Origin: a virus
Length of the DNA: 41,897 nucleotides
Direction: 5' to 3' (one strand)
Virus record (IMG/VR): IMGVR_UViG_3300007276_000098
Span: 1-41,897 of that record
Shown here: in pieces, positions 1-41,897 of the stretch
Layout: each line of letters begins with the position of its first letter
How positions within the stretch are numbered: position 1 is the stretch's first letter
Position numbers and translations under genes: made by a program
Notes under the pieces: model-generated
Database searches by the model: none
Told to the model about the DNA's origin: nothing
What the model saw: the letters and a program-made list of their open reading frames with translations, nothing else

Positions 1-27
1 GAGAGTCTAAATAGAACCCGGGACCGT

Positions 28-564
28 ATGCCTATCATTACCGGAGTGGAACCGACTAGTACTGAGTTTAACCTTACAGCCGGGTGGTACCTGGTGCCTA
101 AGTCGGCAGTGATCTGCGTTCCGGCCGAAGGCACGAGGATCTCTAACCCTCGGTCAGACGAGTCCATAATCGCGGGACGTCAGGCGGCAGCGCACATCAA
201 AAGGGTGGATCCCAGGCGTACGCGACTGGGGTTCATGCTACTGCCGGCAAACGCGGGGAGCCCATCTAGGTATGATGACCTGAGGGGCGCGGAAGTCTCA
301 CCCCACAAGGCACTACTTGCGGTAGTTGATATGATGGCTGCTTCGCATTGTCTGTACCCGAACTACGTGTGCGCTGACCCCTATAAGATCATCGGTGATC
401 TACTGAAGCTAGACCCGAAGACCCTGAGCATGGGTATGGTCCAGAGAGCACTCTACCGCATCTGGCCGAATGGTTGCACTATGCCCCACCCGGCTAACCG
501 GTACGGAAGTTACCGACAGAGCTTCCACTTCCTCGCGGTGCAGCACGCGAAACACACTACATAA
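28..564 (+). CDS. Hypothetical protein, 178 aa
   Basis: I do not recognise this protein. It is a soluble-looking polypeptide with no signal peptide, membrane segment or clear catalytic motif. The middle (residues about 90-150) is predicted helical and contains two cysteines, and the C-terminus is rich in His, Tyr and Arg. The start is the first ATG of the frame; no convincing ribosome binding site precedes it and the window edge is only 27 bases away, so the start is uncertain. It is followed by a long non-coding structured stretch rather than by a coupled gene, so it is probably the last gene of an operon that begins outside the window. Confidence 0.6.
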   Translation: MPIITGVEPTSTEFNLTAGWYLVPKSAVICVPAEGTRISNPRSDESIIAGRQAAAHIKRVDPRRTRLGFMLLPANAGSPSRYDDLRGAEVSPHKALLAVVDMMAASHCLYPNYVCADPYKIIGDLLKLDPKTLSMGMVQRALYRIWPNGCTMPHPANRYGSYRQSFHFLAVQHAKHTT

Positions 565-589
565 CGGTGCCATAGAGGCTGGTCAGTCG

Positions 590-650
590 AGATAACATGA
601 AGAGCTAAGGTGAGCCAAGGTTTAGTTCCCATCATCACGAGGTGTTATCT
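590..650 (+). other. Two-tier stem-loop in non-coding region
   Basis: AGATAACA (590-597) pairs perfectly with TGTTATCT (643-650). Inside it GAGCTAA (602-608) pairs with TTAGTTC (622-628), with one G-U pair. No T-run follows, so it is not a typical intrinsic terminator. It is the first of several hairpins between the first gene and the gene starting at 997; together they look like a structured RNA or a DNA control site. No tRNA T-arm signature is present. Confidence 0.5.
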
Positions 651-687
651 AACCCCGTGTAGCATTATAGAGGAAGACATCGCGATG

Positions 688-706
688 CCCGGCGCCCAAC
701 GCCGGG
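688..706 (+). other. GC-rich hairpin, 7-bp stem
   Basis: CCCGGCG (688-694) pairs with CGCCGGG (700-706) around a CCCAA loop. The stem is all G and C. The downstream sequence has no T-run, so termination is only a weak explanation. It lies between two longer hairpins in the same untranslated stretch. Confidence 0.5.
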
Positions 707-730
707 GTGGAGCGAGATAGAAACAAAAGT

Positions 731-789
731 AAGGCTGAATATCTGAAGGCGATAACTCGGTGAGTGAATCGTTCAGACTATTCAGCCTT
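731..789 (+). other. 59-nt near-perfect long hairpin (about 25 bp)
   Basis: An 11-bp stem (731-741 with 779-789) is followed by a 6-bp stem (742-747 with 772-777), a 4-bp stem (750-753 with 768-771) and a 4-bp tip (755-758 with 762-765) closed by a GGT loop. Only small bulges interrupt it: C778, GG 748-749, and A754 opposite G766-A767. No T-run follows. It could be a processed small RNA, an RNase III substrate, a leader element of the following gene, or a DNA cruciform used as a protein site or origin. Confidence 0.6.
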
Positions 790-836
790 GCTTAGGGTTC
801 TATCGGATGGTCTACTATCCTCTAGGGGAGTCATTT

Positions 837-1046
837 ATGTTTTCAGTGTACAGGTCGTTCCGAGATCCGTCAAGAACTATCACGAAAGAATTTGAGACCA
901 TTCGTCCGCTGCCTCCACCCTCCCCTCCCGCTGGGAGGCGACGGTCCGGGCGGAGGGTGGTGCGCCTAGGGCGTTATGCTATCGGAGGCTCAACCTATGA
1001 AAAGAAGAAGAAACAATTCCCCACTAGACCTGAACAACTCCGATGA
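837..1046 (+). CDS. Possible small basic protein, 69 aa
   Basis: An ATG at 837 is preceded by a good purine-rich site (GGGGAG at 825-830, 6 bases away) and opens a 69-codon frame. The product would be basic and proline-rich, with many Arg and Lys residues. Against it being real, the frame covers the hairpin at 915-960, overlaps the next gene by 50 bases in another frame, and has no recognisable domain. A longer version from ATG 807 has no ribosome binding site. It may simply be a leader region. Confidence 0.25.
   Translation: MFSVYRSFRDPSRTITKEFETIRPLPPPSPPAGRRRSGRRVVRLGRYAIGGSTYEKKKKQFPTRPEQLR
915..960 (+). other. Branched GC-rich stem-loop upstream of the gene at 997
   Basis: CCACCCTCC (915-923) pairs with GGAGGGTGG (952-960). 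Within it CCTCCC (924-929) pairs with GGGAGG (933-938) around a GCT loop. It ends 24 bases before the ribosome binding site of the next gene (GGAGG, 984-988), so it could act in the leader of that gene as a stability or translation-control element. There is no T-run. Confidence 0.5.
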
Positions 1047-1689
1047 GTATCAGAGTCAGGCTAAGTGGTCTAAGAAACGAGACGATCGGGAGGCCCGTAG
1101 GGCCGCCAAGAGACCTCAGATACAACCGGGGAAAGAACTAGTATCAGGCTGGAAGATGACCAACTGGGTTACCTTCTTTGATACCTTTCACCGCGAGTTT
1201 GAACTTGGTGATAGCTATTGGAACTCCGCGAACGAATTCCAAAGGAAAGCTGTCGTCAAAACCTACGTGGAGCGTGGCCTGGCTGCCCTAGGCAACGCTT
1301 CCAGCCTCCTAGAGGCTACACTCAACATCTTGGTAACCTGGGATCCCGAAGAAGATTTCCCATTTTATCATAGACGTCCGAGTACTTTCAGTTTACCCTA
1401 CATCTCACAAGCGTGGGATGCATACAAGCAGGCTGTGACGAAGAACCCTACTCTTCGACATAGTCTACGTAACGTATCCGAGAAGTTCACCGAACGGATC
1501 GATAAGTTCTTTGGAGACGAGGACAGTTGTGCCTGGCTGGAGCAATCCGCTGCCTTCGGCAACAAGTCCTCCCATAAGACTGAGATCAACGAGAATGAAC
1601 TTCTCTCGGGCTCAGGCCCCACCTCAAACAAACTTACTTCCCCTCCTCAGAAAGGGGACCCTAATCTAGATCTAGAGAATCTCATCTGA
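997..1689 (+). CDS. Hypothetical protein, 230 aa, basic N-terminus
   Basis: I do not recognise this protein. I chose the ATG at 997 over the upstream in-frame ATG at 976 because GGAGG (984-988) sits 8 bases before it; the upstream ATG precedes that site. The first 45 residues are strongly basic and probably disordered. Residues about 50-170 look like a compact helical domain rich in Trp, Phe and Tyr. The last 40 residues are polar and low in complexity. The arrangement of basic tail plus helical domain would suit a nucleic-acid-binding or virion-associated protein, but that is inference. The gene ends 2 bases before the next start, so the two genes are probably co-transcribed. Confidence 0.7.
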   Translation: MKRRRNNSPLDLNNSDEYQSQAKWSKKRDDREARRAAKRPQIQPGKELVSGWKMTNWVTFFDTFHREFELGDSYWNSANEFQRKAVVKTYVERGLAALGNASSLLEATLNILVTWDPEEDFPFYHRRPSTFSLPYISQAWDAYKQAVTKNPTLRHSLRNVSEKFTERIDKFFGDEDSCAWLEQSAAFGNKSSHKTEINENELLSGSGPTSNKLTSPPQKGDPNLDLENLI

Positions 1690-1691
1690 AT

Positions 1692-2675
1692 ATGACTGAC
1701 ATTGCTGACAACGTTGAGCTCACCACGTACACCGTGGGAGACGAGACTTACAAAGTTGGGGACGTGGTTGAACTCCCCGAGGACATCCAAGCCCTCATTA
1801 CTTCTTACAAGGCCGCAGGCGACTGCGCAGAGGGTAGCCTCTCCGGCCTGTACGAGACCCTTCTCTTCAACACGGATCCGTCCTTCGAGACGACTCCGGG
1901 TGAGGAGTACTTCCTGGTCTACCAGGCTCACGAGGGTGCCCGTCGGGAACTCATGAGTTCGGTTAACCGGGCCATGTACAGCCACTTCGGGGGATTCGTC
2001 CCTACGCAGCTGAACTTTGAGGAGGGTACTGCTACCGTCCGTGAGCTGCAGCCCGGCGAGACGACTGCCCTGGACACTGAGCAGATCCGTATGGAACTGA
2101 ACATTGATCAGGTCGGTCAGCACCTTGTTGACCTGCTTAAGGGTATCGAGGCTACGAAGCTCGGCTTCACCTACAAGGAGTGGGCTGTCGCCGGTTCCAT
2201 GATCCTTGAGGGTCAGCTGGCTGAGGAAATGACCCTTACGTCTATTCCCGCTAACCTGGAAGAGCTCGAGGCCCTTCCCCTCTACACCCGTCTCTTTGAG
2301 TCCTTCAAGGGCCTGACCCCTTCGGTGCTTCTCCCGTACATGCTTATGGCTTCGGGTGGTACCAAGGTTCGGGTTACGGGATTTGCTCCTGACCCTAACC
2401 TGTCTAGTGAGATCGTGGGGGGTGCCTTCGGCGCCCTGCTGGCTCCGATGGACGCCGCTAAGGCAACCCTCTCGGTTAACCTGTTCACTGACGTTGAGCA
2501 GAACGACGACGCAGCACCTACGCTTATCTTCAACCTGATGTTTGTCTTTGTGGAGCCTGACTCTACGGGAATGATCAACGCACGTTTCAACGTCACCGAG
2601 GACGGTCTCGTCTTCCGTGAGATCTGGAACAACGAGGACATCAAGGCCAAGCAGCAAGCTGACCAACCCGCCTGA
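1692..2675 (+). CDS. Hypothetical acidic protein, 327 aa
   Basis: This is an unrecognised acidic protein with no membrane segment or Cys-based motif. Its codon use is strongly biased, so much so that the antisense frame is open over almost the whole gene, as also happens opposite the major capsid gene. I infer high expression. The gene begins 2 bases after the preceding stop and has only a weak ribosome binding site, so translation may be coupled. It is followed 22 bases later by a strong intrinsic terminator, making it the last gene of its transcript. A virion or abundant early protein is possible, but the sequence does not decide. Confidence 0.75.
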   Translation: MTDIADNVELTTYTVGDETYKVGDVVELPEDIQALITSYKAAGDCAEGSLSGLYETLLFNTDPSFETTPGEEYFLVYQAHEGARRELMSSVNRAMYSHFGGFVPTQLNFEEGTATVRELQPGETTALDTEQIRMELNIDQVGQHLVDLLKGIEATKLGFTYKEWAVAGSMILEGQLAEEMTLTSIPANLEELEALPLYTRLFESFKGLTPSVLLPYMLMASGGTKVRVTGFAPDPNLSSEIVGGAFGALLAPMDAAKATLSVNLFTDVEQNDDAAPTLIFNLMFVFVEPDSTGMINARFNVTEDGLVFREIWNNEDIKAKQQADQPA

Positions 2676-2697
2676 GCATAAGGTTCGGGCCACTGAG

Positions 2698-2736
2698 CGC
2701 ACCCCTGGGGATTACCCTCGGGGGTGCGTTTTCTTA
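2698..2736 (+). terminator. Intrinsic terminator
   Basis: CGCACCCC (2698-2705) pairs with GGGGTGCG (2721-2728), and the hairpin is followed directly by TTTTCTTATT. It lies 22 bases after the stop of the 327-aa protein gene and just upstream of a promoter, so it separates the left-end transcript from the replication operon. Confidence 0.85.
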
Positions 2737-2746
2737 TTGTCCCATC

Positions 2747-2775
2747 TTGACTTTTCGTGTTAGCTGTGGTAATCT
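2747..2775 (+). promoter_or_regulatory. sigma70-type promoter of the replication operon
   Basis: The -35 element TTGACT (2747-2752) and the -10 element TAATCT (2770-2775) are separated by exactly 17 bases. The predicted start of transcription near 2782 is only about 20 bases before the first candidate start codon. It sits directly after a terminator and before the helicase block, which is the expected place for an early promoter read by the host RNA polymerase. Confidence 0.7.
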
Positions 2776-2803
2776 ACCTCGCTACACTTAGCCCAAACCA
2801 ATT

Positions 2804-3394
2804 ATGCCGTACAAACGTCCCCGAATGGGTAAGCCCATGGCGAGGGAGAGATGGATGTCTAACCAGGCAGGCTTCTCCCCCGCGTTAGCCAGTCTCCTCC
2901 AGAGATTTGGTGGTTCTGAGATTACGAACCAAGAAGAGGCTAACGTCCTCAAAGGCGTAGCCTCTAGCAACATCTGGTGTCTCCCCTACTTTGACTGTAT
3001 TGATGACGTGGAGAACCTGACCAAGGTCTCTCGAGCACTGTACAAGATCATTGAGGTGTGCCGCCTTTACGGACACAGTGTTGTGGTAGTCCCTACGACT
3101 CACTTCAACCGTGTGGCCTATGTCACCAACCCGTGGATCAACTCAGGTAACTACATCGAGGCTGTTGTCAAAGCAGACCTCGTGATCGCCGAGGGCGTCT
3201 ATCCGGATAAGCTTGATAACCTCGAGGATTGGAAAATGCTGGAGCTCGCGTTCTCTCGCCGGGTGACCGGTAAGAACAAACCCAGCATCTTCCTGGATAT
3301 GGGGTTCAAGAACCTACCCGTAGTGGGCCAGGCCATGGCAGCTAAGGCGGTACAAGACCAACTAGATCAGGAGGAGCGCGATGCTCAGTCCTGA
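2804..3394 (+). CDS. Helicase-loader-like or replication accessory protein, 196 aa (179 aa from 2855)
   Basis: The protein has no Walker A motif. From about residue 50 it has the alternating strand-helix pattern of a Rossmann or AAA-type core, with hydrophobic strands around VVVVP and ADLVIAEG. The gene overlaps the start of the DnaB-type helicase by 14 bases, so the two are translationally coupled. That position and fold pattern suggest a degenerate helicase loader or other replisome accessory protein; this is inference, not a family match. Two starts are possible: ATG 2804 lies about 20 bases after the promoter start with no ribosome binding site, while ATG 2855 is preceded by AGGGAGAG at 2843-2850. 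Confidence 0.65.
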   Translation: MPYKRPRMGKPMARERWMSNQAGFSPALASLLQRFGGSEITNQEEANVLKGVASSNIWCLPYFDCIDDVENLTKVSRALYKIIEVCRLYGHSVVVVPTTHFNRVAYVTNPWINSGNYIEAVVKADLVIAEGVYPDKLDNLEDWKMLELAFSRRVTGKNKPSIFLDMGFKNLPVVGQAMAAKAVQDQLDQEERDAQS

Positions 3395-4751
3395 AAAGCA
3401 GTTCTTTACCAAGCTACTCCGCGGTAAAGAGACTAAGGTGTTTCAGCAGCTGTCCCGTAAGGGTCTGCGAGAGGAGCTTCTTGGTGTACCCTACCAGCCT
3501 GTCCTAGGTTACGTTAAGGACTACTTGCTTCGATACGATCAGCTTCCCTCGGAAGCCGAGACGATTGATAAGTTTCCTGATATGCGTAGCCTCATCTTCT
3601 CGCAGGATACTCCTGATGCCGCCCTGGCGGCCATCTACGATAATATCCTGGCTCTGTCGCTTAAGGCTGAGCTTCACGATACCCTAGTGGGTGTCGCTGA
3701 GGCCATGCAGGGTACTGGGTATGATCCCTTTAGCGTACTGCAAGAGGTTCAGAAGCACTCCAGCGCCCTGGCGGCTAAGTTTGCTATGGGTCAAGCAGAG
3801 ATCTCTACCTTCGCGGAAGCGGCTCCTAATCTACTGGATCAGCTTGAAGGTAAGGTCGAGGCAGCCCAAGGCGCAGCCTCCTCCCTACTGTTCGTAGAAG
3901 ACCAGTCTCGGGGCTGGCAGCCTGCCGAGCTGACGACCATCGCAGCTCGGTCTGGTGTAGGTAAGACCTGGATGTTGCTGCTTAACGCAGTGACGATCGC
4001 GACGGGGAACCCGTTTCACTTCTATGATGAGCTGACCCTTCCTGAGGATTGTGTCATGCTTACTAAGGAGGAGCGGGCTGCCCGCCGAGGTAAGGTCCTT
4101 ATCCTGAGCCTAGAGATGCCCGCTATTGCTATCATGAAGCGTCTTGCCTGTCTTCTCGCACGAGTGAGCTATGCGCGGTACACCGCTAACGAGCTGACAC
4201 CCGTAGAGAAACAGAAGATGCAGCAGGTACTCACCTACCTGGCAGATGACGCTGATGGTAACCGTGCAGGCTCGATGCTTAAGATCATTGGACCTGATAC
4301 GGCACACACGCCTGAGGCTATCCACGCAGCAGCTTCCGAGTTCGGGGCTGACGTGGTGATGGTTGACGGCTTCTACCTCATGCCTGGTCCCGGCGAGAAG
4401 CGCTGGGAAAAGGTCGAGGCAAACATGCAGCAACTTCGGCTGCACTCTCTCCAATCCGGTCGTCACTATATGTTGGCGACACAGCTCAACAAACAAGCAA
4501 AGACTCTCGAATCTACCGACCTCGATGCGCTGTCCTTCTCAGCAAGTATCGGGCACGACTCGAACAACATTTTCGGACTAGTGCAAACCAAGAACGACGC
4601 CAGCTCGAATATCCTATACGTTACCTCTATGAAGATGCGTGATGGTGTTCCTGGTCTAGAGTACGTATACCACTGGGACCATCAAGAAGGACTTTACACC
4701 CAACAAGGTCTAGCCGCGGATGACTCATTTGAGGATAGCCTTGGCTTCTAA
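3381..4751 (+). CDS. DnaB-type replicative DNA helicase, 456 aa
   Basis: This is the hexameric helicase that unwinds the replication fork using ATP or a related nucleotide. The C-terminal RecA-like domain shows Walker A SGVGKT with the lysine at residue 195, a helicase motif ILSLEMP, Walker B DVVMVDG and the glutamine motif MLATQLNKQ. The N-terminal 150 residues are helical, as in the DnaB N-terminal domain. Length is normal for the family. A strong ribosome binding site (AGGAGGAG) precedes the start, which overlaps the candidate loader gene. The primase lies downstream as a separate gene, so this phage has split helicase and primase functions, unlike T7. Confidence 0.93.
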   Translation: MLSPEKQFFTKLLRGKETKVFQQLSRKGLREELLGVPYQPVLGYVKDYLLRYDQLPSEAETIDKFPDMRSLIFSQDTPDAALAAIYDNILALSLKAELHDTLVGVAEAMQGTGYDPFSVLQEVQKHSSALAAKFAMGQAEISTFAEAAPNLLDQLEGKVEAAQGAASSLLFVEDQSRGWQPAELTTIAARSGVGKTWMLLLNAVTIATGNPFHFYDELTLPEDCVMLTKEERAARRGKVLILSLEMPAIAIMKRLACLLARVSYARYTANELTPVEKQKMQQVLTYLADDADGNRAGSMLKIIGPDTAHTPEAIHAAASEFGADVVMVDGFYLMPGPGEKRWEKVEANMQQLRLHSLQSGRHYMLATQLNKQAKTLESTDLDALSFSASIGHDSNNIFGLVQTKNDASSNILYVTSMKMRDGVPGLEYVYHWDHQEGLYTQQGLAADDSFEDSLGF

Positions 4752-4764
4752 CAACCACCCTGAT

Positions 4765-6783
4765 ATGACTGAACTGAAACTTTCTCCTGAATTTGTGGCT
4801 AACTACAATGGCTACCCGGTCCCGTGGGGACCGCTGGGTTACGTGACGTATAAGCGTACGTATGCCCGCCCCGTGATCCCTAAGGCCGTGGCCCACGTTG
4901 ACGGGTTCTCGAAGCAGCTGGATGCTTGGCGTGAGCACGTCAACGACTCTAACGCACACTTCCGTACGGAGGAGTGGTGGGAGACCGCCGAGCGTTGTGT
5001 CAACTGGGTCCTGGCGGAAGCCAAAGGGGCCATCAGCATTGAGGAGGGCGAGAAGCTCTTTGACGACGTCCTGAACTTGCGTTGCTCGTTCGCTGGTCGG
5101 GGTCTGTGGCAGTACGGTACGGAGACGGTCAAGAACCTTGGCGCGGCTTCGCTGAACAACTGCTACGCGGTTAACGTTGACTCCCTGGACTCGTTCCTCT
5201 TCACCTTCGACATGCTTATGCTTGGCGGCGGTGTTGGGTTCAACATCCAGAAGGAGAACGTGTACTCCTTGCCTAAGGTTACCGGCGGCTCAGTCGTACG
5301 CCGTGAGTCTAAGGACGCGGAGTTCATTGTGCCTGATAGCCGTGAGGGTTGGATCGAGCTGCTGCGTAGGGTTCTGGACGTGTACTTCACGGACCAGGAA
5401 AGCCTTACGTACTCCACGGTCTGCATCCGCCCCCAAGGATCTCCTATCGCTGGTTTCGGTGGTACGGCGTCTGGCCCGGGTCCTCTGTGCCTGGGTATTG
5501 AGCAGATCTGTGGTGTGCTTGACGCCCGTAAGGGTAAGAAGCTTCGTCCCATGGACTGCTTGGATATCATGAACATCATTGGCAGCGTCGTCGTTGCGGG
5601 TAATGTTCGCCGCAGTGCCGAGCTGGCCCTGGGTGACTTTGAGGATACGCACTTCCTTCTTGCGAAGCGCTTCGACCTCTCCACCCCGGTTCCTAACTGG
5701 CGCTCGATGTCCAACAACTCCGTGGCATGCAGTCGTTTTGACCACCTACCTAACGCGTTCTGGAAGACTTATGATGTGGGTGGCGAGCCGTACGGGCTGG
5801 TCAACCTGGGCCTCATGCGCCAGAAAGGTCGCCTTAAGGACACGCACCGAAGTGACCTGGATGTCATCGGCACTAACCCCTGCGCCGAGATCTCCCTTGA
5901 GTCTGGTGAGTCCTGCAACCTCGCCGAGATCTTCCTTCCGAACATCGAGTCGGAGGAGCAGTTCATCGACGTGGCTACTCGTATCTGGAAAGTCTGCAAG
6001 GTTGTCTCCTGCGTGCAGCACCACTGGCCCTTCGCAGCTGAGATTATCGAGAAGAACCACCGGACGGGACAAGGCATCACTGGCGTTCTGCAGAGCGGCC
6101 TTGATCTTGAGAAGACCCTGGACGCAGGCTACGAGGCCCTGGAGCAGACTGACAAAGACTTCAGCGCTGCCCTGACCGAGAGCCTGGGTCGTAAGATCGG
6201 AACCAGCATCAAGCTGACGACGGTCAAGCCCAGCGGTACGCTTAGCCTTCTGGCTGGCGTGTCGTCAGGCATCCACCCCGAGTACTCGGAGTACTACATC
6301 CGTCGTATCCGGATTGCCGCTAACAGCCCCATCGTGGAGGCCTCCCGCAAGGCAGGCTATCAGGTCGAGCAGGTTCTGCGCTTCGACGGAAGCAAGGACC
6401 CCAGCACCTACGTCGTTGAGTTCCCGTGCAAGGCCCGTGAGGGTTCCAAGCTCGCGAAAGACATGACGGCCATCGAGCAGCTGGAAGTGTGTAAGATGGT
6501 GCAGACCTACTGGTCGGACAACTCTGTCTCGGTCACGGTCTACTACCGTAAGGAAGAGCTCGACGCCATCAAGGAATGGATGTCCGAGAACTACGATAAC
6601 TCGCTTAAGTCGGTTTCTTTCCTTCAGCACAGTGAGCATGGCTTTGTCCAGGCTCCGCTGGAGGAGATCGACGAGAAGGAGTTCACGCGACGGTCTAAGG
6701 GCCTGGTTGCCCTTGACCTGTCGTCGTCTCACGATGAGGCGTACGACGACGATTGTGCTACCGGTGCGTGTCCGGTGAGGTAG
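4765..6783 (+). CDS. nrdJ: Class II (adenosylcobalamin-dependent) ribonucleotide reductase, monomeric type, 672 aa
   Basis: The enzyme reduces ribonucleotides to deoxyribonucleotides with a radical generated from adenosylcobalamin, so it needs no second subunit or oxygen. Visible landmarks are NNCY with C133, GGGVGFN, the NPCAEISL loop with N371, the radical cysteine C373 and E375, the second active-site cysteine C384, and a C-terminal CATGAC pair (C664 and C669) for re-reduction. This pattern matches the monomeric Lactobacillus-type enzyme. I place the start at ATG 4765, 13 bases after the helicase stop. A longer in-frame start at 4720 would overlap the helicase gene. No clear ribosome binding site is present at either start. 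Confidence 0.92.
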   Translation: MTELKLSPEFVANYNGYPVPWGPLGYVTYKRTYARPVIPKAVAHVDGFSKQLDAWREHVNDSNAHFRTEEWWETAERCVNWVLAEAKGAISIEEGEKLFDDVLNLRCSFAGRGLWQYGTETVKNLGAASLNNCYAVNVDSLDSFLFTFDMLMLGGGVGFNIQKENVYSLPKVTGGSVVRRESKDAEFIVPDSREGWIELLRRVLDVYFTDQESLTYSTVCIRPQGSPIAGFGGTASGPGPLCLGIEQICGVLDARKGKKLRPMDCLDIMNIIGSVVVAGNVRRSAELALGDFEDTHFLLAKRFDLSTPVPNWRSMSNNSVACSRFDHLPNAFWKTYDVGGEPYGLVNLGLMRQKGRLKDTHRSDLDVIGTNPCAEISLESGESCNLAEIFLPNIESEEQFIDVATRIWKVCKVVSCVQHHWPFAAEIIEKNHRTGQGITGVLQSGLDLEKTLDAGYEALEQTDKDFSAALTESLGRKIGTSIKLTTVKPSGTLSLLAGVSSGIHPEYSEYYIRRIRIAANSPIVEASRKAGYQVEQVLRFDGSKDPSTYVVEFPCKAREGSKLAKDMTAIEQLEVCKMVQTYWSDNSVSVTVYYRKEELDAIKEWMSENYDNSLKSVSFLQHSEHGFVQAPLEEIDEKEFTRRSKGLVALDLSSSHDEAYDDDCATGACPVR

Positions 6784-6798
6784 CGTCCACTAAAGTAT

Positions 6799-6822
6799 GG
6801 GTACCTCCTTCGGGGGGTACCC
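6799..6822 (+). terminator. UUCG-capped hairpin after the RNR gene
   Basis: A perfect 10-bp stem (6799-6808 with 6813-6822, one G-U pair) is closed by a C(UUCG)G tetraloop, an exceptionally stable cap. The following bases (CTCAGTCCCC) are not T-rich, so it may be a weak or factor-assisted terminator, or a 3'-end stabiliser. The hairpin at 20,951 has the same architecture. Confidence 0.6.
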
Positions 6823-6842
6823 TCAGTCCCCAATAGGTTACA

Positions 6843-7265
6843 ATGGCATTTATTTCCAAGTTCAATATAGAACACAGAGGTACGCACTGGCTACTACGTG
6901 ATAATTTGTGCTACCGAGGAAAGTATGAGGTGATCGTTGCCCGGCGCGGGTTTCGTACAGACCTCCACTCTCTCCCCTGGCTAGCTGGGTGGCTCGTTCC
7001 GGCGAGGCACTTCCAGTCAGCAGCGGCCGTGCTACACTCCTACTGTTATGTGTGGCGGCCCTTGGTTATCATTAACCGAGAGGCTGTGCCGAAGAAAAAC
7101 ATGCAGCCCCTACGGCCCATCACACGCAAAGAGGCTGATGGTATCTTTCGTAGGAGCCTCATAGAAACAGGTACGCCCCGCTGGCAGGCAAACTCCGTGT
7201 ACTGGCTATGCCGTATCTTCGGTTCTCTTTACTGGAATAGAGTCCGGAAGCTGGGTGACCTATGA
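6843..7265 (+). CDS. DUF1353 family protein, 140 aa
   Basis: The sequence fits the DUF1353 phage family: a small beta N-terminal part, then GFRTDLHSLP, an AAAVLHSY helix in which this family normally has a conserved Ala-His pair, and a C-terminal Asp-bearing helix (EADGIFRRSL) followed by a Trp/Tyr-rich end. Function of the family is unknown; its conserved Asp and His residues resemble a metal site, and some members are found in structural rather than replication modules. Here the gene sits between RNR and primase and overlaps the primase start by 4 bases, so it belongs to the replication operon. Confidence 0.7.
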   Translation: MAFISKFNIEHRGTHWLLRDNLCYRGKYEVIVARRGFRTDLHSLPWLAGWLVPARHFQSAAAVLHSYCYVWRPLVIINREAVPKKNMQPLRPITRKEADGIFRRSLIETGTPRWQANSVYWLCRIFGSLYWNRVRKLGDL

Positions 7266-8230
7266 ATGAAGACCAGATCTACTCAGTAGTTGAGCAGATC
7301 CCTGACGTCGGATTAATTACACGCTCAGGTGATTGGCACCTGGCGTTTAAGTGCTTCATGGGCAGCCGCCATTCTAAGGGCTACGACTCTAGCCCGTCTA
7401 TGACGGTATCATTTGATACTCCCGCCCCTTGGGTTGAGTGCTTCTCCTGCGGATACAAACGACCGCTCGAGCAGGCACTATTCGATCTAGCAAGCGAGGG
7501 TAGGCTTCCCGCGACGGTGCCACTTGAGTACCGTCAGATGAAGCTAGATAGCCCCATCGTTATTCCGAAGTCAACGGGTCCTACCCTGACTGACTATTCC
7601 ATACCCCTAAAAGATCTCTTGGCTAATGAGTACGCACCAGAAATGGTTTCGTTTCTCAGAACCAAGGGCATCTCTGAGAAGGTGGCACGCGCATTTCGTA
7701 TGGCGTACGTGCCTCCTGGCCACTCTGACGAGTGGATGGGTGAAGATCGAGAAGGTAACCCCAGGGTCTCGCGGACCCCGGGTATCCTACTCCCAATCTT
7801 CTCCTATATCGACAGTACGTGGCAGTGTGTCGGAGGCCAACTTCGATACCTCGAAGGTAATTTTCGATACTTTGCTCTTTACAAATTCAACGCAAGCCGT
7901 AGACTGTTTGGTGAACAGGTACTCAGCAAGTCCAAAGGCCAAGACGTGTTCCTCGTTGAGGGACCCTTCGACGCCGCGCACATCTGCTCCGAAGGGATGC
8001 GTGCTGTCGGGCTGCTAGGTACTTCACTCAACAAACATAAAGCCCTCCTTCTGGCATCTGCCGAGCCCAAAATGGTCCATATCCTACTGGATCCGGACAA
8101 GGCAGGTACCATCGGATCACAGAAGGCAGAGGTTATACTAAGAGAGTACGGGATACCGTACACTCCGCATCAAGCTTACAAAGATCCTAAACAATACACA
8201 AAAGCTGAATTACAGCAATTAATTTCATGA
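7262..8230 (+). CDS. DnaG-type DNA primase, 322 aa
   Basis: The primase makes RNA primers for lagging-strand synthesis. The N-terminus carries a CHC2-type zinc-binding region in which a Cys and a His (KCFMGSRH) are followed about 30 residues later by CFSC. The catalytic TOPRIM domain shows LVEGPFDA with E233 and the metal-binding DPD at 277-279. At 322 residues it is short and ends soon after TOPRIM, so it lacks the helicase-binding C-terminal domain of bacterial DnaG. Start and stop overlap its neighbours by 4 bases, the usual sign of coupled translation in this operon. Confidence 0.88.
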   Translation: MNEDQIYSVVEQIPDVGLITRSGDWHLAFKCFMGSRHSKGYDSSPSMTVSFDTPAPWVECFSCGYKRPLEQALFDLASEGRLPATVPLEYRQMKLDSPIVIPKSTGPTLTDYSIPLKDLLANEYAPEMVSFLRTKGISEKVARAFRMAYVPPGHSDEWMGEDREGNPRVSRTPGILLPIFSYIDSTWQCVGGQLRYLEGNFRYFALYKFNASRRLFGEQVLSKSKGQDVFLVEGPFDAAHICSEGMRAVGLLGTSLNKHKALLLASAEPKMVHILLDPDKAGTIGSQKAEVILREYGIPYTPHQAYKDPKQYTKAELQQLIS

Positions 8231-9192
8231 GCCTCTTTGACACTAACGACGACGACACCCAGGCCCAAGGCGGCCTTTCCATCCTTAACCGACTTCGTGG
8301 TCAGGTTGACAGCGGTGGTAGCCAGCAGCGCAGCGGCGGCTGGGGTGACATCTGGGCCGCACGTGGCGGCTTCAACTTCTCCCTAAAGAAGGGCGAAGAA
8401 GCAAAGATCGTCTTCCTGGATGATATCCAGATTTTCGTGGCTACTCCGATCATCACTGGTTGGGTTAACGCCAACGGCTACTCCTTCGCTAAGACTGAGT
8501 ACCTGCGTAGCTCCGCCTACGACGACCTCGGTGAGCCGACGGGCGAGATTGACCTGGTTAGTCAGGTGACTGGTATGCGTCCGACCCTGATCGGCGTTGC
8601 CCCTATCCTTGACCTGCGCCCCTTCACCCGAAAGGACGGCACGGAAGTTAAGTACTCGGTGCGCCCGCTGCTCATCAAGACGGACAGCGTGCTTAACCAA
8701 CTGCAGACGATTGCTAAGCACAGCAACCGTACTCTGGAGAACGCCCTGATGTCGGTTAGCCGTTCGGCTACGGACTCCAAGGCTCCCGGTGCAGGTGATA
8801 CCTGGTTCCTTAAGCAGTACATGGAGGACGCTGAGCTCGTTAAGCAGATCCCGGACCTTGCTGAGATCCGGACCCAGTGCAACGTGACCGTTGGATACCC
8901 TCGCCCGGACGTGGCGCTGGCTAAGGATCTCCTTGGCCTGCACGCTAACGTGGTTCGTAAGAACCAGGACAAGAAGGATGCAATCGCTATCCAGCGTTTC
9001 GACGAAGCCGCCTGGGCCGAGGTCAGTGGCGTCGCTGCGCCGACGGGTGCCCCGGTTGCCCAGGATGTCGCCGCGGCTGCGGCTGACCAGTTTGAGGGTC
9101 TTGAGGACCTGACCCCCGCTGCTCCGGCAGCGCCTGCCGCTTCCACTGAAGGTGGTTTCGACCTGGGTGACCTCGACGACGTCCTCGGCTGA
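8227..9192 (+). CDS. Candidate single-stranded DNA-binding protein, 321 aa
   Basis: I infer an SSB role from three features. The gene lies between primase and DNA polymerase; the central region (about residues 50-250) is beta-rich, compatible with an OB fold; and the C-terminus ends in an acidic tail (GGFDLGDLDDVLG) after a disordered Ala/Pro linker, the arrangement seen in T4 gp32, T7 gp2.5 and bacterial SSB. No sequence family is recognised with certainty. Strong codon bias suggests abundant expression, which fits an SSB. The start overlaps the primase stop by 4 bases and has no clear ribosome binding site. Confidence 0.6.
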   Translation: MSLFDTNDDDTQAQGGLSILNRLRGQVDSGGSQQRSGGWGDIWAARGGFNFSLKKGEEAKIVFLDDIQIFVATPIITGWVNANGYSFAKTEYLRSSAYDDLGEPTGEIDLVSQVTGMRPTLIGVAPILDLRPFTRKDGTEVKYSVRPLLIKTDSVLNQLQTIAKHSNRTLENALMSVSRSATDSKAPGAGDTWFLKQYMEDAELVKQIPDLAEIRTQCNVTVGYPRPDVALAKDLLGLHANVVRKNQDKKDAIAIQRFDEAAWAEVSGVAAPTGAPVAQDVAAAAADQFEGLEDLTPAAPAAPAASTEGGFDLGDLDDVLG

Positions 9193-9203
9193 TTCATACT
9201 ACC

Positions 9204-11711
9204 GTGGACTCACTTGAAGAAGTGGTCGCGGATGTGGTTCAATCGAAAGTGTTCGGTTGGGACCTTGAGTGTGAATCAATGACTAGTAACCCGAACGGTG
9301 CGAAGGAACCTTCCACCGCTCGGGTTACCCACATCGCTATTGCTGGCCCTAATAAGGCTGGCTGCTGGGACGTCAGTCCTGAGTCGATGGCGGCCCTGGT
9401 CAACATGCTCACTAATCCTGGACTGTACGCGTTCGTATTCAACGCACCGTATGACCATAAGGTACTGCACCTCCGTGGGCACTTGAATCATACTGATATC
9501 AAGGCCAGGGTGGTCGATCTCATCGGTCTCATGTGGCTGATCGATGAGGAAGATAAGAGGGATCTGAAGTATTCCGCAAAGAAGTATCTCCGCATTAAGA
9601 TGACGGAGTATAAGGACGTTACCGAGAATAACACTTGGGCTAAGAAGCTTAACGTTATTCAGCAACAGTTTGCACAGTATGACAAGATCATTAAGGGGTG
9701 GACGGCGAAGTCCCCGAAGCGTCCGTACCCGACTTGGGAAGATCCCGCAAAGTCGAAGACGGCTATCCGCAAGGAGTTGCGTGAAGCTGACCCTAGCTTG
9801 TCGGCAAAGGACGCTAAAGAGATTGCTGAAGGCTTATTCACTGAAGAACTCCTGACGGAGTACACTGTGTGGATTGAGGGCTCTCGGGCTAAGGTGGAGG
9901 ATAAGATCAACAAGTACAAAGGCAAAATCAACGAGATCATGAAGAAATATGCTCGTGATGACGCTGCCAACCTACTTAAGCTGTATCGTAAGGCCATCAA
10001 GATTGTCCGAGAGGAGCAGACTGAGCACGTGCTCAACGTGGAGATGCAGGTACGTCTTGAGACTATCGACATGCAGCTGCACGGTATGCCTATCGACGTT
10101 GAAGAGTTGGAGGGTATTGGACAGCCGCTCCGGGAGATCCTAGAGGATCTAGAAAAGCGCGTATACGATCTAGCAGGTAAGGATTTTAACATCGGTAGCA
10201 CACCTCAGGTGCGCGAGCTACTGTTCGAGGAACTGGGGATCACACCCCCGGCTCAAGATATCAGTCGCGACGGTCGAGAGATTCCAGGCTTTACCCCTGC
10301 GGGCAGCAAACTCATAGAGGAGTACAAGCAGAACGGCGATCAGCGTCTCAAGCTCATTGATGCTCAGGACCTCACTACTATCCCGGATGACCTTAGGGCG
10401 TTCCTGGCGTGTGACGTGAAGGTCCTTGAGCGGATTGACCACGAGATCGGGCAGGCCATCCTTGACTTTCGGGCAGCACAGAAGCTGCTGTCTACGTACG
10501 TGGATGCTACGCTTGATCGGCTGGCGGCTCAGGACGACAACAGCCTACACGGCACGTTCAACTCCTGGGGCACCAAGACTGGTCGGTTCGCATCAAAGGG
10601 ACCGAACCTTCAGAACATCCCTAGTAGGGGTAAAGGTTCGGACTACCACCCTGAGCTGCAGAAGGTCGGACCTAAGATTCGTGAGGCTTTCATTGCCCCT
10701 GCGGCTGATGAGATCTCGGGACCTGAGGGCTACTGCCTACTGGTAACAGACCACAGTCAGATCGAGCTGCGTATCATTGCACACCTGTCAGGTGACCCTA
10801 ACCTGTGCAAGGTGTACAACGAGCATGTGGTCATGGAGGGGCTAAACCACTACACGGGCGATGTCCACACTATGACTGCGGCGCAGGTTGGTTGTAAACG
10901 TAAGGAGGCGAAGGCCATTAACTTTGGGTTCAACTATGGTATGGGTCCGGCCAAGTACGCTCAGCAGAACCGTGTGTTCATTGAAGGTACGACGGCCTAT
11001 GACATTGAGAAGTGCACTCAGTTCCGCGATGGTTTCTTCAAGAGTTACGGTAAGGTGCAGGCACTCATGAATCACATGGGTGGGCTATACAGGCAGGGGC
11101 AACGCAAGTTCCCTACCCTGGCTGGCCGCTACCGGCACTTCTACTCGGCCGACCGTAATCCTAATGAGTTCCCGCCCACTAAGGGTACCATCCTTAACAG
11201 TATGGTTCAGGGCTCGGCAGGTGATCTACTGAAGCACATCATCTACGTTATTCGCAAGTACGTGTATCCGCATTATCCTGGCCTCGCCCTGATCGGGCAG
11301 GTTCACGACGAGGTTATCTACGCACTACCGAAGAAGTATGAGTACGAAGTGGGGCTGCTTATCAAGTACGCTATGGAGTACCCCTGGTTCCCGATGAAGG
11401 TGCCTGTCCTGGCCTCGGCCAAGACTAGTCACTCATGGGGTGCTAAGGACGACGACAACATCCCGGAGATCGGGACTTACTATGCCCAGGTAGATGGAGT
11501 GGACCGCTTGTTTAATGAGTCCAACTGGGCAGAGTTCGTGGAGGCTGACGAGGCTGGCCGGGTATCCGCTAAGGGTGCTGCTGGTGCCTTGACGGTCGAG
11601 CAACTGAAGTGGTGTGGGACTATCATCCCCCGGGATATGCCCGCCAAGAGACCGGTTACTGAAAAGAAAGTTATGAGCCGTGCTCAAATGAAAGAGATGG
11701 GAGTTGTATGA
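9204..11711 (+). CDS. Family A DNA polymerase with 3'-5' exonuclease, 835 aa
   Basis: This is the replicative polymerase of the phage. The N-terminal proofreading domain shows Exo I (WDLE, D20 and E22) and Exo II (FNAPYDH). Residues about 130-290 form a charged helical insertion. The polymerase domain has motif A (TDHSQIELR, D516), motif B (KRKEAKAINFGFNYG, about 566-580) and motif C (VHDEV, D702). There is no 5'-3' exonuclease domain, as in T7-type phage polymerases. The start is a GTG at 9204 without a clear ribosome binding site, 11 bases after the SSB candidate. The end overlaps the next gene by an ATGA. Confidence 0.95.
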   Translation: MDSLEEVVADVVQSKVFGWDLECESMTSNPNGAKEPSTARVTHIAIAGPNKAGCWDVSPESMAALVNMLTNPGLYAFVFNAPYDHKVLHLRGHLNHTDIKARVVDLIGLMWLIDEEDKRDLKYSAKKYLRIKMTEYKDVTENNTWAKKLNVIQQQFAQYDKIIKGWTAKSPKRPYPTWEDPAKSKTAIRKELREADPSLSAKDAKEIAEGLFTEELLTEYTVWIEGSRAKVEDKINKYKGKINEIMKKYARDDAANLLKLYRKAIKIVREEQTEHVLNVEMQVRLETIDMQLHGMPIDVEELEGIGQPLREILEDLEKRVYDLAGKDFNIGSTPQVRELLFEELGITPPAQDISRDGREIPGFTPAGSKLIEEYKQNGDQRLKLIDAQDLTTIPDDLRAFLACDVKVLERIDHEIGQAILDFRAAQKLLSTYVDATLDRLAAQDDNSLHGTFNSWGTKTGRFASKGPNLQNIPSRGKGSDYHPELQKVGPKIREAFIAPAADEISGPEGYCLLVTDHSQIELRIIAHLSGDPNLCKVYNEHVVMEGLNHYTGDVHTMTAAQVGCKRKEAKAINFGFNYGMGPAKYAQQNRVFIEGTTAYDIEKCTQFRDGFFKSYGKVQALMNHMGGLYRQGQRKFPTLAGRYRHFYSADRNPNEFPPTKGTILNSMVQGSAGDLLKHIIYVIRKYVYPHYPGLALIGQVHDEVIYALPKKYEYEVGLLIKYAMEYPWFPMKVPVLASAKTSHSWGAKDDDNIPEIGTYYAQVDGVDRLFNESNWAEFVEADEAGRVSAKGAAGALTVEQLKWCGTIIPRDMPAKRPVTEKKVMSRAQMKEMGVV

Positions 11712-12163
11712 AGTACTACGGAAAGAAACTCAGGAACGCTATTGTGGATCCTGCTGAACTAGAGGTGCTGCTTTTCAAACAAGCAGCCTTCGCCGCCGTC
11801 CGGTCAGGTAACTGCTGCTCCTATAGGGGCCGATACGTCCTGATCTGGTGGTCTGATGGCTTTGTCATCAACAAAGCAGAGGACCCTAACGCCACGGTTT
11901 CTTTCCGTAAGAACCAGTTGGGGGCCGCTGTAGATTCGTTTGTCAGTCAGTTCATCAGTGAAGAAAACTGTGACTTAGGCGATGTACTGTTTCAGCGTCG
12001 GATGGACGGGGCTGGGGTACCTTGGCGTACCCTGGCCGCAAACGTTCCGATCGCTGATCTCCCCGACCCTAAGATGTTCTCACTAAGGCTCCAAGCTACC
12101 CTTGGAGAAATACTTGATGCCGTTACCTACGACCAACAAACCGATGAAGAAACTGACGCCTGA
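11708..12163 (+). CDS. Hypothetical protein, 151 aa
   Basis: I do not recognise this small soluble protein. It has a cysteine pair near residues 36-37, a Trp-Trp pair in a beta-rich stretch (about 45-60) and an acidic C-terminal end. It starts in an ATGA overlap with the polymerase stop, with GGGAG just upstream. Its last 47 bases overlap the start of the SF1 helicase. The tight position between polymerase and helicase suggests a replisome accessory role, but nothing in the sequence proves it. Confidence 0.7.
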   Translation: MKYYGKKLRNAIVDPAELEVLLFKQAAFAAVRSGNCCSYRGRYVLIWWSDGFVINKAEDPNATVSFRKNQLGAAVDSFVSQFISEENCDLGDVLFQRRMDGAGVPWRTLAANVPIADLPDPKMFSLRLQATLGEILDAVTYDQQTDEETDA

Positions 12164-13931
12164 GCAGAAGCAGGCTATCCTGGCCCCGACCGACAAGCAC
12201 TGTAAGGTGACTGCGGTTGCGGGGGCAGGTAAGACTACGGTCCTTGAGCAGCGGGCACGTTTCCTACTGAAGAAAGGAATCCCGGGGCAGCTCATCATCA
12301 CCTTCACGAAGAAGGCGGCGGTGAACCTGCAAGACCGGCTGGGCGAACTCAATGACAAGATGTTCATTGGCACGTTCCACTCGTTCTGTTACCGACTGCT
12401 TAAGCAGGAGGACACGTCACTGTCAACCCGGTTCATTACCGAGGCTGAGGAGTTCAAACTGTATGTGTATGCCTCCCAGGCGGCTAAGCGGCGTAAGCTG
12501 CGGGTCGCTCCTGCGGAGATCATCGAGCAGATCGGACTCCTGTTCAAGCAGGGTCTGGTTCCGGGTCAGTGGCCTAAGGCTAAGGGCAAGACTGCCCTAA
12601 ACCGACTGGCGGCCGATGTGTACGCCATGGCCCATAAGGATGGCCTAAGCTTCTTCGAAGAGCTGCTCACCAAGACTCGCGATCTCCTGCAGGGGGACGA
12701 GTCCTTGGTGGCAAAGCTCCAGAAGAGGTTTCCGGTTATCATGGTGGACGAGTTCCAGGACACGGATGACGTGCAGGCTGAGATCCTCAAGCTTATCTGC
12801 GGCAGCAAGTCTAAGCTGTTCGTGGTGGGGGACTCGGCTCAGTCTATCTACTCATGGCGGGGATGCAACCCAGCTATCCTAGATAACTTTGCCAGCTACT
12901 TTGGGGAGTGCTCGGATATCGTCCTAGACACGAACTTCCGTAGCAACGATACTATTCTGGAAGCGGCCAACCAAGTGCTGTCCGACATGAAGAGTGCTAC
13001 CCGCATGAGCGGAGTCAAGGGCGATGTACCCGACTCGTTCCGGGTACTGCGATTCGAGGACGACGCCGAAGAGGCCAAGCAGATCGTTGAAGGGATCCTG
13101 GAGGCAAAGCTATATGACTCCACAGCCATTCTGTACCGAGGCAACCAGCAGTCGGGACTAATCGAGAGTGAGCTAGCGATGCACAAGATTCCCTTCTCGG
13201 TGTCGGGTAATTCAAAGTCGTTCTTTGACATGCCAGAGATCAAACCTCTGCTGGCGTACATGAAACTATCCCTGGACATTAAGGACGTAGACAGCCTCCG
13301 GTACATCTGGAACAAGCCGACTCGTTTCCTCAAGTCTGAGTGGGTAGCTGACAGTGCGGCCAGTGGGGACTCTCTGAGCGCGTTGGAGATTATCCGGGCG
13401 GTAGGTAGCAGGAAGCTGGGAACAAACCAGCGGAACGCCCTCACCGTGTTGGGGCGAGGTCTAGCTGACCTGGCACACCAGCAGCGTGAGCCGATTGACG
13501 TAGTAAAGGCAGTGTACTCCAAGTTCAACTACAAGAAGCACATTGCCGATCTTGCGGAGCGCTCATCCAACCGGGATGTAGACGACATCAACTCAGCGGT
13601 CAGGCAGTTCGGTAAGATCTGCCGAAACTTCCGAACCATCAAATCCCTACTCTCACATGTAGAGTATACAAAGAATCTGCAGAAAGAAGCAAACGAACGC
13701 GGCGAAGGTGTTACAATGAGTACCATCCACTCGTCTAAGGGCCTGGAGTTCCCTATTGTCTACCTGATCGGTGCGGAAGAAGGTATTATCCCGCACGAGA
13801 AATCAGATGACTTTAGTGAAGAACAGCGCCTCATGTACGTAGCACTAACTCGCGCCGAGGACGACTTGACCGTCTCCTATTACGAACTCCCGTCGCGCTA
13901 CATCAAGCGACTTCTCCCGAAAACCAAATGA
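12117..13931 (+). CDS. UvrD/PcrA-like SF1 DNA helicase, 604 aa
   Basis: This is an ATP-dependent 3'-5' DNA translocase or helicase of superfamily 1A. The helicase motifs appear in order: Q-type start LTPEQKQAI; Walker A GAGKTT with K39; motif II VDEFQDTD; motif III GDSAQSIYSWRG; motif IV NFRS; motif V STIHSSKGLEF; and motif VI MYVALTRAED. I chose ATG 12117 because GGAGAAA (12104-12110) precedes it; a TTG at 12102 and an ATG at 12144 are alternatives. The family acts in repair, restart and removal of recombinase filaments, and here it lies beside the SF2 helicase and RecA-like gene. Confidence 0.93.
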   Translation: MPLPTTNKPMKKLTPEQKQAILAPTDKHCKVTAVAGAGKTTVLEQRARFLLKKGIPGQLIITFTKKAAVNLQDRLGELNDKMFIGTFHSFCYRLLKQEDTSLSTRFITEAEEFKLYVYASQAAKRRKLRVAPAEIIEQIGLLFKQGLVPGQWPKAKGKTALNRLAADVYAMAHKDGLSFFEELLTKTRDLLQGDESLVAKLQKRFPVIMVDEFQDTDDVQAEILKLICGSKSKLFVVGDSAQSIYSWRGCNPAILDNFASYFGECSDIVLDTNFRSNDTILEAANQVLSDMKSATRMSGVKGDVPDSFRVLRFEDDAEEAKQIVEGILEAKLYDSTAILYRGNQQSGLIESELAMHKIPFSVSGNSKSFFDMPEIKPLLAYMKLSLDIKDVDSLRYIWNKPTRFLKSEWVADSAASGDSLSALEIIRAVGSRKLGTNQRNALTVLGRGLADLAHQQREPIDVVKAVYSKFNYKKHIADLAERSSNRDVDDINSAVRQFGKICRNFRTIKSLLSHVEYTKNLQKEANERGEGVTMSTIHSSKGLEFPIVYLIGAEEGIIPHEKSDDFSEEQRLMYVALTRAEDDLTVSYYELPSRYIKRLLPKTK

Positions 13932-15310
13932 GAGCATATGATATGTTGACCATGAGTCCTCTCATTGAGGAGCAGTTCATGGCGACACCCGAAGGGGAGG
14001 GCCGCAAGCCTTACCCCATCTACAAGCAGTTAGAAGGCGGAATGGTTCTGGTTCCTAAAGCCAAGCAATCCCCGGCGTCCGCTACCTTCAAACCCAAAAC
14101 GACTCTGCCATTCCAGCTTCGCCCGTACCAGGCAAAACCCGTTAAGGAGGCCGTCAAGACTCTCGAGTCTCAAAGCGGCTTCCTTCTCCGGGCGGCGTGT
14201 GGTACGGGCAAGACCGTAATGGCTCTTGCGATCTGCGACCTACAACGCTACAAAAGCGTCATTATCCTCGTAGACCAGGTGGACATCGCTAACCAGTGGC
14301 GGGATAGGATCAATGAGTTCCTACCTAAGGCTACTGTGGCAGTGTTCCACGGAAAGGCTGAGGCCGTCGACACACTCCGAGAAAGCAAAGCTCGGTACAA
14401 GGTCGTCGTGGCTCAGTCATTGATGAAGAAGACATGGGACAAACCCGCAGAGTGCGACATGCTCGTCTGTGATGAGGCTCACGTCTTCTCTGCGCCCTGC
14501 TTCTGTGGGGCCATCTACAACCTCGACTATCATCACTCAATGGCACTGACGGCCACTGACGACCGTAAGGACGGTCTGGCGTGGGTGTTCATGCAGTTCC
14601 TGGCAGGCAGCATTATTAATGTGTCCGCCAAGACCATGCAGGCTACAGTGCTTTCCCCTAGGATGAATGTAGAGACTAAGGTAAACGACTATAACCCTGC
14701 ATGGTGCAACTCCCTACGCGGCATGACCTGGAAGGCTAAGTGTGTCAAATGTGAACACTTCGACCGCTTCCCAGTTAAGTGTGGTGGGGGATTACCCTTG
14801 ACCGCCAAGGGCGTCAAGTGGAACAAGGATAAGATTATGTGGACCCCACTGCTTAGTGATACCGTCTCTGCGGAGAAGTACCTCAAGAAGTTCGTTCCCG
14901 TGATCAAGAAGTTCCACAAGTCAGGTCGGCAGCTTATGGTATTCGGTCAGTTTGTTCAGCCCCTCAAGGATCTGATGGAGATGACTATAGCCGAGGTTGG
15001 CGAAGAAGCGTGTGGCCTGTATGTTTCCGGGACCAAGAATGTCAAAGAGGTCCTTGACAAGCCAATTACCTTCACCACTTATAAAATGAGCCAAAAGGCT
15101 TTGGATGTGCCGTGGAAAGATGCTATGATTATGACATCTCCCATTTCGGACATCCGACAAACGGTGGGCCGTGTTACTCGGCTGAAGGAAGGCAAGCAAG
15201 CCCCTATCGTCTTTGACCCTGTGATCGACAACGTATTTGTTCTTCGCAACCAATATCGCAAGCGCCTCAAGCAGTATCTTGAGCTAGGCTTCAAGGTGAC
15301 TCAAAAATGA
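13928..15310 (+). CDS. SF2 DNA helicase (UvsW/XPB-like), 460 aa, with cysteine cluster
   Basis: The protein opens its helicase core with LRPYQ, typical of the XPB/UvsW-like branch. Walker A CGTGKT follows with K95, then motif II DEAH at 182-185, motif III TAT and motif VI QTVGRVTR. Between the two RecA-like lobes four cysteines (C260, C272, C275, C285) with nearby His look like a zinc-binding insertion. T4 UvsW remodels forks and drives branch migration in recombination-dependent replication, and a similar role fits the neighbouring RecA and nuclease genes. The start overlaps the SF1 helicase stop by ATGA and the end overlaps the next gene likewise. Confidence 0.88.
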   Translation: MRAYDMLTMSPLIEEQFMATPEGEGRKPYPIYKQLEGGMVLVPKAKQSPASATFKPKTTLPFQLRPYQAKPVKEAVKTLESQSGFLLRAACGTGKTVMALAICDLQRYKSVIILVDQVDIANQWRDRINEFLPKATVAVFHGKAEAVDTLRESKARYKVVVAQSLMKKTWDKPAECDMLVCDEAHVFSAPCFCGAIYNLDYHHSMALTATDDRKDGLAWVFMQFLAGSIINVSAKTMQATVLSPRMNVETKVNDYNPAWCNSLRGMTWKAKCVKCEHFDRFPVKCGGGLPLTAKGVKWNKDKIMWTPLLSDTVSAEKYLKKFVPVIKKFHKSGRQLMVFGQFVQPLKDLMEMTIAEVGEEACGLYVSGTKNVKEVLDKPITFTTYKMSQKALDVPWKDAMIMTSPISDIRQTVGRVTRLKEGKQAPIVFDPVIDNVFVLRNQYRKRLKQYLELGFKVTQK

Positions 15311-15660
15311 ATAGCAGACCCGTAAAGGCAACGATTCGCGTATCCACCCGGACCAGTCCTAAGAAACCGTACACTCCCATTAAGGAATCAACTGAAACCA
15401 TTTCCCATATTATGACCAACAGCAACACTAACATCACTGTCGGGGTCGGCATGACCTATCCCGAAATCCTAGGACCGTACTCCAGCATGAACGTCCACGT
15501 CAGTATCGAGGTCCCCGCGGACACTGCGGATATCGCCGATCAGGCTGGGCTTAAGAAGGTGCTCGACCCGTACCGAGACATGGTCTCTGAGTACGTCATG
15601 ACTAACATTAATCAGGCCTGCAAGCAGGTTGGTAAGGACGCACCCTTCGGCGACCTATGA
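15307..15660 (+). CDS. Hypothetical protein, 117 aa
   Basis: This is a small unrecognised protein with a basic, Thr/Ser-rich N-terminus of about 35 residues, a beta-rich centre and a helical C-terminal third. It overlaps both neighbours by 4 bases, so it is translated as part of the helicase and recombinase series. Its position directly before the RecA-like gene would suit a recombination mediator such as a UvsY analogue, but no sequence feature supports that specifically. Confidence 0.65.
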   Translation: MNSRPVKATIRVSTRTSPKKPYTPIKESTETISHIMTNSNTNITVGVGMTYPEILGPYSSMNVHVSIEVPADTADIADQAGLKKVLDPYRDMVSEYVMTNINQACKQVGKDAPFGDL

Positions 15661-17093
15661 GTAGAGTACGAAAGGAAGGTCGTCAATCGACCATGGCGGA
15701 TAGCCTTAAGTCCGCAACTAAGATGGCGTCTCAGAACTCTGATAGCGCTCTGGCTGCCCACAGCGAGGCCCTCGCGTTCCGAAAGAACATCTTTCAGACC
15801 GGTCTTTTTGAGGTAGACGTTAACCTCCGCCCGGTGTTTGGATCACGTATCCAGCTCCTGGGGGATGCGCACCACGGCAAGTCGCTACTGTCCAGCATTA
15901 TGATGGCGGCAGCGCACAAGACTTGCCGGCAGTGCATGACTCCTATTATTGACTTTATCCACGACTGGTCCGGCGAGGTCGTAACCACCTGTAAGTGTGG
16001 TGCCTGCGATCCTATGCGCGTGCTGCTGGTGGACAGTGAGAACTCGTTCGACCCTGCCTGGGCTAACACCTGGGGCGTTGACGTTGACCCTAACTTCAGT
16101 GCAGATTCTGAAGGTGTGGTCGAGGTCGCGGAGAACACGTTTGTCAGTGCCGATGCCCGCTTTGTTGTGGTCAGGGGCGCTGATGCCGAGCAGACTCGTA
16201 TTGTTACCGAGAACATGATTCGTGACGGTGCTGTTGACTTTGTGGTCATCGACTCGCTTGCTACCCTTGTGCCGAAGAGTCGGCGTGAGGGCAAGCAGAT
16301 GATCGGTGACCATGCAAAGGCAATCAGCCAGTTCACTACGGGTGTTGTCGGTGCTCAGGGTGAGGCGGCCAACCTGGACGGTGTAGCCCCTACTATCCTG
16401 ATGATCAACCAGAAGCGCGTCAACATTGGTGGCTTCTCTCCGGTCGGTACGCCTACCCAGGCGGCTGGCGGCATGGCCCTGAAGTACAACAACTCGATTA
16501 CGTGGGACCTCCGTACGGTCTACAACAACCGAGACTTCAAGATGGGCTACAAGTTCGGCGACTCAATCCTTACCGCTAAGAAGGACAAGGAGAGTGGTGC
16601 CACGAACAACAAGGCCGCGTACCGGTGCTACGTCGATAACTACGAGATTAAGGGTGTGCCTTACTTTGCAGGTGACACGGACGAGGGTAACAAGGTATAC
16701 GGATTCCTCAAGGAACTCGGTGGTCTGGACGACCGCTGGTTCCAGAAGAAAGGATCCAAGTATGTTATCCTCGGACGCGAGTTTACTAAGGTCTCCGAGA
16801 TTGCTGCATTCCTGGGACGTCGAGATGTGGGGCACCTGCTTCGCTTCCCGATCTTTGCCCAGAAGTTTCCGAAGACTCTACGTCAGCACCTTGGTGCAGA
16901 TAACTGGAACTACACCCCTTTCAAAGACGACCCTATCCTGGAGATGTATGAAGAAGCCGAAAAGCTCACTGGAGGCAATGTTCAATCGCGGACGCGGAAC
17001 AGCGAGCCAGTCATGCTCGGAAAGAAAGCTCCTGGAAGCGGTAAATCAAAAGCTGCCGAAGCCAAGGACATCGACAAACTACTCGACGAGTAA
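15657..17093 (+). CDS. RecA-like recombinase, 478 aa, with cysteine-cluster insertion
   Basis: The ATPase core shows Walker A GDAHHGKS (69-76), the catalytic-glutamate region LVDSENSFD (E128) and Walker B FVVIDS (195-200). Later segments QKRVNIGGF and GGMALKYNNS correspond to the RecA nucleotide-sensing and C-terminal core strands. RecA-family proteins form a filament on single-stranded DNA and drive strand exchange. Between Walker A and the glutamate region lies an insertion with C90-xx-C93 and C112-x-C114-xx-C117, probably a zinc site. About 150 residues follow the core. Translation may begin at ATG 15657, overlapping the previous stop, or at ATG 15693. Confidence 0.85.
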   Translation: MSRVRKEGRQSTMADSLKSATKMASQNSDSALAAHSEALAFRKNIFQTGLFEVDVNLRPVFGSRIQLLGDAHHGKSLLSSIMMAAAHKTCRQCMTPIIDFIHDWSGEVVTTCKCGACDPMRVLLVDSENSFDPAWANTWGVDVDPNFSADSEGVVEVAENTFVSADARFVVVRGADAEQTRIVTENMIRDGAVDFVVIDSLATLVPKSRREGKQMIGDHAKAISQFTTGVVGAQGEAANLDGVAPTILMINQKRVNIGGFSPVGTPTQAAGGMALKYNNSITWDLRTVYNNRDFKMGYKFGDSILTAKKDKESGATNNKAAYRCYVDNYEIKGVPYFAGDTDEGNKVYGFLKELGGLDDRWFQKKGSKYVILGREFTKVSEIAAFLGRRDVGHLLRFPIFAQKFPKTLRQHLGADNWNYTPFKDDPILEMYEEAEKLTGGNVQSRTRNSEPVMLGKKAPGSGKSKAAEAKDIDKLLDE

Positions 17094-17121
17094 TAACACG
17101 AACCGGACGCAGGGTGCCCAC

Positions 17122-17568
17122 ATGGAGCGCCTTGCGTCCCTGTATACCGGTATCGCTCAGACCCCCGGGTCCGGGTGTGGTAAGATTTTCAAGGGTGACC
17201 TCAACAGTGACAAATGGTTCATTGAGGTTAAGAGTACTAGGTCTAAGCGACTAACACTTGACAGTGGTTGGTGGTTTAAGTCCCTGGCTCAAGCCCGAGA
17301 GAAGTACAAGCCCAGTGTCGCACTAGTTATCGGTTGGACCACACGCAACAGCGAGTACACTGGTTCGCTTCAGTTTGCGCTAGTACAGAGCTACGAGGGA
17401 CCGGTCGAGTTTGAACTGGTTCTAAGAGGAAAAACCAAGGCGCTGCCTATGGACAAACTAACGTCCCTAGGTGACGATAAGATCGCAAAAATCACATTCA
17501 AAGATTCAAGCACGGCTTACATGATGCCGATGCGTCACTTTGAACTTAACTACATGGAGCAACAATGA
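17122..17568 (+). CDS. PD-(D/E)XK endonuclease, Hjc-type resolvase candidate, 148 aa
   Basis: The pattern G-SG-KIFKGDL followed by FIEVKST is the PD-(D/E)XK nuclease core: D26 as the first metal ligand, then E35-x-K37. Small phage proteins of this form are usually annotated as Holliday-junction resolvase-like or recombination endonucleases. A later helix (AQAREKYK) and strand (SVALVIGW) complete the fold. I selected ATG 17122 because the frame upstream lies inside the recA-like gene; only a weak purine stretch precedes it. A second resolvase-type gene (RuvC) occurs at 21.4 kb. Cleavage specificity cannot be read from sequence. Confidence 0.72.
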   Translation: MERLASLYTGIAQTPGSGCGKIFKGDLNSDKWFIEVKSTRSKRLTLDSGWWFKSLAQAREKYKPSVALVIGWTTRNSEYTGSLQFALVQSYEGPVEFELVLRGKTKALPMDKLTSLGDDKIAKITFKDSSTAYMMPMRHFELNYMEQQ

Positions 17569-17816
17569 ACCAGCCTCTTGAATCCCGATCGAAACAATTG
17601 GCATTTAGTGACTTCTCTGCCAGCTTTATTACCGAAGAAGGTAATAACGTTACCGTGCGGGCCCTGACGGGCCAGCGAGTGGTTAACGTAGAGTTCGGTC
17701 GGTTGAGCGGTACGGACGACGCAGTCGAGGTTAACCTTACGGTGCAGGAAGCATGCAGCCTCCGGTTTAAGCTGGGCAAGGCGCTTCGTATGGGCTTCGG
17801 GATGTACGCAGACTGA
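17565..17816 (+). CDS. Hypothetical protein, 83 aa
   Basis: A small unrecognised protein, beta-rich in the middle with a short amphipathic helix near the C-terminus. It begins in an ATGA overlap with the nuclease gene and its stop shares a base with the start of the dNMP kinase gene, so it is part of the same operon. No domain or motif is visible. Confidence 0.65.
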   Translation: MNQPLESRSKQLAFSDFSASFITEEGNNVTVRALTGQRVVNVEFGRLSGTDDAVEVNLTVQEACSLRFKLGKALRMGFGMYAD

Positions 17817-18388
17817 TGGACAGTAACATCGTAATCGGCCTCGTGGGTTATCCCCGCGTAGGTAAGGACGAGCTGGGCGCTGCCTTGGTAAAGCATCACG
17901 GCTTTACTCGGGTGGCGTTTGGTGACCCCATCAAGCAACTTCTCATCAAGAGCGACCCTGCCTACCAGGGCTCGCTTGCGGTTCTGGAGGAGCACAAAGC
18001 AATGGGTGTAGACAACGACCCCCTCATGACACGCCAGAAGCTTCAGGGCCTGGGCCAGTCGATCAGAGACATTGACTCTGACTTCTGGATCAAGGCAGCC
18101 CTGAGCTTCGGCAACATCCCTGAGGAGGGCCCGATTGTCTTCACCGATATCCGCTACCCGAACGAATACGAGTTCGTCCTAGACAGTCCGGACATGCCGG
18201 GCGCCAGGGGCGACGCACGCATCATCGGGCTGCACCGTCCGGGGCATGGTCCTATCAATGACCACCCCTCTGAAATATTCACAGGTAAGCTCTTAGCCGA
18301 GACCGACCTACACGTACCAAACATCGGAACTATTGAAGAGCTTGCGGCGTCTGCCGTAAGTCTTATCCAATCATGCTATACCAACTAG
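17816..18388 (+). CDS. Deoxynucleoside monophosphate kinase, 190 aa
   Basis: This P-loop kinase would convert dNMPs to dNDPs to supply replication. It shows GYPRVGKD near the N-terminus, the substrate-lid region VAFGDPIKQLL and the segment FTDIRYPNE, an arrangement typical of phage dNMP kinases related to T4 gp1. Length is normal for the smaller members. It works with the RNR in the same operon to provide DNA precursors from degraded host DNA. Its end overlaps the next small gene by 16 bases. Confidence 0.85.
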   Translation: MDSNIVIGLVGYPRVGKDELGAALVKHHGFTRVAFGDPIKQLLIKSDPAYQGSLAVLEEHKAMGVDNDPLMTRQKLQGLGQSIRDIDSDFWIKAALSFGNIPEEGPIVFTDIRYPNEYEFVLDSPDMPGARGDARIIGLHRPGHGPINDHPSEIFTGKLLAETDLHVPNIGTIEELAASAVSLIQSCYTN

Positions 18389-18591
18389 CCCTAGACCTAA
18401 CGGAAATGGGTATCTGCACCACCAACCTCCGAGCCCTAGGCAACGGGGATGTTCGTATGCAGGTAACCCAAGGACCTCACGGGCCCTCCGAGGTTAAGTT
18501 CACGACCAAGAAAGATATGGATCGTGCTGACCTCATCATCGCGGCCTCTGAGGCGTACTATGCTGGAAAACATAACAAAACTACTGATTGA
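18373..18591 (+). CDS. Hypothetical protein, 72 aa
   Basis: A small unrecognised protein. It overlaps the kinase gene by 16 bases at its start and the Cas4-like gene by 32 bases at its end, in different frames. No ribosome binding site stands out, so translation probably depends on coupling. There are two cysteine-free helical stretches at the ends and a short beta-rich centre; no motif is recognised. Confidence 0.55.
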   Translation: MLYQLALDLTEMGICTTNLRALGNGDVRMQVTQGPHGPSEVKFTTKKDMDRADLIIAASEAYYAGKHNKTTD

Positions 18592-19585
18592 AACTAGTGA
18601 GGCTCTGACCTTCAAAACGTCGGAGGGTTCACTAGTAATTGACGCTGTCGAGGCAGCACTGTCTGCAGCCGAGGCCAAGGGGTACGTAAGTAAACGATTC
18701 TCCCCTAGCGGCTACGTCTGTGCGCGGTGGAAAGCTCACCAGCGACTGAATGACTTTGAGCCTACTCAGGCACCTAACCCCGTCGAGACCTTGCGTCTCT
18801 TCAAGGCAGGGACGGGAGCGCACGAGGTTCTGCAGCAGCAGGTCCTCGGCCTTACGGATAACTTCTACGGTAAATGGGTGTGCGCCTCTTGCGGCACTGT
18901 GGTCGAGAACTCCATGAAGCCTCGTCAGGTGTGCAACGGCACCCGGCAGGCCCTGGACATCCTCGGCAACCCTGAGCGTGTAGAAGAATGCATGGATGTC
19001 CTCCGGAGGGAGGATGTGAAGTGGATCTACAAGGAGCGTTACGTATACTCCAACCCCCTGGATGATGACAAGTATGCCATCGCAGGGTTCGTTGATGGTA
19101 TCTGGGTAAAGGACGGTAAGTGGTATGTTCTCGAGGTGAAGAGTGCGGCGACTATGATGTTCAACGCGCAGTACCGTACCAAGCACCCGGAACTTGAGAA
19201 TCACTTCGTTCTGAAGCCTACCCAATCCCGCTATCCCTTAGGTAATCACGTTGCCCAGGGAATGGTGTACGCAAAGATGCTCATCGACGAGGCTGAGTCC
19301 GGCGATCTCCCGCTGGACCCGGACGCCTTCGGTGGAGTCATCCTGCTGTATGTAAACCGTGAGACCTTCGACCTGAAGGAGTATCATATTGAGTACAGCC
19401 CGGCGTCCTACGCCGAACTTCAGCGGCTGGCCGAGGCCACTATGTCCGCCGTTGACGCCGGTAACGCTATGCTTGCTCCGCCCAAGTGTACCAGTGCTAA
19501 CAGTATGTTGGCCAAGCGTTGCCCCCTTAAAGACACCTGTTTCCCCAAGAAGCCTAAGAAGGCTAAGAAAAAGAAAGATGACTGA
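18560..19585 (+). CDS. Cas4/RecB-like PD-(D/E)XK nuclease with iron-sulfur cysteines, 341 aa
   Basis: The nuclease motifs appear in order: C54 in the first helix region, H88 (GTGAHEV), D179 (GFVDG), E192-V-K194 and the QGMVYAK helix that matches the QxxxY motif. Three cysteines near the C-terminus (C310, C321, C327) together with C54 match the four-cysteine iron-sulfur site of Cas4 and AddB-type nucleases. Unusually, C108, C111 and C125 lie in an insertion that could bind zinc. The enzyme is expected to resect DNA ends. No CRISPR array or cas1/cas2 is present, so a replication and recombination role is likely. A basic lysine-rich tail ends the protein. Confidence 0.82.
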   Translation: MLENITKLLIETSEALTFKTSEGSLVIDAVEAALSAAEAKGYVSKRFSPSGYVCARWKAHQRLNDFEPTQAPNPVETLRLFKAGTGAHEVLQQQVLGLTDNFYGKWVCASCGTVVENSMKPRQVCNGTRQALDILGNPERVEECMDVLRREDVKWIYKERYVYSNPLDDDKYAIAGFVDGIWVKDGKWYVLEVKSAATMMFNAQYRTKHPELENHFVLKPTQSRYPLGNHVAQGMVYAKMLIDEAESGDLPLDPDAFGGVILLYVNRETFDLKEYHIEYSPASYAELQRLAEATMSAVDAGNAMLAPPKCTSANSMLAKRCPLKDTCFPKKPKKAKKKKDD

Positions 19586-20942
19586 CACTGACAACGACAC
19601 GAGCCTCTTCGGTACTGAGGGTCACTCCGAGGAGACCCTGCGCATGCGCCAGGAGCTCATTAACGCCGGCCGGTCCATCCGGGCCAATGAAGAGGTTGCG
19701 TTCGACACGGACCTCGACACGGCGTCTGCTGAAGTCCTGGCGACTCAGCTGGCGTCCCAGAAGGATATGGGAGAGGCTCAGCTCTCCTACGCACTACACG
19801 TACTGAAGGAGAACAAGGCGTGGATTGACCACGGCTTTGAGACCTTCCAGGATTACGTCGAGACGAAGATTCAGATCAGCGCACCCAAGGCTTCGGCCCT
19901 GGCGACTCGCTGGGAGAACTTCATTGGCGTCGGGCTTAGCTCGGCGGCTCTCGGCGGTGAGGCCCCGGTGTCCTGGAGCAAGTTCGGTGAGCTTGTCCCG
20001 GGCATCAAGGCAGGCGTCATTGATGACGCTAACATTGACATGTGGCTTCCGCTGGTTGCCTCTACGGGCGAGCACGCCTTGACTAACAAAGGCATCAGTA
20101 TGCTCGTCAAGAACGACATCGCTGCTGCTGACGTGGAAGAGGATCCCGACCAGATGCAGAACCTTACGATTCGGCTGTCGGCTGATGATAAGGCGAACGT
20201 CCTGAACTACATCAACACGCTTGAGCAGGCCACTGGTATGCTCTCGGGTGGTGAGGTTATTCGGATGGCCCTAGAAGCAAAAATCACCGAGATCGCTGAG
20301 GACACCGAGGACGTTCGTAAGAACTACGGTCTCCGGCGCTTCAAGGAGATTGCTGAGCGTATGGTCGAGGGTATCCAGGTGATCTTCCTGGCTAGCCCTG
20401 AGTCTGGCTACACTGAGGAGTCGATCGGGGTTGTCCCGTTCACCCAGGTGTTCCAGCGTCAGGACGACCCTACTCAGTTCACCCTGGCGGCTTCCCTTGA
20501 GGAGGCTGCAGATGCTTTGGGCGGCGCGGTGACGGGCTTTGATATCTCTGTGGCCTCCCCGCCGCAGGCTGAGGAGTTCGTCGTAGAGGCGGCCACTGAG
20601 GACGAGGTGGAGCCCCTGAACCCTGAGGATACGGAGGAGCCGAACCCGGACGACATGGAGTTCCTAGAGGAGGTTGCTGATGACTTCGAGTCGGACGACG
20701 ACACCGAGTGGGGCGACGTGGACGACAACGACGACGACGTGGACTACGAGGCTATGGGTACGTCCGAGATCAAGACGATCGTCAAGGACCTTATGGGTGA
20801 GCTGATTGACGCTGGCGTGACCACCGCTGAGGCTACTAAGGAGAAGTGCCAGGAACTCAAGGCCGAGCTTCTGGATACTCGCGAAACGGCAATCGCGCTC
20901 TGCAAATATCTGAATAAACTTGCGGCAGACGCGAAAGTCTGA
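19578..20942 (+). CDS. Hypothetical acidic protein with helical DNA-binding-like region, 454 aa
   Basis: I do not recognise the family. Residues about 65-115 contain a helix series (GFETFQDYVETKIQIS) that resembles helix-turn-helix modules in phage and plasmid regulators. Residues about 200-330 are helical. Residues about 340-395 form a highly acidic, disordered stretch dominated by Asp and Glu, followed by a final helical segment. I chose ATG 19578, which overlaps the nuclease stop by 8 bases, rather than longer starts inside that gene. The gene ends the main replication operon, just before a promoter and a stable hairpin. A regulatory or scaffold role is conceivable but unproven. Confidence 0.72.
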   Translation: MTDTDNDTSLFGTEGHSEETLRMRQELINAGRSIRANEEVAFDTDLDTASAEVLATQLASQKDMGEAQLSYALHVLKENKAWIDHGFETFQDYVETKIQISAPKASALATRWENFIGVGLSSAALGGEAPVSWSKFGELVPGIKAGVIDDANIDMWLPLVASTGEHALTNKGISMLVKNDIAAADVEEDPDQMQNLTIRLSADDKANVLNYINTLEQATGMLSGGEVIRMALEAKITEIAEDTEDVRKNYGLRRFKEIAERMVEGIQVIFLASPESGYTEESIGVVPFTQVFQRQDDPTQFTLAASLEEAADALGGAVTGFDISVASPPQAEEFVVEAATEDEVEPLNPEDTEEPNPDDMEFLEEVADDFESDDDTEWGDVDDNDDDVDYEAMGTSEIKTIVKDLMGELIDAGVTTAEATKEKCQELKAELLDTRETAIALCKYLNKLAADAKV

Positions 20943-20948
20943 TATACT
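20920..20948 (+). promoter_or_regulatory. sigma70-like promoter for the RuvC-sigma block
   Basis: TTGCGG (20,920-20,925) and TATACT (20,943-20,948) are spaced by 17 bases. The -10 element is one base from consensus; the -35 is weaker. The predicted start would fall at about 20,955, inside the UUCG hairpin that follows, so this would put part of the hairpin at the 5' end of the new transcript. Confidence 0.45.
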
Positions 20949-20950
20949 TT

Positions 20951-20974
20951 GGGCAGTCCCTTCGGGGGCTGCCC
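20951..20974 (+). terminator. UUCG-capped hairpin after the replication operon
   Basis: A perfect 10-bp stem (20,951-20,960 with 20,965-20,974, one G-U pair) is capped by C(UUCG)G. It is followed by CCCCTCTTTCCTTTTA, a pyrimidine-rich tract that makes termination plausible. Its design matches the hairpin at 6,799, including the position of the G-U pair. Confidence 0.7.
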
Positions 20975-20994
20975 CCCCTCTTTCCTTTTAGACT

Positions 20995-21399
20995 ATGACT
21001 GAAGCGACAGAACAACTACCTGAAGGTTGGACATTCATTGTCAACAGCCTCACTGTATCAGCAGGAGACAGCTACGCTACCGGGTGGTTTGTGTACTACA
21101 AGATGCTTGTGGGCGGCGAGGACCGTTCAGAGGAGACCTTGGATATGGAGTACCTGACCCCGTTCAATACGCCTACTCGACTTAACATCCCCCGTAAGCT
21201 GTTTGGTTCTGAGAACTCAACAGTTGACCTAGAGCTTGGGCCTAAGGAGCTGTACGCAGGGCTTAAGTCTCTGTTCGCCCTTGGCTACGGTAGCATCCCC
21301 AAAGCTCGCACGGACATCCCGATGCATAACATCCCCCCGTCTCGCCGAGACGCTATCAACAAAGCCCAGCGCCCCTGGGAGAAGAACAACCCATGGTAA
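20995..21399 (+). CDS. Hypothetical protein, 134 aa
   Basis: This unrecognised protein is beta-rich in its first half, has acidic patches and ends in a Pro/Arg/Lys-rich tail. It is the first gene after the UUCG hairpin and overlaps the RuvC start by 7 bases, so it is co-translated with the resolvase. No Cys, membrane or catalytic motif is seen. Confidence 0.65.
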   Translation: MTEATEQLPEGWTFIVNSLTVSAGDSYATGWFVYYKMLVGGEDRSEETLDMEYLTPFNTPTRLNIPRKLFGSENSTVDLELGPKELYAGLKSLFALGYGSIPKARTDIPMHNIPPSRRDAINKAQRPWEKNNPW

Positions 21400-21899
21400 C
21401 AATCTTCGCAGTAGACTGCGCTACAGTTAAGAGTGGCTACGGCCTTATTGAGGCTGGTGAGGGTGAGGTCAAGCTCCTGGAGTTCGGTCTTATCAAAGCT
21501 AAGGGTGAGATGCATGATCGCCTCTACCAACTACACACGCAGATCCTGAAGAAGGTTACAGAGTTCAAGCCCGACATCGTGGCGTTTGAGGACCTGAAGT
21601 TCAACAGGCACACGAAGAACCTGACCAGTATGACTAAGGTAGCCTACGGCATTGGTGCCGTTCAGATGGCGTACTCTGCTGCGGGCTACAGAGAGATCGA
21701 GTGTCTAACCGCCAACCAGGTCCGTAAGATCTGGGGAGTTACGCAGAAGAAGGCCGCACTCCGTGCGGCTATCAATAAGAAGTATGCTAAGGTCATTAAC
21801 GACAAAGGCCGCCCGGACGGGTTCAAGACAGCTGATGAGGACATCACGGATGCCATCGGGCTGGCTGTCGCCGTGTGGGTATCATCCCAACAGAAGTAA
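21393..21899 (+). CDS. RuvC-like Holliday junction resolvase, 168 aa
   Basis: The protein has the RNase H-like fold of RuvC, with the four acidic metal ligands in expected places: D8 in FAVDCA, E66 in VAFEDL, and D150 and D153 in the C-terminal EDITDAIGLA helix. Length matches RuvC (about 170 residues). It would cut four-way junctions produced by recombination-dependent replication so that concatemers can be packaged by terminase. It is encoded away from the PD-(D/E)XK nuclease of the main operon and directly upstream of a zinc-ribbon gene. Confidence 0.88.
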   Translation: MVTIFAVDCATVKSGYGLIEAGEGEVKLLEFGLIKAKGEMHDRLYQLHTQILKKVTEFKPDIVAFEDLKFNRHTKNLTSMTKVAYGIGAVQMAYSAAGYREIECLTANQVRKIWGVTQKKAALRAAINKKYAKVINDKGRPDGFKTADEDITDAIGLAVAVWVSSQQK

Positions 21900-21901
21900 C
21901 T

Positions 21902-22063
21902 ATGCTAGAGAAATACGGAACGCCCCGATGTGAGGGTTGCGACTCCTGCGACCTTACCGTCAAGCAAGAGAACCACGAGAAGACCGCTGAGCTTGAGAAG
22001 ACAGGCCAGGTCAAGTACGAGTGCAAAGACTGTGGAAAGACGTGTACTAAGCCTGCATTCTGA
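21902..22063 (+). CDS. Small zinc-ribbon protein, 53 aa
   Basis: Two cysteine pairs (CEGCDSC near residue 10 and CKDCGKTC near residue 41) are separated by a charged helix-forming linker, the arrangement of a zinc ribbon. It starts 2 bases after the ruvC stop. A GTG at 21,875 would extend it by 9 residues. Small zinc ribbons in phages often bind nucleic acid or RNA polymerase; which applies here cannot be told. Confidence 0.65.
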   Translation: MLEKYGTPRCEGCDSCDLTVKQENHEKTAELEKTGQVKYECKDCGKTCTKPAF

Positions 22064-22115
22064 GGCAATCACTGCTCCGCATAGGGCAGGCTCCGGAGTT
22101 AAGAAGGAGCTTGAC

Positions 22116-22577
22116 ATGTCCGACCGCATTGTCGATAAGATTAAGTCTATCGGCAAAGCGGCGGACAGACCCTACCACGTTATTTTTAGCTTCTGTCTAC
22201 GGCATGCCTTATTCATTGGCGCCTACAAAGCTATAAGTATCCTCCCCGTACTAAACAAACAGAACACTAAGACCCTAGGCCTTCGGCTTCCCCGTAAGAC
22301 ATTACGTGAGTTGTCCGAGCTTGCCTGGGACCAACAATCCTCGATACCCGTCCTTTGCGACTACCTGCTTGGGTACTCCCTTGCCGCTAAGTCAATTGAA
22401 GCGTGGGTCCAGTTCTTTCAGAATGGAGAAGATGTTATCTTCGACTTCTGGATGTACATACACCTTAAAACAGAATGTCAGATTTCAAACCGATCCTGCC
22501 TGGAACCCCCGAATACCACGATGCTATCAAACAAGCTTCAAATATTCGTCCCGCCCCCGAAACCGCCCTTGCCGTAG
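22116..22577 (+). CDS. Hypothetical protein, 153 aa, with probable read-through extension
   Basis: The start has a strong ribosome binding site (AAGAAGGAG, 22,101-22,109). The first 120 residues are helical and look like a normal protein, with a Phe/Trp-rich segment. The last 33 residues are Pro- and Ser-rich, low in quality and run in another frame across the start of the next gene for 103 bases. If the TGT at 22,476-22,478 were TGA, the gene would end in the usual ATGA overlap with the next start, so the extension is probably the result of a lost stop codon or an error in the sequence. Function unknown. Confidence 0.6.
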   Translation: MSDRIVDKIKSIGKAADRPYHVIFSFCLRHALFIGAYKAISILPVLNKQNTKTLGLRLPRKTLRELSELAWDQQSSIPVLCDYLLGYSLAAKSIEAWVQFFQNGEDVIFDFWMYIHLKTECQISNRSCLEPPNTTMLSNKLQIFVPPPKPPLP

Positions 22578-22885
22578 AGTACGTCAAGGTACCACTAGGC
22601 GATACCCGATGCGTCCTAGAGCACACGGCACTTACTGAGTCGGATAAGACTAGTAAGCTTGTGTTTCTGTTCAAGATGGCGTCTATGCCTGTCATGACTC
22701 AGCTCAGTTCTAAGCTGCGTCAGATCACAGAGCAGCTTAACATTGATGGCTCTGCTGCCGAGGCTGGAGTGAGCCCCTTGTCTAAGAAGCAGTTCGACTT
22801 CGTCCTCTTTGGTATCCCGACCTTCCGGGCTGAAGAGATTCGCGGCTACATCCTCCGCGAAGTACAGGAGCTCTTCCGTGGTTGA
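22475..22885 (+). CDS. Hypothetical protein, 136 aa
   Basis: This unrecognised protein has a disordered Pro/Ala-rich N-terminus of about 35 residues and a helical C-terminal two thirds. It overlaps the upstream gene by 103 bases and the sigma factor start by 8 bases. No ribosome binding site precedes its ATG, so it probably relies on coupling. Its place directly before the sigma factor might mean a regulatory partner (for example an anti-sigma or co-activator), but that is a guess from position only. Confidence 0.65.
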   Translation: MSDFKPILPGTPEYHDAIKQASNIRPAPETALAVEYVKVPLGDTRCVLEHTALTESDKTSKLVFLFKMASMPVMTQLSSKLRQITEQLNIDGSAAEAGVSPLSKKQFDFVLFGIPTFRAEEIRGYILREVQELFRG

Positions 22886-23759
22886 CTATAGGTCCTTCGG
22901 GATCAAAGACTTTATCCAACAGTTCGACGGGGTCAAGGTCCCGGCGGCCGCTGAGGAGCGCGAGATGCTGGAGGCTATTCGTACGCCGCCTAAGTCCGCC
23001 TCTAAGGATGACAGTTCCTGGCGGTATACGCCTAAGCAACGCAAGCTTCGTGATGAGTTCCTAGCACGTAACATGCGCCTCGTAGTCCACATGACTAAGC
23101 GGTTCTGCAAGCTAGATGATAATCGTAGCCTGGACTTTATCAGTGCCGGTGTCTCTGGTATGATGCACGCGCTAGACACGTTTGACCTCAGCCGTGACGT
23201 CAGGTTCTCCACGTACGCTGCGTGGTGGATCAGGGCCAAGATGAGTAACGAGGTGAAGTTTCACGATACGAAGCCGCGCCGATATAAGACTCAGTACACG
23301 GACTACCGTAAGGTGTTTAATCAGTACCTGAGTGAGAAGGTCTTCCCGACGGATGAGATGATCTTTGCTGACCTTAAGTGGACGGACGACAAGATCCAGA
23401 AGTTCTACGCAGACCAGGACCGTATCCGAATCTCTATTGACAGTCTCGGGGCCAACAACTGCGAGTTCAACACGGACGACAGTTCCCTGACGGTAGACGC
23501 TCCGCAGGAGGCTATCCTTGAGTCCATGCACGAACAGGAAGTATTGGCTTTACTTTCCAAAGCCATGCAGATCCTCTCGACCGATGAGCTAGCTGTCATC
23601 GAGCGTCACTTCGCCCTAGGCAAAGCCGGTAAGTCTACGTACGACCGCCTCGCCGCTGACCTAGATATGACCCGGGAGCGGGTGCGTCAGGTGGAGAATC
23701 ACGCACTCAAGAAGCTGTACCGCTTCATGACGACGCAGGCCCCGTCACTGGGCGAGTGA
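22878..23759 (+). CDS. sigma70-family RNA polymerase sigma factor, 293 aa
   Basis: Region 2 is clear: RNMRLVVHMTKRF, then SLDFISAGVSGMMHALDTFD and RFSTYAAWWIRAKM, the parts that bind the polymerase clamp and melt the -10 element. Region 4 near the C-terminus contains LAADLDMTRERVRQVENHALKKL, the helix-turn-helix that reads the -35 element. There is a reduced region 3 between them. The GTG start at 22,878 is preceded by AGGAG at 22,866-22,870. As the last gene before the convergent late block, it most likely directs host RNA polymerase to late promoters. Confidence 0.9.
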   Translation: MVDYRSFGIKDFIQQFDGVKVPAAAEEREMLEAIRTPPKSASKDDSSWRYTPKQRKLRDEFLARNMRLVVHMTKRFCKLDDNRSLDFISAGVSGMMHALDTFDLSRDVRFSTYAAWWIRAKMSNEVKFHDTKPRRYKTQYTDYRKVFNQYLSEKVFPTDEMIFADLKWTDDKIQKFYADQDRIRISIDSLGANNCEFNTDDSSLTVDAPQEAILESMHEQEVLALLSKAMQILSTDELAVIERHFALGKAGKSTYDRLAADLDMTRERVRQVENHALKKLYRFMTTQAPSLGE

Positions 23760-23767
23760 TATGAAAA

Positions 23768-23802
23768 GAGGGAGGGAGGCCACAGGTAGGCCCCTCTCCC
23801 TC
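23768..23802. terminator. Hairpin between convergent modules
   Basis: A 14-base arm (23,768-23,781) pairs with 23,789-23,802 except for two mismatches. The sequence on the low-coordinate side reads TTTTCAT on the - strand, so it fits an intrinsic terminator for the late transcript; on the + strand the following AGGTTTGG is weaker. It lies just after the sigma factor stop. Confidence 0.6.
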
Positions 23803-23822
23803 AGGTTTGGGTAGCGAAGATC

Positions 23823-23859
23823 CCCTGCTTCTTACGAAAGACGTAAGCCCAATGCAGGG
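23823..23859. other. Second hairpin between convergent modules
   Basis: CCCTGC (23,823-23,828) pairs with GCAGGG (23,854-23,859), and inside it CTTACG (23,831-23,836) pairs with CGTAAG (23,842-23,847) around AAAGA. No T-run on either side. It ends 14 bases before the stop codon of the - strand tail gene, so it may protect 3' ends or help terminate either transcript. Confidence 0.5.
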
Positions 23860-23872
23860 TATGCTCTAGTTA

Positions 23873-24610
23873 TCAGACGAACGCGGACGACTGAGTCGCC
23901 AGCTGGATCGGAGCCATGCGGTCGAATTGACCGGAGACCGATTCAGTGATGACAACGCTGTCAGCGCCGATGCCCATCTGGTGTCCCTCGATGTAGCAGT
24001 CTTCGAGGTAGGTAGCGCCATACGGCTTGTCCTGCGCAGTCTTAAGAATGATGCAGAGGCCGAAGGGTACCCGGAAGAGTTCCGAGGTCAGGTTGATGTA
24101 GAAGTCGCGGTTCTGCTCGTTGTTCGTCCCGCCGAAGCCGGGGACGTTCTTGAGGTCACCGTCCTGGAACAGCTTGTCGTACTCGGGGAGCTGGGCGACG
24201 CCCGTACCCTGAGAGTCAGCGTCCACGTTAAGCGGAGTACCGAGGTTAGCGACAAGGCGGTCAGGCGCCAGTGCGTAAAGCAGACGCATCAGCGAGGGTC
24301 CGTAGAACAGCATACGTGCAATGTTGAAGCTACCGAACATGCGGCCAGGTACGAAGTACGCGCGCTTCGAGCCAATCTCGTAGATACGCTGCAGCTGCGC
24401 GGCCTGGTTAAAGTTGATCTGCGACAGGATGCCGAGCGGGATCAGGGAGTTGGTCGAGCCCAAGAAGGACCCAGAGCCGTCGTCAGACAGCATGTCAAGG
24501 CGCGACGGGCCAGCCAGGATGAGCGACGACTCGGACGAGACAAACTCGCCGTTGGTCACTTCATTCTGAACTCGCTCACTTTGCCAGTTCCAGTTGAGGA
24601 AAGAACTCAT
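23873..24610 (-). CDS. Tail tube protein candidate, 245 aa
   Basis: I infer a tail tube protein. The gene directly follows the tail sheath, the usual order in contractile-tailed phages, and the size and mixed beta composition are suitable. A strong ribosome binding site (AAGGAGACT) lies just before the start, in keeping with the many copies of tube protein needed. No signal peptide or membrane segment is present. The residues at the end (AFV) leave no tail extension. Sequence alone does not place it in a named family, so another tail or baseplate protein remains possible. Confidence 0.55.
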   Translation of the reverse strand: MSSFLNWNWQSERVQNEVTNGEFVSSESSLILAGPSRLDMLSDDGSGSFLGSTNSLIPLGILSQINFNQAAQLQRIYEIGSKRAYFVPGRMFGSFNIARMLFYGPSLMRLLYALAPDRLVANLGTPLNVDADSQGTGVAQLPEYDKLFQDGDLKNVPGFGGTNNEQNRDFYINLTSELFRVPFGLCIILKTAQDKPYGATYLEDCYIEGHQMGIGADSVVITESVSGQFDRMAPIQLATQSSAFV

Positions 24611-24641
24611 TATCTAGTCTCCTTGTGTGGGGTACGTCGTA

Positions 24642-27600
24642 TTAAAAGAAGAGGGTGATGATACCGCGTGCGCCGGAGAAGTAAGGGGCAACCTCGTACT
24701 TCATAAGGAACGTATCTGCTGTGTCGGGGCTCTCTGTGATCTCAAGGAGCTTGATGCTCTTGAGCTGCTTTTCGTTAAGCGTCCTCGTTACGGCCGACTG
24801 AGCTACAGTCGATACCAGGTCGAAGAAGCGCTGGTCAAGAATCTCGGGGCCAAGCAGCGGAGTAAGCTGTGCCCGGAGACGACGCGTGAAGCTGTCAATC
24901 TGCGGGGTAACGCTTTCCTCAGCGGTGATAAGCTCTGAGACGTCTGTGGTCAGGGCGCGGATTGTCTGAACCGCGGAGCCTACGCCACCGGGCTGCTCCA
25001 TGTAGTAGTTGCCCGCGTCGATGATGGTGTCCTGGAATCCCGGGGCCTCGGCGAAGGAGTCAAGCACCTGGTAGATGCCCGAGCCCGCGCGCTTGGTCAG
25101 CGGCTTAGCAGCACCGAAGACGGTCCGCTTGGCGGCCTCAACAACGCACATGTAGTGGCCACCAGCATCAGCAATCTGAACGCCACCGCCGTAGAAGCCC
25201 GTAGACTGCCCGTTGCCGGAGTTGTCAGAGAACTGCATGCGTACGCGGTCAGGGAAGATGTTTCGGATACGGCGGTCAGCGATCGTGGCCGGGTAGGCTG
25301 CAACCTCTGCTCGGCGCTCTGCCAGAGACTTGGGGCGATCCTTGATCTCGTAGGCCGAAACCACCATGTTGCTGGTGCTCGTCGGGACGTTACCGTCCGG
25401 AAGGATCGTCAGGGTCGTGGTCGAACCAATGACGTCGATGTCGAGGATCCTCCCGGCGAAGTTCACTGCCTGTCCGACGTTGAACCAGGTACCCGAGAAG
25501 TCGTCACCGACAGCAACGCTGAGAGCCAGCAGGTCACGGTTGATGTAGACCGTCTGGGCGCCTTCTGCCGTGCGGCTGACCGTGGCGTTATCCGAGACCT
25601 CCCAGGAAGCCAGTACGACGTTCTGCGGGAAAGCCTTGGACTGCCAGAGAACACGCTCACGCTTGTTGTCGGCGGTCGACTGCTCGATGGTCGATGCCTG
25701 GAACAGGCCGAGGTAGGTCTCCTCCTGGGTCAGGGGAACGACGTTGTAGACGGCGTCGGTCTTAGTCGCCTCGATGGCAGCCAGCCAGCCCTCGGTCGTG
25801 TCGGCAGCGACCTGGACAACGAAGAGGTTGGCCGAGCTGTTACCGAAGTAGACCCGAGCAGCGAGGCCCAGGGGGTTGTCTACGGTGTCGTCCCCGAGGC
25901 GCGAAGCGTAGTCGTCGGAGGTAATCTCCTGCAGCCCGATCAGGTCGTCCCGTACGGCTGCGTAGCTGACGAGAACGTCGCCTGTGAGGTTTGCCCCAGA
26001 GACGGTCTTGTCAACGCTGTAGGCGATGCCTGCGGCGCTGTCACCGACCGTGACGGAAGCGAACTTAGGATCGGTGGCGGAGTTAGCCGTGACCTGCGTG
26101 TAGAGGAATCCGTTAATGCGGTCAAGCTGATCTACCTGGTTAACGGTAGTCGTAGCCTGCTTCACTTCGAGCTCCGAGTCACTGACTACGCGGCGAACCA
26201 CGAAGGTGGAGGGCTCACCTGACGCACGGATGCTGAACCCGAACTGCGTGATGACTCCGTCGACGTCGGCGGCACCAGCAGCCTTCGTAGGACGGACAGT
26301 GAAGTCCGTGGCCGTAGTACTAGTGATGTCGGCGTCAAGCTCGAACATCAAGACCCCTTGGTCGTTGAAGACCAGGTCGCCTTCCGATGCGGTAGCGCCT
26401 ACCTGTCCAGTAGAGGTGATCGTTCGGACGCCGTCGATGGCCACAGTTGCCGACGCCATGCCTCCCTCGGAGCCACGAACGGCCGTTACGAGCAGGTACT
26501 CGACGTTGTTGGCGATGTCCGTCGGCTCAAGGCCGCAGCCCGGCAGGTCGAACACGTAGTACAGGTTGCTTGCCAGGTACGACCGACGTGAGCGGAATAC
26601 CGGGCGCCAGACACCGTCGACGTCTTTAACCAGAATGTGATAGTCCGATGCCGTGCCGAGCGGAGTGACGACCTCGTCGATGGCCGGGGCGTTCTCGAAG
26701 ACGAACGTACGTACTCCGGGGATCCCGTCGGCACCCACCTGACCGAAGCTACCCGTACCGATAGCGTTTACGGCCTCTACGATGTAGTCGAACTGGACGT
26801 ATCCTCGGCCCAGGTCCGAGTCCTCGGCTGGCGTCAGGTTACCGCTGGCGAAGTCCTTAACGATCGAGAACGAGCCGTTATCAGCCGTAGTGCAGTAGAA
26901 TGCGGGGCCGGGCTCAGATTGGGTGGTCACGAAGAAGGCCGTACCTACAGCCTCACTCTCGACCTTACCGTCCGGCTCGTATACGGCGGGGGTACCTGCG
27001 CCGTAGTTGTCTACCCAACGCTTGTCTGCGTCGATGGACGTGGACCCAGTGTCCTGACCCTCGTAGCCGAAGAAGATACCACCGCTGTCGACGACTCGAC
27101 GGTGGTTGTCTACCGTGAGCATGTCGCCGCCCTTGACGCGGGTACCGTTGGGGCCGAAGCCGCCAGCGTCGATGAATGCCTGGCTGGTGGTGATTACCGA
27201 GCGAAGGTCCTCAGAGTTCTCCGGGCCCATGACCAGCTTAGCTGCCTCGGGGTCGCCCATGACCTCGGGGCCCTTGCCCTCGCGGCGAACGGTAAGCTCG
27301 GTGTCCTGTGTGACTCCGGTAACCTCGTACTCTTTGATACCGTTGACCAGCAGGGCGTCGCCTGCACGGACCTGGTCGAAGACGAAGTCAGCGGAGAGGT
27401 CGCGGAAGGTGTCGTCCTCGTCGGCGGCAGTCGGGTTAGGTGCTGTGTTGCGAACAAACGCGCCTGCAACGCCCGAGGCGATGGTGAACGTAGCGGACAG
27501 CCCGGAGGGGATGTCGAACGTGGGGGCGCCGAGCGAGCTGTCCAGGTTACCCAGGGTGACGTTGTCAGTGATCTCGGCGGTGCCGAGGGTGTTGCTGACG

Positions 27601-27848
27601 AAGAAGCGGGGCATGAGCGAGGGGTTGGCTGTGCCGTCCTCGACGATGCCTGAAACGAACCCGGGGAACTCTACGCCGGTAGCGGCCGTGCCTGCTGACC
27701 AGTCGAAGATGTCCGCTGTCGCCTGGTACTTCAGGGAGCGGTTAAGGCCGACGAGAACGACCGGGAGGGTCGTAGACTGTACGTTCGGCGAGACGGTTGT
27801 GCGCTCCTGGCGAACGGTGATTCCTGTGCGGAGGTTAGAAAGGGCCAT
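24642..27848 (-). CDS. Contractile tail sheath protein, 1068 aa
   Basis: The last 250 residues have the conserved tail-sheath form: a segment beginning FPDRVRMQF, a GVGSAVQTIRAL stretch, and a final domain with LNEKQLKSIKLLEI and an ending in beta strands (APYFSGARGIITLFF) used for inter-subunit contacts. The N-terminus (about 1-40) gives a typical strand start. The protein is much longer than common sheaths (T4 gp18 is 659 residues); the extra length is a Gly/Thr/Asp-rich, beta-rich central region likely to form domains on the tail surface. It has strong codon bias and precedes the tube candidate by 31 bases. Confidence 0.88.
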   Translation of the reverse strand: MALSNLRTGITVRQERTTVSPNVQSTTLPVVLVGLNRSLKYQATADIFDWSAGTAATGVEFPGFVSGIVEDGTANPSLMPRFFVSNTLGTAEITDNVTLGNLDSSLGAPTFDIPSGLSATFTIASGVAGAFVRNTAPNPTAADEDDTFRDLSADFVFDQVRAGDALLVNGIKEYEVTGVTQDTELTVRREGKGPEVMGDPEAAKLVMGPENSEDLRSVITTSQAFIDAGGFGPNGTRVKGGDMLTVDNHRRVVDSGGIFFGYEGQDTGSTSIDADKRWVDNYGAGTPAVYEPDGKVESEAVGTAFFVTTQSEPGPAFYCTTADNGSFSIVKDFASGNLTPAEDSDLGRGYVQFDYIVEAVNAIGTGSFGQVGADGIPGVRTFVFENAPAIDEVVTPLGTASDYHILVKDVDGVWRPVFRSRRSYLASNLYYVFDLPGCGLEPTDIANNVEYLLVTAVRGSEGGMASATVAIDGVRTITSTGQVGATASEGDLVFNDQGVLMFELDADITSTTATDFTVRPTKAAGAADVDGVITQFGFSIRASGEPSTFVVRRVVSDSELEVKQATTTVNQVDQLDRINGFLYTQVTANSATDPKFASVTVGDSAAGIAYSVDKTVSGANLTGDVLVSYAAVRDDLIGLQEITSDDYASRLGDDTVDNPLGLAARVYFGNSSANLFVVQVAADTTEGWLAAIEATKTDAVYNVVPLTQEETYLGLFQASTIEQSTADNKRERVLWQSKAFPQNVVLASWEVSDNATVSRTAEGAQTVYINRDLLALSVAVGDDFSGTWFNVGQAVNFAGRILDIDVIGSTTTLTILPDGNVPTSTSNMVVSAYEIKDRPKSLAERRAEVAAYPATIADRRIRNIFPDRVRMQFSDNSGNGQSTGFYGGGVQIADAGGHYMCVVEAAKRTVFGAAKPLTKRAGSGIYQVLDSFAEAPGFQDTIIDAGNYYMEQPGGVGSAVQTIRALTTDVSELITAEESVTPQIDSFTRRLRAQLTPLLGPEILDQRFFDLVSTVAQSAVTRTLNEKQLKSIKLLEITESPDTADTFLMKYEVAPYFSGARGIITLFF

Positions 27849-27860
27849 ATCTTGTTACCT

Positions 27861-28577
27861 TCAGTTGTTTTGAGAGTCTGTAGGGTCTGCGAAAATGCAG
27901 AGATCCCGGATGTTAACCGGGAAGGGGTCCCCGGAGATTTTACAGAAACCCTGGGTTATCTGCTCTGTAGTTAGTGTAGTGCTCTTCTGCCAGCGCAGGG
28001 CGATGGTCGCCCCCGTCTGCATTCCGATAACGAACTGCTCGACCGAGTCGCTTACCTTGTCAGCCTGGGCGGGGCCGATAGTAGAGCTTTGGATTTGATA
28101 GAGTAAGGATCCTAGCCGGATCTCACGCTCAAATGTCTTAATAGAGTAACCTACGGACCATGCGATATTCTCAGCCTCTACGTCGTTCTGGGCGTAGACG
28201 TTGATCTCGATAGGGACGGAGATAATATCGTTTTTAATTCGTTTATCTAGCCATCCGGAGCTGTTACCGATGCCCTGGCCAAAATCACCCTGGGCCATGT
28301 CCTGCCATACGGCAGCGCCTCGACCGACAACGATCTGAGGCCTACGTCCGGCTTCTTCTTGGGCGTAGCGATCTGAAATGAAAATCTTACTGGACGTGGA
28401 GATGCTCCCGTCCTCGTCACAGATGAGGCGGTACGGGTTCACGGGTGCTCCAGGGTAGCTGTTAAGGCAATCCTGGGCAAAGAACGAAGAGATGACGCCA
28501 AGGAAGATCCGCCGCGTATATAGCAGTGGGTTACCTACCCTGGCGTCACTCGCGCCGAAGTTAGTCTCACCGGCCAT
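27861..28577 (-). CDS. Hypothetical tail-completion or neck protein, 238 aa
   Basis: This is an unrecognised virion-module protein. It lies immediately upstream of the sheath gene, where tail terminator or tail completion proteins are commonly encoded. The middle (about residues 120-185) has alternating strand and helix compatible with such a fold. The start lacks a clear ribosome binding site and lies 6 bases after the preceding stop, suggesting coupling. The assignment rests on gene order. Confidence 0.5.
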   Translation of the reverse strand: MAGETNFGASDARVGNPLLYTRRIFLGVISSFFAQDCLNSYPGAPVNPYRLICDEDGSISTSSKIFISDRYAQEEAGRRPQIVVGRGAAVWQDMAQGDFGQGIGNSSGWLDKRIKNDIISVPIEINVYAQNDVEAENIAWSVGYSIKTFEREIRLGSLLYQIQSSTIGPAQADKVSDSVEQFVIGMQTGATIALRWQKSTTLTTEQITQGFCKISGDPFPVNIRDLCIFADPTDSQNN

Positions 28578-28583
28578 ACGTTA

Positions 28584-28904
28584 TCAGAAGAGCTCGGAGA
28601 CGGCTTCTTCGATCTCGTTCATGCGGCCGTTGTAGACAGCCGCGAAACCGGCCTTGAACTCGTCAGAGGCAAGGACGTCGTTAAGGTTCAGGCTGGGGGA
28701 AGCGGTCTTCTCGGCGGCCTCCACAACGGGAGCCTCCTCGACTACGGCCTCGGGAGCCTTAGGGGCCTCCTCAGCTACTTCTTCGAAGAGCTCAGCGGTG
28801 GCCTCCTCAAGCTGGGGGTCAGCGGATGCTACCTTGGCGAAGGGGTTACCCGCGTCAAGAATGCCGGCAAGCCGGTCTTGGAGTGAAAGTTCTGCGTTAG
28901 ACAT
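28584..28904 (-). CDS. Small acidic Ala/Glu-rich protein with KxA motifs, 106 aa
   Basis: The protein is low in complexity. Residues 31-65 are almost entirely Glu, Ala, Pro and Val, and are flanked by two copies of the head-protein motif (FAKVAS at residues 22-27 and AEKTAS at 64-69). Short helices occupy both ends. An AAGG site precedes the start. Acidic linkers bracketed by the motif would be released if the motif is a protease site. I do not recognise a family; it could be a chaperone-like or internal protein of the neck region. Confidence 0.6.
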   Translation of the reverse strand: MSNAELSLQDRLAGILDAGNPFAKVASADPQLEEATAELFEEVAEEAPKAPEAVVEEAPVVEAAEKTASPSLNLNDVLASDEFKAGFAAVYNGRMNEIEEAVSELF

Positions 28905-28906
28905 AT

Positions 28907-29773
28907 CTAATACCTTGTTTGATCAAAAGAGGAATAGTTAAAAGCCTCGCCGTCAGTGCTAGACACCAGACGTTGAGGTGAGTATTTGCGGATAAGCACG
29001 GGGTCCAGCTTATCAATCTCGGGGATGGGGATGTTGTGTTCAACGTCCGTGGACTGTAGGCCGTACCCTAGGGCGTCCTGTCCGATTAGCATACGGCTCT
29101 TCTCGGACGGCGTAACCGCCTGTACCTTGTAGCGGCGGCCCGCGTCGATCTCATATACCACATCCCCGGGGCGAAGTACCGGATAATTTGACATCATTAG
29201 CTCTACGATGGTCTCCTGCTCGATACGCTCCCCTACCTGGTTCTGCTTGGCCTCTACCCCAACCTGAGCCAGTGTGAGGATGGGTGAGTAATAACCAGAC
29301 AGGAATCCCGTACCGTAGCATGTGCCGCAGTCCGACACGGTGCTCTTGCGGAGGACCGCGTCCCAGCAGGAGCATCGCTGCCCTGCCGCGAGGTAGGGAT
29401 AGACGAGCACGGGAATACCGGCCAGGCGCAGGTACGTGTTCCGGTGCTTAACCAGCCCGGCTGCAATACTGTCGTTAACACCTTCGAGGCGTACGACTCC
29501 GTAGCCCTGGGTGATGCCGTCAGATACCAGATCGAGTTTGTAGTAGTAAACTGACCAGCGGTTCAGCAGGTCAACATCTTCATCAAAGAACCAGCCCTTG
29601 AGGGCCGGGACAGTGGCAATCTGCTCGAAGCCACTGTCCGGGGATGCCGACCGCCACACCTTAACCTTCGCGGCGGCCGGCTCTGCTACGCCAAACGGAA
29701 TGAATCGCCAACCAACAATCTGAGCTTTGTTGGTTTGCTTAGCAACTACGATTCCATCTAGCTTTCCTGCCAT
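28907..29773 (-). CDS. Virion protein with FnIII-like N-terminus and zinc-type cysteine cluster, 288 aa
   Basis: The first 100 residues read as a fibronectin type III-like beta sandwich (a Trp, repeated strands and a YYYKLDLV strand). The centre holds a cysteine cluster, CSCWD then SDCGTCYGTGF, resembling a DnaJ-type zinc site. The C-terminal part (about 190-288) is a small beta domain (PGDVVYEIDAGRRYKVQAV). Such combinations occur in phage neck or baseplate proteins. The start is in a 1-base overlap with the previous stop. Role within the virion cannot be fixed. Confidence 0.55.
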   Translation of the reverse strand: MAGKLDGIVVAKQTNKAQIVGWRFIPFGVAEPAAAKVKVWRSASPDSGFEQIATVPALKGWFFDEDVDLLNRWSVYYYKLDLVSDGITQGYGVVRLEGVNDSIAAGLVKHRNTYLRLAGIPVLVYPYLAAGQRCSCWDAVLRKSTVSDCGTCYGTGFLSGYYSPILTLAQVGVEAKQNQVGERIEQETIVELMMSNYPVLRPGDVVYEIDAGRRYKVQAVTPSEKSRMLIGQDALGYGLQSTDVEHNIPIPEIDKLDPVLIRKYSPQRLVSSTDGEAFNYSSFDQTRY

Positions 29774-30729
29774 CAGCGGTTACCCAACAGGCGGTCGATG
29801 CCCGCACCCATCTTGTCGGCGTTCTTCTTAGCCTTGGCCGACGCCTTGGCTCCCTCGGAGAGGGACTTACCGGCCAGCGAAACTGCGTTTCGGCGACCCT
29901 GGGTACCCGGCAGAAGCGCGTGAGCAACAGCGGACTCTGCGCCGCGGGCCGCACCGCGAACGACGCCCTTGGCCTTTGACTTGTGCATGTCTACGCGAGC
30001 GCCAAACGCCTTGTCGAGGGCCTTCGCCCTGACCTTACTTCCGGGCTTTCTCTTGGCGGCGTCCTCATGGGCGGCCATATGTCGCGCAGAGGCCCTACGC
30101 TCGTCCCTGAAATCGCTCCCGGACCCGCGGCGATAGCCTTCCGAGGCCGAATCCGAGACTCGCGAGGCGAGGCCTTTGAGCCGATCCATGCGGCTACCGC
30201 GGCCAGCGGCCTCAATGCCCTTACCCGCGGCGTAGAGCTGTGCGCGGCCCGACGGGACGGCGCCAGTCTTAACCTGACCGTCGATCTTACCGGCGGTACG
30301 GCTCTTCAGGCCCTTAGAGAATCCCGAAACGCCCCGGTCAGCGGCGTCCATGACATTGCCGACGACCTGACCTACGACGCCCTTGACCTTGCCCTTTTTG
30401 TGGTCCAGCATCTTGCCGGCCTTACGGCTCTTCATGAACGAGCCGAGGATGCCATGGCCAGCGGAACGGCGGCTTTGGTAAACCCTTCGAGCAAGAGCGC
30501 CCTTCTCTTCCCTACGTCGCTGTTTGCGGTAGGTCTGGGTCATCTTGTCCAGACCTTGAGCGGCCTGAACGCCCGTACTGACGCGCTCCCCCACGGTTGG
30601 CTTACGGGCCGGCTGCTGCTGCTGCTGGACCTGCTGGTTCTGGACCTGCTGGTTCTGTGGCATTGCCTGCATCTGCTGATAGGCCAGCTTAATGATGGCC
30701 TGGGCAGTTTCTTTGTTGTGCTCAGTCAT
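29773..30729 (-). CDS. Very basic, Gln-rich N-terminus protein, 318 aa
   Basis: After a short helix, residues about 20-45 are a glutamine tract with Asn, Val and Pro. From residue 60 to the end the protein is dominated by Lys, Arg, Ala, Gly and Ser with almost no acidic or aromatic residues, like a histone-type or ribosomal tail. I see no enzyme motif. A DNA-binding virion protein, or an internal protein ejected with the genome, is the most natural reading, but this is inference. The ribosome binding site is AAGAAG. It overlaps the glycine-zipper gene by 8 bases. Confidence 0.6.
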   Translation of the reverse strand: MTEHNKETAQAIIKLAYQQMQAMPQNQQVQNQQVQQQQQPARKPTVGERVSTGVQAAQGLDKMTQTYRKQRRREEKGALARRVYQSRRSAGHGILGSFMKSRKAGKMLDHKKGKVKGVVGQVVGNVMDAADRGVSGFSKGLKSRTAGKIDGQVKTGAVPSGRAQLYAAGKGIEAAGRGSRMDRLKGLASRVSDSASEGYRRGSGSDFRDERRASARHMAAHEDAAKRKPGSKVRAKALDKAFGARVDMHKSKAKGVVRGAARGAESAVAHALLPGTQGRRNAVSLAGKSLSEGAKASAKAKKNADKMGAGIDRLLGNR

Positions 30730-31177
30730 TGGTCTTCTTAAGGTTAAGGTGTCCCGATCCGGGTAGAAGTGTAGTTACGGCAGTAGCCATTGCCGGAGGC
30801 AGCAGCAATGCCGGGAGAGGACTGGGCAACGAAGCGTCCACTCCCTTATCTTTGAGGTAATTCTTGTTTGCTTTAGACTGGCCCAACAGCTGCCCGATGG
30901 GGAAACCGTAGCCTGCGCCAGCGATAGCGCCGACCCCAGCCAGGCCCATAGGACCGCCAAGGGCAGCTCCGAGCAGACCCAGGAGGATACCGGTCTGTAC
31001 GGCACCCTTAAGGCCCTCAGCGGCACGAGCCTGGATAAGGTCCGTATCAGCGAGCAGAGGCGACGCCTCGTTCGAAGTGAGCGATCGGGCGTGGTCCATG
31101 CGAGAGAAGTACGCCTTAGCGTCTTCCATCGCGGCGGACTTAGACCAGCTCTCGAAGATTAGTGTGGAGTTTCGCAT
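30722..31177 (-). CDS. Glycine-zipper membrane-type protein, 151 aa
   Basis: Residues about 56-97 form a long Gly/Ala/Leu segment with repeated small residues (for example LLGLLGAALGGPMG and AGVGAIAGAGYGF), able to form one or two membrane helices packed by glycine zippers. A second hydrophobic stretch rich in Pro and Leu lies near residues 115-140. The N-terminus carries one head-type motif (WSKSA, K13). In the virion module such proteins are often internal proteins that insert in the host envelope during DNA entry. That role is inference; a holin is less likely because no lysis gene is nearby. Confidence 0.55.
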   Translation of the reverse strand: MRNSTLIFESWSKSAAMEDAKAYFSRMDHARSLTSNEASPLLADTDLIQARAAEGLKGAVQTGILLGLLGAALGGPMGLAGVGAIAGAGYGFPIGQLLGQSKANKNYLKDKGVDASLPSPLPALLLPPAMATAVTTLLPGSGHLNLKKTND

Positions 31178-31713
31178 CAGTAGGTGACTACCAGGTAGCC
31201 GTCGCGCTGGTCATAGTTGCCCATGTACAGCTCAGAGTGTGTAACGCCGTAGGCCGACTCAGAGTTCTTGGCAATCTTATAGCGATCCCGGAACTCGCGG
31301 TACTGAATCTCGATGTCCTGAATGATGGGCTGTAGGTTACGCCATACGCTGTTAGGCTGGATGGTTACGTTACCAGCCGTGTAGGGCATGTCGTTACGGG
31401 CCAGCTTCATGAGTACGGACTTCATAGCCCGGGCGGCTGTCGCGTCCACAATCCACTTACGGCACCCACCCAGGGTAGGTGACTTAACCAGACTAACGGG
31501 GTTAATCGTAGCTGCCGGTGTCAGGGGCGGAGTGTAGTTCCAGTCGTCAACCATATCAACCAGGAAGCGGCCGAGCTGCATGTCCGACGTCTCCTCACCC
31601 TCGAAGATCTCATTGACCTCCGGGTAGTCTTGGATAAGACGGCGGACCTGACGGATCAGCTGCTTAGGGACGATTACTCCGTCCTCTCCCTGGTTGACAA
31701 AGTTGTCAGACAT
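31177..31713 (-). CDS. Head-tail connector (adaptor) candidate, 178 aa
   Basis: The N-terminal part reads as the helical pattern of phage head-tail adaptors: LIRQVRRLIQDYPE, an acidic loop, DMQLGRFLVDMVDDWN and then PPLTP. The C-terminal half has a further helix bundle and a short beta end. It follows the capsid genes after a gap of one gene, where connector proteins are expected. Gene order and this pattern support the call, but no residue proves it. Its start lies 3 bases after the preceding stop without its own clear binding site. Confidence 0.45.
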   Translation of the reverse strand: MSDNFVNQGEDGVIVPKQLIRQVRRLIQDYPEVNEIFEGEETSDMQLGRFLVDMVDDWNYTPPLTPAATINPVSLVKSPTLGGCRKWIVDATAARAMKSVLMKLARNDMPYTAGNVTIQPNSVWRNLQPIIQDIEIQYREFRDRYKIAKNSESAYGVTHSELYMGNYDQRDGYLVVTY

Positions 31714-31716
31714 CTA

Positions 31717-32196
31717 TCAGGCGAAGGGGTCGACGTCCTTGGGCTCCTCAGGAGCAGGGGCGGGGGCGCCTGTGGGCTCCTCGTCGGCACCAGCATCAAG
31801 CGGCATAGGCTTGGGTGTGGTCTTTTTCTTCTTAGTAGTTTTCTTAGGGGCCGGGGCCTCCTCGATGGTTTCTGCTTTCGGAGCCACTTCTTCCTTGACT
31901 ACTACCTTGGGAGCAGCCTTCTTGGTGAGACCAAAGAACTCTTCGACGGCCGGAGTGACGGGGCAGCTCGCGGCAAGGGAGGAAGGGGCAGCGACGGTAA
32001 GCATCTCCAGGGAGACGTCAGATCCGCACCACTCAAGGGCGAGGCCAGGCGTGTCCAGAATAAGGAGGCTGCGGCCGTATGCGTTCATGCGAACGTCTGT
32101 GAGACGGTTGGCTGCTACGATACGCGCCTTTCCGGGCTTAACCCCGAGGCTGCGAATGCTGATCGAACGGCAGCTGTATACTTTCTTGTTGTTCAT
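31717..32196 (-). CDS. Hypothetical virion-module protein with Lys/Pro/Glu-rich tail, 159 aa
   Basis: The first 90 residues form a small folded domain with several cysteines. Residues 95-159 are a low-complexity tail of Lys, Thr, Pro, Ala and Glu, ending in DVDPFA. It is the first gene after the capsid terminator, and its ribosome binding site (AGGAT) lies in a 12-base palindrome (32,205-32,216). The acidic, Pro-rich tail would suit a linker or interaction arm; the family is not recognised. Confidence 0.6.
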   Translation of the reverse strand: MNNKKVYSCRSISIRSLGVKPGKARIVAANRLTDVRMNAYGRSLLILDTPGLALEWCGSDVSLEMLTVAAPSSLAASCPVTPAVEEFFGLTKKAAPKVVVKEEVAPKAETIEEAPAPKKTTKKKKTTPKPMPLDAGADEEPTGAPAPAPEEPKDVDPFA

Positions 32197-32204
32197 AGTG
32201 TTTA

Positions 32205-32216
32205 TCCTGCGCAGGA
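32205..32216 (-). promoter_or_regulatory. 12-base palindrome over a ribosome binding site
   Basis: TCCTGCGCAGGA is a perfect inverted repeat. On the - strand its right half supplies the AGGA of the ribosome binding site for the gene that starts at 32,196. It could be a protein-binding site or a small RNA fold that hides the site. The only other element nearby is the terminator three bases away. Confidence 0.4.
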
Positions 32217-32218
32217 GT

Positions 32219-32258
32219 AAAAATAGGGGCAGAAGGCAATAACCCTCTGCCCCTATTA
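32219..32258 (-). terminator. Intrinsic terminator of the major capsid gene
   Basis: A perfect 12-bp stem (32,223-32,234 with 32,247-32,258) has a 12-base loop. On the - strand it is followed by TTTTTA, so it ends the capsid transcript about 30 bases after the capsid stop codon. The genes downstream must then be read by partial read-through or from another promoter, which would set capsid levels above those of the neck and tail genes. Confidence 0.85.
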
Positions 32259-32266
32259 GTTTAGCG

Positions 32267-32281
32267 GCTAGAAACTAGCCC
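32267..32281 (-). other. Small hairpin between capsid stop and terminator
   Basis: GGCTAG (32,267-32,272) pairs with CTAGCC (32,276-32,281) around an AAA loop. It lies in the short 3' untranslated region of the capsid gene, before the terminator hairpin. It may slow ribonucleases or form part of the terminator. Confidence 0.4.
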
Positions 32282-32288
32282 GGCTAGA

Positions 32289-33518
32289 TCAGGCTACCGT
32301 CGGTGCCGAGGTGCCGTTGTTGGTGAGCGTGAACTCGCCAGAAACGTTCATGGCCGTACCGCCGTCCTCGTGGAACAGGTTCGGGAGCTTAACGGAAGCG
32401 CCGACGAGCAGTGCCATGCCGAGACCCTTAACGTTACCGAAGCCAACGCCGCACTCTTCCCATGCTTCCATGTTGAAGAAACGACCTTCCTTGTTGATGT
32501 AGAACTGTGTGTTCTGCAGAACGAGGAAGCGACCCAGGAACTCAGGAGCGGGGAAGACGTAGATCTGACCCGGCTCAAGGATTGCTGCGTTGTCACGGAT
32601 CGTCGTGACGTAGGTGTAGCCACCGACAGTGGTGTACTTGTACCCACCGACGACGATTTCCTTGACGATCTCAAGACCAGCTTCCTGATCCGTCCACGCG
32701 AGGTGGTCGGCCCAGTCGAACTCGTGCATGAGAATGACGCGTGCCTTGACCTGGCGTGCTGCACAGATCTTGACAAGCGAAGCGAGAACCTCACGGTTGA
32801 AGGAGGTCTCCAGCGACAGAAGAATGTTGCTGTAGAACCCGTCGACCGGGGCGGCGCTTGCGGCGATCGTGGTGCCGTTAGCGCCAGCGGAAGCCTGAGT
32901 AATCTCGCCGGAGGCAAGGTAAGCAGCGAAGAGCGAAGCGCTACGGAAGTTCTTGCCCTTAACGTCGGCGGCGCCAACGGTCACGGCGGTAGTGGCGGAG
33001 GCGTCAGCGACGCGGCCAGCGTCAACGAGCTCGTTCTTACGAGCGATCGTTGCGAACATAAGGCCGATGCGGACGTGCTCCATGAACTTAACGTCCATCT
33101 GCTCCTGGATGTCCTTAACCGTGTTCTGCTCGATGACCTTGGTCAGCGGCATACGGTAAGAACGAAGCTCCTGCTCGGTCTTCTGGAAACGATCGGAGGT
33201 GATCGTCTGCATACGGATCGCGTAGCGGGGTGCCTGGATGTAGGTCTTGTCCGGCTCGCCACGCATGTTGATGCGCATGGCGATCGAGTCCGGCTCGAGG
33301 TCGTCGATGTAGACGAGAGACTCGTCAGAAACGTTGCGTGTCAGTTCAGCAACTGTAACCGTCTGGGGCGGAAGGATCCGGCGAGCAAACGAGTTCTCGC
33401 GGAGCTTCTCTTGGATGTAGAGGCCTGTGACCTCAGCAACCTTATCGAGATGCTCCCCACCACGGCTCAGTGCCTCACCGAACATGTCGTTGAATTCTTT
33501 ACCATCAATCGGGTTCAT
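32289..33518 (-). CDS. Major capsid protein (HK97-fold type), 409 aa
   Basis: I assign the major capsid from size, position and content. It follows protease, core-like genes and a decoration candidate, has the strongest ribosome binding site (CAGGAG) and a strong codon bias, and is framed by a leader and a terminator. Residues about 80-180 (YIQAPRYAIRMQTITSDRF and onward) look like the long strand and spine helix of the fold, and residues 255-400 like the A and P domains. Near the N-terminus LDKVAEV (K26) matches the motif found throughout the head proteins and may mark the end of a removed N-terminal piece. Confidence 0.82.
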   Translation of the reverse strand: MNPIDGKEFNDMFGEALSRGGEHLDKVAEVTGLYIQEKLRENSFARRILPPQTVTVAELTRNVSDESLVYIDDLEPDSIAMRINMRGEPDKTYIQAPRYAIRMQTITSDRFQKTEQELRSYRMPLTKVIEQNTVKDIQEQMDVKFMEHVRIGLMFATIARKNELVDAGRVADASATTAVTVGAADVKGKNFRSASLFAAYLASGEITQASAGANGTTIAASAAPVDGFYSNILLSLETSFNREVLASLVKICAARQVKARVILMHEFDWADHLAWTDQEAGLEIVKEIVVGGYKYTTVGGYTYVTTIRDNAAILEPGQIYVFPAPEFLGRFLVLQNTQFYINKEGRFFNMEAWEECGVGFGNVKGLGMALLVGASVKLPNLFHEDGGTAMNVSGEFTLTNNGTSAPTVA

Positions 33519-33559
33519 AATTAACTCCTGGTGTTCAGGGGGCTAGAGAGTAGTGTTAT

Positions 33560-33578
33560 CCTCAGAAAAAGTCCGAGG
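33560..33578 (-). promoter_or_regulatory. Hairpin in the capsid leader
   Basis: On the - strand CCTCGGA pairs with TCTGAGG (one G-U pair) around CTTTT. It lies about 40 bases upstream of the capsid start, within a 131-base gap. It could be a 5' stabiliser for the capsid mRNA. No clear sigma70 promoter is seen in the gap; a promoter for the phage sigma factor could lie there. Confidence 0.4.
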
Positions 33579-33604
33579 TATTGGGGGTATGTATGTAGTG
33601 TAGG

Positions 33605-33636
33605 TAGGTGACCAGCCCCTGAGGACCAGTCACCTA
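33605..33636 (-). other. Hairpin upstream of the capsid leader
   Basis: TAGGTGAC (33,605-33,612) pairs with GTCACCTA (33,629-33,636) with a 16-base loop that can itself fold weakly. It lies directly after the stop of the decoration-protein candidate. No T-run follows on the - strand, so termination there would be weak; an mRNA processing site that separates the capsid message is another option. Confidence 0.45.
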
Positions 33637-33649
33637 GTTAGCCAGTCGA

Positions 33650-34144
33650 TCAGGCGATGGTCTGAACCATCGGGAGCGAGAAGAAGCAGAAGAACGCCTT
33701 GCCGCCCGAGATACGCTCGATGCGGCCGTAGTAGCGTGCGCCTGCAACGGCGGCCGCGACACCGTCGAACTTGCCAGCGTCGATAGCGACAAAGTCGCCA
33801 ACGCCGGGAAGAACGCCGTCGGCCCAGGAATCAGCCGGGAGGCCGATGTCTACGCCGTTACCGCGGATACCGGAGAGCATGCCGCTCTCGGTGTTGCGTG
33901 CGGCCAGGTCGTCCTGGAACGCGTCGCCCTGCTCAGACATAACGTCCGAACGGGTCGAGTCTACGAAGTTGACGTAGCAGGGGTCGCCTGTCGTCGGGAC
34001 AGCGGCGTAGCCCCCGGACCCGAAGGCTACCGGAGCGCCCTCAAGGAATACCGTGGAGCCGTCGGTGGGGATGGACTGAAGGTTGATCGAGGAGATCTTG
34101 GCGTTCATGCCGACCTTAGTCGAAGTTTTACGGAAACGGGCCAT
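33650..34144 (-). CDS. Capsid decoration or head-stabilising protein candidate, 164 aa
   Basis: The protein is Gly/Ala-rich and beta-rich, with a basic N-terminus and no Cys motif beyond two isolated cysteines. The gene lies immediately upstream of the major capsid gene, the common position of decoration proteins in many tailed phages. The central segment contains GVGDFVAIDAGKFDG, which reads like the beta tulip core of such proteins. The call rests on position and composition. It starts 1 base after the preceding stop. Confidence 0.5.
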   Translation of the reverse strand: MARFRKTSTKVGMNAKISSINLQSIPTDGSTVFLEGAPVAFGSGGYAAVPTTGDPCYVNFVDSTRSDVMSEQGDAFQDDLAARNTESGMLSGIRGNGVDIGLPADSWADGVLPGVGDFVAIDAGKFDGVAAAVAGARYYGRIERISGGKAFFCFFSLPMVQTIA

Positions 34145-34145
34145 G

Positions 34146-34496
34146 TTACTTTACCAGTGTAGTAAGTGTGTTGAACAGTCGAGCCTCAGGATCATCTGAG
34201 GACGCTGTTTTAGAGATTTCAGAGCTGTTGGTCAGGCGACCCAGGCTAATTCCGCCCGAGCGCATCTCTACAGCTTTCTTGTATACTTGAAGGGACTCCG
34301 GAGAGGCCGTGAACTCCGCGGTCTTCTCGATGATATCGTCCGGGTCGATCTGGCCGTTAGCTACAAGGTTCATTACCTCATAGACAACGGCCAGTTCGAC
34401 CTGTACAGCGGCCGCCTTGACCAGAGCTTCGTCCTTGAGGGCGAGCTCGGCCATGGCTTCCTTAATCAGAGAATCGTCAACAGAGACTAACGTCAT
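34146..34496 (-). CDS. Small helical head-assembly protein with KxA motifs, 116 aa
   Basis: A helical, Ala/Glu/Val-rich protein carrying four copies of the head motif: LIKEA (K12), LVKAA (K27), IEKTA (K58) and ISKTA (K96). Motif spacing divides the protein into pieces of 15 to 40 residues. Genes of this size between prohead protease and capsid are usually scaffold or internal core proteins, and those of T4 are cut up during maturation. No family is recognised. Its start overlaps the stop of the preceding gene by 1 base. Confidence 0.6.
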   Translation of the reverse strand: MTLVSVDDSLIKEAMAELALKDEALVKAAAVQVELAVVYEVMNLVANGQIDPDDIIEKTAEFTASPESLQVYKKAVEMRSGGISLGRLTNSSEISKTASSDDPEARLFNTLTTLVK

Positions 34497-34699
34497 TACG
34501 CAGAGAGGATGTCGTAGGCCATAAGCATCTTGGCTACTGCCAAGCGACTGTTAGGCTCGTTGTTAGGAGTCTCGAGCGACTCCGCAAGCTTACTCACCAG
34601 CTCGCTGCTAGAGGAGGTTTCTTGCGAAGTGTTGTTTGTGTTAACCTCGGGAGCAGCGCAGGCTGCTTTCACGAGGTCTTCCATGTCAGAGAAAAGCAC
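34496..34699 (-). CDS. Very small head-assembly protein, 67 aa
   Basis: This short protein starts with GTG (34,699), preceded by GAGGTAACC as ribosome binding site; an ATG five codons on is an alternative. A Ser/Thr/Asn-rich stretch (residues about 20-33) separates two helices. It carries LVKAA (K11) and VSKLA (K37). It sits in the middle of the core-protein series. Function unknown. Confidence 0.55.
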   Translation of the reverse strand: MLFSDMEDLVKAACAAPEVNTNNTSQETSSSSELVSKLAESLETPNNEPNSRLAVAKMLMAYDILSA

Positions 34700-34710
34700 T
34701 AAGGGTTACC

Positions 34711-35226
34711 TCAGCCTTCTTCGGACATGATCTCGGCAGTCATCTCGGCGAGAAGCTCAGCGAACTGGGCTGCGTCGTCTTCGGGGCCGCTGGCTACCTT
34801 CTCGATGTCGTCGGCCGTGATGCCAATGGCACCAAGCTCCTGACCGAGACGATGGGCGAGGACGTAGTTGGCCTCGAGGGCGGCCTCAGCCTCCTTGTCA
34901 AGGTCGCCTTCTTCGTCGACCTCTTCCGAGACCTCCTCAGCAGCTTCCTCAGCGGGGGCTTCCTCGGACTCTTCCGAAAGCTCCTCGGCGATCTTCTCCA
35001 GGGTCTGCTCGGTGAGCTCAACGCCCATCGAGAGAAGCTGGCTGGCCGAGAGGCCCTCGTCGCCGAAGCCGCCGTCGGCAGCCTCTTTCTCAAGCTCGCC
35101 CATGGCGTCGCTCAGGATATCAAGTGCCAGGTCGCTTTCGGCGTAAGCCTCGGTGACCGTAGCAATCTTGGCCTGAAGCTCAGCAGCCTCAAGCTCGACT
35201 TTAATGTCTGTAAGTCGCTTGTTCAT
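34711..35226 (-). CDS. Acidic scaffold/core-like protein with five KxA motifs, 171 aa
   Basis: The protein is almost wholly helical and extremely acidic, with residues about 80-120 a run of Glu, Ala and Asp. It carries QAKIA (K20), LEKEA (K47), LEKIA (K78), LDKEA (K111) and IEKVA (K143), spaced about every 30 residues. Composition and position just upstream of the capsid genes fit a scaffolding or core protein that is removed by proteolysis before DNA packaging. I chose ATG 35,226 because the longer frame upstream runs through the next gene. A weak purine site precedes the start. Confidence 0.65.
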   Translation of the reverse strand: MNKRLTDIKVELEAAELQAKIATVTEAYAESDLALDILSDAMGELEKEAADGGFGDEGLSASQLLSMGVELTEQTLEKIAEELSEESEEAPAEEAAEEVSEEVDEEGDLDKEAEAALEANYVLAHRLGQELGAIGITADDIEKVASGPEDDAAQFAELLAEMTAEIMSEEG

Positions 35227-35257
35227 GATTAAATCAGGGGGGTTGGGGTAGAACGGA

Positions 35258-35662
35258 TCAGCCGAGGTTGCGCTGCTTGTTGACCGTGCCCTTGGCACCG
35301 GAGAGGGCGTTGTCCTGCTCGGCACGGACGCTGGTGTCGTCACCCGGCTTGAGGGCACGACCATGCGTACCGGCAAGGCGAGCAGCAACTGCTTCCCAGC
35401 GGCTGCGGGGCGAAGCGATCGGAACTTCCGAACCAGCGCCAGCGGCGGGAACGGCAGCGGCGATCTTCTCCAGAACGGAGTCGACGAAGGAGTTAGCGAG
35501 GATCTCGCCACCGGCCCGAAGGTCCTCGGCGATCTTCTCATGGTCCTCGACGGCCAGGGCGGCCTCGGGGGTCTCGGTCATGTCGACGGCTGCAGCGACC
35601 TTCTCGGTCTCCTGAGCGAGGGAGCTGAACAGCGCCTCAAGGTCGTTGTTGTAGTCAGTCAT
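35258..35662 (-). CDS. Head-assembly protein with KxA motifs, 134 aa
   Basis: Residues 1-72 are helical and acidic and contain TEKVA (K21), HEKIA (K43) and LEKIA (K66). The last 60 residues are basic, Arg/Gly/Ala-rich and probably disordered (PRSRWEAVAARLAG and beyond). Division into an acidic motif-bearing half and a basic half recalls an internal protein with a removable propeptide. The start at ATG 35,662 has GAGGT as ribosome binding site; the longer frame upstream overlaps the protease gene. Confidence 0.6.
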   Translation of the reverse strand: MTDYNNDLEALFSSLAQETEKVAAAVDMTETPEAALAVEDHEKIAEDLRAGGEILANSFVDSVLEKIAAAVPAAGAGSEVPIASPRSRWEAVAARLAGTHGRALKPGDDTSVRAEQDNALSGAKGTVNKQRNLG

Positions 35663-35673
35663 TGGGTTATACC

Positions 35674-37086
35674 TCAGTGAGTAAGTAGTGGGTTGAAACG
35701 CGATGCGGCAGCTACGAAAGGAAGCCAGGGACGATCCGATTGGTTCGCCGGGTTCACACCCGCAACCTTGAACAGACAGTTGTCGAAGTTCAGGCTGACC
35801 TGAGCGACTGGAGACGTATCCACCCACTCCGCTAGTTTGCTAAAATCAATTGATGTTAGGTAACTGCAGTACTGAGTGAATGCCTCAGAGCCGCTACCAG
35901 GGTTAGTCCGCGTCACCGCCGGGGCCGAAGCCTCTTTAGTGAAGAACGGATCATGGAAAGAACGCTTTTCGATGAAGGGCTCGAGAGCCTGAACGACCTT
36001 ACGGTCAACATCGTCAAGTGTGAAACTGTCCGGGAAATCCCCAGGGCAGCTACTAGATAGTTTAGTCACCTCTGTGGGCTTAAGAAGCATACCCATAGAT
36101 GTCATGGATGCAAGTACTTTCTTTAGCTTGTATCCCTTCACGGCCTTGACTAGTGCCGGGTTGGGGGCGCAGCTCTGATACTTGTCCCGGGCCTTGCTCA
36201 TGATAAAGCTCAGCACCTTAGGATCTACCGGAGCGGATCCCAGCGACTTACCCATAGCGGGCTCTTCTTTGACCATATCCGCGACCTTATCAAAGTTGGT
36301 TCTAGAAGGAAGAACCGCCTGTGTAAGGCCCGTGGAGGCCACTTTCTTCAGTCCCCAAGCACTCCGGTCAGCCGGTGTGGTGACGTAAGAGATGTCAAAG
36401 AATCGGGGAAAGAAGTTGTAGGCGAAGACCCGACGGCCGTCCGGCATGCTACGGCCCATAAGGCTCGTCAGGTGCTCACAGTACTCGGCTCGTGTGCGGG
36501 CGCAATTCAGGCAGATCGAGCAGGTATCCGTTACAAGCTTAGCTCCCATAGAAAAGGGCACGGGCTCACCCGAGTCAATTTTCTGAATTAGTTCGGGATT
36601 TCTTGCCTCGTAGACAAATACGATGAGCTCGACTCGGTGCATCTTGTCGTTATATGCCGAGGCAATAACGTCGCCGATGGACTTGGTCGGGTCATTATTA
36701 GCGTGCCCTACGTATACGTGAGCAAAGTCTACGAAGGTCTTGTGTCCGTATCGGCCCATAGGGACCTGGAACATAGGAAGCTTCGGCTTGATCTTGTGCT
36801 TGATGATGTCCTGGACTTCCTTGGGGGGCGGATCGCCCTTCAGGCTCCACTCAGGGAAAGCATCTCCGTTGCGGTTAACACCCCAGTACTCGTGGGCACC
36901 CAGGGCGTTAAGGAGAATGTAGCGGCCCTCAGGACGGGGCTTGAGCTTCTCCATGGTCTCGACCAGGCTGTCCGGTGTGTAGCACGCGGAAGCAACCTTG
37001 GTAAGGGTCTGGGAGTGTACGGATACGTACTCCGGCCCCCAACCATCGGTGCAGCCACCGAGGTCAATGATCTTCTCAAAACCCAT
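35674..37086 (-). CDS. Prohead protease with long C-terminal extension, 470 aa
   Basis: The N-terminal part (about residues 50-240) has the features of the herpesvirus/T4-type prohead protease group. The segment GVNRNGDAFPEW is followed by GHANNDPTKSIGDV with H128, then by PFSMGAK with S179, a good candidate nucleophile. Next comes a cysteine cluster (C189, C192, C195, C203). After the protease part, 230 residues form a helical extension that may act as internal scaffold. Six KxA motifs (K30, K248, K267, K384, K417, K440) flank the protease core, suggesting that it processes itself. It would degrade the inner core and trim capsid proteins before packaging. AGGAAGG precedes the start. Confidence 0.75.
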   Translation of the reverse strand: MGFEKIIDLGGCTDGWGPEYVSVHSQTLTKVASACYTPDSLVETMEKLKPRPEGRYILLNALGAHEYWGVNRNGDAFPEWSLKGDPPPKEVQDIIKHKIKPKLPMFQVPMGRYGHKTFVDFAHVYVGHANNDPTKSIGDVIASAYNDKMHRVELIVFVYEARNPELIQKIDSGEPVPFSMGAKLVTDTCSICLNCARTRAEYCEHLTSLMGRSMPDGRRVFAYNFFPRFFDISYVTTPADRSAWGLKKVASTGLTQAVLPSRTNFDKVADMVKEEPAMGKSLGSAPVDPKVLSFIMSKARDKYQSCAPNPALVKAVKGYKLKKVLASMTSMGMLLKPTEVTKLSSSCPGDFPDSFTLDDVDRKVVQALEPFIEKRSFHDPFFTKEASAPAVTRTNPGSGSEAFTQYCSYLTSIDFSKLAEWVDTSPVAQVSLNFDNCLFKVAGVNPANQSDRPWLPFVAAASRFNPLLTH

Positions 37087-37997
37087 CAGCCTTCCTGACC
37101 GGCGGAGGTCCTGAGGTCGCGTAGACGCCGGACTGGCTTAGCCAGGTCCTCAGCCCTGCGCAGTCGCGGACCGGGAGGCATGGGGTTCGTGACCCCACCG
37201 AGGATATCATAGTTCTTCAGCACAGCCTGTGCGTGCTCTTGTTCACGCTTAGCAGCCTGGGCGGCCTGCCGCTGGCCGGACAGATCATTGGTCTGCTGAA
37301 TCATCTGCTTCGTCTCAGCATTAGCCCTATCGGTTCGGTTCGTCTGGATTGTATTGTAGGCCGCTCCGAGCTGATCGACACTACTGGCAACGTCCTTCAG
37401 GTTTTGGCGTACGTCCGGGCGGTACTTGTTACGGTCAGAGATCTCCTTCTGGGTCGTGGCCAGCTCCTTGACCATGTTGATGTCGGCAGCGGCCGGACCC
37501 ATGCGGTGCATACGCACCAGGGCGTTAGCGGCTACAGGCTTGCTGGCGGCTACGTCCGGAGCAAACGAACGCAGAACCTGGAAGTTCTGGCGGGTCTGCA
37601 TGGCGTTGGCCTCTTCACCCAGCATCGGGTGTTGTTGCATAGCGTGCTGCATGGCAGCCTCGTGTGACTTACGGCCGCGGATGGCGTTTACCGCCTGGAT
37701 GGCCAGAGGGGCAAGGCCCGCAAGCGCACCTGCAACAGCAGTACCTGCCATAATCTTCTCGCTGGTGCTCATCGCGGCGGTCTTCTCGTGACTCGTAACG
37801 ATGGCTACCAGGTGAGCCACTTTGACGAAGTCCTCCGGATCGCACATGCCGCTCATGGCCTCTTTGACCAGAACGTCCTGCTGCCCCGTACCGCGTGCGG
37901 TGGTCAGGGCTGCGGCGAACTTAGCCAAGTCTTGGTGCTCGGCCGCGCTAAGGTCACCTACAAGGCAATCTTTGAATGTTTCGTAGAGGTTGGACAT
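37086..37997 (-). CDS. Internal head protein candidate with membrane-type helix, 303 aa
   Basis: The first 75 residues hold four head motifs (LAKFA K26, LVKEA K45, FVKVA K59, HEKTA K72). They are followed at once by a hydrophobic Gly/Ala segment (about 84-107, MAGTAVAGALAGLAPLAIQA) able to span a membrane. The rest is helical, with much Gln, Ala and Met, and probably coiled. An N-terminal motif-bearing region before a membrane-type helix could be a propeptide. A role as internal or ejection protein is inferred. It lies between terminase and protease, where many phages have the portal, but it does not look like one. Confidence 0.55.
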   Translation of the reverse strand: MSNLYETFKDCLVGDLSAAEHQDLAKFAAALTTARGTGQQDVLVKEAMSGMCDPEDFVKVAHLVAIVTSHEKTAAMSTSEKIMAGTAVAGALAGLAPLAIQAVNAIRGRKSHEAAMQHAMQQHPMLGEEANAMQTRQNFQVLRSFAPDVAASKPVAANALVRMHRMGPAAADINMVKELATTQKEISDRNKYRPDVRQNLKDVASSVDQLGAAYNTIQTNRTDRANAETKQMIQQTNDLSGQRQAAQAAKREQEHAQAVLKNYDILGGVTNPMPPGPRLRRAEDLAKPVRRLRDLRTSAGQEG

Positions 37998-37998
37998 A

Positions 37999-39150
37999 TC
38001 AGACAGTGCTGGTCGGGTTGTTGGAGACGGATTGTTTAATGCCCCTATTCACATGATCGCGGGCCTTAGCGGCTGCGACGCCGCCAGTAGTTAGGGCGGC
38101 GGTAGTTACCCCAGTCACCGCGGCCCTCGGCCCGAAAGTCTTCAGGGCAGCCTTGATTTCACCCCGGGCCTCCTTGACGTGCTCGGCGCTAGTTTGCTCC
38201 TGGTCGCACATGGTTCGGCAGGCGCTATAGACGCTATCCAGAGTGTGGCAGAGGTAATCAGATACTGCCTGGTTGCTCTTCAGCGAGCTCTCAGCAACCA
38301 GGGCGGCTGAGGCCAGGCTGTCCAGCTCGTTGAACGTGCGGTCAAGCTCATATGTGCTGTTGATGCGGGAACCGATGGCCTTGACTTCCTTGGCGATCGG
38401 GGAGGCCCCGTTCACTACCGTAACTTCGGGCTCCGGGACGTTGCCGCCCGAACGCTTGAACGTCTCGGACTTAAGCTCTTTGTCGCTAGCCATTACGCCT
38501 GTAAAGGGGTGGCCCAGCTTCTCAAGCTCGGAGGCGACCTTCTCAAACACTACGTCAACAACCTTGTCGTTGTCCATGTCGACTGCGTGTGCGCACTTCT
38601 TGATATCCTCGTAGGGGTAACGGCCGTTGATCATGTACTCCTTGACAGTCTGGGTCAGGGAGGAGATGTCCTCGGAAAGCTTCTTAAGCTCGCCGACTTT
38701 CTTAGCAGAAACCTTCTTTTTGTGAGCCCCGCAGGTAGCGGCGATCTTATGGAGGGTATCGCAGGCCGTGCGGAGGCGACGGTCCTGCTCTTCGGGGGAG
38801 CCGTCAGCGGCCCAGGCTGTCAGGTTAGCACCGACCCCGGTATCCGGGTTGAGGTCACGAACGGCAGAGGCCACCTTTGCCAGGGGAGCACCCTCGCTTT
38901 GGCGGCCGTCAAGGATTTCGAGTACGGAGTCGAGGCTCCCGAGATCGAATGTGTACGTCTTATCCGATGCGGTCTTGCGCAGGATGTCGTTTGTTGCGTG
39001 GTTCACGGCGGATACAAGGCCTTGAATCTGTACGCGGCTAAGGTCATTATCCTCAGCGTGCTTGGCGATCTGTTCGTTCAGATCAGAGCTATCCATTACG
39101 TAGCCCTGAGCCAGACGGTTCGCCAGAATCTGTGTCTCAAACGAGTTCAT
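37999..39150 (-). CDS. Helical head protein with six KxA motifs, 383 aa
   Basis: The first 210 residues contain six copies of the motif: IAKHA (K30), LRKTA (K59), LAKVA (K92), LHKIA (K135), IKKCA (K185) and FEKVA (K204). The remaining 170 residues contain none of the strong form and end in a Gly/Ala/Val-rich hydrophobic helix (about 345-365) and a basic tail. This split suggests a removable N-terminal half and a stable C-terminal half. No family is recognised and no portal signature is visible. No ribosome binding site is clear. The gene has its own leader with a -10-like element. Confidence 0.6.
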   Translation of the reverse strand: MNSFETQILANRLAQGYVMDSSDLNEQIAKHAEDNDLSRVQIQGLVSAVNHATNDILRKTASDKTYTFDLGSLDSVLEILDGRQSEGAPLAKVASAVRDLNPDTGVGANLTAWAADGSPEEQDRRLRTACDTLHKIAATCGAHKKKVSAKKVGELKKLSEDISSLTQTVKEYMINGRYPYEDIKKCAHAVDMDNDKVVDVVFEKVASELEKLGHPFTGVMASDKELKSETFKRSGGNVPEPEVTVVNGASPIAKEVKAIGSRINSTYELDRTFNELDSLASAALVAESSLKSNQAVSDYLCHTLDSVYSACRTMCDQEQTSAEHVKEARGEIKAALKTFGPRAAVTGVTTAALTTGGVAAAKARDHVNRGIKQSVSNNPTSTV

Positions 39151-39183
39151 ATGATATACCGGTAGGTGGGCTCTTCGCCCAAG

Positions 39184-39207
39184 GGATGGCCATCCACTAT
39201 TAGTATA
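39184..39207 (-). promoter_or_regulatory. Possible late promoter and 12-base palindrome
   Basis: On the - strand TATACT (39,202-39,207) is a -10-like element without a matching -35. About 6 bases downstream is the perfect palindrome GGATGGCCATCC (39,184-39,195), followed by a small hairpin (TGGGC with GCCCA, 39,167-39,181). The 71-base gap lies between large terminase and the first motif-rich head gene, a sensible place for an internal late promoter read by the phage sigma factor. Confidence 0.35.
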
Positions 39208-39221
39208 TTACCCTACTAGCC

Positions 39222-41054
39222 CTACTGGGACATCATATCTACGCTCATACCCATACCGGAGCCCTGCCGGGCAGCCATGTAGGCGTAGTTGATGGAGTGA
39301 AAGCCGTCGTCAGGAAGCTGGTGCTGGTAGGAGACCGTACCTGTCTTGGTGTTGTACTCCATGTAAATGGTGGTCAAATCGTTCTTAAAGTCGTTAAACT
39401 GGTCATAACGGAAGAACACGATGCCCTTGTCGGGGCGATCACAGTCGCGGATACCATCAATGCAGCGGCCCATTGTCTGGTTACGGTCTGCGTGGTAGTA
39501 CTTACCGGTCCAGACCATCTCCTTTTTCTGGCGGGTGTACTTGAACTCCATCATGACGTTTTTTCCACGGATTCTATCCCAACCCTTCTCCCGCTCTAGC
39601 CGAGCGTTCTGGTGAGCACCGTGCCCCCAGTCAGCCCCCAGCCAACTAACCCCTGCCTGACGGCACAGCTTGTCGATCAGATTAAGCTCAATGATAGACT
39701 CAGTTTCTTTGCCCTTAAACTTGCGCATATACAGAACCTTAAAGATGCCGTTACGCTGCATGGCTCCGATAGTCAGTACGGTGAACGAGGGGTTAGATCC
39801 CTCACCCGTGCCGTAGTCCACACCCGCGTACACCTTAAGGCCCCGTGAAGCGTACTGCTTAAAGATGTCGGGCGGCTGTACCATCCCATAGTCCTTGCAC
39901 GCCTTCTCAAGGACCGTGTCGGTGATACCATTCTCACCCTCGTCGTACGGGAGCCCTAAGGTCTCATTGAGATACTTAGCCCGGGACACGTTCGGGTTAT
40001 CGCGGTCCTCGATGATGTGCTTGTGCTTCTTGAAGGGTACCATTAGTTGGCTCAAGCGAAAGCCCCAACGCTTATCGAGCATACTGGGCTTCTCCGGTAC
40101 CCACATACCATCTCGGTGCGGTACAATCTCCGTGCCGCACTTAGAGCAGGCATACTTGTCGTCCTGGATAATACTCTCATCCGACATGTTCCAGAAGTTG
40201 CAGGAGGCACACTTAGTCAGCCACTGAAACTTGCAGGAGTCCTCCCAGCGAAGTGAGATGATGTTAGCACTGCTCTTGGGCGTACCTGCGTAGGTACGGT
40301 ACTTCAGCTCGTCTTCGGAGTGCGCCTGGCACTGCTCAAGGACAGGGATAGCGTCCGGGGCAATATCCTGGATCTCGTCAATGAGTAGGTGGTTAGCGGA
40401 GATACCACGTGCGTTGTCAGCGTTAAGGAAACAGCTGCGGAAGTTGAAGAACGCCCCATTCTGGAACTGCTTGGCCTTGACCTGCCACACGCCCCTAGCG
40501 GGGTTAACGAAGGATCCGACGAGCTGGCCGGAGTCCTCACACATGGGCTTGAAGCGCTGCTGTGAAAAGATCTGAACCTGGTCGAACGTAGGGGCGATGT
40601 AAAGAGTCTTGTAGGCTCGGTTAGCCAGCCCCAGTGCAATTGACTTAGCCGACTGAGTAGTGGACTTCTCAACCTGACGCGAGGCAATCAGAATGATGTT
40701 CTTGCACCCCTGGCTGTACTTAGGGAAGTAGTCGTAGATACCTCGCAGGTATTCCCTGCCCGCGAAGCTGAAGGGCTTAGTGTCCACGGTAAGCATGTTA
40801 GAGACCATGTCCGTGAGGTTAACGGTACCTGCCTTACCTGAAGCCAGCATGTCCTCCTGCTGGGCCGACATAGGACCTGCGTCCTCGCTGGCCCGCTGGG
40901 CTACCTGCTCCATCTGCTCGTTGAAGGTCAGCCACTGCTCAAGGGCTACGCCCGGGTCGTCGTCCCGAACCTCGTCCCGAAGCAGTTGAGCATCCCTGAG
41001 ATTCTGGTAGGCGGCCGAAGGCTGCCCCACCTTTAGGAAGTCAGACGTTCTCAT
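39222..41054 (-). CDS. Terminase large subunit, 610 aa
   Basis: This motor protein packages DNA into the prohead and cuts it. The ATPase part shows the Walker A-type motif RQVEKST with K130, Walker B LLIDE (223-227) and the coupling motif TYAGTPK. A zinc ribbon follows (C282, C285, C303, C306). The RNase H-like nuclease begins with YAGVDYG (D413), continues with GADWGHG and has a late acidic helix YDQFNDFKNDL. Length is normal. The Walker A has Glu where T4 gp17 has Gly. The start overlaps the preceding gene by 14 bases. Confidence 0.93.
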   Translation of the reverse strand: MRTSDFLKVGQPSAAYQNLRDAQLLRDEVRDDDPGVALEQWLTFNEQMEQVAQRASEDAGPMSAQQEDMLASGKAGTVNLTDMVSNMLTVDTKPFSFAGREYLRGIYDYFPKYSQGCKNIILIASRQVEKSTTQSAKSIALGLANRAYKTLYIAPTFDQVQIFSQQRFKPMCEDSGQLVGSFVNPARGVWQVKAKQFQNGAFFNFRSCFLNADNARGISANHLLIDEIQDIAPDAIPVLEQCQAHSEDELKYRTYAGTPKSSANIISLRWEDSCKFQWLTKCASCNFWNMSDESIIQDDKYACSKCGTEIVPHRDGMWVPEKPSMLDKRWGFRLSQLMVPFKKHKHIIEDRDNPNVSRAKYLNETLGLPYDEGENGITDTVLEKACKDYGMVQPPDIFKQYASRGLKVYAGVDYGTGEGSNPSFTVLTIGAMQRNGIFKVLYMRKFKGKETESIIELNLIDKLCRQAGVSWLGADWGHGAHQNARLEREKGWDRIRGKNVMMEFKYTRQKKEMVWTGKYYHADRNQTMGRCIDGIRDCDRPDKGIVFFRYDQFNDFKNDLTTIYMEYNTKTGTVSYQHQLPDDGFHSINYAYMAARQGSGMGMSVDMMSQ

Positions 41055-41877
41055 TCTTCTTTACTTGTGACTCGTCAAAGTCTGCGTTAGGGTCCACGTC
41101 CAGCATCTTACCGTGCGTGATCTCGTTGTTAGTCAGCGACAGGGTCTTGAAGAAGTCTGGTACGTTGCTACCGGTCTGCGAGCCAGCCACTTCAATAACC
41201 TTAGAGTGTCGATCCATGAGGATGTTAAATGTGCGGATGGCCTTGTAGGTTTCTTCCGAGTCCGACATGCCGACGTCCGCCGTAAGCTCGATGACCTTCT
41301 GGCATACCTGACTAATGGCGATCTCCAGAACTTCTTCTGCTTGGATGTCCGTGTGCAGGCCCGACTGCAGCTTGTATACCGCCAAGTCCGACCCATGGGC
41401 CGCCTGGATCTCCTGACGGTGCAAGGGGCTAATGCCCTTGAAGTACACCTTCAGGTCACTGTCCGTCATCATCTCCATGTCGTGGAAAAGCTGCTGATAG
41501 AACAGCAAGCCCTCGGGCGTGAAGTTAACCTCAAGGGCTTCGTACAGGAACTCGGAGATCTGCTGGTAGCTGCCTGTAGTAGTAAGCGCGGCGTCTACGA
41601 TAACCTTAACGCTAGAGTTACTCATGAAGGAGAAGGCGTCGTCCCACTCGGGGTGCTCGTAGGCAATACGGATCTCGCACACGTCCAAGAGCTTATCGAA
41701 CAGGGCCTTCTCTTCCTTAGTCTTAGGCGGCCGGTTCTCATCAACGCAGTCGCGCAGACCCTCAGGTACACGAGAGAGGAACTCGTCGTACTTATGCTTG
41801 AGCATAGTCGGGGTCACCCTAGCGGCGTCAAGGAGATTCTTCTCCGACAGCTCAAACTGAATGTACTCCAACGGCAT
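41041..41877 (-). CDS. Terminase small subunit candidate, at least 278 aa, start uncertain
   Basis: The gene directly precedes and overlaps the large terminase gene, the usual place of the small subunit. The protein is helical throughout, with a region around ALTTTGSYQQISEFLYEAL that could be a DNA-binding helix-turn-helix, and an acidic C-terminal end that could contact the large subunit. At 278 residues it is longer than most small subunits. The frame stays open past the ATG at 41,877 to the edge of the window, so the true start may be outside. No family match is claimed. Confidence 0.45.
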   Translation of the reverse strand: MPLEYIQFELSEKNLLDAARVTPTMLKHKYDEFLSRVPEGLRDCVDENRPPKTKEEKALFDKLLDVCEIRIAYEHPEWDDAFSFMSNSSVKVIVDAALTTTGSYQQISEFLYEALEVNFTPEGLLFYQQLFHDMEMMTDSDLKVYFKGISPLHRQEIQAAHGSDLAVYKLQSGLHTDIQAEEVLEIAISQVCQKVIELTADVGMSDSEETYKAIRTFNILMDRHSKVIEVAGSQTGSNVPDFFKTLSLTNNEITHGKMLDVDPNADFDESQVKKNENV

Positions 41878-41897
41878 CTGAAGAAACCGTAGGTACA

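Follow-up and report, generated by a model that had tools for sequence, protein, structure and literature searches.

Whether the head-assembly proteins of this virus carry the recognition site of their own prohead protease is the question raised by this locus. The window, that is, the whole stretch of DNA analyzed, is a 41,897-nt IMG/VR fragment whose head genes lie on the minus strand between positions 28,584 and 39,150; every feature located below is on that strand. An earlier note, made from the sequence alone, had proposed that a recurring K-x-A motif, usually with a hydrophobic residue two positions before the lysine (h-x-K-x-A), is a prohead-protease signal, and had counted about 35 K-x-A sites, about 30 of them with the hydrophobic residue. 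We repeated the count after correcting the starts of two genes (34711-35226 and 35258-35662). The 11 head-region proteins (2,628 aa) contained 41 K-x-A sites, 31 of which were h-x-K-x-A, so that the claim held with small corrections. The earlier per-gene counts also agreed except for small slips: the gene at 34146 has five sites rather than four, and the hydrophobic residue at -2 is missing from two of the three sites in 35258 and from one site each in 28584, 37086, and 34711.

The 31 h-x-K-x-A sites were compared with three kinds of shuffled head proteins. Composition shuffles yielded 5.6±2.3 sites (maximum 16 in 1,500), class-preserving shuffles, in which the pattern of hydrophobic, small, and polar residues was kept, yielded 6.5±2.4 (maximum 15 in 2,000), and dipeptide-preserving shuffles yielded 7.1±2.5. 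In contrast, the 9,806 aa of window protein outside this set contained 18 sites against 16.0 expected, which is the chance level; the earlier figure of about four in 4,200 residues outside the head region was a slight undercount, but the contrast itself held. R-x-A, K-x-G, K-x-S, E-x-A, and the reversed motif were not enriched in the window head proteins, indicating that neither composition nor helix periodicity explains the motif. The head proteins do differ from the rest of the window, and the difference is specific to lysine and alanine. The pattern h-x-E occurred 67 times in the head proteins against 54.5 expected, with a similar excess in the other window proteins (221 against 195). The strong signal of the head proteins is K-x-A and not h-x-E, whose excess is slight.

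The 470-aa protein encoded at 35674..37086 was identified as the head maturation (prohead) protease from its match to phrog_18299 (E 4e-9), its fold, and its catalytic residues. An AlphaFold2 model built with viral-contig relatives had a mean pLDDT of 75.9, with residues 41-240 mostly above 90. Using VIA-align, residues 48-251 of the model were superimposed on the VZV protease (Z 9.9, rmsd 2.6, 114 residues) and on T4 gp21 (Z 9.7, rmsd 2.8, 129 residues), both of which scored above other herpesvirus proteases. Foldseek alone gave only a weak result (best E 0.04, to T4 gp21), and a profile search of PDB sequences with the protease found no relative; the relation to solved structures, as predicted by the model, is visible by fold only. 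H128 and S179 were invariant in 40 relatives, and the third catalytic residue is D231 or D187. We conclude that the protein is a serine protease of the herpesvirus/T4-gp21 fold; the fold is shown, on an AlphaFold2 model, whereas proteolysis of the capsid and core proteins is inferred. The protease gene lies within the head cluster, near the capsid gene, and the gene order core proteins, protease, core proteins, capsid is found in the window, in Salmonella phage Arash, in Vibrio phage D69, and in the loci L004-L007.

The protease itself carries motif sites at K30, K248, K267, K384, K417, and K440, with none within residues 31-247. The K30-V-A32 site (36991..36999) is placed at the end of a putative N-terminal propeptide, with a cut predicted after A32. 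K30 and A32 were conserved in all 46 aligned orthologs (100%), against a mean column identity of 33%. All relatives with an intact N-terminus have a K-x-A near residues 24-42, ahead of the catalytic domain; the one exception, with K-x-A at 208, is a gene model with an N-terminal extension. The K248-V-A250 site (36337..36345) directly follows the catalytic domain, and its lysine and alanine were each conserved in 84% of 51 orthologs. Most relatives have a further K-x-A approximately 20 residues past a conserved FFDIS sequence, and the later sites turn over among orthologs, unlike K30/A32. In the window protease, sites 30, 267, and 384-440 fall in or near stretches modeled with low confidence.

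The major capsid protein (409 aa; 32289..33518) was recognized by phrog_2522 (major head protein), and Foldseek assigned its model to the HK97 capsid fold (E 3.4e-8). Its K26-V-A28 site (33435..33443), within a helix predicted for residues 22-42, would end an N-terminal propeptide, with the cut predicted between A28 and E29. A K-x-A was present within residues 9-42 in 34 of 38 dereplicated capsids (5.4 expected by shuffling) and absent from this interval in the other four, and only 10 h-x-K-x-A sites were found in the 10,374 aa past residue 60. One capsid lineage has the site shifted from about residue 25 to residue 17, and the old position is lost, implying that the motif and not its flank is conserved. 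In lineages whose capsid had lost the alanine, K-x-G and K-x-S were mostly not enriched, reaching about 2-fold at most in a few.

The proteins that resemble core or scaffold proteins contain multiple copies of the motif, whose positions shift among orthologs. Core/scaffold-like protein 1 (383 aa; 37999..39150) has six h-x-K-x-A and two further K-x-A sites; across its 50 orthologs, K30 and A32 were conserved at 72% and 82%, respectively, against a mean column identity of 17%. Core/scaffold-like protein 2 (303 aa; 37086..37997) has three h-x-K-x-A sites plus HEKTA. The small core-like protein (134 aa; 35258..35662; start corrected to MTDYNNDLEALF) has three K-x-A sites, one with the hydrophobic residue at -2, and the acidic core-like protein (171 aa; 34711..35226; start corrected to MNKRLTDIK) has five, four of them h-x-K-x-A. 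Two sites were found in the 67-aa core-like protein (34496..34699) and five in the 116-aa core-like protein (34146..34496), whose 29 orthologs are almost all rich in K-x-A at shifting positions. Thus, positions shift in divergent proteins while the motif stays: it is the motif that is conserved, not the flanking sequence.

Three further head-region proteins carry sites. The glycine-rich internal/ejection-like protein (30722..31177) has WSKSA|A at residue 13, and the site was kept in three of three orthologs as WLKSA, FLKQA, and MLKHA. The basic protein at 29773..30729, a candidate internal protein, has IIKLA|Y at residue 14, and a search for its orthologs found none. The 106-aa protein (28584..28904) has two sites, FAKVA|S (residue 24) and AEKTA|S (residue 66); its one ortholog, in L029, has FAKVAS26, IMKHAA69, and FAKIAG94. 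Pfam gave no informative match for the window head proteins. Among other proteins, restricted to those with at most two sites, residues 1-30 held 214 sites against 44 expected (approximately 5-fold), and the ratio was about 1 past residue 50. The multi-subunit RNA polymerase beta protein, confirmed by Pfam, begins with MPKSAS in Arash and MPKKAS in D69. This protein is the most abundantly detected virion protein of Arash.

Relatives of the protease were found in viral contigs, in Vibrio phages D69, D181, and D148, and in Salmonella phage Arash, with more remote ones in Bacillus phage G and cluster C mycobacteriophages. The phages that share the motif form a large group of tailed phages (a myovirus group), most of them uncultivated. 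h-x-K-x-A was in excess at all viral-contig loci, by 2.2- to 6.3-fold (median 3.4-fold) at 61 largely distinct ones, and K-x-A ranked first or second in enrichment among gapped residue pairs at 28 of the tested loci, including the window. In the Arash genome, counted over annotated CDS of more than about 100 aa, the non-structural proteins had 42 sites against 43 expected, whereas the largest excesses were those of gp220 (9 against 0.8), gp223 (8 against 0.8), and gp242 (8 against 1.2), followed by gp225 (6 against 0.6) and the protease gp222 (6 against 1.0). gp220, gp223, gp225, and the protease belong to the head cluster, and gp242 is listed apart from them. Vibrio phage D69 resembled Arash in motif enrichment. 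Distant protease relatives, cluster C mycobacteriophages among them, were considered as further members and rejected, as the motif is not enriched in them. The computational checks proposed in the earlier note (shuffles, a whole-genome count, here in Arash, and conservation of motif rather than flanks) were all favorable, and its idea of a prohead-protease signal is supported.

The same statistic was applied to known systems. As a positive control, T4 core proteins contained 31 [LI]xE sites against 12.7 in shuffled sequences (P below 1/3,000), whereas the non-substrates gp18, gp19, and gp20 were at chance level (16 against 12.3). The AxE site of SPN3US, used as a second positive control, was not significantly enriched (35 against 28, P 0.10); therefore, a protease site need not show enrichment.

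The bond that would be cut can be placed with the aid of phage G. A logo over 1,834 sites showed L/M/F/I at -2, E/V/Q/T at -1, and T/V/Q/I at +1; after the alanine, S (3.5-fold), E, A, and G were favored and P, I, K, R, and L depleted, so that the best form of the motif is [EGD]-[LMFI]-[EVQT]-K-[TVIQ]-A-[SAEG]. The phage G capsid protein gp27 is processed from 282 residues (31.2 kDa) to a mature form of 255 (28.2 kDa), as determined by N-terminal sequencing (Hua et al. 2017, PMC5646251, Table 1), which places the cut after A27 if the C-terminus is intact; the computed mass of residues 28-282 is 28.17 kDa. When the capsid profile of the group was aligned with gp27 (hhalign, E 5.6e-16), A25-L26-A27|Q28 of G stood opposite K26-V27-A28|E29 of the window. 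Because the published mature N-terminus aligns exactly there, the bond is likely to lie directly C-terminal to the alanine, with Ala at P1, Lys at P3, a hydrophobic residue at P5, and Ser, Ala, Glu, or Gly at P1'; cleavage within the group remains an inference. The G site (A-L-A) has no lysine, and thus it anchors the position and P1 Ala but gives no support for P3 Lys.

Taken together, h-x-K-x-A is very likely (probability about 0.87) the recognition site of the prohead protease of this group. Enrichment, specificity, conservation, placement, and protease fold are shown, whereas all cleavage steps are inferred, and no processed N-terminus is published for the group proper. Also weighing against this reading are the predicted helix that contains K26-A28 of the capsid protein and the four capsids in which K-x-A is missing from residues 9-42. 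As a protease site, the motif would work as follows: the protease would be incorporated into the prohead core in precursor form and would remove its N-terminal propeptide and its C-terminal tail by cutting itself at motif sites. Core/scaffold proteins would be cut at many sites, their fragments leaving ahead of DNA packaging, while the capsid protein would lose its first 28 or so residues and internal proteins short N-terminal peptides. The virion table of Arash lists core proteins at high "coverage" (gp223 100%, gp220 96%), which, at face value, speaks against complete shredding of the core. The 80% coverage listed for gp225 from two unique peptides is hard to square with ordinary residue coverage. 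Unique peptides numbered six for gp220, two for gp225, and nine for gp223 against 30 for the capsid protein; these low counts are compatible with core loss but do not prove it. The published proteomics comprises only coverage and peptide counts, without protein termini, and does not settle cleavage.

Three rival explanations were weighed. A compositional or coiled-coil bias of Lys/Ala-rich scaffold proteins could be suspected, since the scaffold-like proteins are helical and charged. However, none of the composition-, class-, or dipeptide-preserving shuffles reached the observed count, R-x-A, E-x-A, and the reversed motif lack enrichment, and the capsid and protease hold single conserved sites; this explanation is all but excluded, and as a full account it was rejected on the shuffles and the Arash whole-genome count. 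Alternatively, the motif may be the protease site but be cut after the lysine (h-x-K|x-A), by analogy with T4 (L/I)-x-E|. The hydrophobic residue at -2, the strongest flank preference, would then occupy P3 as in T4. This is unlikely: the mature N-terminus of phage G follows the equivalent of the alanine and not that of the lysine, an almost invariant Ala would be unusual at P2', and preferences reach beyond the alanine (Ser 3.5-fold at +3).

The motif could also act, instead of or besides being cut, as a docking or capsid-targeting signal to which the core or the protease binds. In favor of this, it is repeated and short, and many single-site proteins have it at residues 3-12, where a cut would remove only a few residues, as in MEKQAS and in MPKSAS of the Arash virion RNA polymerase. 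Against this, the motif flanks the window protease domain and is absent inside it, the capsid site coincides with the measured cut of phage G, and the N-terminal copies favor a small residue past the alanine in a similar way. The T4 targeting peptide is itself cut off by the protease (PMC7411985), so targeting and cleavage are compatible roles, which weighs against a signal alone; we regard that explanation as very improbable. The copies at residues 3-12 nevertheless raise the possibility that the motif has an additional entry-tag role. A bolder reading is that one element of 5-6 residues is both a minimal head-entry tag and the protease site; at residues 3-30 it would direct proteins unrelated to scaffold into the prohead, the virion RNA polymerase among them, and would then be cut. 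We lean against this reading; if true, the internal proteome of these phages would be readable directly from sequence.

Under the preferred reading of a protease site, the fold and logic of the prohead protease are known, and the new element is very probably a Lys/Ala-based specificity, with cleavage inferred. Cleavage after Glu is common to the proteases of T4, phiKZ, 201phi2-1, and SPN3US (PMC5694885), and HK97 and lambda have yet other specificities. The earlier term "third specificity" was loose wording, as T4 (L/I)xE, phiKZ SxE, and SPN3US AxE are already three, all cut after Glu. The literature searched contained no report of a prohead-protease motif that is KxA or directed to Ala.

Like the window enzyme, T4 gp21 has the common protease fold (Z 9.7) and sites in the capsid N-terminus, the core proteins, where they are repeated, and the protease, which were recovered by the same statistic. 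In contrast, T4 cuts after Glu, the group motif requires Lys and Ala and no Glu, and the window-type enzyme is distinguished by a long C-terminal region and by a conserved C-x2-C...C-x-H cluster that lies between the Ser and FFDIS. phiKZ gp175 and SPN3US gp245 (MEROPS S80; SxE and AxE) likewise specify two residues one apart, cleave capsid, portal, and internal proteins, and process themselves (PMC5694885, PMC7411985), but their cuts follow Glu; in SPN3US gp245, self-trimming is confined to the C-terminus, whereas group proteases with an intact N-terminus also have an N-terminal site. The phage G protease gp19 is 32% identical to that of L065 and carries LVKTA43, LEKVAS248, and LLKIAS274, and gp27 is a homologous capsid protein cut at the aligned bond after Ala. 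Phage G differs in its A-L-A capsid site and in weaker h-x-K-x-A enrichment (10 against 3.7, mostly in the protease). The closest solved fold is that of the herpesvirus maturational protease, assemblin (VZV, Z 9.9). The herpesvirus consensus is (V/L/I)-x-A|S, also with Ala|Ser. Assemblin has neither Lys at P3 nor a P5 hydrophobic requirement, belongs to eukaryotic viruses, and shares 10% identity. By analogy, the group site would be nearer to this consensus in P1/P1' than to the Glu-cutting phage proteases.

Only a small number of prohead-protease specificities have been described, and in the gp21-like cases that are well mapped the cut follows Glu. If a Lys/Ala specificity is kept throughout the group, motif and protease can evolve together toward a different chemistry with the system intact. 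Salmonella phage Arash is a cultured phage that allows the motif to be tested. In a group where most genes are annotated as "hypothetical", this short pattern may serve as a usable marker for substrates, internal or ejected proteins, and mature N-termini.

In three related loci, a large unannotated protein of 577-672 aa with 9-10 copies of the h-x-K-x-A motif was encoded in the upstream part of the head region (L004:987-2720, L005:830-2596, and L007:1050-3068). Its position lies beyond the end of the window; a role as portal or as core protein is possible. In the major capsid protein (window 32289-33518, minus strand), the propeptide contained a near-invariant N-x-x-F at residues 10 and 13 (N in 36/38 and F in 37/38 capsids). 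This element is a tentative candidate for core binding and would leave the capsid together with the propeptide.

Residues 187-206 of the prohead protease (window 35674-37086, minus strand), between the catalytic Ser and FFDIS, carried a conserved C-x2-C ... C-x-H cluster, possibly a zinc ribbon; similar Cys residues were present in the cluster C and phage G homologs. The protease gene of related locus L006 (5142-8837; L029:6142-9837 is the same contig) was split by two inteins with LAGLIDADG/Hint domains (Pfam), and L030:7684-10296 and L031:8974-11541 each probably contain one such intein.

Vibrio phage D69 (L009:685-5268, N-terminus MPKKAS) and Salmonella phage Arash (L017:30093-34670, N-terminus MPKSAS) encode multi-subunit RNA polymerase beta-type proteins of ~1,525 aa with Pfam Rpb2/Rpb1 domains; that of Arash is the most detected protein of the virion (PMC10585845).

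Glycine/alanine-rich hydrophobic stretches followed the N-terminal motif in several single-site proteins, a group comprising window 30722-31177 (minus strand) and many small proteins of related loci, suggesting that several of them could be membrane-active ejection proteins.
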